A DNA stretch of 40,102 nucleotides from Conexivisphaerales archaeon. GTDB lineage: Archaea > Thermoproteota > Nitrososphaeria > Conexivisphaerales > UBA164. The notes below the pieces were generated by a model. That model saw only the letters and a program-made list of their open reading frames with translations, was not told the origin of the DNA and made no database searches. The position numbers and the translations under genes were made by a program. Numbering within the stretch: position 1 is the stretch's first letter; the number at the start of each line of letters is the position of its first letter. Below are positions 1 to 40,102 of the stretch, in pieces. Location of the stretch: the NCBI GenBank assembly GCA_030756715.1, contig JAVBJD010000007.1, forward strand, positions 1 through 40,102. Reading direction: 5' to 3'.

Positions 1-23
1 TAATTTCTATAAAAAGAATTAAA

Positions 24-37
24 CGTTTATATAAACG
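24..37 (+). promoter_or_regulatory. Palindromic TATA promoter of the GNAT gene
   Basis: The 14-base perfect palindrome CGTTTATATAAACG contains a TATA box (26-35). It is centred about 26 nt before the ATG at 56, the archaeal TATA-to-start-site distance, so the transcript is probably leaderless. The symmetry might also serve a dimeric regulator. Confidence 0.6.
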
Positions 38-55
38 CCATAAAAAATATAGCAT

Positions 56-517
56 ATGCCAATAAGAAAGGCAAATGAATCGGACGTTCAGGATCTCACT
101 AATATGTTTGCCAAGATGTATCAGCTTAACTCAGAATTTGACCCGATGCTTCAGGTTGTTGATGATTTGCGTGCTAAAGTAGAAAAGATGGTTAAAGAAG
201 CTTTATCTGACAAGAATTCACTTATCTACGTTTACGAAGAGGAAGGGCAGATATGGGGAGCAGTTAAAATTAAGCTAGTTGACAGAGTTTTTTATGTCCC
301 GCAAATAGTCGCCCAGATCGAGGAGTTCTACGTACATCCATCAAAGAGAAGATCTACAATTGGCAAACAGCTGATCGAATACGCTGAAAGCGATCTGAAG
401 AAGATAGGGATAAAAATCTTAATGGCAAGATTTCCTTCAAAGAACATTATAGCCACTTCATTCTACGCAAAGAACGGTTTCCGGGAAGTTCATAATGAAT
501 ACGGAAAGCCAATTTAA
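56..517 (+). CDS. GNAT-family N-acetyltransferase
   Basis: This 153-residue protein resembles single-domain GNAT acetyltransferases, which move an acetyl group from acetyl-CoA to an amine; the substrate cannot be read here. The best evidence is the central strand and motif A, EEFYVHP (89-95), then KRRSTIGKQL (97-106), which aligns with the acetyl-CoA pyrophosphate loop (R/Q-x-x-G-x-G/A). The first glycine of that loop is a threonine, so the motif is slightly degenerate. The C-terminal segment ATSFYAKNGFREV matches the typical GNAT ending. The ATG is favoured because a TATA box lies about 26 nt upstream, implying a leaderless message. It stands alone, followed by its own promoter-bearing neighbour. 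Confidence 0.85.
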   Translation: MPIRKANESDVQDLTNMFAKMYQLNSEFDPMLQVVDDLRAKVEKMVKEALSDKNSLIYVYEEEGQIWGAVKIKLVDRVFYVPQIVAQIEEFYVHPSKRRSTIGKQLIEYAESDLKKIGIKILMARFPSKNIIATSFYAKNGFREVHNEYGKPI

Positions 518-534
518 AAAAAGCTCCATTAAAC

Positions 535-545
535 TTAATATTTTA
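535..545 (+). promoter_or_regulatory. TATA box of the nitroreductase gene
   Basis: The AT-rich box TTAATATTTTA is centred 24 nt before the ATG at 564. This fits a leaderless transcript. Confidence 0.45.
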
Positions 546-563
546 TTTTTATTTTAAGCTATC

Positions 564-1070
564 ATGGACGCATTAGATGCTGTTCTAACAAAAATTGAAG
601 TAAGGGAGTTTGCTGCTGAAGATGTGCCTTACGACGTTCAGAAAAAAGTTCTTGAAGCTGGAAGAATGGCCGCAAGCGCTTATAACAAGCAACCTTGGAT
701 CTTCATACTTATAAACGATAAAGATCTGTTAAAAAAGGTAGCCGCTCTGGCAAACACGGGTCCTTACATTTCAAAGGCAGCTTTTGCTGTAGCTGTTTTC
801 GTGGATCCAAACAATCCTTTTCATATAATAGACGGCACAAGGGCTGTCCAGAACATGATGATAGCGGCTTGGTCATTTGGGCTTGGATCAGTATGGGTCG
901 GAGGCCTCGAAAGAGAAAAAATAGCAGAGCTTCTTAAAGTTCCAAAAAACCTTTATCTTCTTACAGTGATACCTTTTGGAAAACCTGCAAAGAAGTTAAA
1001 AGGTAAGAAAACAAGAAAACCTCTAAAGGAAATAGCCTTCCTAAATTATTACGGTAATGAACTTAAATAA
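564..1070 (+). CDS. Nitroreductase-family FMN oxidoreductase
   Basis: This 168-residue protein has the pattern of compact nitroreductase-family flavoproteins: a VREF segment near residue 14 that contacts FMN, SAYNKQPW at 38-45, and the late helix-loop GLGSVWVGGL (106-115) followed by LKVPKNLYLLTVIPFGKP. Family members are usually homodimers that bind FMN at the dimer interface and use NAD(P)H to reduce nitroaromatics, quinones, flavins or related substrates. The physiological substrate cannot be inferred. At 168 residues it is near the short end of the family. It appears monocistronic, with a TATA-like box 24 nt upstream. Confidence 0.88.
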   Translation: MDALDAVLTKIEVREFAAEDVPYDVQKKVLEAGRMAASAYNKQPWIFILINDKDLLKKVAALANTGPYISKAAFAVAVFVDPNNPFHIIDGTRAVQNMMIAAWSFGLGSVWVGGLEREKIAELLKVPKNLYLLTVIPFGKPAKKLKGKKTRKPLKEIAFLNYYGNELK

Positions 1071-1146
1071 GTTTGATCAAAAAATTTTAGCTTGTTTAAA
1101 AGTCTTGTTTACATACAAATGGGTCAAAATGATTTCACAAAAAAAT

Positions 1147-1156
1147 ATATTTTATA
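1147..1156 (+). promoter_or_regulatory. TATA box of the ribonucleotide reductase gene
   Basis: ATATTTTATA is centred about 27 nt before the ATG at 1179, consistent with a leaderless mRNA. No hairpin resembling a cobalamin riboswitch was seen in the 108-nt gap. Confidence 0.55.
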
Positions 1157-1178
1157 ACGTTTATCAAAAAAAGACGGT

Positions 1179-3665
1179 ATGATAGAGTATGTTATAAAGA
1201 GGGATGGTAGAACCGCAAAGTTCGATAAGAATAAGATAGTTGAGGCTATATGGAAAGCTGAAAAAGCTGTTGGTATATTTGACAGGAAAATAGCAGAAGA
1301 AGTCGCAGATGCGGTAGTTCAGGAGCTTGAGGCTAGAGGTGGCACTCCTCATGTTGAAGAGATCCAGGATATAGTTGAAAAGAAACTCATAGAAAAAAAT
1401 CAGGCAAAGATCGCCAAGGCTTATATATTATATAGGCAAAAGAGAGCGGAAATAAGAGAGGAAAAGAAGAAGATACTGGGCAAAGACGTAATTGATGAAG
1501 TTGATAAAGCTTTTGACCTGAACGCTCTGAGAGTTCTTGCAAGCAGGTACCTCAAAAAAGACGAGAACGGCAAAATAATAGAAAGCCCAAAGCAAATGTT
1601 TACGAGAGTCGCCATTCACGTTGGTTTGCCAGAGGTACTTTATGACCCGCGCGTTTATTCTAAAGAGTGCGTCCAGCCAAATGAAAATGAGCCTCTAGAC
1701 GAGAACGTGCAAATCAAAATAGGTAATTACGAACTTAACGTTTTCCATAAGAGAGGCCTGAAGGAGCTTTACGATAAGCTAAACGCAGAGGGACACATCA
1801 AGGTAAAGTGGAGCGATCTTATAAAAATGATGAACAACGGCGAATTTAAGAACGTCGAAGAATTAATCGACCGTTACTATGATCTGATGGTTTCTAAAAA
1901 GTTCATACCCAACACGCCTGCTCTAATAAATTTTGGCTCGCATTATGGAATGGGATCTGCGTGCTTTGTCCTTGGTATTGAAGATTCTTTAGAGAGTATA
2001 ATGGACACTTTAAAACAGGCAGCTCTCATATTCCAGGCTGGAGGAGGGGTAGGTTATAATTTCAGCAAGTTAAGACCAGAAGGTGACGTTGTAAGATCCA
2101 CTGGCGGCGTAGCAAGCGGTCCTATCAGCTTTATGAAACTATTTGACTTCATGACAGAGATAATAAAGCAAGGGGGTGTTAGGCGTGGCGCCAACATGGG
2201 AATTTTGAACATAAACCACCCTGACATTCTCAAATTCATAACGGCTAAAAAGGGTAACCAGCAGCTAAGGAATTTTAACATCTCAGTCCTCATATTTCCC
2301 GAGTTCTGGGATGCATTTAATCAGGGCAAAAAATATCCGCTTGTTAATCCGAGGAACAACAAAGTTGTTGGAGAAATCGACCCGCTGCAGGTATTAGACT
2401 TGATAGCTTACCAGGCTTGGGAAAGCGCAGAGCCAGGGGTTATTTATTTTGATAACGTTAACAGGTACAACCCACTGCTCGAGGCGCTTGGTCCTATAAC
2501 ATCTACAAATCCTTGCGGAGAAGTTTTGCTTTATGAAAATGAATCATGTAACTTGGGTAGCCTTAACGTTTGGGCTTTTGTACGGGAAAAAGAAGATGGC
2601 AGCGTTGAGTATGATTGGGAAGGGCTTAAAGAAACCGTTATGCTGGCCACCAGGTTCCTTGACAACGTCATAGAGATAAACAAATACCCGTTAAAAAGTA
2701 TAGAAGAAATGACAAAGAAGACGCGAAAAGTTGGTCTGGGTGTCATGGGAGTGGCAGACCTTCTCTTTGAACTGAAACTGCCTTATGACAGCGATGAAGG
2801 AAGGACATTTATGGAAAGACTAATGGAGTTCATAAACTATTATTCAAAGGTTCAATCCGTCGAGCTCTCAAAGGAAAGGGGTCCCTTCCCGCTTTTTGAG
2901 CAGAGCAGGTACGCAAAGGGAGAACTGCCGTTTTCAGGATTCTATGACAGGTCATCATGGCATCTTGACTGGCAGACTCTTGCAGAAGATATAAAAAAGA
3001 ACGGGATAAGGAACGCGTATACTACAGTTATAGCTCCTACGGGTAGCATATCGATGATAGCGGGGACCAGCAGCGGGATAGAGCCCGTTTTTGCTCTTGT
3101 GTACGAAAAAGATGTAACTGTAGGAACTTTTGAATACATAGACCCAGTTTTCGAAAAGGTTATGAGGAAACTAGGCATACTGGATTCAGAGCTGCTCAGG
3201 GATGTAGTCTCAAGAGGGGGCAAACTTACAGGTATAAACTATATACCTGAAGACATAAAGAGGGTCTTTGTGACGGCTTTGGAAATCACCCCAGAAGATC
3301 ACATAAAGGCTTTAGCTTCTTTCCAGAAATGGGTAGACAGCTCTATCTCCAAAACAATAAACATGCCTTCTTATATAACCCCAGAAGAAGTAAGGCAGCT
3401 AATAATTATGGCGCATGAAATGGGCGTAAAAGACTTAACTGTATACAGGGACAAATCGCTCCAGGTTCAGGTTCTGAAAGCTCCTGAAGAAAAAGAGAAA
3501 AAAGGAGAAAAAACAACGCCTAGAGTGCAGGTAACTACTGTGATCAGCGGTTCAGGCGCTTCCAGTGAGATGGAGACTTGCCCAGTATGTGGATCTAAGC
3601 TTGTTTTCAAGGAAGGATGTGCAACATGCCCAGTCTGCGGCTGGAGTGCATGCGCTTCGTCATAA
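1179..3665 (+). CDS. nrdJ: Adenosylcobalamin-dependent (class II) ribonucleotide reductase
   Basis: This 828-residue enzyme reduces ribonucleotides to deoxyribonucleotides for DNA synthesis. An N-terminal ATP-cone (about 1-95, beginning IEYVIKRDGR) should provide allosteric control. The catalytic barrel carries the radical-site motif NPCGE (N444, C446, E448) and an upstream redox-type cysteine in SACF (C262). The C-terminus ends with two Cys pairs (CPVCG and CPVCGWSAC), the tail expected in class II NrdJ for re-reduction or zinc binding. No class I NrdB partner or class III glycyl-radical tail is present, which supports B12 dependence. The length is normal and no intein interrupts it. It converges on DUF2070 with only 2 nt between stop codons. 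Confidence 0.96.
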   Translation: MIEYVIKRDGRTAKFDKNKIVEAIWKAEKAVGIFDRKIAEEVADAVVQELEARGGTPHVEEIQDIVEKKLIEKNQAKIAKAYILYRQKRAEIREEKKKILGKDVIDEVDKAFDLNALRVLASRYLKKDENGKIIESPKQMFTRVAIHVGLPEVLYDPRVYSKECVQPNENEPLDENVQIKIGNYELNVFHKRGLKELYDKLNAEGHIKVKWSDLIKMMNNGEFKNVEELIDRYYDLMVSKKFIPNTPALINFGSHYGMGSACFVLGIEDSLESIMDTLKQAALIFQAGGGVGYNFSKLRPEGDVVRSTGGVASGPISFMKLFDFMTEIIKQGGVRRGANMGILNINHPDILKFITAKKGNQQLRNFNISVLIFPEFWDAFNQGKKYPLVNPRNNKVVGEIDPLQVLDLIAYQAWESAEPGVIYFDNVNRYNPLLEALGPITSTNPCGEVLLYENESCNLGSLNVWAFVREKEDGSVEYDWEGLKETVMLATRFLDNVIEINKYPLKSIEEMTKKTRKVGLGVMGVADLLFELKLPYDSDEGRTFMERLMEFINYYSKVQSVELSKERGPFPLFEQSRYAKGELPFSGFYDRSSWHLDWQTLAEDIKKNGIRNAYTTVIAPTGSISMIAGTSSGIEPVFALVYEKDVTVGTFEYIDPVFEKVMRKLGILDSELLRDVVSRGGKLTGINYIPEDIKRVFVTALEITPEDHIKALASFQKWVDSSISKTINMPSYITPEEVRQLIIMAHEMGVKDLTVYRDKSLQVQVLKAPEEKEKKGEKTTPRVQVTTVISGSGASSEMETCPVCGSKLVFKEGCATCPVCGWSACASS

Positions 3666-3667
3666 AC

Positions 3668-5326
3668 CTAAAGAAAAATTGCGATCACAAATAGAGCACT
3701 GATTGCGATAACGTAATATTTAAATTTATTTAACGATGAGCTCATGGCCTGTTTTAATTTTTCAAGTCCTTCCTCGCCTATAACCTTTATTTCGTTGTCC
3801 CAAATCAAAAGGCTCGCTTTTACTTTATTCAGCTTTAATTCAGGGTTCTTCTGAATGATTTTAATAACAATCTGTGGGTCTGTTAGCTCTCCAAAAGCCC
3901 AGTAGCCTTTTCTGTTTGCTAAGGTTTTTATTACGTGGGTGTCGCTAGTTACAACAAGATAACCCGTGCTTTTTTGAATTACTTCCTTAGCTTCTGGGAG
4001 AGCGTTGTTAGAATCTACATAGAGAATCTTTAATTTTGAATTGCCATCTGAGAGATCTATCCTGTAAGCGCCGCATCCGCCAACCTCTTCCATAAAGCTT
4101 GAGTCTAGCTTTTCTAAGGCGAAAAACAGGGCTTCAGAATCCGCTTCTGGAGCCTGAAACCTTAGCGGTTCATAAAAGTCTATGTTTCCTACAAAGTTTG
4201 AAAGATTACTGTGAGAATCCACAAGTATGATGGGCTTTTTTCTTTTTTGATTTTCTTGAAAAAGTTTTTGCATATAGCCCATGGGCAGGTCATCCATAGT
4301 GACTTTAGGAAAAAGTATGACAAAATCACAAGCGTTGGTGGATAAACCGTTATATTCGAAGTACGTGCTTTCTTCACTGAAAACTTTGAATTTATCCAAA
4401 ATCTGTTCCGCAGGGTTAGAATCGAGCTGTTTTAAATATTCAGCAACTGCCGCTTTAGAAGGTATGTTCATGTCATGGTTTGAAGCTGAATGCAAAACTA
4501 TGACGTCTTTAAAACCCATTTCTTTGAAATGCTTAGCTAAAACTTCGGTTATGTTATAGCTGCCAACACCTTTAAACGGTCCAGGATGAACCGGGGGCAC
4601 TAAAATGCAATGACTGGATCCGTCATCATTTACCAGTTTAAGACAATAAGTTTTTGTTTTGATCTGTATTGAATTAGCTTCCAAAAGCTTTTCAAAGCCT
4701 TCAGAATACTCCACCATCCAGGCATCTAGAACCTTTTGAGCTACATTTGAAAGCTTGACGCCTACTTTGTTCAATGTAAGTCTGTCAACGGTATAATAAA
4801 ATAGTGCCGTTATTGCAAACGCTGCAAGCCAGAAGTATAATTCTGTATAATCAAAACTTTTTTCAATAGGCCTGTAAATTGGTAAAAGCAGAAAAAAATA
4901 GTAAAAAAGCAGGCTGACCAGAGGTTCAATGCGCCCTTCTAAAAATTCGCCCCTTAAAACTATGTAGGAAAAGCTAAAAACTGCAGACAGTGAGCTGACG
5001 AATATAAAGATAGGGCGTAAAAAAATTATATTGATAAGCAACGTTAAAAAAGTTAATAAAAGAAAAAAAGAGTGCGTAGCTGACACTCTTCTTATTGTGG
5101 AAAAGGAAATCCTTTTACCTGTTAAATACCTAAGTGCATAAAGATACACAAGAACGCCAACAAAACCTATTGGTATCAGACGCACATCGCCTTTGTAAAC
5201 TGCAGTAATCAAAACCTGTATTATTACAAACAAAGTTAAATGGAATGCCGGAAGGACGTATTTGTTTGAAGGCAAACTAAACAATACCTTAAATAACGTA
5301 GAAACGTTTTGGTTGGTCTTTTGCAA
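3668..5326 (-). CDS. DUF2070 family membrane protein
   Basis: This 552-residue protein matches archaeal DUF2070, a family of unknown function. About six hydrophobic helices fill residues 24-180, a soluble domain spans about 190-530, and a single membrane segment (537-552) ends the protein. The soluble part has a striking set of His/Asp motifs: PPVHPGPF (H247), NHDMN (H284, D285), VDSHSN (D370, H372) and SDTHV (D462, H464). They look like a metal-binding hydrolase centre; that is inference. The start is TTG, 4 nt downstream of the Sec61 beta stop codon on the same strand, so the two are probably co-transcribed. A link to protein export is therefore possible but unproven. Confidence 0.85.
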   Translation of the reverse strand: MQKTNQNVSTLFKVLFSLPSNKYVLPAFHLTLFVIIQVLITAVYKGDVRLIPIGFVGVLVYLYALRYLTGKRISFSTIRRVSATHSFFLLLTFLTLLINIIFLRPIFIFVSSLSAVFSFSYIVLRGEFLEGRIEPLVSLLFYYFFLLLPIYRPIEKSFDYTELYFWLAAFAITALFYYTVDRLTLNKVGVKLSNVAQKVLDAWMVEYSEGFEKLLEANSIQIKTKTYCLKLVNDDGSSHCILVPPVHPGPFKGVGSYNITEVLAKHFKEMGFKDVIVLHSASNHDMNIPSKAAVAEYLKQLDSNPAEQILDKFKVFSEESTYFEYNGLSTNACDFVILFPKVTMDDLPMGYMQKLFQENQKRKKPIILVDSHSNLSNFVGNIDFYEPLRFQAPEADSEALFFALEKLDSSFMEEVGGCGAYRIDLSDGNSKLKILYVDSNNALPEAKEVIQKSTGYLVVTSDTHVIKTLANRKGYWAFGELTDPQIVIKIIQKNPELKLNKVKASLLIWDNEIKVIGEEGLEKLKQAMSSSLNKFKYYVIAISALFVIAIFL

Positions 5327-5330
5327 TTTT

Positions 5331-5498
5331 TTACACTGGTTTGAGCACCAATAGAACTATCGAAATAACTATAAAGCTCACGGTTAATGCAAGGATTGCT
5401 GTGGGGGTTACTTTTATTCCGGGCTCGTCTGTATTGTAAAATGACATTAGTCCAGCGCTAGACATCGGCATCACTGTTTTTTTCTTTTTAGAGCTCAT
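5331..5498 (-). CDS. secG: Preprotein translocase subunit Sec61 beta
   Basis: This 55-residue protein starts at the ATG complementary to 5496-5498. It has the archaeal Sec61-beta layout: a lysine-rich start (MSSKKKKTVMP), the conserved SAGLMSFYN segment, then PGIKVTP, and one C-terminal transmembrane helix (about residues 34-52). As a tail-anchored subunit it would join SecY and SecE in the translocation channel. A TATA box lies about 28 nt upstream of the ATG. It precedes the DUF2070 gene by 4 nt, suggesting one transcript. SecY and SecE are not in this window. Confidence 0.9.
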   Translation of the reverse strand: MSSKKKKTVMPMSSAGLMSFYNTDEPGIKVTPTAILALTVSFIVISIVLLVLKPV

Positions 5499-5520
5499 TA
5501 AGAGGATTTACTTAATTGTG

Positions 5521-5531
5521 CATATATATTT
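5521..5531 (-). promoter_or_regulatory. TATA box of the Sec61 beta-DUF2070 operon
   Basis: On the minus strand the box AAATATATATG is centred about 28 nt before the Sec61 beta ATG (5498). Confidence 0.5.
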
Positions 5532-5558
5532 TTTTCTTAGAATGTTGAATTAATTTTG

Positions 5559-6380
5559 TTAAAAATTAAACCTATCAGCTATGACCTTATAGTCTTCAGG
5601 TTTAAGCCTCCATCCCATCGCGCCTGCATCTTCTATTATGTGTTCAAGTTTTTCAGCTTTTGGAATGGCTATAACCGGTTCTCTGTAGATGAGCCAATTA
5701 AGGGCAACCTGAACAGCAGTTTTTCCGTATTTCTTTCCTATTTCAGCAAGAAATTTTTCATTCGCTAATGAGCCCTTTTCTGTTGGCGTATAAGCTATCA
5801 AAGCAATTTTTTCCTTTTCGCAATATTGTAAAAGATCTTTTTCAGGCTCTCTGTGCCAAAGGCTGTATTTTACCTCATCAGCCACTATATCGCTTCTTGG
5901 CATTTCTTCCCTTGCCCTTGAAAGCAGTCGTAAATCAAAGTTGCTCACCCCGGCATACCTTATTTTTCCTTTATCTATTAGCTCCTGCATGGCAGACAAA
6001 GTCTCTCGCAACGGTATTCTTTCATTTGGCCAGTGTATCAAATATAAGTCTATATAGGTTAAAGAGAGCCTTCTCAGAGACCTTTCCGCTGCCTCCAAAA
6101 CCTGTTCCCTTTCTAGGTGTGTGTACCAGACTTTACTTATTATAAAGACTTCATCTCGCTTATATTTTTTTATCGCCTCTCCAACTAGTTCTTCAGCATG
6201 TCCCTGCGCATAAAATTCTGCTGTATCTATAAGCCACATACCGTTATCGATAGCATATCTAATGGCATCAATCCATTCCCTGTCTTTTGAATGGTCTGGC
6301 ATGCTTTTTCCCCCAATGCCCCAGGTTCCCAGCCCTATTGCTGGCACAGCATCTAAACCTATTTTTTTAAGGTCATTCAT
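5559..6380 (-). CDS. Aldo/keto reductase
   Basis: This 273-residue protein belongs to the aldo/keto reductase family, (alpha/beta)8 barrels that use NADPH to reduce carbonyl compounds. The full catalytic tetrad can be placed: D52 and Y57 in IDTAEFYAQGHAEELVG, K83 in ISKVW, and H116 in LIHWPN. The C-terminal VALNWLIYREPVIAIPKAEK is the usual coenzyme-phosphate binding segment. The length is normal for a short archaeal or bacterial AKR. The substrate is unknown. It is divergent from LSm and probably has its own promoter, since an AT-rich AACGTTTAAG-type box on the minus strand lies about 25-35 nt upstream of the ATG. Confidence 0.93.
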   Translation of the reverse strand: MNDLKKIGLDAVPAIGLGTWGIGGKSMPDHSKDREWIDAIRYAIDNGMWLIDTAEFYAQGHAEELVGEAIKKYKRDEVFIISKVWYTHLEREQVLEAAERSLRRLSLTYIDLYLIHWPNERIPLRETLSAMQELIDKGKIRYAGVSNFDLRLLSRAREEMPRSDIVADEVKYSLWHREPEKDLLQYCEKEKIALIAYTPTEKGSLANEKFLAEIGKKYGKTAVQVALNWLIYREPVIAIPKAEKLEHIIEDAGAMGWRLKPEDYKVIADRFNF

Positions 6381-6500
6381 TGAATAATTTAACTCAATTG
6401 AACATCTTAAACGTTTTCAAAATAATTGTAGATTAAATTTAGCTTTTCATGCTTACATATATAATTGTGCTTTGTCTACCTTTACTATCATTTACAGAAA

Positions 6501-6512
6501 GGTTTTTATTTT
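6501..6512 (+). promoter_or_regulatory. TATA box that decides the LSm start
   Basis: The box GGTTTTTATTTT lies about 23-28 nt before the ATG at 6529 and downstream of the possible TTG at 6472. This argues for the 6529 start. Confidence 0.5.
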
Positions 6513-6528
6513 GAGGAATTTATCTCTC

Positions 6529-6801
6529 ATGCGATTGATCCAAAACACAAAACCTCCACAAATAGATATGGGGAAAAAACCCATGGATGAGCTTCTAAAG
6601 CTTATTGAACACCCAGTTGTTGTTAAATTAAAGAACGGTATGAGCTATAAAGGCAGCCTTGTAAAGGTTGACAGCTACATGAACATATACCTTCAGGGCG
6701 CTGAAGAGTATGACGATAACGGAAAACTCATCGCTTCGTATGGCGATGTAATAATAAGGGGCAATAACATACTTTACGTAGTCAATCCATCGCTTACTTG
6801 A
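6529..6801 (+). CDS. Archaeal Sm-like RNA-binding protein (LSm)
   Basis: LSm proteins form heptameric rings that bind U-rich RNA. The Sm1 motif is visible as [17 protein letters not shown] followed by VDSYMNIYL, and Sm2 as [14 protein letters not shown] near the C-terminus. The open frame extends upstream to a TTG at 6472, but that would give a long non-homologous N-terminus. The ATG at 6529 is preferred because a TATA box sits 25 nt upstream; a third possibility is the ATG at 6568 ([10 protein letters not shown]). The predicted product is 90 residues. Its 3' end overlaps the convergent methyltransferase gene by 28 nt. Confidence 0.92.
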
Positions 6802-7514
6802 TCGTTTAAGTTCAAAGCGTTTATTATATCTCTGAAAAATCCCAAAAGCGTTAGCATGTCCCTCTCGTCATCAAGCTTGTTTAAAGCTATTTCTCTGTAG
6901 AGTTTGACAACTCTGTAAGCTCTCTCGTCTTCAAGTTTGACGCCTTTTGCAATCTTTTCAATATAATTTATCAATATATCGACCTCTTTTCGAGGAACGT
7001 TCACCATTTTTACTTCTGTTTTCTTACTCATTGTTGACCAGACATAAAGCAGGATGGCCAAGCTGTGTGAAATGTTTAGCGCTGGGTATTCATCGCTTGT
7101 TGGAATTTTGATTAAATCATCGCACTTCATTATTTCTTCGTTTGTTAATCCGGTAGTATCCCTTCCTAAAATCAAAAGGACTTTCTCATGCCTTAGAGCG
7201 TTTCTAAATGATTCTTCAGGATACCTTGCTCTTCTGAGAACCGTTCTCCAGTTTTTACTGGCTCTTGCCGAAGTGGCTATTCTGTAATCGTATCCTTTTA
7301 ATGCTTCGTCGAAGTCCATAAATTTTGCATTTTCCAATAAATTGCCCGCATGCGATGCAAACTTAAATGAGATCTCTGGAATTTTTTTCCTGCCAGTTAT
7401 TATAAGTTCTTTGATGCCAAAATTGGCCATGGTTCTTGCAACGTAACCTATGTTTATTCCGTATTCAGGTTCAACAAGCATTACCGAAAGCCTACTTTTC
7501 ATCGTTATCTGCAC
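6774..7514 (-). CDS. trmJ: SPOUT-family RNA 2'-O-methyltransferase, TrmJ-like
   Basis: This 246-residue protein shows the SpoU/TrmJ pattern: [20 protein letters not shown] (15-33, with R27), the motif-2 loop ILGRDTTGL (115-123) and the motif-3 knot [16 protein letters not shown] (138-153). These fold into the trefoil knot that binds S-adenosylmethionine. Archaeal TrmJ methylates the ribose of position 32 in tRNA, but another tRNA or rRNA target is possible, so the symbol is tentative. Motif 2 usually reads GxExxGL; here it is GRDTTGL with Asp instead of Glu. The start overlaps the upstream phosphatase gene by 23 nt (11 nt if the second ATG at 7502 is used), so the two are co-transcribed. Confidence 0.85.
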
Positions 7515-8043
7515 CTCTTACATTGTTCTTTAACCAGTTTTCATAAAAATAAACGCATTGTTCTTGAATTTTATCAGCTACTGAACCCTTTCTTAACTCT
7601 CTTAGCTTTATAAGTGCATCCTTCGCTTTCATATTATATTTGTAGATAAGGTAACAAGAAAGAACCATCCCTGTCCTCCCAAGGCCTGCGCTGCAGTGCA
7701 CCAGCGTTGCCATTTTATTTTTCTGATACTTTTCTATTGCTTTCACGGCTTTGTGCAAAACCTCAGGTTTTTGCGGTTCTCCGTTTTTCATAGGGATATG
7801 AGTTTTCTCAAGGCCGTCATAATCCAATTCGTATTCAGTAAGGTTTATCACTGAATTAATGCCTTTCTCTTTAATCCATTCTACAGCTCTTCTTCCATAA
7901 GGTATTCCTGAAGCATAAAGGAATTCATCAAAAAAGGAAAAATTTGAAGGTCTACCCAATAACGCGCTGAGCGATATTCTGTAAAAATCCGAAGCTTTTA
8001 GCTGCATACGTTTAAAAATGCTTGGTTTTGTTTCTTGACACAT
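7492..8043 (-). CDS. Dual-specificity / tyrosine-type protein phosphatase
   Basis: This 183-residue protein carries the cysteine-phosphatase P-loop HCSAGLGRTG (116-125), with nucleophile C117 and phosphate-binding R123, in the context of small archaeal dual-specificity phosphatases. It would dephosphorylate phosphotyrosine or phosphoserine/threonine, possibly other phosphate esters. In the loop where a general-acid aspartate is often found, the sequence is PMKNGEPQ, with asparagine at N87; whether another Asp (for example D74 or D76) takes the role is unclear. It heads a two-gene minus-strand unit with the TrmJ-like gene and is divergent from psmA. Confidence 0.88.
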   Translation of the reverse strand: MCQETKPSIFKRMQLKASDFYRISLSALLGRPSNFSFFDEFLYASGIPYGRRAVEWIKEKGINSVINLTEYELDYDGLEKTHIPMKNGEPQKPEVLHKAVKAIEKYQKNKMATLVHCSAGLGRTGMVLSCYLIYKYNMKAKDALIKLRELRKGSVADKIQEQCVYFYENWLKNNVRGADNDEK

Positions 8044-8063
8044 TCTTTGTCTTTTTTCCTTTA

Positions 8064-8081
8064 TTTTTGTATAATAAAAAT
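8064..8081 (-). promoter_or_regulatory. AT-rich promoter of the phosphatase-trmJ unit
   Basis: Minus-strand ATTTTTATTATACAAAAA lies about 20-38 nt before the ATG at 8043. It contains a plausible TATA box at the expected distance; the exact box is ambiguous. Confidence 0.4.
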
Positions 8082-8091
8082 CTTTTAAACG

Positions 8092-8147
8092 AGATTAAAA
8101 GGATTAATGAACTACAGTATCCTGTTAATCTGATTTTTATAGATTAA
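8092..8147. repeat. AGATTAA repeat cluster between divergent promoters
   Basis: AGATTAA occurs at 8092-8098, GGATTAA at 8101-8107, its complement TTAATCT at 8125-8131 and AGATTAA again at 8141-8147. The last two form a 7-bp inverted repeat with a 9-nt spacer. They sit between the phosphatase promoter and the psmA promoter and may be operator sites. No protein-coding gene is seen in this 220-nt gap. Confidence 0.4.
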
Positions 8148-8210
8148 TTTTACAGAATAACAATAATCTGTTCGCGAAAAAGCATGACGATTTTTTGAAG
8201 CTATTTAAAA

Positions 8211-8220
8211 TTTATATAAA
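8211..8220 (+). promoter_or_regulatory. TATA box of the proteasome-exosome operon
   Basis: TTTATATAAA predicts a transcript start near 8240. That leaves a leader of about 27 nt holding a Shine-Dalgarno AGGTGA at about 8254-8260, just ahead of the psmA ATG (8267). This operon is therefore probably leadered. Confidence 0.55.
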
Positions 8221-8266
8221 AAATTTTAAAAAGCCCAGAATTTATTATAGTGTTAGGTGAATTTTG

Positions 8267-8998
8267 ATGTTCGCACCATCTGCGGGATATGATAGAGCAT
8301 TAACGATATTCTCACCTGATGGTAGGTTGTATCAGGTTGAATATGCTATTGAAACAGTGAGAAGGGGCACGATTGCTGTGGGGATTAAGGTTGATAATGG
8401 AGTTGTGCTTGCTGTAGAAGAGAGAGTAAAAAAGCTTCAAAACCCAAGGTTAAGTCAAAAAATATTTCAGGTTGATGACCATATAATGATAGCAGCAGCA
8501 GGTTATGTACCTGATGCCAGGGTTCTTGTAGATAACGCAAGGACTTTGGCTCAAAACAACAGGTTGATATACGATGAACCGATTGAAGTAGAAACAGTAG
8601 CAAGAGCTTTGGGTGATTTGGCGCAGCAATATACACAGTACGCTGGGGTGAGGCCGTTCGGCGTTTCTCTTATAATTGCGGGCATCGACAAAGAATCCCC
8701 ATCTCTTTACACTACTGATCCAAGCGGAACATATTTGGAGTACGACGCAGTTGCTATAGGGGGTGGAAGCGATACTGCAAACGAATACTTAGAACAGAGC
8801 TATAAAGAAGATTTAAGTCTGGATGACGCGATAGATCTTGCTTTAAAGTGTATATTAAGGGTAAATGAAGGAAAAGTGGATCCAACTAACCTTAAAGTTG
8901 CTTATATAAACAAAGAAGAAAAAATAATGAAGACGCTCCCTGCCCAGGAGATAGCTGAACGGGTTTCTAAACTTTCTAAAGAATTTCAAAGTAAGTAA
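8267..8998 (+). CDS. psmA: 20S proteasome alpha subunit
   Basis: The 243-residue product has the proteasome alpha signature at its N-terminus: the YDRALTIFSPDGRLYQVEYA block (residues 8-27) followed by VRRGTIAVG. Alpha subunits form the outer heptameric rings of the 20S core, gate substrate entry and dock PAN or Cdc48 ATPases. An in-frame TTG 3 nt earlier (8264) is rejected because the Shine-Dalgarno AGGTGA is better spaced for ATG 8267. It is the first gene of a packed operon. The SBDS start lies 2 nt after its stop, linking protein degradation with ribosome maturation and RNA decay. The catalytic beta subunit is not in this window. Confidence 0.97.
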   Translation: MFAPSAGYDRALTIFSPDGRLYQVEYAIETVRRGTIAVGIKVDNGVVLAVEERVKKLQNPRLSQKIFQVDDHIMIAAAGYVPDARVLVDNARTLAQNNRLIYDEPIEVETVARALGDLAQQYTQYAGVRPFGVSLIIAGIDKESPSLYTTDPSGTYLEYDAVAIGGGSDTANEYLEQSYKEDLSLDDAIDLALKCILRVNEGKVDPTNLKVAYINKEEKIMKTLPAQEIAERVSKLSKEFQSK

Positions 8999-9000
8999 AA

Positions 9001-9690
9001 ATGTCAACTAAAACTGCCGTTATAAAGTACGTTAAAGGTTCAGATAAATTTGAAATTGTAGTGTATGCAGATGCCGCATTTGATTACAGGCAGAACAAGG
9101 TTAAGGATCTTGATAAAGTCCTTGTTATAGATGAGGTCTTTACAGACTCATCTAAAGGACAGAGAGCTCCAAGAGATAAATTAAAAAAAGCCTTTGGAAC
9201 GGAAGACATAAGAGAAATAGAAAAAGAAATTCTAACAAAAGGCGAGCTTCCTCTTACAACTGATCAAAGAAGAAAGCTAATAGAAGATAAAAAGAAGCAA
9301 ATAGTGACGATCATATCAAAAAGTTATGTTGATCCTAAGACAAATCTGCCTCATCCTGTGATAAGGATAGAAAAGGCGATGGAGATGGCGGGTATTTCTG
9401 TAGACCCTATGAAGCCAGCTGAAGAACAGGCTAAACTGGTAGTTGAAAAGATCAGGCCTTATTTAGCTCTAAAAACAGGCAGCATAACTCTGAGCTTTAA
9501 AATACCGGCTAAGTACGCATACCAAGTAATAAAGGTCCTTAAGGAATACGGCGAAGTAAAGCAGGAAAACTGGGAAAGCGATGGAAGCTTAAGCGGGTTG
9601 ATAGTCATACCGATAGCCACTCAGGCAGCTTTTTTAGATAGAATAGCTTCGTTAACTCACGGGGAAGGGTTGATAAAGCTAATTGAGTAA
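9001..9690 (+). CDS. Ribosome assembly factor SBDS (Sdo1)
   Basis: This 229-residue protein is the archaeal Shwachman-Bodian-Diamond syndrome orthologue. It has the N-terminal FYSH domain (about 1-90, including FEIVVYADAAFDYRQ and VFTDSSKGQRA), a central helical domain (about 95-165) and a ferredoxin-like C-terminal domain ending in a GEGLIKLIE tail. In eukaryotes SBDS with EFL1 releases the anti-association factor eIF6/Tif6 from the large subunit; the archaeal protein is expected to act in late 50S maturation. It begins 2 nt after psmA and overlaps rrp4 by 8 nt, the conserved archaeal arrangement. Confidence 0.96.
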   Translation: MSTKTAVIKYVKGSDKFEIVVYADAAFDYRQNKVKDLDKVLVIDEVFTDSSKGQRAPRDKLKKAFGTEDIREIEKEILTKGELPLTTDQRRKLIEDKKKQIVTIISKSYVDPKTNLPHPVIRIEKAMEMAGISVDPMKPAEEQAKLVVEKIRPYLALKTGSITLSFKIPAKYAYQVIKVLKEYGEVKQENWESDGSLSGLIVIPIATQAAFLDRIASLTHGEGLIKLIE

Positions 9691-10354
9691 GCTAGTTGTA
9701 CCGGGCGAAGTTGTTGCAAAGGGAAATTTTAGGTCTTGGAGCAATGTACTTAAAAAAGGTGAAGAATACCTTTCAATATTCGTCGGCAAAGCAGAAGTGG
9801 GAGGAGGCAGGGTAAGAGTAGTCAGGCTTTCCGGCCCCTACATACCTAAAGTAGGAGATTTTGTAATAGGTATGGTCACTGACGTTCAACCGCTTGCAGC
9901 AACCATTGATATAAATTCTTATGTTAACGGCTATATCATGGCAAACGCGTTCTTCAAGAGAAGAATAGACCCTTCAAGGTTTGACCTTTCAAAAAAGGTC
10001 AATCTCGGGGATCTTATAGCTGCAAAGGTTCAGAGAATAGAAAGGGGAAAGGACGTTTACCTTCAACCAGATCAGAAGTGGAAGGTTGAAGGTGATGCAG
10101 TTTTTTACATTTCGCCAGCAAAAGCTCATTACATATACACAAGCAGGAGCAGGATATCAAGCAAAATAAAAGAACTAACGGGCGCAGAAATTAGACTTGG
10201 TGCAAACGGAGTTGTAGTTGTAAAGGGAGATTTAAAGAAGATAGAAATGGTTAAAAGAGCCCTAGACGTGGTAGAATCGAAGTACGATTTAAATGGTTTG
10301 TATAATGAAATAATAAAGGTGTTGAGTAAAGATGGAGAATCCACTGATAGTTAA
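9683..10354 (+). CDS. rrp4: Exosome RNA-binding cap subunit Rrp4
   Basis: This 223-residue protein caps the archaeal exosome ring and feeds RNA to the Rrp41/Rrp42 hexamer. It has an N-terminal strand domain (VVPGEVVAKGNF), an S1 domain (about 55-130, PKVGDFVIGMVTDVQP) and a KH-type domain (about 140-205) with GANGVVVVKGDLKKIE. The start is a TTG inside the last codons of SBDS (8-nt overlap), so translation is probably coupled. It overlaps rrp41 by 23 nt. The alternative cap subunit Csl4 is not encoded here. Confidence 0.95.
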   Translation: MSKLVVPGEVVAKGNFRSWSNVLKKGEEYLSIFVGKAEVGGGRVRVVRLSGPYIPKVGDFVIGMVTDVQPLAATIDINSYVNGYIMANAFFKRRIDPSRFDLSKKVNLGDLIAAKVQRIERGKDVYLQPDQKWKVEGDAVFYISPAKAHYIYTSRSRISSKIKELTGAEIRLGANGVVVVKGDLKKIEMVKRALDVVESKYDLNGLYNEIIKVLSKDGESTDS

Positions 10355-11054
10355 CGGTAAAAGGACTGACGGTAGAAGTCCTACTGAGCTCAGGCCTCTG
10401 AAGATAGATGTAGGAATAATAAAGAACGCTGCAGGTTCATCATACATAGAACACGGCAAGAACAAGATAATAGTAGCTATCTATGGTCCTAGAGATTCAC
10501 ACAGGTATGGCATGAACATTGAAAGAGCAACTCTGAGGTGCAGGTACCATATGTCACCATTTTCTACAGAGGAAAGGAAAAGTCCACAGCCTTCAAGAAG
10601 AGAGATAGAAATATCAAAAGTTATAAGGGACGCTTTAGAACCATCACTTATTCTCGAGAATTTTCCGAAAACCATGATCGATGTTTTTGTAGAAGTCCTT
10701 CAAAGCGATGGCGGAAGCAGGAGCGCCAGCATAACAGCCGCTTCAGTGGCTCTTGCTGATGCTGGCATACCAATGAAAGATCTGGTTGAAGCTGTTGCGG
10801 TTGGAAAGGTAGACGGTACGCTGGTGCTTGATCTTAATGATATAGAGGATAAGGAAGGCGAATCCGACATGCCTGTAGCCTTTATGCTCAACGAAAACAA
10901 AGTAACTTTGTTACAGATGGACGGAAAGATGACTGTTGAAGAATTTAAAGCTGGTTTGATGATGGCCATGGAAGCAGCTAAAAAAATAAAGGAGATACAA
11001 AAAGAAGCGCTAGCAAAAAAGTACTCTAAAGGTGATAGAAAAAATGATGCCTAG
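10332..11054 (+). CDS. rrp41: Exosome catalytic subunit Rrp41 (RNase PH-like)
   Basis: The 240-residue product is the catalytically active RNase PH-type subunit that degrades RNA 3'-5' with phosphate. Family segments include GKRTDGRSPTELRPL (9-23), SSYIEHGKNKIIVAIYGPR, the phosphate-binding region SDGGSRSASITAASVALADA, and the acidic cluster DIEDKEGESDMPVAF with D173 and D179 at the expected catalytic positions. It forms a trimer of heterodimers with Rrp42. The ATG lies inside the 3' end of rrp4 (23-nt overlap), and its own end overlaps the start of rrp42. Confidence 0.96.
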   Translation: MENPLIVNGKRTDGRSPTELRPLKIDVGIIKNAAGSSYIEHGKNKIIVAIYGPRDSHRYGMNIERATLRCRYHMSPFSTEERKSPQPSRREIEISKVIRDALEPSLILENFPKTMIDVFVEVLQSDGGSRSASITAASVALADAGIPMKDLVEAVAVGKVDGTLVLDLNDIEDKEGESDMPVAFMLNENKVTLLQMDGKMTVEEFKAGLMMAMEAAKKIKEIQKEALAKKYSKGDRKNDA

Positions 11055-11862
11055 AAAAAACCTCCTTGTAAGCGCTGTAAGAAAGGAACAGATATTAAAA
11101 ACGTTAGCGCAGGGTAAGAGGGTCGACGGTCGTGGGCTTCTTGATTACAGACCTCTCAGTATAACGCCAAATGTTATAGAAAAGGCTGAAGGTTCAGCCT
11201 TTGTAAAGCTCGGAGACACGCACGTAATAGCTGGTGTTAAGATGGGCGTTGGAACACCTTTCCCTGATACCCCTAATGAAGGCATTTTAATAGTAAACGC
11301 TGAGATACTTCCTACTGCAAGCGAGTATCAAGAACCTGGGCCTCCAGATGAAGATTCAATAGAGCTGGCAAGGGTTGTTGACAGAGGTATACGGGAAAGT
11401 AAGATGATAGACTTTTCAAAGCTGGTCATAGAACCGGGGAAACACGTATACACAGTTTACGTCGACATAAGCGTTATAGGAATGGACGGCAACCTTTTTG
11501 ACGCTTCCTCTTATGCTGCAGTTGTAGCGCTCATGACAACAAAGTATTACCCATTTATTAATCAAAATGGAAACCTTGTTAAGGGTTCAGAGAAGGTTCC
11601 TTTACCAATACAGGATTTGGGAATTTCTACTACATTTGCAAAGATCGATAGCTACATAATCGTGGACCCAACATGGGAAGAAGAAAGTATAATGGAGGCA
11701 AGGCTCACAATGGTTTACGATAAAAGCGGAAACATATGCGCTGTTCAGAAAGGAGGAAATGGAGGTTTGCTGTTAGATGATGTTCTGAAGATAGTAGATT
11801 TAGCAAAGTCTAAATCTGAGGAGATGAGGAAGGTATTGGAGGGAGTGATATCAAATGCCTAA
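11044..11862 (+). CDS. rrp42: Exosome non-catalytic subunit Rrp42
   Basis: Rrp42 is the inactive RNase PH-like partner that helps form the RNA-binding groove with Rrp41. Family features include GKRVDGRGLLDYRPLSI, the SAFVKLGDTHVIAGVKMG strand pair and VDISVIGMDGNLFDASSYAAV. The open frame reaches a GTG at 11032, but that codon lies within the Shine-Dalgarno AGGTGAT (11030-11036), so ATG 11044 (or the next codon, ATG 11047) is the likely start, giving 272 residues. It overlaps rrp41 by 11 nt and rpl37ae by 8 nt. Confidence 0.95.
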   Translation: MMPRKNLLVSAVRKEQILKTLAQGKRVDGRGLLDYRPLSITPNVIEKAEGSAFVKLGDTHVIAGVKMGVGTPFPDTPNEGILIVNAEILPTASEYQEPGPPDEDSIELARVVDRGIRESKMIDFSKLVIEPGKHVYTVYVDISVIGMDGNLFDASSYAAVVALMTTKYYPFINQNGNLVKGSEKVPLPIQDLGISTTFAKIDSYIIVDPTWEEESIMEARLTMVYDKSGNICAVQKGGNGGLLLDDVLKIVDLAKSKSEEMRKVLEGVISNA

Positions 11863-12049
11863 CCTTGGCGTTAAATACGGTTTAACCCTGAGGAGGAGAT
11901 ATTTATCAGTATGGAACAGGCTAAAGAAGAAAAGGGCTTGTCCTAAGTGCGGTTCGACCCATTTCAGGAGGCTTGTGATCGGAGTCTGGGAATGCGAAAA
12001 GTGCGGTTATAAAGTCGCAGGGGACGCCTACGACCTTGTCCAAGAATAA
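11855..12049 (+). CDS. rpl37ae: Large-subunit ribosomal protein eL43 (L37Ae)
   Basis: This 64-residue zinc-ribbon protein is the archaeal/eukaryotic ribosomal protein eL43. It has a basic N-terminus (YGLTLRRRY) and four zinc ligands, C29 and C32 in CPKCG and C47 and C50 in CEKCG, with the terminal GDAYDL segment. It is somewhat shorter than many family members at the N-terminus. The Shine-Dalgarno GGAGTGAT (11842-11849) supports the ATG. It overlaps rrp42 by 8 nt and pcc1 by 14 nt, the conserved order found in many archaea. Confidence 0.95.
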   Translation: MPNLGVKYGLTLRRRYLSVWNRLKKKRACPKCGSTHFRRLVIGVWECEKCGYKVAGDAYDLVQE

Positions 12050-12242
12050 AAGGGTAAACGTAATAATCTGGGTAAAAGGAGACAAAAGATCAATATATTC
12101 TTTGAAAAAAGCTGTTGATTCATCAGAAATAGAAGACGATAGTCTCGTAATTTCGTTCGATAGCGATGATATAGGGGACGCCCGAGCATTTATCAATTCG
12201 ACCCTTAGAGTTATAAATGCGTCTGTAAATAGCTTAATGTAA
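12036..12242 (+). CDS. pcc1: KEOPS complex subunit Pcc1
   Basis: The 68-residue product is a small dimerising subunit of KEOPS, which makes the t6A modification at A37 of ANN-decoding tRNAs, including the tRNA-Ile encoded just downstream. The sequence is short and low in motif content. Assignment rests on the pattern VNVIIWVKGDKRSIYSLKKA, DSLVISFDSDD and RAFINSTLRVINASVNS, plus its place between eL43 and prefoldin beta, which is conserved in archaea. Translation probably starts at a TTG within the end of rpl37ae. The prefoldin ATG follows immediately after its stop codon. Confidence 0.88.
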   Translation: MSKNKRVNVIIWVKGDKRSIYSLKKAVDSSEIEDDSLVISFDSDDIGDARAFINSTLRVINASVNSLM

Positions 12243-12614
12243 ATGAGCGAAAACGTTCCCGCGTGGTTGCAGGAAGAGTTAGCAAGGTACGATCAGCTTC
12301 AGCAAACCCTACAGGCAATTTTAGCACAGAAACAGCAAGTGGATCTGGAAATAGCAGAGCTTGACAGAGCTTTAGAAGAACTCCAGAAACAGTCAGATGA
12401 TGTGGAGGTTTATAAAGTCGCAGGAAGCATCATGATTAAGAGCAACAAAGCAGACCTTTTAAAAGAACTGCAAGAAAAGAAAGAGCTTGCCAATACAAGG
12501 AGAACGGTCCTGAGCAAGCAGGAAGAAAAAGTAAGGCAATCTTTGCAAGAAGTTCAGAACAAGCTGACACAAGCTTTAAGAGGGGGCTCTACCGGACAAC
12601 AAGTTGCTACTTGA
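12243..12614 (+). CDS. pfdB: Prefoldin beta subunit
   Basis: This 123-residue protein is predicted to form the beta-type prefoldin hairpin: an N-terminal helix (about 8-50, rich in Gln and Leu heptads), a short beta segment VYKVAGSIMIKSNK (55-68), and a second coiled-coil helix (about 70-115). Four beta subunits with two alpha subunits make a jellyfish-shaped chaperone that holds unfolded proteins for the thermosome. The ATG abuts the pcc1 stop codon. The gene is followed after one nucleotide by the tRNA-Ile gene. Confidence 0.95.
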   Translation: MSENVPAWLQEELARYDQLQQTLQAILAQKQQVDLEIAELDRALEELQKQSDDVEVYKVAGSIMIKSNKADLLKELQEKKELANTRRTVLSKQEEKVRQSLQEVQNKLTQALRGGSTGQQVAT

Positions 12615-12615
12615 T

Positions 12616-12690
12616 GGGCCGGTAGCTCAGCATGGTTAGAGCGTTCGGCTGATAACCGAAAGGTCGCCGGTTCAAATCCGGCCCGGCCCA
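12616..12690 (+). tRNA. tRNA-Ile (anticodon GAT)
   Basis: The 75-nt cloverleaf is complete: acceptor GGGCCGG/CCGGCCC with discriminator A, D stem GCTC/GAGC, anticodon stem TTCGG/CCGAA with loop CTGATAA (GAT at 12651-12653), and T stem GCCGG/CCGGC with loop TTCAAAT. There is no intron and CCA is not encoded. It begins one nucleotide after the prefoldin stop codon, and no TATA box is visible upstream, so it is probably excised from the operon transcript. Confidence 0.97.
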
Positions 12691-12708
12691 TCTCATAAAA
12701 ATAAACGA

Positions 12709-12723
12709 TTTTTATTTTATTTT
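12709..12723 (+). terminator. T-rich terminator after tRNA-Ile
   Basis: The T-rich run TTTTTATTTTATTTT follows the tRNA by about 19 nt. It resembles archaeal intrinsic terminators that need only U-tracts. Confidence 0.45.
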
Positions 12724-12730
12724 AAAAAGT

Positions 12731-12740
12731 ATTTATATAT
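12731..12740 (+). promoter_or_regulatory. TATA box of the TBP gene
   Basis: ATTTATATAT is centred about 28 nt before the TBP ATG (12764). A second AT-rich element, TAAATATATAAT, lies just before the start codon and could allow TBP to regulate its own gene; that is speculation. Confidence 0.5.
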
Positions 12741-12763
12741 AGGGGTTTTAAATATATAATGAA

Positions 12764-13321
12764 ATGCCTAAAACTATAGCGTCGATAAGTATTGAAAATG
12801 TAGTTACGTCCGCTTCTGTAAATCAATCAATAGATCTTATAACTATTACGAGGTTGTTTCCTGATGTAGAATACCATCCGGAACAGTTCCCGGGTCTTGT
12901 GTTCAGGCTGAAATCTCCAAAAACAGCTACACTGATATTCAGTTCAGGCAAAATGGTCTGTACGGGGGCTAAAAGCGAAGCGCAGGCAAGAAAGGCCGTT
13001 GAAACTGTGGTTCAAAAGCTAAGAAAAGCTGGCATTGACATAAAAAATGAACCAATAATAGAGATACAGAACATAGTAGCCTCTGCGTCTTTGGGCGGAA
13101 AGATAAACCTTGAAAAAGCAGCTGAAATATTGGAACATACGATGTATGAACCGGAACAGTTCCCTGGTTTGATTTACAGGATGGACGATCCTAAAACAGT
13201 CATTCTTCTATTTGCAAGCGGAAAATTGGTTTGCACTGGCGCAAAAAAAGAAGAAGAAGTTTACCGCGCAGTAGAAAAGTTGCATGAACTGCTTGAAGAA
13301 AAAGGCTTAATGACGTACTGA
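12764..13321 (+). CDS. tbp: TATA-box-binding protein
   Basis: The 185-residue protein is the general transcription factor that binds TATA boxes and nucleates the preinitiation complex with TFB. The saddle made of two direct repeats is clear: repeat 1 (about 5-90) contains EQFPGLVFRLKSP and SSGKMVCTGAKSE, and repeat 2 (about 96-181) contains EQFPGLIYRMDDP and ASGKLVCTGAKKE. Both repeats start with an IENIVASA-type strand. The length is standard for archaeal TBP. It appears monocistronic. Confidence 0.98.
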   Translation: MPKTIASISIENVVTSASVNQSIDLITITRLFPDVEYHPEQFPGLVFRLKSPKTATLIFSSGKMVCTGAKSEAQARKAVETVVQKLRKAGIDIKNEPIIEIQNIVASASLGGKINLEKAAEILEHTMYEPEQFPGLIYRMDDPKTVILLFASGKLVCTGAKKEEEVYRAVEKLHELLEEKGLMTY

Positions 13322-13322
13322 G

Positions 13323-13333
13323 ATTTTTAAATA
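13323..13333 (+). promoter_or_regulatory. TATA box of the DUF47-PiT operon
   Basis: ATTTTTAAATA predicts a transcript start near 13353, upstream of the Shine-Dalgarno GGTGA at 13368-13372. It favours a short leader and the TTG start at 13378. Confidence 0.45.
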
Positions 13334-13377
13334 AATTAATATAGTGCTTTGTTTTCTTTTTGTGTTTGGTGAACAGA

Positions 13378-14049
13378 TTGGTATCCGTCAAGTCACTTAT
13401 CGGTGGCGGAGAAAAGGAGCTCCTTGAAGGAGTTTGCAATTATTATGCTAAGCTTAGAGAGACCGTAGTGCTTTTTAAAGAATTTATGGTTCACGCAAGT
13501 TCGTTTGAAGACCTTCAAGCATACTATGATAAAATTAACAAAACAGAAACTGAAGCTGATGAAATGCATGAAAAGCTTGCCGAAACAATAGCTTCTGGAA
13601 GTTTCTTCTCTTATATAAGGGACGATTTTTTGGATCTGCTTGAAAAGATGGACTTTATTGCAGATTACTCAAAAGACGTGGCAAAGATGTTTAACGAATA
13701 TAACGTTTCAAGAGATGCGCTAAACTTTCTGTTTAAAGAGACGCTTTTTAACGATTTCGTAAATGCAATACTCGATACAGTGGACTCTTTCGGAATAGTT
13801 TTAACTATGTTGAAGAAATCTCCACCTCGAGAGCTGTTACTTAAAATAAAAGACGTTGAAGCTAAAGAGGAAAAGGCAGACTTCGTTAAGGATAAAACCC
13901 TAATTGAGCTGCATAACAAAGGAAAACACCTTGACGTCCTGGACATAATAACACTCAGAGAGGCAATAAACCTTATGGATAACATAGCGGATTCAGCGGA
14001 AGACAGTTCTGACATAATAATAAGGCTGATAGCCAAGGGATACAAATGA
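13378..14049 (+). CDS. DUF47 (PhoU-like) regulator of phosphate-type transport
   Basis: This 223-residue, mostly helical protein matches DUF47, a PhoU-like bundle family usually encoded beside PiT phosphate transporters. Typical segments are ETEADEMHEKLAETIASGSFF, IRDDFLDLLEKMDFIADYSKDVAKM and the late LREAINLMDNIADSAEDSSD, with acidic residues that in PhoU proteins bind metal. The start is uncertain: the frame opens at TTG 13360, but a GGTGA Shine-Dalgarno at 13368-13372 favours TTG 13378. The gene overlaps the transporter by 4 nt (ATGA), so the proteins are translationally coupled and probably act together at the membrane. Confidence 0.88.
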   Translation: MVSVKSLIGGGEKELLEGVCNYYAKLRETVVLFKEFMVHASSFEDLQAYYDKINKTETEADEMHEKLAETIASGSFFSYIRDDFLDLLEKMDFIADYSKDVAKMFNEYNVSRDALNFLFKETLFNDFVNAILDTVDSFGIVLTMLKKSPPRELLLKIKDVEAKEEKADFVKDKTLIELHNKGKHLDVLDIITLREAINLMDNIADSAEDSSDIIIRLIAKGYK

Positions 14050-14987
14050 ATTTAATTGAAATTCTTGACTTAATTTTTCTGATTCTGTTGATATACCTGT
14101 TCGGATTGAACAACGGAGCGGTTTTTGAAGGAGGCTTAGCGGGCAGCGCAGGGTTCAACTACAGTATTGCAGCGATAACTGTGGGCCTGGGGATATTGCT
14201 CGGGACTCTGTTGCAGGGTGAATATACAGCTAGATATGCGAAGACTTTAGGCACAATGGGGACAATTTACGGGCTCATACTTCTGATAATACAGATAATT
14301 CTGTTTTATGCATTCACAGCAGTAAAACTCCCCCTGAGTATAACTCAGTCTCTGGTTGGCGGTTGGCTCGCAATACTTATAGTTGAAGGCACAAAACGCA
14401 TATCAGAAAACGTTAGCTGGCTCTTCCTTTGGTGGATTATATCGCCTTTTATAGCATTAGCTTTTTCAGCAGTGCTTTACAAGGCTTTGAGGCGTCTGCT
14501 TTTCAAGTTGACAATATCAACGCTGAGCACCATAATAAGGATATCAGCTTTGATTACTGTCTTTTATACTTCTTTTGTACTCGGGGCTAACAACGTTGGT
14601 TTCATAGCAGGTGCATATTCGTTATCATACTTAGAAATAGCCGTTTTAGCTGTTTTTGCTTCTCTTGGGGCTTTAAAAGCCGCAGGAATGTCTAAAGCTG
14701 TCGGAGAAGATCTTATTGTAGTGGGCCCAATAGGAATAATAAGCGCAGTCCTCGGGGGGGCAACAATATTGCTGGTTCTGACTTACCTGGGTTTACCGGC
14801 TTCACTTACAACAGTTACGATGGGCGGCTTAATAGGAGTAGGTTTTTCTTCAAAACCAAGAATATTCAAGTCAAATTATCTGAAATGGGTAATCTTAAGC
14901 TGGATACTTGCTTTTCTTTTGGGTTTTGCAGCAGTCTACGTCCTTCTAATAGTTTTAAAGCCGATCATCTTTTTTGCTTTATGCTAG
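14046..14987 (+). CDS. Divergent PiT-family anion transporter
   Basis: This 313-residue membrane protein has about nine hydrophobic helices and the internal duplication of PiT inorganic phosphate transporters. The paired signatures are altered. The usual GxNDxxN reads GLNNGAV (20-26) and GANNVGF (180-186), and the partner STTH-type motifs read LPLSITQSLVGG (95-106) and LPASLTTVTMGG (250-261). Loss of the conserved Asp in both repeats suggests changed ion coupling or substrate; PiT relatives that move sulfate are known (CysP). Coupling to DUF47 still favours an oxyanion role. Its 3' end overlaps the convergent PUA gene by 23 nt. Confidence 0.82.
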   Translation: MNLIEILDLIFLILLIYLFGLNNGAVFEGGLAGSAGFNYSIAAITVGLGILLGTLLQGEYTARYAKTLGTMGTIYGLILLIIQIILFYAFTAVKLPLSITQSLVGGWLAILIVEGTKRISENVSWLFLWWIISPFIALAFSAVLYKALRRLLFKLTISTLSTIIRISALITVFYTSFVLGANNVGFIAGAYSLSYLEIAVLAVFASLGALKAAGMSKAVGEDLIVVGPIGIISAVLGGATILLVLTYLGLPASLTTVTMGGLIGVGFSSKPRIFKSNYLKWVILSWILAFLLGFAAVYVLLIVLKPIIFFALC

Positions 14988-15438
14988 CAATATATTCCGA
15001 TACAGCATCCCAAAATTTGTCACCTTTTCTGTGAACGTTTTTAACGACAACGCCTTTGTCGAGCTTTTCCATATCACCTTTGTCGTAAAGCGAAATGCCC
15101 AAACACAATATGCGTCCTTCGTTTGTAACCTTTACTATACCGTCTTTTTTCACGTCGTCACCTATTTTTATGACACCGGGCCTCATGATCGACGCACCGT
15201 TAATTATGTGCTTTACAGCACCCTGGTCTACAGATATTTCTGGTAAAAGCTCAGCCCTTTTGTCTGCTATAAAAGGCAGTATCCTGTTATCTGTTAAAAT
15301 GAAGATGCCGTTCCCGATTAAAACTTTTGACGCATTATCTATCACTATTATTTTTTCGGGTTCAAAATCAAACCCCATATCCTTAGCTTCTTTACTCAGT
15401 TCTTTTGCTTCTTTTTTGCTTATGTACAGGATTTTCAA
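14965..15438 (-). CDS. PUA-domain RNA-binding protein (MCTS1/Tma20-like)
   Basis: The product has an N-terminal domain (ISKKEAKELSKEA, VIDNASKVLIGNGIFILTD) and a C-terminal PUA domain (VDQGAVKHIINGASIMRPGV, GDDVKKDGIVKV, GRILCLGISLYD). This is the layout of archaeal DUF1947/PUA proteins related to MCTS1, thought to bind tRNA or ribosomal RNA. The frame opens further upstream (15537), but the first 33 codons look non-homologous. TTG 15438 is preferred because a TATA box lies 26 nt upstream and the family usually starts just before the SKKE segment. The predicted length is 157 residues. The call is to family level only. Confidence 0.82.
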   Translation of the reverse strand: MKILYISKKEAKELSKEAKDMGFDFEPEKIIVIDNASKVLIGNGIFILTDNRILPFIADKRAELLPEISVDQGAVKHIINGASIMRPGVIKIGDDVKKDGIVKVTNEGRILCLGISLYDKGDMEKLDKGVVVKNVHRKGDKFWDAVSEYIASIKQKR

Positions 15439-15458
15439 ACCTTGAAAAAAATTAAACT

Positions 15459-15470
15459 TTTTAATAAATA
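15459..15470 (-). promoter_or_regulatory. TATA box that decides the PUA protein start
   Basis: Minus-strand TATTTATTAAAA is centred about 26 nt before TTG 15438, supporting that start and a leaderless transcript. Confidence 0.45.
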
Positions 15471-15568
15471 AACATTTTCTGTAAATAAAATTTAGAATCA
15501 TCGTCAAACAGTATTTGATTGAACTCTCAAATATCATTAAATACTGGTTAAGCCATTAATTTATCAAA

Positions 15569-16627
15569 GTGATAAAAGGTACAGCTGACCTCCCTTTACA
15601 CTGGGGTAAGGCCCCTGAATGGCTGTACAGAAAGATGGTTGTCCTAGCTGGTCAAATAGCATACCTTATAGTAAAAGATAAGGGAAAAGACGAGTTTCTA
15701 AAAAAGATTTCAGATCCTTTTTGGTTTCAGGCATTTGGTTCAGTTCTCGGTTTTGACTGGCATAGCAGCGGCCTTACAACAGTTACAATGGCCGCCCTTA
15801 AAGAAGCTTTAAACAAAGTGGAGGTAGGAATAAAGGTAGCTGGAGGTAAGGGCTCTGCAGAAAAAACCCCTGATGAAATTTCAAAAATAGCTGAAACTTT
15901 TAACTTGGATGCACAAACGTTAGTTAAGTTTAGCAGGCTTTCTGCAAAAATAGACGGTGTAGCAGTTCAGGACGGTTATTCTATTTATCAGCACTGGTTT
16001 ATAATTTCTGAGAACAAAAACTGGTCCGTTGTGCAACAGGGTCTTAATGAAGAAAGGGGATACGCCAGAAGGTATCACATAAACGGAGATTACAGTAAGG
16101 ACATGCTAAACGACCCTCATTCTGGCATAGCGGCTCTTGATCCTAACAGAACTGTACTTAATTTGGCTACAAAAGACTCAGAAGAAAACAGGAAGGCAAC
16201 CCTTGAACTGATTTCCGCCGGGAGGGGACTAGACAGCTATATTTATGGGGTTAAAAACCTGCATTTAGAGAGGTATTTTGATGATCGTTTGATGAAGGTA
16301 ATAAATAAAATTAATCCCTCAACTTATGAAGAACTTTTGCTTACAAAGGGTATGGGGGCTAAAGCTGTAAGAGCCCTCGCGTTGACTGCTTCTGTAATAT
16401 ATGGTGCTGAGCCTTCTTACAAGGATCCCGCGATTTTTTCCTTTGCGCACGGTGGAAAAGACGGAATTCCATACCCCGTGGATCGCGCCATATATGAGAG
16501 CACGATAAAATATCTCCAGGAAATAATTGAGGGAATAGAAGCAGAGAGTGAAGACAAAAAGAAGATGCTGAAAAAGCTTGCAACCAACAGCTGGTTAAAA
16601 GGAGCTGTAATCGATCTAAAGTTTTGA
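15569..16627 (+). CDS. DUF763 domain-containing protein
   Basis: This 352-residue protein matches DUF763, a prokaryotic family of unknown function. Characteristic blocks are GTADLPLHWGKAPEWLYRKM at the N-terminus, ISDPFWFQAFGSVLGFDWHS (47-66), QDGYSIYQHWFI, and ARRYHINGDYSKDMLNDPHS. Many conserved aromatic, His and Asp residues suggest an enzyme or nucleic-acid-binding role. A segment YEELLLTKGMGAKAVRALAL (about 253-272) resembles a helix-hairpin-helix, which is an inference. The start is GTG. Its end lies 7 nt from the convergent ECF S-component stop codon. Confidence 0.88.
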   Translation: MIKGTADLPLHWGKAPEWLYRKMVVLAGQIAYLIVKDKGKDEFLKKISDPFWFQAFGSVLGFDWHSSGLTTVTMAALKEALNKVEVGIKVAGGKGSAEKTPDEISKIAETFNLDAQTLVKFSRLSAKIDGVAVQDGYSIYQHWFIISENKNWSVVQQGLNEERGYARRYHINGDYSKDMLNDPHSGIAALDPNRTVLNLATKDSEENRKATLELISAGRGLDSYIYGVKNLHLERYFDDRLMKVINKINPSTYEELLLTKGMGAKAVRALALTASVIYGAEPSYKDPAIFSFAHGGKDGIPYPVDRAIYESTIKYLQEIIEGIEAESEDKKKMLKKLATNSWLKGAVIDLKF

Positions 16628-16634
16628 ATATTTC

Positions 16635-17165
16635 TCAACCAGTCCTGCTTTTTATCTTCGTGTATAGAGCATACGCTACAAAAAAAGAAAAACCATTTTG
16701 TATTATATTAAATATTGCAGTAAGAACCATAACACTTTCAATCGGATTTAAGCCTATGAAATCTCCTACATAACTTAAAAATCCTGGCATGTAAAATTCG
16801 ATAAGCGCGTAATTGGCAAAGCCCATTACAAGAATTCGTGAAAGTGTCGAAAGGGCGAAGGATCCAGCAATCGATTTTTTAAACAGCGGGGCTGCCCCAA
16901 GTATGCTTGACGCCACAGCCAAGAACTTAAAAGCGGGACCTATGGGTACAAAGCTACCTAAGCCAAGCAAAACCAGAGCTAAAAGAACGGCGCCGACAAG
17001 AGCAGACTTGGGACCATTATAAAAAAGCAAAAAGAAAACTGGTATTTCTGCTATATCAAAGGTAAGGTATGAAAGAAGCGGGAAAGGAAGCTTGATCGGC
17101 AACGCTTCAAAGATTACAGCCGCGGCTGAAAACACAGCAGTTATGGCCAGTTCTTTTTTGTTCAT
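16635..17165 (-). CDS. ECF transporter substrate-binding (S) component
   Basis: This 176-residue membrane protein has five to six helices and the look of energy-coupling-factor S components, integral membrane subunits that bind a vitamin. IAVTAVF-type N-terminal residues, PFPLLSYLTFDIAEIPVFFLL, YNGPKSALVGAV and IGPAFKFLAVASSILGAAPL resemble the RibU-like group, so riboflavin is one possibility, but the ligand cannot be read from sequence alone. The ATPase and EcfT genes are not in this window, so it must share an energising module encoded elsewhere. Divergent from SMC, with an AT-rich TTTAAA-type box about 30 nt upstream. Confidence 0.75.
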   Translation of the reverse strand: MNKKELAITAVFSAAAVIFEALPIKLPFPLLSYLTFDIAEIPVFFLLFYNGPKSALVGAVLLALVLLGLGSFVPIGPAFKFLAVASSILGAAPLFKKSIAGSFALSTLSRILVMGFANYALIEFYMPGFLSYVGDFIGLNPIESVMVLTAIFNIIQNGFSFFVAYALYTKIKSRTG

Positions 17166-17258
17166 CGGATAGAAATTTTTGTGTGTAGGAATTTAAATTT
17201 TTTGGTATAATACTAATTTTTTAGTAAATAATGTTTAATTATTACATCTTAATAAAAA

Positions 17259-20200
17259 GTGAGTGTGGTAAGTATACTAAAGCTCGAATTAAAGGGATTT
17301 AAATCCTTTAGAGATCATGTTAGCTTAGAGTTTGTTAAAGGTTTTAACGCGATAACAGGAAAAAACGGTAGCGGCAAATCGAACATATTGGACGCAATCA
17401 GGTTTGCCCTAGGCTCTAATAGCCCTAAGTCGCTGAGGGAAAGTCGCATGAGCAGGCTGATAAACGAGGGTTCGAGGAATAAAGTAGCCAGGGTCAGTAT
17501 AACGCTTTCTAACGAAAGTGGGGCTATACCTGTCAACTCTGACAAGGTTACAATTACGAGAGAGCTTTTGGAGGATGGCACTCAAAGGTATTTTTTAAAT
17601 GGTAAGAGGTCTACTAAAAACGCTATAGAGGATGTTTTAACCGCAGCTGGTATATCAGCTGACGGCCTTAACATTGTTCCGCAGGGCTCTCTCAACGCTA
17701 TAGCTGAAATGTCACCCTCAGACAGGATGCAGCTACTGCAGGAAATAATAGGAATAAAGGTTTATGATGAAAAGAAAGCTGAAGCGCTTCAGAGGTTAAA
17801 GGAAGCCGATGAACAGCTTGCTGTTACCTTTGCAAAAATGGACGAAAAGAGGGAGGTCATGGTAAAGCTTGAAACGGAAATGAACGAATTCACAAGATTG
17901 AACCTTATAAACGAAGAAATCGAAAAGTACAGAAAAGCTAAGCTTTTAAAAAGGCTGTCTGAAATATCTGAAGAAAAAGAAAACATAAAAAAGTCAATGG
18001 AAGAGGCTCAGAACAGGGCAGAATCGCTTTCTAAAGAGCTAGACGAGCTTATCAGAATGCTAGAAGGCGGAGAGTCGTCAAGAAAATTTTATGAAGATTA
18101 TGCTAATACAAAGAGCAGATTAAACGCTATCGAATCTGAGCTTCATTATATAGAATTGAACCTTAACTCTTATCTTGAAGAGATTGAAAAAGCTTCCAAA
18201 GCATTATCAGGTCTTAAAGAAATGATCAAAAACCTGGACCAGAATAAAACAACTTTAGAGGATAAAATAGCAACGATTCAGAACGATCTTGAAAAATTAA
18301 ATTCCGAACTTGCCAGAACAAACGAAGAAGTTTTAGAGCTGCAAAAAAGTAAAGAAAAGATGGTTCTGATGGTACGCGAGAAAGAGAGTAATCAGAGAAG
18401 GCTGGCTTCTGCACTCGAAAAGCTAGTAAACGCCAGGATGAGGATAGAAATGAATCTTAGCTACCTTAAAGAGATCTTGAAAACAGAAGAGCAAAGGCTG
18501 CAAAGTTATGAAGAGCTGATAAAGAAACACGAGGACCTTAAGAAAAAAATAAGCAACTTGGGTTTTGCTGAAAAGCCTGAAAATATATCAGAATACGTTT
18601 CGAAACTAGAAGGGCTGAGGAAAAGAAGACAGGAAATAATCCAAGAGATAATAAACGCGAACGATATCCTCGTTAAGGCTATAGGTTATGCAACGGCTCA
18701 AAAACTCATTAAAAAAATAAAAAATAACGACGATGAAGATGAACTTTTAAAAGCTGGTCTTTTGGAAGGATATTTGGGTAGATTAAGCGATATAATAAAA
18801 CCAAAGGAAGGCTATGAAAAAATAATAAACGCAGTTTTAGAATACCTTAAAGACCCTCTAGTATTTTCTGCTTCAAACAAGAAGATCATGAGCTTTTTAA
18901 AGAGCAGCGCTAGGAAAAGGGCTGTATTTTTGAATGAAATAATAAAACGTGCACCTTGCCAGAATTCTGTATTAAATTACGTTGAATATAATGAACAGTA
19001 TAAGAATCTGGTTGAAAATCTTCTGGGAAGGGTTTGTACCAGTAATGGTGAGTGCTGTGAGGCTATTGTTCTTAAGGACGGAACTATAATAAGCAGGGGT
19101 ATTTATGAAATGGGACAGCTTGAAGCTTTAAAGCTTGACGTTGAAGAGTTCGCTAAAAAGCTTTCAAAAGTCAAGGAAAGCACAGATAAACTTACTGAGG
19201 TCATCTCTAAGAGAACACAAATTATCTCTGAAATATCAAACGAAATTCTAGAGCTGAAGCAAAAATTAACGGTAGCTGACACCAGATCATTTAATAATGA
19301 GACGATAAAAGAATTGGAGAATCTAATAAACGGTGAGGAGGAGGCTTTACAAAGGTATACGTTCGAACTTGGCGAGCTTAAACAAAAATTAGAAAAGAAT
19401 TCTATGGAAATTAACAAATATGAAAGAATCATTCATAGCATAAACGAAAAGATAGAGAATATAAAGAACAGGCTAAAAAGCGCAGAACCGGCCGTTTTAA
19501 ACGTTTCAGAAATTGAAACAAAGATAAATGAAAGCCTTAAAAGAAAAGAACGGCTGGAAGCTTTAATCTCTGAAAAGAAATACTATTTAAACGAAACATA
19601 CTTAAGCCTGAACTCAGTAAAAGACAGGATCTCAGTTACTTCACAGAGTATCATTGATTTAGAGAAGAAGATCGAAGAATATAAAAATAAAGCAGCTGAA
19701 TTGAACGCCAAAAGGGATTCTCTGTTCAAAGAGAAAAAGGATCTCGAATTCTATATAAAGGACCTGGAATCAAGGGTAAAAGTTATCTCGGAAGCCGAAG
19801 CCTCAAAAGAACAGCTATCAAAAGAGAAAGACAGACTTCTTAAGGATATCAAGGATTTAAACAGAAAAATTGAAAAGCTGAAGGTACAGCTTGAGAGCAT
19901 AGAGTCCGAAGAAGCTAGCGTTAAAAAAGAAATCCAAAGCATTAAGTATGACCCCTACGAACTAATAGGAGATTATGAATCATTAATATCAAATCTCGAA
20001 CAAGAACAGACAGAACTTGGAAACAGGGTGAACAAAATGGCAGAAAAGGATTATTCAGAATATTACAGGTCTTACAAGGAGGCCTCAAGCAGAAGGAACG
20101 AGCTGGAGAAAGATAGAGACGCTATAATGAAGTTCATAGAAGATATAGACAGGCAGAAAAAAGATACTTTCATAAAGGCCTTTCAGGAGATAGATAAAAA

Positions 20201-20627
20201 GGTTAGAGACATATTTAAGCAGATAGTCGATGGTAACGCATGGTTAGAGCTTGAAAACCCAGATAATCCTTTTGAAGGCGGTGTGTTTTTAATAGGCCAG
20301 TTCGGTGATAAGCAACCAAGAGAATCAGCATCTCTTAGTGGCGGGGAAAAAGCTGTTCTTTCTGTGTCTTTTCTTATGGCAATTCAGTCTTCTTATCCTT
20401 CTAATTTTTATATATTTGATGAAATTGACGCTAACCTCGATGCAGAGAGAGCCGAAAGGTTGGGAAACTTCTTAAAAAACTGGGCTCAAACATCTCAAAT
20501 AATCCTAATATCATTAAAGGACACGATGATATCAAAAGCCGATAAAGTTTTCGGGGTATATGAAAGAGAGGGCGTTAGCAAGGTTTTGCCATTGGAGATG
20601 AATAAGATAGTTAATGAGCAACAGTGA
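17259..20627 (+). CDS. smc: Chromosome segregation ATPase SMC
   Basis: This 1122-residue protein has full SMC architecture. The N-terminal head contains Walker A GKNGSGKSN (34-42). A first coiled coil follows (about 165-490), then a hinge (about 490-640, around EGYLGRLSDIIKPKEGYEK) and a second coiled coil. The C-terminal head has the ABC signature LSGGEKAVLSVSF (from residue 1026) and Walker B IFDEIDANLD (about 1051-1060). SMC dimers organise and compact the chromosome by ATP-driven loop formation. It is slightly shorter than the usual 1170-1190 residues, mainly in the coiled coils. The start is GTG. It overlaps the kleisin gene by 14 nt. Confidence 0.97.
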   Translation: MSVVSILKLELKGFKSFRDHVSLEFVKGFNAITGKNGSGKSNILDAIRFALGSNSPKSLRESRMSRLINEGSRNKVARVSITLSNESGAIPVNSDKVTITRELLEDGTQRYFLNGKRSTKNAIEDVLTAAGISADGLNIVPQGSLNAIAEMSPSDRMQLLQEIIGIKVYDEKKAEALQRLKEADEQLAVTFAKMDEKREVMVKLETEMNEFTRLNLINEEIEKYRKAKLLKRLSEISEEKENIKKSMEEAQNRAESLSKELDELIRMLEGGESSRKFYEDYANTKSRLNAIESELHYIELNLNSYLEEIEKASKALSGLKEMIKNLDQNKTTLEDKIATIQNDLEKLNSELARTNEEVLELQKSKEKMVLMVREKESNQRRLASALEKLVNARMRIEMNLSYLKEILKTEEQRLQSYEELIKKHEDLKKKISNLGFAEKPENISEYVSKLEGLRKRRQEIIQEIINANDILVKAIGYATAQKLIKKIKNNDDEDELLKAGLLEGYLGRLSDIIKPKEGYEKIINAVLEYLKDPLVFSASNKKIMSFLKSSARKRAVFLNEIIKRAPCQNSVLNYVEYNEQYKNLVENLLGRVCTSNGECCEAIVLKDGTIISRGIYEMGQLEALKLDVEEFAKKLSKVKESTDKLTEVISKRTQIISEISNEILELKQKLTVADTRSFNNETIKELENLINGEEEALQRYTFELGELKQKLEKNSMEINKYERIIHSINEKIENIKNRLKSAEPAVLNVSEIETKINESLKRKERLEALISEKKYYLNETYLSLNSVKDRISVTSQSIIDLEKKIEEYKNKAAELNAKRDSLFKEKKDLEFYIKDLESRVKVISEAEASKEQLSKEKDRLLKDIKDLNRKIEKLKVQLESIESEEASVKKEIQSIKYDPYELIGDYESLISNLEQEQTELGNRVNKMAEKDYSEYYRSYKEASSRRNELEKDRDAIMKFIEDIDRQKKDTFIKAFQEIDKKVRDIFKQIVDGNAWLELENPDNPFEGGVFLIGQFGDKQPRESASLSGGEKAVLSVSFLMAIQSSYPSNFYIFDEIDANLDAERAERLGNFLKNWAQTSQIILISLKDTMISKADKVFGVYEREGVSKVLPLEMNKIVNEQQ

Positions 20628-21240
20628 GATAAGCGGTAACATAAAAGTTCTTTTGAACCCGGATTTAGTTAGAAGGCTTAATCCATGGGAACTAAAAGTG
20701 TACGTTCTCTTGGAACTTTTCAAGAAATATCTCGAGGAAACTAAATTAACTGATTTCAGATTGAGCGGAATAGCTGTTTCAACTTCAAGTCTGATCTATG
20801 AAATGAAGGTCAAAAAATTATTTTATGAGCCAAAGAAAAGGGAACAGCAAAGGGGTGAGATTTCTTTAAATGTGGACGTTAACTTGCAACCTTACATACC
20901 TTTAGAAATACCCGTTGCAGATCTGGATGAGCTTATTGAAGCTTTTAAAGAAATGATAAGAGAACTTTCAAACAGGCAGGATCTGATACCAAAAGGCATA
21001 GAACCCTCTTCATTGCCAGTAATAAACGAAACTCTAGTGTTGGAGACATTAAAAAAATATGAAAACATTGTAATAGCTATACTAAAAGAAAAGGGTAAAT
21101 CATCCATTTATGAAATAATTAAGGGTAGTAACCCCTTAGAAATCATAAGGATGTTCTTGGCTATACTTTTATTGCTTTCAGATGGAAAGATCGATATAGA
21201 CGAAAATTTGCAAATCTACATAAAGCAACTAGTTCAGTGA
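20614..21240 (+). CDS. scpA: Kleisin ScpA, SMC partner
   Basis: This 208-residue protein is encoded directly after SMC, with overlapping ends. It fits archaeal ScpA, which bridges the two SMC heads. The N-terminal part has NPWELKVYVLLELFKKYLEE and FRLSGIAVSTSSLIYEMKVK, matching the helical domain that binds the SMC neck. The middle is a linker, and the C-terminal winged helix has FLAILLLLSDGKIDIDE and YIKQL, which should bind the opposite head. No ScpB gene follows, which is common in archaea. Both are probably made from one mRNA with coupled translation. Confidence 0.9.
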   Translation: MSNSEISGNIKVLLNPDLVRRLNPWELKVYVLLELFKKYLEETKLTDFRLSGIAVSTSSLIYEMKVKKLFYEPKKREQQRGEISLNVDVNLQPYIPLEIPVADLDELIEAFKEMIRELSNRQDLIPKGIEPSSLPVINETLVLETLKKYENIVIAILKEKGKSSIYEIIKGSNPLEIIRMFLAILLLLSDGKIDIDENLQIYIKQLVQ

Positions 21241-21275
21241 TAACGCATAATCAGTTTTGGATTATCGTAAATAAG

Positions 21276-21286
21276 TTTATTATATA
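21276..21286 (+). promoter_or_regulatory. TATA box of the uridine phosphorylase gene
   Basis: TTTATTATATA is centred about 26 nt before the ATG at 21307, consistent with a leaderless transcript. Confidence 0.5.
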
Positions 21287-21306
21287 ATTTTTAAAGAGTA
21301 ATATAC

Positions 21307-22137
21307 ATGAGCGAACTAAAAAAGGCCGAAGAGCCAAAAGTCGGTGAGGCGCTTTATCACATCAGGATAGGTAAAGGGCAAATACCGAGGTTTGTATTTT
21401 TGCCCGGCGATCCTGACAGGGTTAAGGTGTTTGCAAAAAGCTGGGATTCAAGCCAGCTGGTAGCTCAAGAAAGAGAATACTTAACTTATAAGGGAGTTTA
21501 CAAAGGGATTGAACTAGCATGCACTTCAACTGGCATAGGCTCAGGCGCGATAGCCATAGCTGTGGAAGAACTTCTCAGAGTTGGAGCCGATACGCTGATA
21601 AGAACTGGAACAACAGGTGCGCTCTGGAAGGACATAGGCATAGGCGATCTTATAATATCTGTTGGTGCGTTCAGAGCAGACGGCGCTACAAGAGCTTATG
21701 CTCCTATTGAATATCCGGCCGTTGCAAATTATGAGGTTGTAAATGCTCTGGTAGAGGCCGCAGAGACATTAGGGGTAAATTACTGGCTTGGCATCACGTA
21801 TTCTACAGATAGCTTTTACCTTGGGCAGGGAAGACCCGGATTTGGAGGTTTTACGAACGAATACTCTGAAAAGATCGTTGAAACTCTAAAAAAGCTTAAC
21901 GTCGTAAACATGGAAATGGAATCATCAACCCTTTTTACACTGGCATCTATCTATAAAGTGAGAGCTGGCTCGATATTTGCCGCCATCGCAAACAGAGAAA
22001 CAGGGGAATTTGTACCCAATGCTGGTGTCGAAACCATGGTGAAAGTTTCGAACGAAGCTGTAAAAATACTCTATGAATGGGATCAAAAGAAGAAAGAAAA
22101 AGGCAAAAGGTATTTCTATCCTTCCCTTATAAAATAA
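21307..22137 (+). CDS. udp: Uridine phosphorylase (PNP/UDP family)
   Basis: This 276-residue enzyme belongs to the nucleoside phosphorylase-I family, which splits nucleosides with phosphate to a base and ribose 1-phosphate. Family signatures are LPGDPDRV (32-39, phosphate binding), TGIGSGAIAIAVEEL, IRTGTTGALWKDIGIGDLII, and VVNMEMESSTLF, which carries the glutamates that bind ribose. The segment YSTDSFYLGQGRPGFGG lies where uridine phosphorylases recognise the pyrimidine base, favouring uridine over purine nucleosides. The call of uridine rather than another nucleoside is from overall resemblance. It appears monocistronic. Confidence 0.88.
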   Translation: MSELKKAEEPKVGEALYHIRIGKGQIPRFVFLPGDPDRVKVFAKSWDSSQLVAQEREYLTYKGVYKGIELACTSTGIGSGAIAIAVEELLRVGADTLIRTGTTGALWKDIGIGDLIISVGAFRADGATRAYAPIEYPAVANYEVVNALVEAAETLGVNYWLGITYSTDSFYLGQGRPGFGGFTNEYSEKIVETLKKLNVVNMEMESSTLFTLASIYKVRAGSIFAAIANRETGEFVPNAGVETMVKVSNEAVKILYEWDQKKKEKGKRYFYPSLIK

Positions 22138-22179
22138 ACAATTGATTTTTTAAAACATTCAGTATAAACGAATAAAATT

Positions 22180-22254
22180 CGATCCCGGCGGGATTCGAAC
22201 CCGCGACCTCCGGCTTAGAGGGCCGGCGCTCTGTCCAAGCTGAGCTACGGGATC
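22180..22254 (-). tRNA. tRNA-Arg (anticodon TCT)
   Basis: The minus-strand cloverleaf is complete: acceptor GATCCCG/CGGGATC with discriminator G, D stem GCTC/GAGC, anticodon stem CCGGC/GCCGG with loop CCTCTAA (TCT, at 22217-22219), and T stem GCGGG/CCCGC with loop TTCGAAT. It is 75 nt long, has no intron and does not encode CCA. It reads AGA (and possibly AGG), the arginine codons most used in this window. Confidence 0.97.
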
Positions 22255-22273
22255 AAAAAATAATAAAAAAAGG

Positions 22274-22283
22274 TATTTTTAAC
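22274..22283 (-). promoter_or_regulatory. TATA box of tRNA-Arg
   Basis: Minus-strand GTTAAAAATA is centred 25 nt upstream of the tRNA 5' end (22254), the expected archaeal spacing. Confidence 0.45.
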
Positions 22284-22317
22284 TCTTTACTATTTATTTG
22301 CTTTCTTGCTGTAATTT

Positions 22318-22500
22318 TTAGTTTAACCCTAGTTCTGGAAACTTTGACTTCTGAAGGCCCAGTTCTTCCTGCAGCGTCCTAATCCTGTTTGCATATTCTA
22401 GCATTTTCTGTTTGTCTCCCTGAACTTTTGCTATCTTGTAAGCTTTCCAAGCTTTTTTCAAAGCACCCCATGTTTGTCCCTTTGTATATTTATCGCTCAT
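22318..22500 (-). CDS. Conserved small archaeal protein, unknown function
   Basis: This 60-residue protein is rich in Lys, Tyr and Trp and is predicted to be mainly helical. It begins MSDKYTKGQTWGALKKAWKA and ends with LGLQKSKFPELGLN. Similar short proteins occur in other archaea by my recollection, but no function is known to me. The frame has good codon use and an AT-rich promoter-like stretch ahead of its ATG. It is flanked by tRNA-Arg downstream and inositol-phosphate synthase upstream, all on the same strand. The basic, aromatic helix might bind nucleic acid; that is speculation. Confidence 0.65.
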   Translation of the reverse strand: MSDKYTKGQTWGALKKAWKAYKIAKVQGDKQKMLEYANRIRTLQEELGLQKSKFPELGLN

Positions 22501-22553
22501 TTTCTTTCATCTATATTTAAAAAATTGTAAAATAAAAACTTTTCGTATGAGAA

Positions 22554-23552
22554 TCAAATAAGATAATTTTTCTCAAAATCTTCTAGTATTTTTAACAGAT
22601 TTGTACCCCCGGCGTTACTCTTGAAACCGAAAGCATTGATAAGTTTTATACTGCCAATAGAACCTTTATCGTTCTCGTATTTTAAAGCCCTTATCACATC
22701 AACGATTATATTGTATGCATTTGGACCGTCTCTCGTTTTATATTCAGCATCGATATAGAACCTTTCATTAAAGGGGCCGAGTACTTCAACATAGAAATGG
22801 CTTACCCTGTAGTCGTTTAGAAAAGGCACATAATCTGTGGTTCCCGTAACAACTTCTGAAGCTTCATCCTCTCTTTTTATAGCGGAGCTCTTTATTTTTT
22901 TCTTGTGCTCTCTTATCCTTTCATCCATAGTGTTAAGCGTCTCAAATGAACCACCTACGTCAAGCTGGTACGATTTAACCCACGTGCTTCCGAATTGTTT
23001 GAAAGCAAGCATAAGTATCCTGTGAAGCCATGTACCTCCGAGCTGGCTTTGTAAGTCGTCCCCTGCAACTAGAAGCTTTTTATGAGCAAACTCATTAATT
23101 ATTTCTTCGTTATGCGCTATAAGAGCCGGTGTAGCGTTAACTAAAGAAGAGCCGGCTTCAACCGATGCTCTAGCAAGAAACTCGCTAGCCCTTTGCTGGC
23201 CAGAATTTATAAGGTTTATTATCTGGTCAGCATCCAGGTTCTTAATTTTATTCATAAAAGCAGGCTCATCGGTTTTAACCAGCTCTAGGTTTGCGCCCAT
23301 TTCTCTGCTTATTTCTTCAGGATAGAATATAGAAGGTTCAATTATAACTTCAGGTCCTGTTTTATAAATTTCTCGAATGCTTTTGCCTACTTTTTTCTTA
23401 TCTACGTCGAAAATGCCAACGACTTCTATGTCTTTAACATTGTAACCTCCAACGCTTTCATGCCACGGTTTAACGTTATCATATATCCCTTTTATTACAT
23501 GTTCTGCGACATTTCCAGCCCCGACCAGCGCTACCTTAATGTTGCCATGCAT
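22554..23552 (-). CDS. ino1: Inositol-3-phosphate synthase
   Basis: This enzyme converts glucose 6-phosphate to inositol 3-phosphate using NAD, feeding archaeal inositol phospholipids or solutes. Support comes from the N-terminal Rossmann motif IKVALVGAGNVAEHVIKG, VNATPALIAHNEEI, GDDLQSQLGGTWLHRIL, the TLNTMDERIREHKKKIKSSA block, and DYVPFLNDYRVSHFYVE. These match archaeal myo-inositol-phosphate synthases. The frame opens at 23615, but the ATG at 23552 (MHGNIKVALVG) is preferred since it directly precedes the Rossmann strand and has a TATA-like box about 29 nt upstream. It then has 332 residues. Confidence 0.93.
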   Translation of the reverse strand: MHGNIKVALVGAGNVAEHVIKGIYDNVKPWHESVGGYNVKDIEVVGIFDVDKKKVGKSIREIYKTGPEVIIEPSIFYPEEISREMGANLELVKTDEPAFMNKIKNLDADQIINLINSGQQRASEFLARASVEAGSSLVNATPALIAHNEEIINEFAHKKLLVAGDDLQSQLGGTWLHRILMLAFKQFGSTWVKSYQLDVGGSFETLNTMDERIREHKKKIKSSAIKREDEASEVVTGTTDYVPFLNDYRVSHFYVEVLGPFNERFYIDAEYKTRDGPNAYNIIVDVIRALKYENDKGSIGSIKLINAFGFKSNAGGTNLLKILEDFEKNYLI

Positions 23553-23575
23553 GGATATTATATAAAAAGAGTGTG

Positions 23576-23586
23576 CTTTTATATTT
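23576..23586 (-). promoter_or_regulatory. TATA-like box of the inositol-phosphate synthase gene
   Basis: Minus-strand AAATATAAAAG is centred about 29 nt before the ATG at 23552. It supports the shorter start. Confidence 0.4.
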
Positions 23587-23754
23587 AGCGAAATAAGATT
23601 ATTCTTTTCTCTCAAATATTTTTTGCTAAAATGATATGCAAGTAAAAATTCGTAATTAGAAAATCAAAAACCAGGGTTCAAAAGATGAAATTTTTTAATT
23701 ATTTGGCAAAAGGTTTAAATTATAACGAAAAGCAATTTTTAGGAGGTGGTTTAT

Positions 23755-24327
23755 TTGTTTCAGATATTGACGCTTGAGGACGTTGTGCGTATACCTCCCT
23801 CCGATTTCGATAAAGATATTAATGAGATAGCTATAAAACAGTTAAAAGAAAAATATGAAAGCACCGTAACAAAAGATTATGGATTTTTGATAAAGATACT
23901 TTCTGCTAATGCAGAAAAAATAGGGAAAATTCTGCATGGTGATGGAGGGAAGTACCACAGGGTCCAGTTCGACGTTTTATCGTTTTATCCGGTGTTGGGA
24001 GAACTCATAGAAGGAGAAGTAGTAGAAATAACTGATTTCGGGGCTTTCGTTAAGATTGGGCCTGCCGATGCGCTTTTGCATATAAGCCAGGTTATGGACG
24101 ATTATGTCACAGTCGATTTAAAAGGAGGCATGATTATAGGACAAAACACTAAGAGGCAGCTTAAAGTAGGTAGTAAAGTAAGGGCAAAGATAATAGCTGT
24201 AAGCATTGGTACAGGCATAAGCATGGCGAAAATTGGTATAACATGTCGTCAACCGATGCTTGGAGCCCTTGAATGGATAGAAGAAGAAATAAAGAAAATA
24301 ACCGCTCAACAGAATCAACAGGGGTAA
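23755..24327 (+). CDS. rpoE: RNA polymerase subunit Rpo7 (RpoE, Rpb7 homologue)
   Basis: This subunit forms the stalk of archaeal RNA polymerase with Rpo4 and binds emerging RNA. The N-terminal RNP-like domain has LTLEDVVRIPPSDF, and the S1 domain (from about residue 82) has LIEGEVVEITDFGAFVKIGP and ALLHISQVMDD. The open frame reaches a GTG at 23746, but this lies within the Shine-Dalgarno AGGAGGTG (23741-23748). TTG 23755 is preferred and gives the family-like start MFQILTLEDVV (190 residues). A TATA box near 23714-23722 would place the transcript start almost at the GTG, so a leaderless GTG start cannot be excluded. It is the first gene of a cluster with Spt4 and dephospho-CoA kinase. Confidence 0.93.
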   Translation: MFQILTLEDVVRIPPSDFDKDINEIAIKQLKEKYESTVTKDYGFLIKILSANAEKIGKILHGDGGKYHRVQFDVLSFYPVLGELIEGEVVEITDFGAFVKIGPADALLHISQVMDDYVTVDLKGGMIIGQNTKRQLKVGSKVRAKIIAVSIGTGISMAKIGITCRQPMLGALEWIEEEIKKITAQQNQQG

Positions 24328-24334
24328 ATATAAA

Positions 24335-24523
24335 ATGCCATCTGAAAAAGCTTGCAGAAAATGTCATTTCATAACAAAAGAAAGCGTTTGCCCTGTCTGC
24401 GGTTCAAAGGATTTATCTATAAATTGGTCAGGTGAAATAATTTTGCTTGATGTAGAAAAATCAGAAGTGGCAAAGCTTTTAGGTATAAAAGTTCCAGGAA
24501 GGTACGCGATAAGCGTTGTATGA
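24335..24523 (+). CDS. spt4: Transcription elongation factor Spt4 (RpoE'')
   Basis: This 62-residue zinc protein is archaeal Spt4, the partner of Spt5/NusG that clamps RNA polymerase over DNA and increases processivity. The zinc ligands C7 and C10 (CRKC) and C19 and C22 (CPVCG) are present. INWSGEIILLDVEKSEVAKLLG and PGRYAISVV match the family C-terminal part. It starts 7 nt after the rpoE stop codon and overlaps the dephospho-CoA kinase gene by 8 nt. Spt5 is not in this window. Confidence 0.95.
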   Translation: MPSEKACRKCHFITKESVCPVCGSKDLSINWSGEIILLDVEKSEVAKLLGIKVPGRYAISVV

Positions 24524-25019
24524 GCTTACTGAAAAGTTAAGGGAAGATCTAAAAAAGCCTCTTGGATTATTAATAAGAGCAGGCAATGAGATGGAATATA
24601 TAAAAAACAATCTGATAGAAAAGTTTGTAATAACTGTAGGTGACAGAACAACAGAATCATTTATTTTAGCTGGCGGAAAACCCAAGGTAGAAATTGTCGA
24701 CCTTAAAGAAAAGAGGTCATCAAGAGAAAAAACTTTGACAGCCGCTGAAACCATCATAAAGGTAAAGAACGAGCCTGGAACAATAACAGAAGAATCGATA
24801 AGAGCCATAAAGAGGGCTATAAGCTCCAAAAAAAGAGTTAGAATCGAGATAGAGGGTGAGGAAGATCTGCTTGGAATACCTGCAATAATTTATGCTCCAG
24901 AAGGTAGTTATGTGCTTTATGGGCAGCCTAACGAAGGTCTAGTTGTTGTAAAAGTAGACGACGATGTTAAGAATAAGGCCAGTAAAATTTTATCTTCAAT
25001 GAAGAAAGTTCAGAATTAG
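24516..25019 (+). CDS. GTP-dependent dephospho-CoA kinase (DUF359)
   Basis: This 167-residue protein belongs to DUF359, shown in archaea to be the GTP-dependent kinase that makes the last step of coenzyme A synthesis. It is unrelated to bacterial CoaE. The conserved VGDRTTESFILAGGKPKVEI-type region, with the Asp of GDRT, and the late segment DLLGIPAIIYAPEGSYVLYGQP are clear. Translation starts from a TTG inside the end of spt4 (8-nt overlap). Gene order rpoE-spt4-DUF359 recurs in archaea, so this is a conserved cluster rather than a functional link to transcription. Confidence 0.92.
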   Translation: MYELTEKLREDLKKPLGLLIRAGNEMEYIKNNLIEKFVITVGDRTTESFILAGGKPKVEIVDLKEKRSSREKTLTAAETIIKVKNEPGTITEESIRAIKRAISSKKRVRIEIEGEEDLLGIPAIIYAPEGSYVLYGQPNEGLVVVKVDDDVKNKASKILSSMKKVQN

Positions 25020-25054
25020 AAAAAAGGATCAAAGATTGTAAACTGTGATAATAA

Positions 25055-25064
25055 TGTTTTAAAA
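25055..25064 (+). promoter_or_regulatory. TATA box of the thrC-hom operon
   Basis: TGTTTTAAAA-type box centred about 23 nt before the ATG at 25083, consistent with a leaderless transcript. Confidence 0.4.
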
Positions 25065-25082
25065 TAGCTTTTTATTTAAGTT

Positions 25083-26285
25083 ATGAGGTTGCCAAAGTAC
25101 AAGTGCGAAAACTGCGGATATGAAGAAAGTCTAGATAAAAATATGTACTTTTGCCCGAAATGCGGCGACCCTCTTACTATAGTTTATGAAGAAAATGAGT
25201 TACAAGAAGCAGTTTTTAAAGGCAAAGGCGTTTGGAGGTATAAAAACGTTTTACCCGTAAATTCAGAAAAACCAGTTACATTGAACGAAGGTGGCACTCC
25301 CTTACATGAAAGTGTTAAGCTTTATGAAGAAATAGGGGTAAAGGAACTCAGGATCAAAAACGAAGGCCTTAATCCTACAGGAAGCTTTAAAGACAGAGGC
25401 ATGACCGTGGGGGTTACCAGGGCTGTTGAACTTGGGGCTCGTTCTGTCATATGCGCTTCAACTGGAAATACAGCCGCAAGCCTATCAGCTTATGCTGCTC
25501 GCGCTGGAATAAAATCTTATGTTGTAGTGCCTGAGGGTGCGGTTGCTCTAGGTAAACTGGCCCAGGCTAGAGCGGCTGGCGCGAAAATAGTTAAAGTACG
25601 CGGTAATTTTGATTATGCGCTTAAGATGGTAAGATCTCTTGCTGCTAAAACTAAAGAAACATACCTCCTTAATTCTGTAAACCCATTTAGAATAGAGGGA
25701 CAGAAGACCTTAGCATATGAAATAATAGAAGAATATGGTTCTCCAGACTGGATATTTATACCCGTTGGTAACGCTGGCAACATTACAGCCCTCTGGAAAG
25801 GATTAAAAGAAATGAAAAGCATTGGCATGATTGAAAGGTTGCCAAAACTTGCAGGTGTACAGGCCGAAGGCGCTTCTCCAATATACAGAGCATTTGTAGA
25901 AAAAAAGGAAGAAATCATACCGGTTCAGAATCCTCAAACGATTGCTACGGCAATAAAAATAGGTAACCCTGCTAGCTGGAGAAGAGCAATGCACGCTGTT
26001 AAAGAATCAGGGGGAGTCATGCTCAGCGTGAGCGACGAAAAAATTCTTGAATATCAGAAAAAGCTTTCATCTGAAGAAGGAATATTTGTTGAACCTGCAA
26101 GCGCGGCTTCAATAGCAGGTCTAGCTAAGGCAGCTTCGCAAAATTTAGTTGGTAAAAATGATAGGGTGGTTGCCATAGTTACTGGCAATGGGCTAAAAGA
26201 TCCAGACTCATTGATGAGGATTAATGCCGAAGAAGTAGTCATAGACGCTGATATGGAGTCTCTGAAACAAGTGATTAACGGATGA
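25083..26285 (+). CDS. thrC: Threonine synthase
   Basis: This 400-residue PLP enzyme converts O-phosphohomoserine to threonine and phosphate. An N-terminal zinc ribbon (C8, C11, C24, C27) precedes the fold-II PLP domain. The Schiff-base lysine is K103 in NPTGSFKDRG, followed by ASTGNTAASLSAYAARAG, which binds the cofactor phosphate region, and PVGNAGNITALWKG. The C-terminal EGIFVEPASAASIAGL completes the family pattern. It overlaps the homoserine dehydrogenase gene by 4 nt, so the last steps of threonine synthesis are encoded together. The kinase for homoserine is not in the window. Confidence 0.95.
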   Translation: MRLPKYKCENCGYEESLDKNMYFCPKCGDPLTIVYEENELQEAVFKGKGVWRYKNVLPVNSEKPVTLNEGGTPLHESVKLYEEIGVKELRIKNEGLNPTGSFKDRGMTVGVTRAVELGARSVICASTGNTAASLSAYAARAGIKSYVVVPEGAVALGKLAQARAAGAKIVKVRGNFDYALKMVRSLAAKTKETYLLNSVNPFRIEGQKTLAYEIIEEYGSPDWIFIPVGNAGNITALWKGLKEMKSIGMIERLPKLAGVQAEGASPIYRAFVEKKEEIIPVQNPQTIATAIKIGNPASWRRAMHAVKESGGVMLSVSDEKILEYQKKLSSEEGIFVEPASAASIAGLAKAASQNLVGKNDRVVAIVTGNGLKDPDSLMRINAEEVVIDADMESLKQVING

Positions 26286-27301
26286 GAATCGGTATTGTAG
26301 GTTATGGTTCCGTAGGCAAAGCTCTTCACAGGCTCATTTATGAAAGGGCATGGGAGTTTAAAAACAAATACGGACTTGTGCTGCAGGTGGTTTTTGTATG
26401 TGATAGGTCAGGATGCTTTTACAAAGATAATGGTATAAACCCTCCAGAAACGCTGAATGTCAAGGATGCCGGCAAGCCGCTCTCATCAATTTTTAAGGTA
26501 GAGCCTGTTCTTGAAACAATAAAGAAAGGTCTCGTAGATGTGGCCGTTGAATGCACTCCTGCAAATTTTATAAATGCTGAGCCAGCATTTACGCATATAA
26601 TGGAGGCCCTTAAGAGCGGGTCTAACGTGATAACAACAAACAAAGGACCTATGGCCCTTTATATGCCTACAATATTAGAAGAAGCGGAGTCAAGAGGGCT
26701 TGTTGTTCTTTACAGTGGCACAGTTGGAGGAGGGACGCCTTTTATTTACTTTGCAGACAATGCGCTAAAGGGCAACAGGATTATTTCATTCAGAGGCATA
26801 TTAAACGGAACGTCAAATTTTGTTCTCTCAAAAGTCATAAACGAAGGTTCAAGCATAGAAGATGCAATTTCAGAAGCTAAGAGGCTGGGAATTGCTGAAG
26901 CAGACCCAACTTTAGACTTGAATGGAACTGACAGCGCAGCTAAGCTCGTTATACTGTTGAACCACGTCTTTGAAGATAAGTACACGTTAAAAGACATAGA
27001 GATAAGCGGAATTGAAAAAGGTATACCCAAGGTAGATTTTAATCATACGGTAAAGCTAATAGCCAGCTCAACTCCAAGGCCAAGAGTTTCATTAGAGGTG
27101 ATTTCAAAAGATGACCTGCTTAACATTGACGGAACATATAATGCTGTCGAGTTTACAGTAGAAGAACTTGGCAGCGTTTATCTTATAGGAAAAGGCGCAG
27201 GCGGAAGGGAAACAGCAGGAGCTGTTATGAGAGATCTCGTGGAACTAAAGAACAGGCTACAGATTCAGTATTTCAGAAAAAGCTATTCACGCATGCTTTA
27301 A
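26282..27301 (+). CDS. hom: Homoserine dehydrogenase
   Basis: This 339-residue enzyme reduces aspartate semialdehyde to homoserine with NAD(P)H, the branch point to threonine and methionine. The Rossmann motif GYGSVGKA (7-14), ITTNKGPMA (118-126, K121), VLYSGTVGGGTPFI and the substrate-binding RGILNGTSNFVLS, followed by AEADPTLDLNGTDSAAKL, are all present. There is no fused aspartate kinase and no C-terminal ACT domain, so feedback control by threonine is not expected from this chain. It is coupled to thrC by a 4-nt overlap and followed by a hairpin that may end the transcript. Confidence 0.95.
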   Translation: MRIGIVGYGSVGKALHRLIYERAWEFKNKYGLVLQVVFVCDRSGCFYKDNGINPPETLNVKDAGKPLSSIFKVEPVLETIKKGLVDVAVECTPANFINAEPAFTHIMEALKSGSNVITTNKGPMALYMPTILEEAESRGLVVLYSGTVGGGTPFIYFADNALKGNRIISFRGILNGTSNFVLSKVINEGSSIEDAISEAKRLGIAEADPTLDLNGTDSAAKLVILLNHVFEDKYTLKDIEISGIEKGIPKVDFNHTVKLIASSTPRPRVSLEVISKDDLLNIDGTYNAVEFTVEELGSVYLIGKGAGGRETAGAVMRDLVELKNRLQIQYFRKSYSRML

Positions 27302-27318
27302 GGTTCCATAAAATTGGC

Positions 27319-27343
27319 TTCGATTTTTGATTAAAAAATCGAA
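27319..27343. terminator. Perfect 10-bp hairpin after the thrC-hom operon
   Basis: TTCGATTTTT and its exact complement AAAAATCGAA flank a 5-nt loop (GATTA). The hairpin begins 18 nt after the hom stop codon. It is AT-rich and contains a T5 run, so it may act as a terminator or stabilise the mRNA 3' end; an operator for the next gene is an alternative. Confidence 0.45.
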
Positions 27344-27379
27344 ACGATTATTATTAACAAGGACGTATAAAATAAAATC

Positions 27380-27931
27380 ATGGGAAGGCCTGCGTTGATA
27401 ATAGTAGATATGTTAGAAGAATTTGTAAACGGCAGGCTTTCTACTCCTGAAGCAAGGTTAACAGTGAATCCAGCTAAAAAGGTGGTAGAAGAATTTAGGA
27501 AAAGGGGCTTTGATATTTTTTACGTCAACGATTCTCACTTTGAAACGGACTTTGAAATTAAAGTGTGGGGGCCTCATGCATTATATTCTTCAAAAGGCTC
27601 GCAAATCATAGAAGAGCTCAAGCCTTTGCAAAACGATTATGTAATTGAAAAACATGTTTACTCAGGATTCTTTGGGACGCCTTTAGATTATTTATTGAGA
27701 TCAAAAGGCGTTGACGCCGTTTTTCTTATCGGTTTGGACGCTGACATATGCGTTAGGCATACAGCGGCCGATGCATTTTACAGGGGGTATAAAATATACA
27801 TAATAGAAGATGCCGTTGCCGCATACTTAGATAAAAACTGGAAAGAATATTTTAAAAAAGTGTACGGAGCAAACATAATAAAAAGTGAAGAAGTTGGATA
27901 TCTGTTAGACAAAAACTGGTTCAAACTTTGA
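27380..27931 (+). CDS. Isochorismatase-family hydrolase, probable nicotinamidase
   Basis: This 183-residue protein has the cysteine-hydrolase triad D10 (IIVDML), K91 (VIEKHVYSGF) and C124 (DADICVRHTA). The residues D51, H53 and H66 match the metal site of nicotinamidases (NDSHF and GPHAL). Nicotinamidase converts nicotinamide to nicotinate in NAD salvage, and TPLDYLLRSKGVD fits the same group. The metal site favours nicotinamidase over isochorismatase, but related N-carbamoyl or other amide hydrolases cannot be excluded. It is a single gene with a TATA-like TTATTATTA about 28 nt upstream. Confidence 0.85.
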   Translation: MGRPALIIVDMLEEFVNGRLSTPEARLTVNPAKKVVEEFRKRGFDIFYVNDSHFETDFEIKVWGPHALYSSKGSQIIEELKPLQNDYVIEKHVYSGFFGTPLDYLLRSKGVDAVFLIGLDADICVRHTAADAFYRGYKIYIIEDAVAAYLDKNWKEYFKKVYGANIIKSEEVGYLLDKNWFKL

Positions 27932-28032
27932 AAGCTTACATTTTTAATTGATAAAACTATCTTTCAATAAAAGCGCGTCAAAAGATTATTCATAATGAAA
28001 ACTTTTAATTTCCATTTAAAATATATATTGTC

Positions 28033-29271
28033 ATGCAGCATCAGGTAAAAGATTTAAGCCTTAAGGATGCGGGAAAGAAAAAGATAGAATGGGCATCACA
28101 ACGCATGTACGTTCTCAATGAACTGGTTAGACAGTACGTAAATGAACAACCGTTCAAGGGAGTTAGGATAGGGATGAGCCTTCATTTAGAAGCCAAGACC
28201 GCATACTTGGCCATGGCTCTCAAAAAGCTAGGAGCGGAAGTAAGCATAACAAGCAGCAACCCGATTACTGCTCAGGACGATGTAGCAGCTGCGTTGACAG
28301 AATACGTTGATCACGTTTATGCGTGGAGAGGAGAAACGCCAGAGGAATATGAGTTTAATCATAAGAGGATACTTGAACTAAAGCCAAACTTAATCATTGA
28401 CGATGGGGCTGACCTCTCGATCATGGCTATAAAAAATGAGATGTACTACAGCATATTTGGCGTTTCTGAAGAAACAACAACAGGGGTAAGAAGGCTAAAA
28501 GCATTAGAAAAAGAAGGAATACTGAAGTTTCCAGCTGTAGCTGTTAACGATGCAAAAGGAAAGTACCTTTATGATAACAGATTTGGCAGTGGTCAAAGCG
28601 TAGTAGATGGTTTGATAAGGTCAACAAATTCTATGATGGGAGGTAAAGAGGCAGTCGTAGTTGGGTATGGTTGGGTAGGCAAAGGCGTAGCAGAAAGGCT
28701 TAGAGGACTCGGTGCAAGAGTCACAGTTGTCGAAGCAGACCCTTTCAAAGCTCTTGAAGCTTATTTTGATGGTTATAAGGTTACTAACATGGAAGAAGCA
28801 GCTCGCTATGGCGATTTATTTGTAACATGTACGGGGAATGTTAAAGTTATAACAGGCAAACACATGCTTAACATGAAAGATGGTGTATTTCTCAGCAATG
28901 CGGGTCATTTTGATGTAGAAGTCGATATGGCCTGGTTAAGAGAAAACGCAAAATATTTGGGAGAAGCACGCCCCAACGTCTCAAGCTACATGCTACCGAA
29001 TGGCAGAAGGGTCTATGTTCTAGCCGAGGGAAGGCTTGTAAATCTAGGAGCAGCCGACGGACATCCAATAGAAATAATGGATCTTTCTTTTTCTTTACAG
29101 TTGCAGAGCGCGCTTTATCTATCAGAAAACAGGGGGAAGCTTCAGAACAGAGTGTACAACGTGCCCGAAGAAGTCGATAAGAAGGTTGTTGAGACATTCT
29201 TAGATTTGAACGGAATAAAGCTTGAAAAGCTAACTGAGGAACAAAAAGAGTATCTTGAAAGCTGGAGATAA
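28033..29271 (+). CDS. ahcY: Adenosylhomocysteinase
   Basis: This 412-residue enzyme hydrolyses S-adenosylhomocysteine to adenosine and homocysteine, removing the product of methylation reactions. The N-terminal substrate domain has GVRIGMSLHLEAKTAYLAM and SSNPITAQDDVAAAL. The substrate site segment FPAVAVNDAKGKYLYDNRFG includes the conserved lysine and aspartate. The NAD-binding motif VVVGYGWVGKGVAERL is near residues 208-223, and the C-terminal VDGHP-type motif reads GAADGHPIEIMDLSFSLQL. The length is typical of archaeal enzymes. A small winged-helix gene overlaps its 3' end by 17 nt. An AT-rich box TTTTAATTT lies about 27 nt upstream. Confidence 0.97.
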   Translation: MQHQVKDLSLKDAGKKKIEWASQRMYVLNELVRQYVNEQPFKGVRIGMSLHLEAKTAYLAMALKKLGAEVSITSSNPITAQDDVAAALTEYVDHVYAWRGETPEEYEFNHKRILELKPNLIIDDGADLSIMAIKNEMYYSIFGVSEETTTGVRRLKALEKEGILKFPAVAVNDAKGKYLYDNRFGSGQSVVDGLIRSTNSMMGGKEAVVVGYGWVGKGVAERLRGLGARVTVVEADPFKALEAYFDGYKVTNMEEAARYGDLFVTCTGNVKVITGKHMLNMKDGVFLSNAGHFDVEVDMAWLRENAKYLGEARPNVSSYMLPNGRRVYVLAEGRLVNLGAADGHPIEIMDLSFSLQLQSALYLSENRGKLQNRVYNVPEEVDKKVVETFLDLNGIKLEKLTEEQKEYLESWR

Positions 29272-29605
29272 AAAAGAAATAAACCTCACAGATTTAGAAA
29301 AGAAAATACTCGTTCATATTTTAAAATATGGTCCGGATAACGCATGGTTAATGGCCAGAAGGTTGCTTGGAATAAGCGGCTGGAGGCCATCATACAGTGA
29401 AGATGAAATAGAGGCCGCTTGTTTGCACTTAGAAAGTTTGGGACTTCTGCAAAAATATAACGGATCTTTGAAATGGTTGCCAACTTCATCGATCAAACCA
29501 TGGATAAAGTTTAAACAGAGAAACAGGGATAAAAAGCCAAAGGGAATTTATTTTGACCTTACAAAAGAAGGAAAAAAATTAGCTAAGCAGTTTAAGAATT
29601 CATAA
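29255..29605 (+). CDS. Small winged-helix domain protein
   Basis: I do not recognise a specific family for this 116-residue basic protein. It looks like a winged helix-turn-helix: LTDLEKKILVHILKYGP (11-27), AWLMARRLLG, the recognition-helix-like EDEIEAACLHLESLGLL and the wing YFDLTKEGKKLAKQF near the end. Such domains occur in archaeal transcription regulators. It starts with TTG inside the last codons of ahcY (17-nt overlap), so it is co-expressed with adenosylhomocysteinase. It might regulate methylation-cycle genes, but this rests on position only. Confidence 0.68.
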   Translation: MKAGDKKEINLTDLEKKILVHILKYGPDNAWLMARRLLGISGWRPSYSEDEIEAACLHLESLGLLQKYNGSLKWLPTSSIKPWIKFKQRNRDKKPKGIYFDLTKEGKKLAKQFKNS

Positions 29606-29673
29606 ACGATCAAATTTGCGTTAAGAACGCTTAATCTGATAATTTTTTTAATTTCTTTTTATTAAAAAGTAAA

Positions 29674-29684
29674 CTTAATATTTA
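29674..29684 (+). promoter_or_regulatory. TATA box of the carbamate kinase gene
   Basis: CTTAATATTTA is centred about 33 nt before the ATG at 29712, predicting a leader of only a few nucleotides. Confidence 0.4.
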
Positions 29685-29711
29685 TCCTAATTAAGGGTTA
29701 AGCGAAGAGAT

Positions 29712-30674
29712 ATGTCAGAAAGAAACCTAATCGTTATAGCTTTAGGAGGAAACGCTTTGCTTCAAAGGGGTCAGAAGGGAACTTTTCAGGAACAGTATGA
29801 AAACACCAAAATAACAGCTAAAAAGATAGCAGATCTTATTGAAAGAGGTTACAAAGTTGTGATTACGCACGGTAATGGTCCCCAGGTTGGCGCAACTTTG
29901 CTTAGACACGACGCGGGTCAAAAAGTCTATGGCGTTCCAGCATTTCCTATGGATGTGGCGGGAGCAGAAACCCAAGGTTTCATAGGTTATATGATCCAGC
30001 AGGCGTTGAGAAATGAACTAAAATCAAGGAAGATCGACAAATATGTGGTAACAATAGTAACAAGGACCATTGTTGATGAGAACGATCCGGCTTTTAAAAA
30101 TCCGACAAAACCAGTAGGTCCTTTCTATAAAAAGGAAGACGTAGATGAACTTAAGAAACAGTTCCCAGACTGGGTTTTCAAAGAAGACTCAGGAAGAGGA
30201 TGGAGGAGGGTCGTGCCGTCTCCTGATCCAAAACTGATAGCGGAAAGGTATGCCATAAAGACGCTTGTTGATTACGGTTTCGTTGTTGTAGCAAGTGGCG
30301 GTGGAGGGATACCCATAGTTGAGAAAGACGGAGTCGCAACTGGTGTTGAAGCAGTAATTGACAAAGACCTAGCCGGCCAGAGGCTTGCTACGCTTGTAGG
30401 AGCTAGCAAATTCGTGATCGCAACTGATGTTGACGGTGCCTACCTGAATTACGGAACGCCAAACCAGAAGAAGCTTGATAGGGTTTCTGTTGAAGAAATG
30501 AAAAGGTACTACGCAGAAGGACACTTTAAAGAAGGTAGCATGGGACCCAAGGTACTTGCAGCTATAAGGTTCGTCGAGGCTGGCGGAGAAACTTCGACCA
30601 TAGGACATCTTTATGATTTAATAGAACTCGTAGAAGGTAAGAAAGGAACTACGGTTTATTCTTCAACCGGTTAA
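29712..30674 (+). CDS. arcC: Carbamate kinase
   Basis: This 320-residue enzyme of the amino-acid kinase fold interconverts carbamoyl phosphate plus ADP with carbamate plus ATP. Diagnostic segments are [18 protein letters not shown] (residues 8-25), THGNGPQVG (52-60), [16 protein letters not shown], the inserted domain around [13 protein letters not shown] and [27 protein letters not shown], and [12 protein letters not shown]. These fit carbamate kinase rather than glutamate or aspartate kinase. It may serve ATP production from arginine or agmatine breakdown, or carbamoyl phosphate supply; no ornithine carbamoyltransferase lies nearby. It overlaps the convergent TFE gene by 12 nt. Confidence 0.96.
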
Positions 30675-31214
30675 TTCCTGAACTGCTTTATTTTTTTCTT
30701 CATTTTTCTTGTCTTCTTCAATTATCTGATTTATTTTCCATTCTAAAGCTTTAATGAATTCAGTGTTATCCTCCTGTTTGAGAGGATTCCCGCACTCGGG
30801 GCAAACGAAAAAGTACTCAATCGCTTCTTCAAAAGTATACTTCTTACATGTAGGCGTGCCGCACCAGTAAAAAGTATGAGATTTTTCATAATCTAGCCTG
30901 CTTTGCAGCTTTTTAAGTATCATTTCTCTGGTTCTTTTTAAAAATACATCGACCTGATCCCTTTGGATTCTCCACCTGTAAACGAACCATCCTTTTTTGG
31001 GGTCCTTATCTCGTATTCCAGCTATTAAACCCCTTTCATAAAGGTCATAGAGAACTTTTCTTACTTTGTTTATCTTTAATCCTGTTGCGCTGGCTATTTC
31101 CTCATCTGTTGCATCAGGGTTATTTAGTATAGCTCTAGCCACCTTAATATAATCCTCATCGCCTATCATCGCAGCGACTTTCACAAAGGTGTCCTCGTAT
31201 TCCAGCTTAACCAT
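30663..31214 (-). CDS. tfe: Transcription factor E (TFE alpha)
   Basis: This 183-residue protein is the archaeal homologue of TFIIE alpha, which stabilises the open promoter complex. An N-terminal extended winged helix (about 15-85) includes [21 protein letters not shown] and the wing WFVYRWRI. A zinc ribbon follows with C118, C123, C138 and C141 ([12 protein letters not shown] and [10 protein letters not shown]). A charged Lys/Glu-rich tail ends the chain. A TATA box lies 26 nt upstream of its ATG, so the mRNA is probably leaderless. With TBP, Rpo7 and Spt4 it is one of four transcription-machinery genes in the window. Confidence 0.95.
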
Positions 31215-31234
31215 GACATTTTTAATAAAATGCC

Positions 31235-31244
31235 AAATATAAAG
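31235..31244 (-). promoter_or_regulatory. TATA box of the TFE gene
   Basis: Minus-strand CTTTATATTT is centred 26 nt before the TFE ATG (31214). Confidence 0.5.
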
Positions 31245-31341
31245 TTTATAATAAAAATGAACTCAACATTATTGCTGACAGTGGTTAAGTAACTTTGACT
31301 ATTATTTTTTTAAAGAAATTTTAGTTTTTATTAATCATAAT

Positions 31342-32484
31342 ATGGTATCTTCACTTATCATAAGCTTTGACCCTCCGTTACCTTTAAATAGACTTTTTGT
31401 TAGCGAAAGGTTTGTAAGGATTATTCATGAGCTTAACATAGTAGAAAGATACTTTGATAACAAAATGGTCAAGGAGATGTTTGAATACTATGATAAAAAC
31501 GCTTACCGACCTCTTATTAGTGCCCTTTTAACAGCTACAAAGCTAAACATGCCAGTCTACATATCAACAACTGGAGTTTTTCTTGAAATGGCTTCTAAAT
31601 ATGACCAGGAGCTTTTCAAACAGATATACGCTGCATCGGCTTCCGGAAAGCTCAAGGTATTGCCGAGTACATTTTATGGCGGGCTTTATCCACTATGCGA
31701 AAGTTCTGGCGAAGAAATAGGCGAACAGTTGAAGCTAGTTTCAGATCTTATAGGTAAATATAACCTTAACAAAGCTTCTGTAGGCATCATGCCTTACCTT
31801 TTTTATAATGAATCAGTAGAAAAGGGAGCTAAGTTGGCGGGCATCGAGACAGTTGTTACTGAAGAAGTAAACGGTTTTACAGACCACAGGTTTGTCTATA
31901 CTAACGTATCGGGAGATCTTAAAATAGCTATAAGAAACAGGGAACTTTCTGAAGCTTTATCTTCGGGATCTTTTGAAAATATCAACAGCAAAGAAGGTAT
32001 AATATATCTGAGCGCAGAAGAGTTGGCATCAAAGGGCGAAAAATACGCTGAAATCATAGGAAACCTTATCTATAACGGAGGGCTTGAACTGGTAGAGTTA
32101 CCTCCAATAAAAAACCCAACCACGGGGACCCTTTATGCGCCACAGAAACCTTATCTGTTTAACCTGTCATACAGCGATGGTTCTCCGCTTTGGTACAGAA
32201 GCAAAGCACAGACAATGCTGCTCGATAAAATGTGCGCGCTTTATACATACGTAAAATGGCTTGGAGATCAGAAACTGTTACAGGTTTGGAGAATACTCAT
32301 GCAAAGCGATCTTTTCTTTTCATTGATCGGTGAAAACACAAGGAGAGCGAAGTTGATAGCTGATCCAGATGAAGCTAAGATTGTTTATTCCTATATCCTG
32401 AGCGATTTTGAAGGGAAAATCGCAACCATGGTCTTAAAGAAAAAAGAAAAGTCATCGGAAACAGAAATAAGGTCAAAATTATAA
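31342..32484 (+). CDS. GH57-like protein, apparently lacking catalytic residues
   Basis: This 380-residue protein resembles glycoside hydrolase family 57 in overall pattern: a first strand with FDPPLPLN, KLKVLPSTFYGGLYPL (residues 103-118) followed by EIGEQLKLVSDLI, and SVGIMPYLFYNESVEKGAKLAGIETVVTEE. In GH57 the first block normally has HxP and the third has a PE with the nucleophile glutamate; here they read FDP (9-11) and PY (151-152). The DxxTFG-type acid/base block was not found. It is therefore probably a pseudoenzyme or a distant relative with a different role, perhaps binding glycans. It heads a gene set with a SpoIIM-like membrane protein and a dehydrogenase-like pseudoenzyme. Confidence 0.6.
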   Translation: MVSSLIISFDPPLPLNRLFVSERFVRIIHELNIVERYFDNKMVKEMFEYYDKNAYRPLISALLTATKLNMPVYISTTGVFLEMASKYDQELFKQIYAASASGKLKVLPSTFYGGLYPLCESSGEEIGEQLKLVSDLIGKYNLNKASVGIMPYLFYNESVEKGAKLAGIETVVTEEVNGFTDHRFVYTNVSGDLKIAIRNRELSEALSSGSFENINSKEGIIYLSAEELASKGEKYAEIIGNLIYNGGLELVELPPIKNPTTGTLYAPQKPYLFNLSYSDGSPLWYRSKAQTMLLDKMCALYTYVKWLGDQKLLQVWRILMQSDLFFSLIGENTRRAKLIADPDEAKIVYSYILSDFEGKIATMVLKKKEKSSETEIRSKL

Positions 32485-32487
32485 GCA

Positions 32488-32499
32488 ACGTTTAAACGT
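32488..32499 (+). promoter_or_regulatory. Palindromic promoter element before the SpoIIM-like gene
   Basis: The 12-base perfect palindrome ACGTTTAAACGT is centred about 30 nt before the ATG at 32523. It contains a TTTAAA TATA-type core and resembles the palindrome at 24-37. Confidence 0.45.
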
Positions 32500-32522
32500 A
32501 CAAAATAAAATTAAAAATCATA

Positions 32523-33296
32523 ATGGAAGAAAGAGAAAAATCTGACATCAGCAGGTTTATCAATATCGAGAAGCCTTATTTTCTTGTTCCGATCTTTACA
32601 GTTATATCTTTTATACTTTTCTGGCTTGGGATTTTGTTTTTTTCTTACTCTAGAATAGCAGAAATATACTGGTACGCTTTCTCAGTTATTTTGGCTTTGA
32701 TCTTTACTTATTCTGTTTACTCTTCCGAATCTTTCAGGTCGATAAGGGTTTACGCCGGATCGATTATCCTTTTTTATTCATTGCTTATCTTTATCGGAAC
32801 GATGCCCGGTTATTATATGGCAAAGCTTTTACCGGCTGTTGTAAATCAGGCCGGTCAGACCATAACGGCTATCAGAACCAGTTACACTACAGTTTTTTCG
32901 ATGTCAATAGCGATTTTTCTTAATAACGCTAAAATAGACATAGTTAGCTTTATTCCGTTTATCGGGCCTTTTGTGCTTGGCATAGCCATAATAAATACGA
33001 GCTCTGTTGTCTGGGGCCTATCATTTTCAGAACTTTTTTCAAACAACCCTTACTGGTTTTTGGGTCCTTTCGCGGTTGTTATAGCCCCTGACACCTTTAC
33101 TGAATTCAGTTCATACATTTTATCTATGATAGGAGGCCTGTACTTATTCAGGGCCCTCGCTTTTTCTGGAACCGAATCATCCGAACCAAAAGAAAAACTT
33201 TTAGTAAAAGCTTTCTTATATCTGGCCGCATCGCTCGCTTTGCTTTATGCGTCGGCTGTTCTGGAAGCTTTTCTGATTATAAGATTTGGGCTCTGA
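32523..33296 (+). CDS. SpoIIM/DUF95-like integral membrane protein
   Basis: This 257-residue protein has about six to seven hydrophobic helices. The second half fits the SpoIIM/DUF95 family pattern: a helix starting FLNNAKIDIVSFIPFIGPFV, a polar PDTFTEFSSYILSMIGGLYL segment (the family usually has a HGxxELP-type motif here) and a terminal FLYLAASLALLYASAVLEAF. Bacterial SpoIIM takes part in cell-wall remodelling during engulfment; archaeal members have no assigned role. The match is by eye and the His of the usual motif is not evident. It lies 38 nt after the GH57-like gene. Confidence 0.6.
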   Translation: MEEREKSDISRFINIEKPYFLVPIFTVISFILFWLGILFFSYSRIAEIYWYAFSVILALIFTYSVYSSESFRSIRVYAGSIILFYSLLIFIGTMPGYYMAKLLPAVVNQAGQTITAIRTSYTTVFSMSIAIFLNNAKIDIVSFIPFIGPFVLGIAIINTSSVVWGLSFSELFSNNPYWFLGPFAVVIAPDTFTEFSSYILSMIGGLYLFRALAFSGTESSEPKEKLLVKAFLYLAASLALLYASAVLEAFLIIRFGL

Positions 33297-33330
33297 TACA
33301 GGATCAATATATTTAACATTTTCATTGCAG

Positions 33331-33342
33331 TTCATTATATAA
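33331..33342 (+). promoter_or_regulatory. TATA box before the dehydrogenase-like gene
   Basis: TTCATTATATAA-type box predicts transcription from near 33362, leaving a leader of about 32 nt that contains a four-codon reading frame. Confidence 0.4.
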
Positions 33343-33378
33343 CTCAAGCAGTATTCGTTAGGTTCATAAGCCAGTGTT

Positions 33379-33393
33379 ATGAAGATATTTTAG
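33379..33393 (+). other. Four-codon upstream reading frame abutting a GTG start
   Basis: ATG AAG ATA TTT TAG (M-K-I-F-stop) ends at the base immediately before the GTG start at 33394. It could couple or tune translation of the next gene, or be a chance occurrence. Confidence 0.3.
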
Positions 33394-34407
33394 GTGAAAA
33401 ACACAAAAACCGTTCTGTACGGGTTCTCTACTGAAGGAATAACCCTAGTTAACAGCATATTAAAAAACGAGTCGTTCATGATAGTGGATGAAAGCACAAG
33501 GTTTGCAAACCCCTACGAAAAAAGCTCATCGCACCAATCGTACAGCAATGATATAACTGATCTCATACCTGGGGATATGCAGATCAACAGCTCGAGTTAT
33601 GTGTTCTTTGGCCCCAAGCTAAAAATTGGATCTGACTGGTCTTTTATAACTTTCCATTTAAAGTATGTAGCAGGAAACATGAGAAAAGGTCAGCACTTTA
33701 TAAACTTGTTGCCTGTTGAGATTGGTAAAAACGAACAGATCATAGAAGTCATTGAGGCAGTTAGCGGCCTTAAAGCAGGAAAAGACTTCGGGTATCATTA
33801 TTTTCCTGTAGGAAGCGCGTCAGTAATGGCAAGCTTATTTGAAGGTAAAAAAGAACCCTGGATGGGCCAAACTTTAGACCTTAATAAGGCAGAAGAGAAG
33901 TTTTTGCTTGATGCGCTTGATGCCTTTACAGAAAAATTTAGAAGGGTCTGGCTTAAAGGGAAGCAGCAGATTTTTTATTCTTATTATATCAAAGGTTATT
34001 ATACGATCTCTCTTATTCCCGAAAGTTTTGGAAAAAACTCGCCAGTAAGCGGGTTATCAAAGGTTTATATGAAATCAGCAGATGATTTTGTGGTTTATAT
34101 ACTTGAGAAGATAAAGGGAAGGATAAAAGAGCTCTCTATAAAGCCAACGAAAGCCTCAGTATATCTTGTATGGGACGTTGATTCATACGAATTATTAGGA
34201 GAATCGGAATATTTCAGAGCTAAGCTTGTTGAAAGGCTAAACGAATTCTTTTCTCAGACCAAACTAGTTAACATAGAGAGGCTTGAAAGCTATATTCTTA
34301 ACTATCAACTGTCAAAGGAAGAATTGCTTTTAGTGTGCGATGAGATTTTTGAAAACAGAATAAAAGACAAAGTAGACTCACAAAAAATAGTTAAGGCGAC
34401 AATATAG
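33394..34407 (+). CDS. UDP-sugar dehydrogenase-like protein without catalytic cysteine
   Basis: This 337-residue protein looks like a degenerate member of the UDP-glucose/GDP-mannose dehydrogenase family. The N-terminal Rossmann strand reads TVLYGFSTEG (6-15), with an altered glycine loop. SGLKAGKDFGYHYFPVG (124-140) matches the family SGLKAGxDFxLxYSPER segment. VYLVWDVDSYELLGES (256-271) aligns with the C-terminal GLAFKPNTDDLRES block. The central GGSCFPKD motif with the catalytic cysteine is absent; the only cysteine lies near the C-terminus. Oxidation of a sugar nucleotide is unlikely, but binding one is plausible. The start is GTG, just before the Rossmann strand. Confidence 0.62.
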   Translation: MKNTKTVLYGFSTEGITLVNSILKNESFMIVDESTRFANPYEKSSSHQSYSNDITDLIPGDMQINSSSYVFFGPKLKIGSDWSFITFHLKYVAGNMRKGQHFINLLPVEIGKNEQIIEVIEAVSGLKAGKDFGYHYFPVGSASVMASLFEGKKEPWMGQTLDLNKAEEKFLLDALDAFTEKFRRVWLKGKQQIFYSYYIKGYYTISLIPESFGKNSPVSGLSKVYMKSADDFVVYILEKIKGRIKELSIKPTKASVYLVWDVDSYELLGESEYFRAKLVERLNEFFSQTKLVNIERLESYILNYQLSKEELLLVCDEIFENRIKDKVDSQKIVKATI

Positions 34408-34553
34408 TTATCAGGTTTTAAAGCTTTAGAGCTAATTATGAAAAATTATGCATTAATTTTTATACGAACTAGGCTGTTAAGTTCTTTCGATCTATAATAT
34501 ATCCCATTCAGTAAAAACTTTTAAACCGGTCAACTAATTAATAGACATATAAT

Positions 34554-35006
34554 TTGAAAATAAGTCTATTCAGAAAAAAGCAAAAAGAAGAGTTAACGGA
34601 AGAGGAAGTTAAAAGAAAATTAAATATGCTCAAGTTTCAAAAAGAGATAGTTTCTGATGCGCTTTTAAGGGTTTATACAATGAATGATCTAGATCCCGAA
34701 ATGAAAGCCAATCTGATCGAAAAATATAAAGAAGAATTAAAAAACATAAACAAGGAGATTTCAAAATTTTCAACGCTGGTCGAATTTAAGGAGCTTCAAT
34801 CGTTAAGAGATCAGCTCATAAGCATAATAAACGAAAAAATAGCTGACATAGACAGGAGGCTGGATGAACTCAAGAAAGAAATAGAAAAGAATAACGTAGA
34901 AATTAAAGAAAACAAAGAAGAGAAAAAGGAAGAAAAAGATGAGCTTGATACCCTTTATGAACAGGTCAACTCGATTCTTGAGAAGCTGGAAAAAATAGAT
35001 TCTTGA
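34554..35006 (+). CDS. Coiled-coil protein of unknown function
   Basis: This 150-residue protein is almost entirely charged helix. A short basic start (MKISLFRKKQKEE) is followed by long Lys/Glu/Leu heptads from about residue 15 to the end, including a very acidic-basic stretch near 108-130. I recognise no family. It could be a structural or adaptor protein, and the basic, slightly hydrophobic N-terminus might touch the membrane; neither is shown. The TTG start is inferred. A TTTTAAAC-type box lies about 30 nt upstream, and the following gene has its own promoter directly after its stop codon. Confidence 0.72.
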   Translation: MKISLFRKKQKEELTEEEVKRKLNMLKFQKEIVSDALLRVYTMNDLDPEMKANLIEKYKEELKNINKEISKFSTLVEFKELQSLRDQLISIINEKIADIDRRLDELKKEIEKNNVEIKENKEEKKEEKDELDTLYEQVNSILEKLEKIDS

Positions 35007-35010
35007 AAAT

Positions 35011-35018
35011 TTTTTAAG
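35011..35018 (+). promoter_or_regulatory. TATA box of the first nucleotidyltransferase gene
   Basis: TTTTTAAG is centred 27 nt before ATG 35041 and lies only 5 nt after the previous stop codon. It favours ATG 35041 over the in-frame TTG at 35035. Confidence 0.5.
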
Positions 35019-35040
35019 CGACAAAAACAATTATTTGGTA

Positions 35041-35775
35041 ATGAACGTTAAGGCTGCTTTACTTTGTGGAGGCACTGGCTCCCGTTTAAGACCTTTAACG
35101 TACTATTTCCAGAAAACGATGCTTCCAATCGGAACTTCTCAGAAACCCATACTCGAGTACATCGTTCGTTACCTTAAATTTCATGGGATAGATGAAATAA
35201 CGATGCTCGTAGGTTATAAAGCAGAACAGATAGTAAACTATTTCAGGGACGGTTCAAACTTTAGCGTAAAGGTTGATTATTCATATGACAACGATGAGCT
35301 AAAAGGCAACGGGGGTGCACTTATAAACGCTTACAGAGCCGGGAAGTTTGATGGTTACGAGGACATCCTTATCTATTATTCAGACATATTAGCTGATATG
35401 GATCTGACTGATTTTCTAAAGTTTCATAAAGAAAAGAAATTTTCTGCTACTCTTGCTGTTTCTGACCATTATAAGTTACCGGTTGGGGTAGCTGAAATGA
35501 ATGGAGATACAGTTGTATCTTTTAAGGAAAAGCCCTCTATAAATATAAACCCTACCATAGGTATACTTATGATTAAAACTGAAGCGATAAAGAAATTTTC
35601 ACAAATGAAAGGTGAAATTGATATAATGGGAGACATAATATCTTCGCTCGTTAAGGAAAAAAGCGTAGGTGGGTACGTAACTAATTCTTTCTGGATAGAC
35701 GTCGGCACAACAGAGACTTATGAGAAACTCGATCACGAGTTGATCGAAACTATGTTCAGCAAATATTTTCATTAA
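35041..35775 (+). CDS. Sugar-phosphate nucleotidyltransferase
   Basis: This 244-residue protein is a single-domain NTP-sugar pyrophosphorylase of the RmlA/mannose-1-phosphate guanylyltransferase type. It makes a nucleoside-diphosphate sugar from a sugar 1-phosphate and NTP. The nucleotide loop ALLCGGTGSRLRPLT (6-20) is followed by KTMLPIGTSQKPILEYIV, LKGNGGALINA, SDILADMD for metal binding (the family often has GD), FKEKP and WIDVGTTETYEKL. There is no C-terminal beta helix. Base and sugar specificity cannot be read. An isomerase and a second nucleotidyltransferase lie nearby, pointing to glycan precursor synthesis. Confidence 0.92.
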   Translation: MNVKAALLCGGTGSRLRPLTYYFQKTMLPIGTSQKPILEYIVRYLKFHGIDEITMLVGYKAEQIVNYFRDGSNFSVKVDYSYDNDELKGNGGALINAYRAGKFDGYEDILIYYSDILADMDLTDFLKFHKEKKFSATLAVSDHYKLPVGVAEMNGDTVVSFKEKPSININPTIGILMIKTEAIKKFSQMKGEIDIMGDIISSLVKEKSVGGYVTNSFWIDVGTTETYEKLDHELIETMFSKYFH

Positions 35776-35819
35776 TTTAGCAACATTTATTTAATTCTCC
35801 TGTAGCCTATTTTTAGAGT

Positions 35820-36908
35820 ATGTCAAGTGCATTTATGAATGATATCGTATATATATCTAACTTAATATGGATAATGCTTATCGTGGTTTTTATCGCTTAC
35901 GGTCAGAGAATCCAGCTTGAACTTAATATGAGATCCGTCTCAAAACACCTGAACGCGCTTGAAAACATGGCAAAAGGTTCTCTTGATAGGTTTGTCAGTG
36001 AGCTCAAAAAAAGAGGCGTTAAAGAAGAAGACGCAAAAAACGAAGCTAACATAATAGTGAACTCTTTTATGATTTCTCCAACCGACCTTGACCCTCACGG
36101 CATAATTAATAAGCTTGATCAGCTTGTAAAAACATATGAAAAATTTTTTATAACCAGGTTAAAGTCTCTTGTACAGGCAGACGATGTTCAGATAAAGAAC
36201 CTGAGCGGTCTGGCAGAAAGCGCTCTGGCTTTAAATGAGTTATATAAATACGCAAGGCATCAGTACCTTTCTGCGAAAAATTACCACGATTATTACTCTT
36301 TGATAATGTTGCAGGTAATGCTACCTTTTATCATGGAAGAAGCTGAAGCTTATTATGCCAGCCTAGATCCGATAATTAACGGCAAAAGCATAGGTGATGC
36401 ATTAGGACCTCTAGTTGCTGTGCAGCTTGCAAGCGGAGCACAGTTCAAAGAGATAGAAGAAGATACCGAAATAGCGGAGACCGATTATAAAGGCAGAAAG
36501 CTTCTTATCTTAAAAGCTAAAGGACCCGGCTCTACTGTGGGAAGGCCAGGTGATGCCGTTAAAATGGTAATTGAAAACTTTGCACCAAAAATAATAATTA
36601 CTGTAGACGCCGGGCTCAAGCTTGAGGGGGAAGAAACAGGGGAAACTATAGAAGGTTTTGGGGTGGCTATGGGAGGTCCCGGAAACGACAAGTTTAAGAT
36701 AGAGGAGAGCGCGACAGAGTACGGGGTTCCGCTACACGCGTTTATAGTTAAAATGTCACTGAAGGAGGCTGTAGGAGAAATGAACGATAGCGTAAGGAGG
36801 GCTGCGCTGCAGGCTGTAGAAAAAGTTAAAGCACTTATAGAGGAAAAAACAAGTGAAGGGGACAGGGTTCTCGTTGTGGGCGTAGGCAACACAATAGGAG
36901 TACCTTAA
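35820..36908 (+). CDS. DUF1512 family protein, membrane-anchored
   Basis: This 362-residue protein matches archaeal DUF1512, of unknown function. One N-terminal transmembrane helix (about 9-27) is followed by a helical region (28-190) and a C-terminal alpha/beta domain. Conserved segments in the latter include LLILKAKGPGSTVGRPGDAV, PKIIITVDAGLKLEGEETG, GFGVAMGGPGNDKFKIEESA and the final VLVVGVGNTIGVP. The glycine-rich loops and buried acidic residues suggest binding of a small ligand or nucleotide. It stands between two sugar-metabolism genes, but each appears to have its own promoter. Confidence 0.88.
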   Translation: MSSAFMNDIVYISNLIWIMLIVVFIAYGQRIQLELNMRSVSKHLNALENMAKGSLDRFVSELKKRGVKEEDAKNEANIIVNSFMISPTDLDPHGIINKLDQLVKTYEKFFITRLKSLVQADDVQIKNLSGLAESALALNELYKYARHQYLSAKNYHDYYSLIMLQVMLPFIMEEAEAYYASLDPIINGKSIGDALGPLVAVQLASGAQFKEIEEDTEIAETDYKGRKLLILKAKGPGSTVGRPGDAVKMVIENFAPKIIITVDAGLKLEGEETGETIEGFGVAMGGPGNDKFKIEESATEYGVPLHAFIVKMSLKEAVGEMNDSVRRAALQAVEKVKALIEEKTSEGDRVLVVGVGNTIGVP

Positions 36909-36924
36909 ACTTTTCATACAAAAG

Positions 36925-36932
36925 ATTTTAAA
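36925..36932 (+). promoter_or_regulatory. TATA box of the isomerase-hjc unit
   Basis: ATTTTAAA is centred 26 nt before the ATG at 36955, consistent with a leaderless transcript. Confidence 0.5.
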
Positions 36933-36954
36933 CCTCTTTTAAGCTTATTTTATC

Positions 36955-37917
36955 ATGAGTTCAGCAGAGGATATGTTAGAAATATATGAAAGATGGCATT
37001 CAATGTACGAGCCGCTAAAATTTGATTTTAATGTGTTTAATGCTGACAGAGTTTTTGGTTGTGGCTATGGCGCTTCGCTAATACCTATTCTCGTTTCAGC
37101 AAAGTTTTACGGTAAAGATAAGGTGTTGGTTTTAAAACCGGGGGAAATGCCGGATGAAAGGCTCAAAGGAGAAAGCCTTGTAGTGGTAAGCCATTCAGGA
37201 GACACAGTTGAAAGCATAGAATGCGCAAAACGAGCTTTACAGTATGGCATGAAGGTCTACTCTGTAACGGGAGGAGGAAAACTGGAAGATTTTTGCATAA
37301 AAGAAAGGTTAAGCTACATAAAGATCAATAAGGAAAAGAGCACCAGGCTTGGGTTCCCTTATATATTATCTGGGCTTGTTCCTTTGTTAGACAAAATTTT
37401 AAACGAAAATAATACAGAAAAAATAGGATCTTATTTTAAAAAACTCTCTGAGAAAGAAGAAATGCTGGGCGAGCAGGCTAGAAAGCTGGCAGATTTTTTG
37501 AAGAACTCTTTCCTAGCTGGCGTTTATTATTCAAACGGGGCTGAAGCTTACGCTTTGCGCTTTAGGTATCTTTTGAGCGAGAATGCAAAGCTCCATTCTG
37601 TTTATGAAAATATAATGGAAGTCGCACATAACGGGATTACAGCCTGGGAAATGTATTATAACATGCCGGTTGTAATGCTGAGCTCATCAGACGATGAGAA
37701 GCTAGTCACAGAAAGGTTTAAGGTTATCTCTGAAGCTTTGCAGGGTCTTGGTCACAGAGTTTTTGAAGTGAACGTTGGAAAAGATGAAGATCTTATAGAC
37801 AAGATATTTCTCCTTGACGTTGCTACTGTTTTTCTTTCAATTTACAGGAACGTGAACCCATTTATTACTAGAACCCAGGAAACAGTAAGGAGAAGGGTAG
37901 GTTTGAGTTATGGGTAA
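36955..37917 (+). CDS. Bifunctional phosphoglucose/phosphomannose isomerase
   Basis: This 320-residue protein is an archaeal PGI/PMI that interconverts fructose 6-phosphate with glucose 6-phosphate or mannose 6-phosphate. The SIS domain has GCGYGASLIP (35-44 region) and the phosphate-binding VVVSHSGDTVES. The catalytic region ENIMEVAHNGITAWE contains E222 and H225, corresponding to the PxxxHN-type site with Glu and His. FITRTQETVRRRVGLSYG ends the protein, as in family members of similar length. It supplies hexose phosphates for the neighbouring nucleotidyltransferases. It overlaps the hjc gene by 8 nt. Confidence 0.92.
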   Translation: MSSAEDMLEIYERWHSMYEPLKFDFNVFNADRVFGCGYGASLIPILVSAKFYGKDKVLVLKPGEMPDERLKGESLVVVSHSGDTVESIECAKRALQYGMKVYSVTGGGKLEDFCIKERLSYIKINKEKSTRLGFPYILSGLVPLLDKILNENNTEKIGSYFKKLSEKEEMLGEQARKLADFLKNSFLAGVYYSNGAEAYALRFRYLLSENAKLHSVYENIMEVAHNGITAWEMYYNMPVVMLSSSDDEKLVTERFKVISEALQGLGHRVFEVNVGKDEDLIDKIFLLDVATVFLSIYRNVNPFITRTQETVRRRVGLSYG

Positions 37918-38305
37918 CAAAAAAAGAGGTTATGATTGGGAAGATAAAATAGTAAAAATTTTAATAAAAAAAGGGTGGAAAGCTCTCAGGCTTGGAAGCC
38001 CATCTGTTCATCTGCCAGATGTTGTAGCTGTAAAAGATGAACAAAACACGATAGTTGCAATAGAAGCAAAGGCATCGAGGGACGATAAGATCTATGTGCC
38101 ATTAGATGAAATAACACGATTGTTTGATTTTCTTGAAATTTTTGGCGCTTATAAAAACAAAGAAGCAGTGTTGGCAATAAAATTTTTGAAGGTTAAAGGA
38201 AAAAAGATGACAGAGGAGTTTTACAGGCTGAAATGTATTCCTGAAAAAGGGCTTTATTTTGCGAGGAATACAAAGGTCAAAAACAGATGCCTGTTAAAGT
38301 GGTAA
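37910..38305 (+). CDS. hjc: Archaeal Holliday junction resolvase Hjc
   Basis: This 131-residue nuclease resolves four-way DNA junctions in recombination. The active-site pattern of the Hjc/PD-(D/E)xK fold is visible: E11 in GYDWEDKIVKIL, D37 in LPDVVAV, and E52 and K54 in IVAIEAKAS. The basic N-terminus (GNKKRGYDWE) matches archaeal Hjc. The ATG overlaps the end of the isomerase gene by 8 nt, an unusual pairing of DNA repair with sugar metabolism that may be only economical packing. Confidence 0.9.
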   Translation: MGNKKRGYDWEDKIVKILIKKGWKALRLGSPSVHLPDVVAVKDEQNTIVAIEAKASRDDKIYVPLDEITRLFDFLEIFGAYKNKEAVLAIKFLKVKGKKMTEEFYRLKCIPEKGLYFARNTKVKNRCLLKW

Positions 38306-38321
38306 AACCTCAATGTGAAAA

Positions 38322-38329
38322 GTTTTTAA
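38322..38329 (+). promoter_or_regulatory. TATA box of the second nucleotidyltransferase operon
   Basis: GTTTTTAA is centred 27 nt before the ATG at 38353, consistent with a leaderless transcript. Confidence 0.5.
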
Positions 38330-38352
38330 CGCATCTTGTGCCTTATTAACTT

Positions 38353-39045
38353 ATGAAGGCTTATGTTCTTGCTGGTGGTCTCGGGACAAGGTTATATCCT
38401 TATAGTCTGATACTTCCTAAGCCGCTCCTTACACTGGGATCTAAAACAGTTATAGAACATATACTTGATTGGATTACCGGTTATAAATTTGATGAAATAA
38501 CAATAGCGATAAGCGGTAGGAAGTGGGCCTATGATCTCGTTTTGAAGGATACATACAATGGCATTCGGCTCAAGATAAAGAGCTCAGATAAGCCTCTCGG
38601 CACAGCAGGACAGCTAAAATGGGTTGCAGGAAAAGAAGGCGATACATTCTTTGTAAGCTATTCCGACAGCATAATAAAAGCTGATTTAAAAGGCGCGATA
38701 AAAAAACATAAGGAAAACAAGGCTATAGCAACAGTGTTGACAGCGAAGTTAAAAGAGAAGCTCAGGTATGGGGTCATAGACGATGAAAAGGGCTTCCTGA
38801 AAAGATGGAGCGAAAAGCCGGAGGTTTCATACAGAGTCGCAGCTGGTGCCTTTGTGTTTGAACCGGACTTTTTAAAATATATTCTGGGAGAAAAATATGG
38901 CATGAACAACGCAGTGATGAACGCCATAAACGCTGGCGAAAGGGTTCTTGTTTACGACGTTGAGTCTTTCATAGATGTGGGGAACACAAATTCTTATAAA
39001 AAAGCGGCATATGAGTTCGCAGAAAGCTTCGGGGAGATCCCTTGA
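38353..39045 (+). CDS. Sugar-phosphate nucleotidyltransferase (second)
   Basis: This 230-residue protein is a second stand-alone NTP-sugar pyrophosphorylase. The loop VLAGGLGTRLYPYS (5-18), PKPLLTLGSKTVIEHIL, DKPLGTAGQLKWV, SYSDSIIKADL and IDVGNTNSYKKA match the family. It is clearly distinct in sequence from the first copy at 35041. It overlaps the GlmU-like acetyltransferase gene by 4 nt. Together the pair could supply the two halves of a GlmU-type reaction from separate chains, an inference from gene order. Confidence 0.92.
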   Translation: MKAYVLAGGLGTRLYPYSLILPKPLLTLGSKTVIEHILDWITGYKFDEITIAISGRKWAYDLVLKDTYNGIRLKIKSSDKPLGTAGQLKWVAGKEGDTFFVSYSDSIIKADLKGAIKKHKENKAIATVLTAKLKEKLRYGVIDDEKGFLKRWSEKPEVSYRVAAGAFVFEPDFLKYILGEKYGMNNAVMNAINAGERVLVYDVESFIDVGNTNSYKKAAYEFAESFGEIP

Positions 39046-40094
39046 GGTTAAATTACGCCATTTATGAAGAAACCTACCCTGATGGATTTTATCCGTTTTC
39101 GTTAGTGAAACCTTCTTCTTTTATCATATATAGATACAGGAAATTAATTGACTGGATAAAGGAGGAAATCGGGGAAATATCAGGGCATATAGCTCCTGAA
39201 TACATAATTAATTCATATGGGCTCAAGGAAGCAAAGAACTATGATGTGATCATAAATTCAAGAATTAAGCCGGGGCTAATCAGACAGGCTGTTGATCAGT
39301 TAAAGGATGGAGAATCTTTATGGGAATCTAACAAGCTTGTAGCAGCAAAAGGATCTTTTCATAACACAGTTAAAAGAGAGGTTAAAGGCTATCTCTTTGA
39401 AGGTTTATGGGAAATAACAAGTTCACTGTTCAGCCCTCCATTTGAAAAAAGTTCTATAGAAGGTGAAGTAAACAAATTTGCGTTAATAGATGATTCAAGA
39501 GGGCCCGTTATAGTAGAAAAAGGAGCTAAAATTGAAGCTATGAGCGTTATCTACGGGCCTGCCTATGTTTCTTCTGGTTCTGTTGTTTCTTTTGCAAAGG
39601 TAGCTGCATCTTACATAGGAAAGAATTGCAGAATAGGCGGTGAATTGGAAAGGACTGTGATCGAAGATTTTGCAAATAAGGTTCATTTTGGATTCATTGG
39701 GGATAGCTACGTAGGCAGCTATTCAAACCTGGGGGCTGGCACAACTACAAGTAATCTAAAAAATACTTATGGAACAGTTAGAGTTTTTAACGGCAGAGAA
39801 AAAATAGATACAGGCAAAACAAAAGTAGGAGCGTTTATAGGGGATTTTGTCAGGACATCAATAAATACTTCAATTATGAGCGGTAAAACTTTGGGGCCTT
39901 TCTCCCACGTATCTGGAACTGTTGACAACGATATAACACCCTTTTCATTTTACGAAAAGCCTATGAACTTAGAAAAGGTGATAGAGCAAACAATAAGGTA
40001 CTTTGAGAGAAAAAATGCTCCGATCAAGTCTAAAATTGAAGAATTAATAAAAGGAGCGTTCAGCGCTTTTACTGGGATTAAGTCTCAAGGATAA
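39042..40094 (+). CDS. GlmU-like left-handed beta-helix acyltransferase
   Basis: This 350-residue protein resembles the alternative GlmU-type proteins that carry a short N-terminal domain and a C-terminal hexapeptide-repeat acyltransferase. The N-terminal part (1-150) has NYAIYEETYPDGFYPFSLVK, without a GGxGTRL nucleotide loop, so it is unlikely to transfer nucleotides by the usual route. The beta helix (about 155-300) contains GPVIVEKGAKIEAMSVIYGP, IGDSYVGSYSNLGAGTTTS and NLKNTYGTVRV. The expected role is acetylation of an amino-sugar phosphate such as glucosamine 1-phosphate. The start is a TTG that overlaps the upstream nucleotidyltransferase stop. It is complete, ending 8 nt before the window edge. 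Confidence 0.87.
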   Translation: MRLNYAIYEETYPDGFYPFSLVKPSSFIIYRYRKLIDWIKEEIGEISGHIAPEYIINSYGLKEAKNYDVIINSRIKPGLIRQAVDQLKDGESLWESNKLVAAKGSFHNTVKREVKGYLFEGLWEITSSLFSPPFEKSSIEGEVNKFALIDDSRGPVIVEKGAKIEAMSVIYGPAYVSSGSVVSFAKVAASYIGKNCRIGGELERTVIEDFANKVHFGFIGDSYVGSYSNLGAGTTTSNLKNTYGTVRVFNGREKIDTGKTKVGAFIGDFVRTSINTSIMSGKTLGPFSHVSGTVDNDITPFSFYEKPMNLEKVIEQTIRYFERKNAPIKSKIEELIKGAFSAFTGIKSQG

Positions 40095-40102
40095 AATAAA
40101 GT

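Follow-up and report, generated by a model that had tools for sequence, protein, structure and literature searches.

Introduction

In a genome of the archaeal order Conexivisphaerales, a tRNA-Ile gene begins one nucleotide downstream of the stop codon of a prefoldin beta gene. The preceding genes form a compact cluster that encodes, among others, proteasome and exosome subunits. This arrangement raises the question of how the tRNA is made, i.e., whether it is transcribed from a promoter of its own or is cut out of the transcript of the protein genes. In this study, we analyzed the locus, its counterparts in related genomes and other tRNA genes that lie directly behind protein genes.

Genomes and definitions

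The window, i.e., the whole stretch of 40,102 nt that was analyzed, is contig C54 of an assembly (G000) of 1.26 Mb in 138 contigs that is 91% complete. Genomes G000-G010 constitute one family, f1, with genera g1-g4 (G007 represents g4); G012 belongs to the same order and G022 to the same class.

A 14-base BRE/TATA model was trained on the 70 nt 5' of each of the 37 tRNA genes of G000, with leave-one-out scoring. Motifs were allowed to start at -43 to -28, and random stretches from the same loci served as the null, for which the 5% level was 5.3 bits. A tRNA was considered attached if a gene of at least 100 aa on the same strand had a stop codon that ended between 12 nt before the tRNA and 30 nt inside it. 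ORFs were called by a greedy longest-ORF rule with a 60-aa cut; Val-gac, which follows the gene for L40e (59 aa), was added by hand. G012 and G022 each gave one tRNA match below threshold, which was excluded.

Results

Structure of the locus

All features described in this section are on the forward strand. Two overlapping BRE/TATA-like elements at 8205-8231 (9.4 bits at 8205 and 8.6 bits at 8218 with the tRNA promoter model of the same genome) are a candidate operon promoter. They are followed by ORFs for the proteasome alpha subunit (8264-8998, called mechanically from a TTG, with an ATG at 8267; Pfam PF00227, 197 bits for 8270-8998), the SBDS protein (9001-9690, by Pfam) and exosome Rrp4 (9683-10354, overlapping the SBDS ORF; Pfam RRP4_S1, 29.6 bits). 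The next two ORFs encode RNase PH family proteins (both Pfam RNase_PH), which, from the gene order, are presumably exosome Rrp41 (10332-11054) and Rrp42 (11032-11862); the latter has a mechanical GTG start, and the real start may be a few codons inward. Ribosomal protein L37ae (11855-12049, by Pfam) and a Pcc1-like protein of KEOPS (12036-12242) precede prefoldin beta (pfdB, 12243-12614; Pfam Prefoldin_2, 65 bits). The Pcc1 match was borderline (20.5 bits, with a cut-off of 20.9), and the name is nevertheless likely because of the position of the ORF in the cluster.

The TGA of pfdB occupies 12612-12614. A spacer of one T (12615) separates it from the tRNA-Ile(GAU) gene at 12616-12690 (Rfam, 75.5 bits), as the original prediction had stated. 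The tRNA gene is intronless, and its CCA is not encoded. ARAGORN called it as tRNA-Ile(GAT) at 12615-12692, with the extra bases outside the acceptor stem. With mechanical starts, every junction of the eight genes and the tRNA, from 8998 to 12616, is an overlap or a gap of at most 2 nt. Downstream, a T-rich tract (TTTTTATTTTATTTT, 12709-12723) is a candidate intrinsic terminator of the operon; it is also present in G001, G003 and G004 and is absent after tRNA-Ile in two g2 genomes, G005 and G010. The tract is followed by a BRE/TATA-like element (12724-12737, 8.2 bits) of the gene for the TATA-binding protein (12764-13321; Pfam TBP, 213 bits), which is probably a separate downstream unit. A scan for sigma-70 promoters and hairpins gave counts at the level of shuffled sequence, and sigma-70 is in any case uninformative for an archaeon.

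Search for a promoter of the tRNA-Ile gene

In G000, 24 of the 37 tRNAs passed the 5% null level, and in 23 of these 24 the motif started at -35 to -41. The best score of tRNA-Ile was -5.0 bits (null p 0.78), compared with a 95% null quantile of 5.3; no TATA box was thus found in the 40 nt before the tRNA, as had been stated, and the scan from -43 to -28 contained no match for the BRE/TATA element that starts approximately 37 nt 5' of a standalone archaeal tRNA gene. This score places tRNA-Ile, tied with Val-gac, among the bottom three of the 37 and level with cluster-internal tRNAs that lie 3 nt 3' of another tRNA (Arg-cct, -4.0; Leu-tag, -6.3). In G007, tRNA-Ile was the lowest of 36 tRNAs (-13.5 bits). 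Outside the family, tRNA-Ile has the motif at -36 in both G012 (9.5 bits) and G022 (9.0 bits).

The 5% level was passed by 25/36 tRNAs in G007, 37/43 in G012 and 4/41 in G022. The last value indicates that in G022 the motif is weak or different and the model weak. The motif is therefore no sure mark of tRNA promoters, and its absence by itself proves little. In addition, a promoter that is degenerate or far away may be overlooked, given the constraints on base composition in coding sequence.

One explanation of the missing motif is that tRNA-Ile uses its own promoter within pfdB or Rrp42 and has a long leader, so that the junction is only a matter of gene packing. Motif matches do occur at 12450 in pfdB (7.8 bits, at a distance of 166 nt from the tRNA) and in Rrp42 at 11803, the four g1 genomes with the locus share an element that starts 212 bases upstream of where the pfdB stop codon ends, and two tRNAs elsewhere, described below, have a good motif inside an overlapping gene. 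However, the recurring element scored 4.1 bits in G000, 4.2 in G001, 4.2 in G003 and 8.6 in G004; it is therefore under the 5% level in three of the four, and it falls on codons for Val-Tyr-Lys that are common to the g1 proteins. Nor is the 12450 element kept: the aligned site in G001 scored 1.4 bits, and it was outside the three best matches in G003, G004, G006 and G007. The coding part of the operon has 8 matches of at least 6 bits in 4338 positions (approximately 0.18%), which is below the window-wide 0.26%. These data, together with the absence of the motif from its usual place in G000 and G007, make a separate internal promoter an unlikely source of the tRNA.

The match in Rrp42 (11803-11816) is a very strong BRE/TATA-like element, with 11.4 bits, and possibly represents an internal promoter for L37ae-Pcc1-PfdB-tRNA.

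A mixed arrangement, in which a basal internal or standalone start is combined with read-through from the operon and the operon yields only part of the tRNA, is conceivable, if doubtful. Internal start sites are common in archaea, and a backup start would be useful since Ile-gat is the sole tRNA so named among those found in the 91% complete G000 assembly. On the other hand, no strong promoter-like element was found at a conserved position of pfdB across the family.

Conservation of the pfdB/tRNA-Ile junction

We searched 61 genomes for PfdB and obtained matches in 59, of which 30 loci (10 in family f1 and 20 outside it) were examined. tRNA-Ile was directly 3' of pfdB in all 10 family loci and in none of the 20 others; the comparison of related genomes that had been proposed as a check thus shows a junction kept within the family, and the adjacency exceeds chance. 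The eleventh family genome, G002, lacks a pfdB locus in this set because its best match was only 24% identical. One locus outside the family (L044) had a tRNA call after pfdB that is implausible, with an intron of 1.3 kb. pfdB and the tRNA are separated by 1 nt in the four g1 genomes with the locus, by 4 nt in the three genomes of g3 and g4, and by 23 nt in the three of g2.

Among 80 named public loci, six carry the junction; these are family genomes that had already been counted and therefore provide no independent evidence. The remaining 74 include one implausible tRNA call (L081) and one gene that runs off its contig (L090).

The tRNA-Ile genes behind pfdB differ in intron content. Those of the two g3 genomes, G006 and G009 (L035, L037), have a 24-nt intron within the anticodon stem, and those of the g2 genomes G008, G005 and G010 (L040-L042) have a 29-nt intron at the identical place; the g1 and g4 copies are intronless. 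ARAGORN called the gene in the three g2 genomes as tRNA-Ala(GGC). This call was rejected: removal of the 29-nt insert leaves a 75-nt tRNA-Ile(GAU) sequence. In the minimum fold of the spliced tRNA, the canonical anticodon stem is present in g3 and absent from the g2 form that was folded.

Attached tRNAs in the family

The full comparison covered two genomes of the family and two from outside it. Attached tRNAs numbered 8/37 in G000 and 6/36 in G007, compared with 0/43 in G012 and 0/41 in G022 (pooled, 14/73 vs 0/84; Fisher p 1.1e-5). When genes down to the 60-aa cut were allowed, with stop codons at -12 to +30, the counts were 8/37, 8/36, 2/43 and 0/41, respectively; the two G012 cases are ORFs of 65-66 aa with a motif match and are probably spurious. 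In G000, the attached tRNAs other than tRNA-Ile lie behind genes that encode, by Pfam, an IF-2B family protein, UDP-glucose dehydrogenase, an Mrr-like nuclease, PRPP synthetase, an amidohydrolase, an NAD-binding dehydrogenase and a PfkB kinase; L40e (59 aa) is added to these. The nine attached tRNAs are Ile, three Arg tRNAs reading CGN, two Pro, Ser-tga, Val-gac and Cys. The tRNA-Ile junction would thus be one instance of a family habit that places approximately one-sixth to one-fifth of tRNAs directly behind, or overlapping with, a protein gene.

Attachment goes along with loss of the promoter motif. In G000, 1 attached tRNA has the motif and 8 lack it, compared with 23 and 3, respectively, among the others, i.e., the 26 tRNAs with neither an abutting gene nor another tRNA in front of them (Fisher p 5.7e-5). 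One of these three, L068 (34 bits, no ARAGORN name), may be a partial tRNA. The corresponding numbers in G007 are 1 and 6 for attached tRNAs and 24 and 5 for the others (Fisher p 0.0014). Without the hand-added Val-gac, the p values are 3.4e-4 for G000 and 0.006 for G007. The attached tRNAs that retain a motif inside the overlapping gene are Pro-cgg in G000 and Arg-ccg in G007; overlap therefore does not guarantee co-transcription. In the former case, a PfkB-family gene overlaps the tRNA-Pro(CGG) gene (L027, 1460-1525) by 25 nt, with the motif in the gene at -41, and this tRNA apparently has retained its own promoter.

Sharing of an operon by Pcc1 and a KEOPS substrate could also be thought of as the basis of the pfdB/tRNA-Ile junction. 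The original prediction had remarked that Pcc1 of KEOPS, which acts on this class of tRNA, is encoded in the operon; the cluster indeed has a Pcc1-like ORF, and tRNA-Ile has A37 and belongs to the ANN codon box. However, t6A is made in tRNAs reading ANN codons generally, of which tRNA-Ile is one of many, and only Ile among the nine attached G000 tRNAs reads such codons. The other attached tRNAs follow unrelated genes, such as those for PRPP synthetase, ribosomal protein L40e and UDP-glucose dehydrogenase, and pfdB has no tRNA-Ile behind it in any of the 20 loci examined outside the family. We found no association beyond the neighborhood at this one junction, and functional coupling was rejected as very improbable.

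Two further observations concern other tRNA genes. At L005 (approximately 1573-1640, minus strand), a stretch common to G000 and G007 lies between the gene for aIF5A and a tRNA-Ala gene without the motif. The shared sequence is ATGGGCGG..CTGACC....GGGATGAAG, preceded by a TATA-like element; in G007 it precedes tRNA-Ala(CGC). The stretch is either an ORF of 24 aa that, in G000, ends in the UAG of the tRNA, or a small RNA to which the tRNA is joined. No credible sRNA family emerged from a low-threshold Rfam search in the vicinity of tRNA-Ala(TGC). In addition, G000 contigs C30, C98, C22 and C10 end within 1 nt of the end of a tRNA gene, perhaps because the assembly breaks at tRNAs common to strains.

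Other gene/tRNA junctions

We examined the loci of six other upstream genes (IF2B, 21 of 24; PRPP synthetase, 12 of 24; L40e, 16 of 24; UDP-glucose dehydrogenase, 17 of 24; Mrr-like, 9 of 15; amidohydrolase, 10 of 16). The omitted loci were mostly weak matches, fragments, paralogs, second copies or from genomes outside the family.

PRPP synthetase is followed by Pro-tgg in all six close family orthologs (fragments in G002 and G010 not counted), and the G of its TAG stop codon is always the first base of the tRNA; the only homolog in G007 is 40% identical and lacks the tRNA, and G001 and G003 gave no match. L40e is followed by Val-gac at 3-8 nt in all seven family loci in which the gene is complete; in G002 it is cut off by the contig end, and there was no match in the three g2 genomes. 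Arg-tcg follows IF2B in 10 of the 11 family loci. Seven of these range from an overlap of approximately 10 nt to a gap of 1 nt, and the three in g2 have gaps of 43-47 nt; the G007 homolog (41%) lacks the tRNA.

Behind UDP-glucose dehydrogenase, ARAGORN called Arg-gcg in 7 of 11 family loci. In G002 the start of the tRNA is visible and was left uncalled, and in the three g2 genomes the locus has no Arg-gcg. The stop codon coincides with U8-A9-G10 of the tRNA in g1, lies approximately 24 nt inside the tRNA in G007 and is 9 nt before it in g3 (G009 and G006, in the latter through an in-frame TGA). The Mrr-like gene precedes Arg-ccg in all eight family loci examined, with the stop codon inside the tRNA every time. 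The amidohydrolase gene has Ser-tga behind it in 6 of the 8 family loci examined; the two loci without it are from g2 genomes. In g3, the tRNA starts with the G that ends the stop codon.

Looser versions occur outside the family: L40e is followed by tRNA-Val at 18-93 nt in four genomes, and two genomes have tRNA-Arg 19-24 nt behind IF2B. Perhaps some older gene/tRNA neighborhoods became tighter in the family, and new ones were added.

Overall, the upstream stop codon is wholly or partly inside the tRNA for 4 of the 37 G000 tRNAs and twice is U8-A9-G10. It follows that a translatable mRNA and a tRNA could hardly both be obtained from one RNA at such a junction.

Discussion

The features of an operon-terminal tRNA, i.e., location on the same strand, a gap too short for a promoter (1 nt in G000) and a conserved junction, were all found at this locus. 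Judging from the sequences, tRNA-Ile in this family has probably become the terminal cistron of the operon with the proteasome, exosome and prefoldin genes and would be released from a single transcript by RNase P and RNase Z. The transcript would start before the proteasome gene, continue through pfdB and the tRNA and end in the T-rich tract at 12709-12723. A cut by RNase P before G12616 and one by RNase Z after A12690 would free the tRNA. The former would leave the end of the upstream mRNA one base past the UGA, at 12615, and would spare the stop codon. From the known size of the ribosome, a ribosome halted at the UGA would cover the 5' strand of the acceptor stem, so termination should compete with folding and cutting of the tRNA.

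The original prediction of co-transcription at the end of the operon thus receives good indirect support from the gapless cluster, the lack of a motif, the conserved junction, the T-rich tract and the presence of RNase P RNA, which was found in G000 with 209 bits. It was found in all eight family genomes outside g2, G000 included, and altogether in 17 of the 21 genomes searched; no match was obtained in the three g2 genomes (G005, G008 and G010, which are 73-82% complete) or in G013, a member of another family. Points against co-transcription are the internal motif matches, the lack of RNase P RNA matches in g2, the absence of a T-rich tract from G005 and G010 and the gap of 23 nt between pfdB and tRNA-Ile in g2. 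A leaderless tRNA, with transcription starting at G1 and no need for RNase P, as in Nanoarchaeum equitans, was considered and rejected because RNase P RNA is present and the motif is missing from the usual place.

The overlapping junctions suggest a broader model. The family might employ tRNA punctuation in an archaeal version, with each transcript of an overlapping junction giving either a translatable mRNA or a tRNA and never both, although we regard this general form as rather improbable. U8-A9-G10 of the tRNA doubles as the UAG stop codon of the genes for UDP-glucose dehydrogenase (with Arg-gcg, in g1) and the Mrr-like protein (with Arg-ccg, in g1 and g4). The first base of the tRNA serves as the last G of the stop codon of PRPP synthetase (with Pro-tgg) and at the Ser-tga junction in g3. 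At these junctions, cutting by RNase P would remove or truncate the stop codon, and tRNA maturation would compete with translation of the upstream gene. For Pro-tgg, an mRNA ending in UA could be restored to UAA by A-rich tailing, e.g., through the exosome that the tRNA-Ile operon encodes. Three arrangements are conceivable at the overlapping junctions: mRNA and tRNA derive from separate molecules, tailing restores the mRNA, or transcription of the tRNA begins at a start that escaped notice.

If tRNA-Ile is made from the operon transcript, the one tRNA-Ile(GAU) found in G000 comes from cutting of an mRNA, and the decoding of AUU and AUC is tied to expression of an operon with protein-quality and RNA-decay functions. 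Each genome has six to nine junctions, whose stop codons range from 11 nt upstream of the tRNA to 25 nt within it. If the model holds there as well, excision of the tRNA and translation of the upstream gene contest the same bases, and both the formation of archaeal mRNA 3' ends through excision of tRNAs and what becomes of mRNAs deprived of a stop codon are directly testable. Taken singly, the tRNA-Ile case is of modest interest; together, the junctions of the family are a useful and testable variant of the mRNA-tRNA co-transcription already known.

Comparison with known systems

The genes for proteasome alpha, SBDS, Rrp4, Rrp41, Rrp42, L37ae, Pcc1 and prefoldin beta correspond to the archaeal proteasome-exosome superoperon described by comparative genomics. 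Gene content and order are the same here, and the difference is the extra terminal tRNA-Ile cistron, which occurred only in family f1 among the loci examined. Our search of the literature on co-transcription or overlap of tRNAs with protein genes, mostly limited to papers available without subscription, did not find this arrangement. The concentration in one archaeal family, the tie to loss of the promoter motif and the stop codons lent by tRNAs seem to be new.

The location of tRNAs at the ends of protein operons is known in bacteria. In mitochondrial tRNA punctuation, excision of tRNAs by RNase P and RNase Z sets the ends of mRNAs, and stop codons can be incomplete until tailing. The family resembles mitochondria in that genes abut or share bases with tRNAs; it differs in that a minority of tRNAs is involved and in that the genome is that of a cellular archaeon in which most tRNAs have a promoter motif.

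Among archaea, a study of Thermococcus kodakarensis describes a tRNA-Lys in the 5' UTR of TK0306 that is an apparent co-transcript by RNA sequencing (PMC4247193). The likeness is that an archaeal tRNA is apparently co-transcribed with a protein mRNA. In that account, however, the tRNA lies ahead of the gene, in a leader of 159 nt, whereas here it lies one base after a stop codon, and sister cases overlap. For N. equitans, another report describes dicistronic tRNA-sRNA precursors, in which processing of the tRNA by RNase Z sets the end of the neighboring RNA, as well as merged precursors of tRNA and mRNA (PMC3491384). The neighbor in those dicistronic precursors is an sRNA, in an organism without RNase P; here, the neighbor is a protein gene, and RNase P RNA is present in G000.
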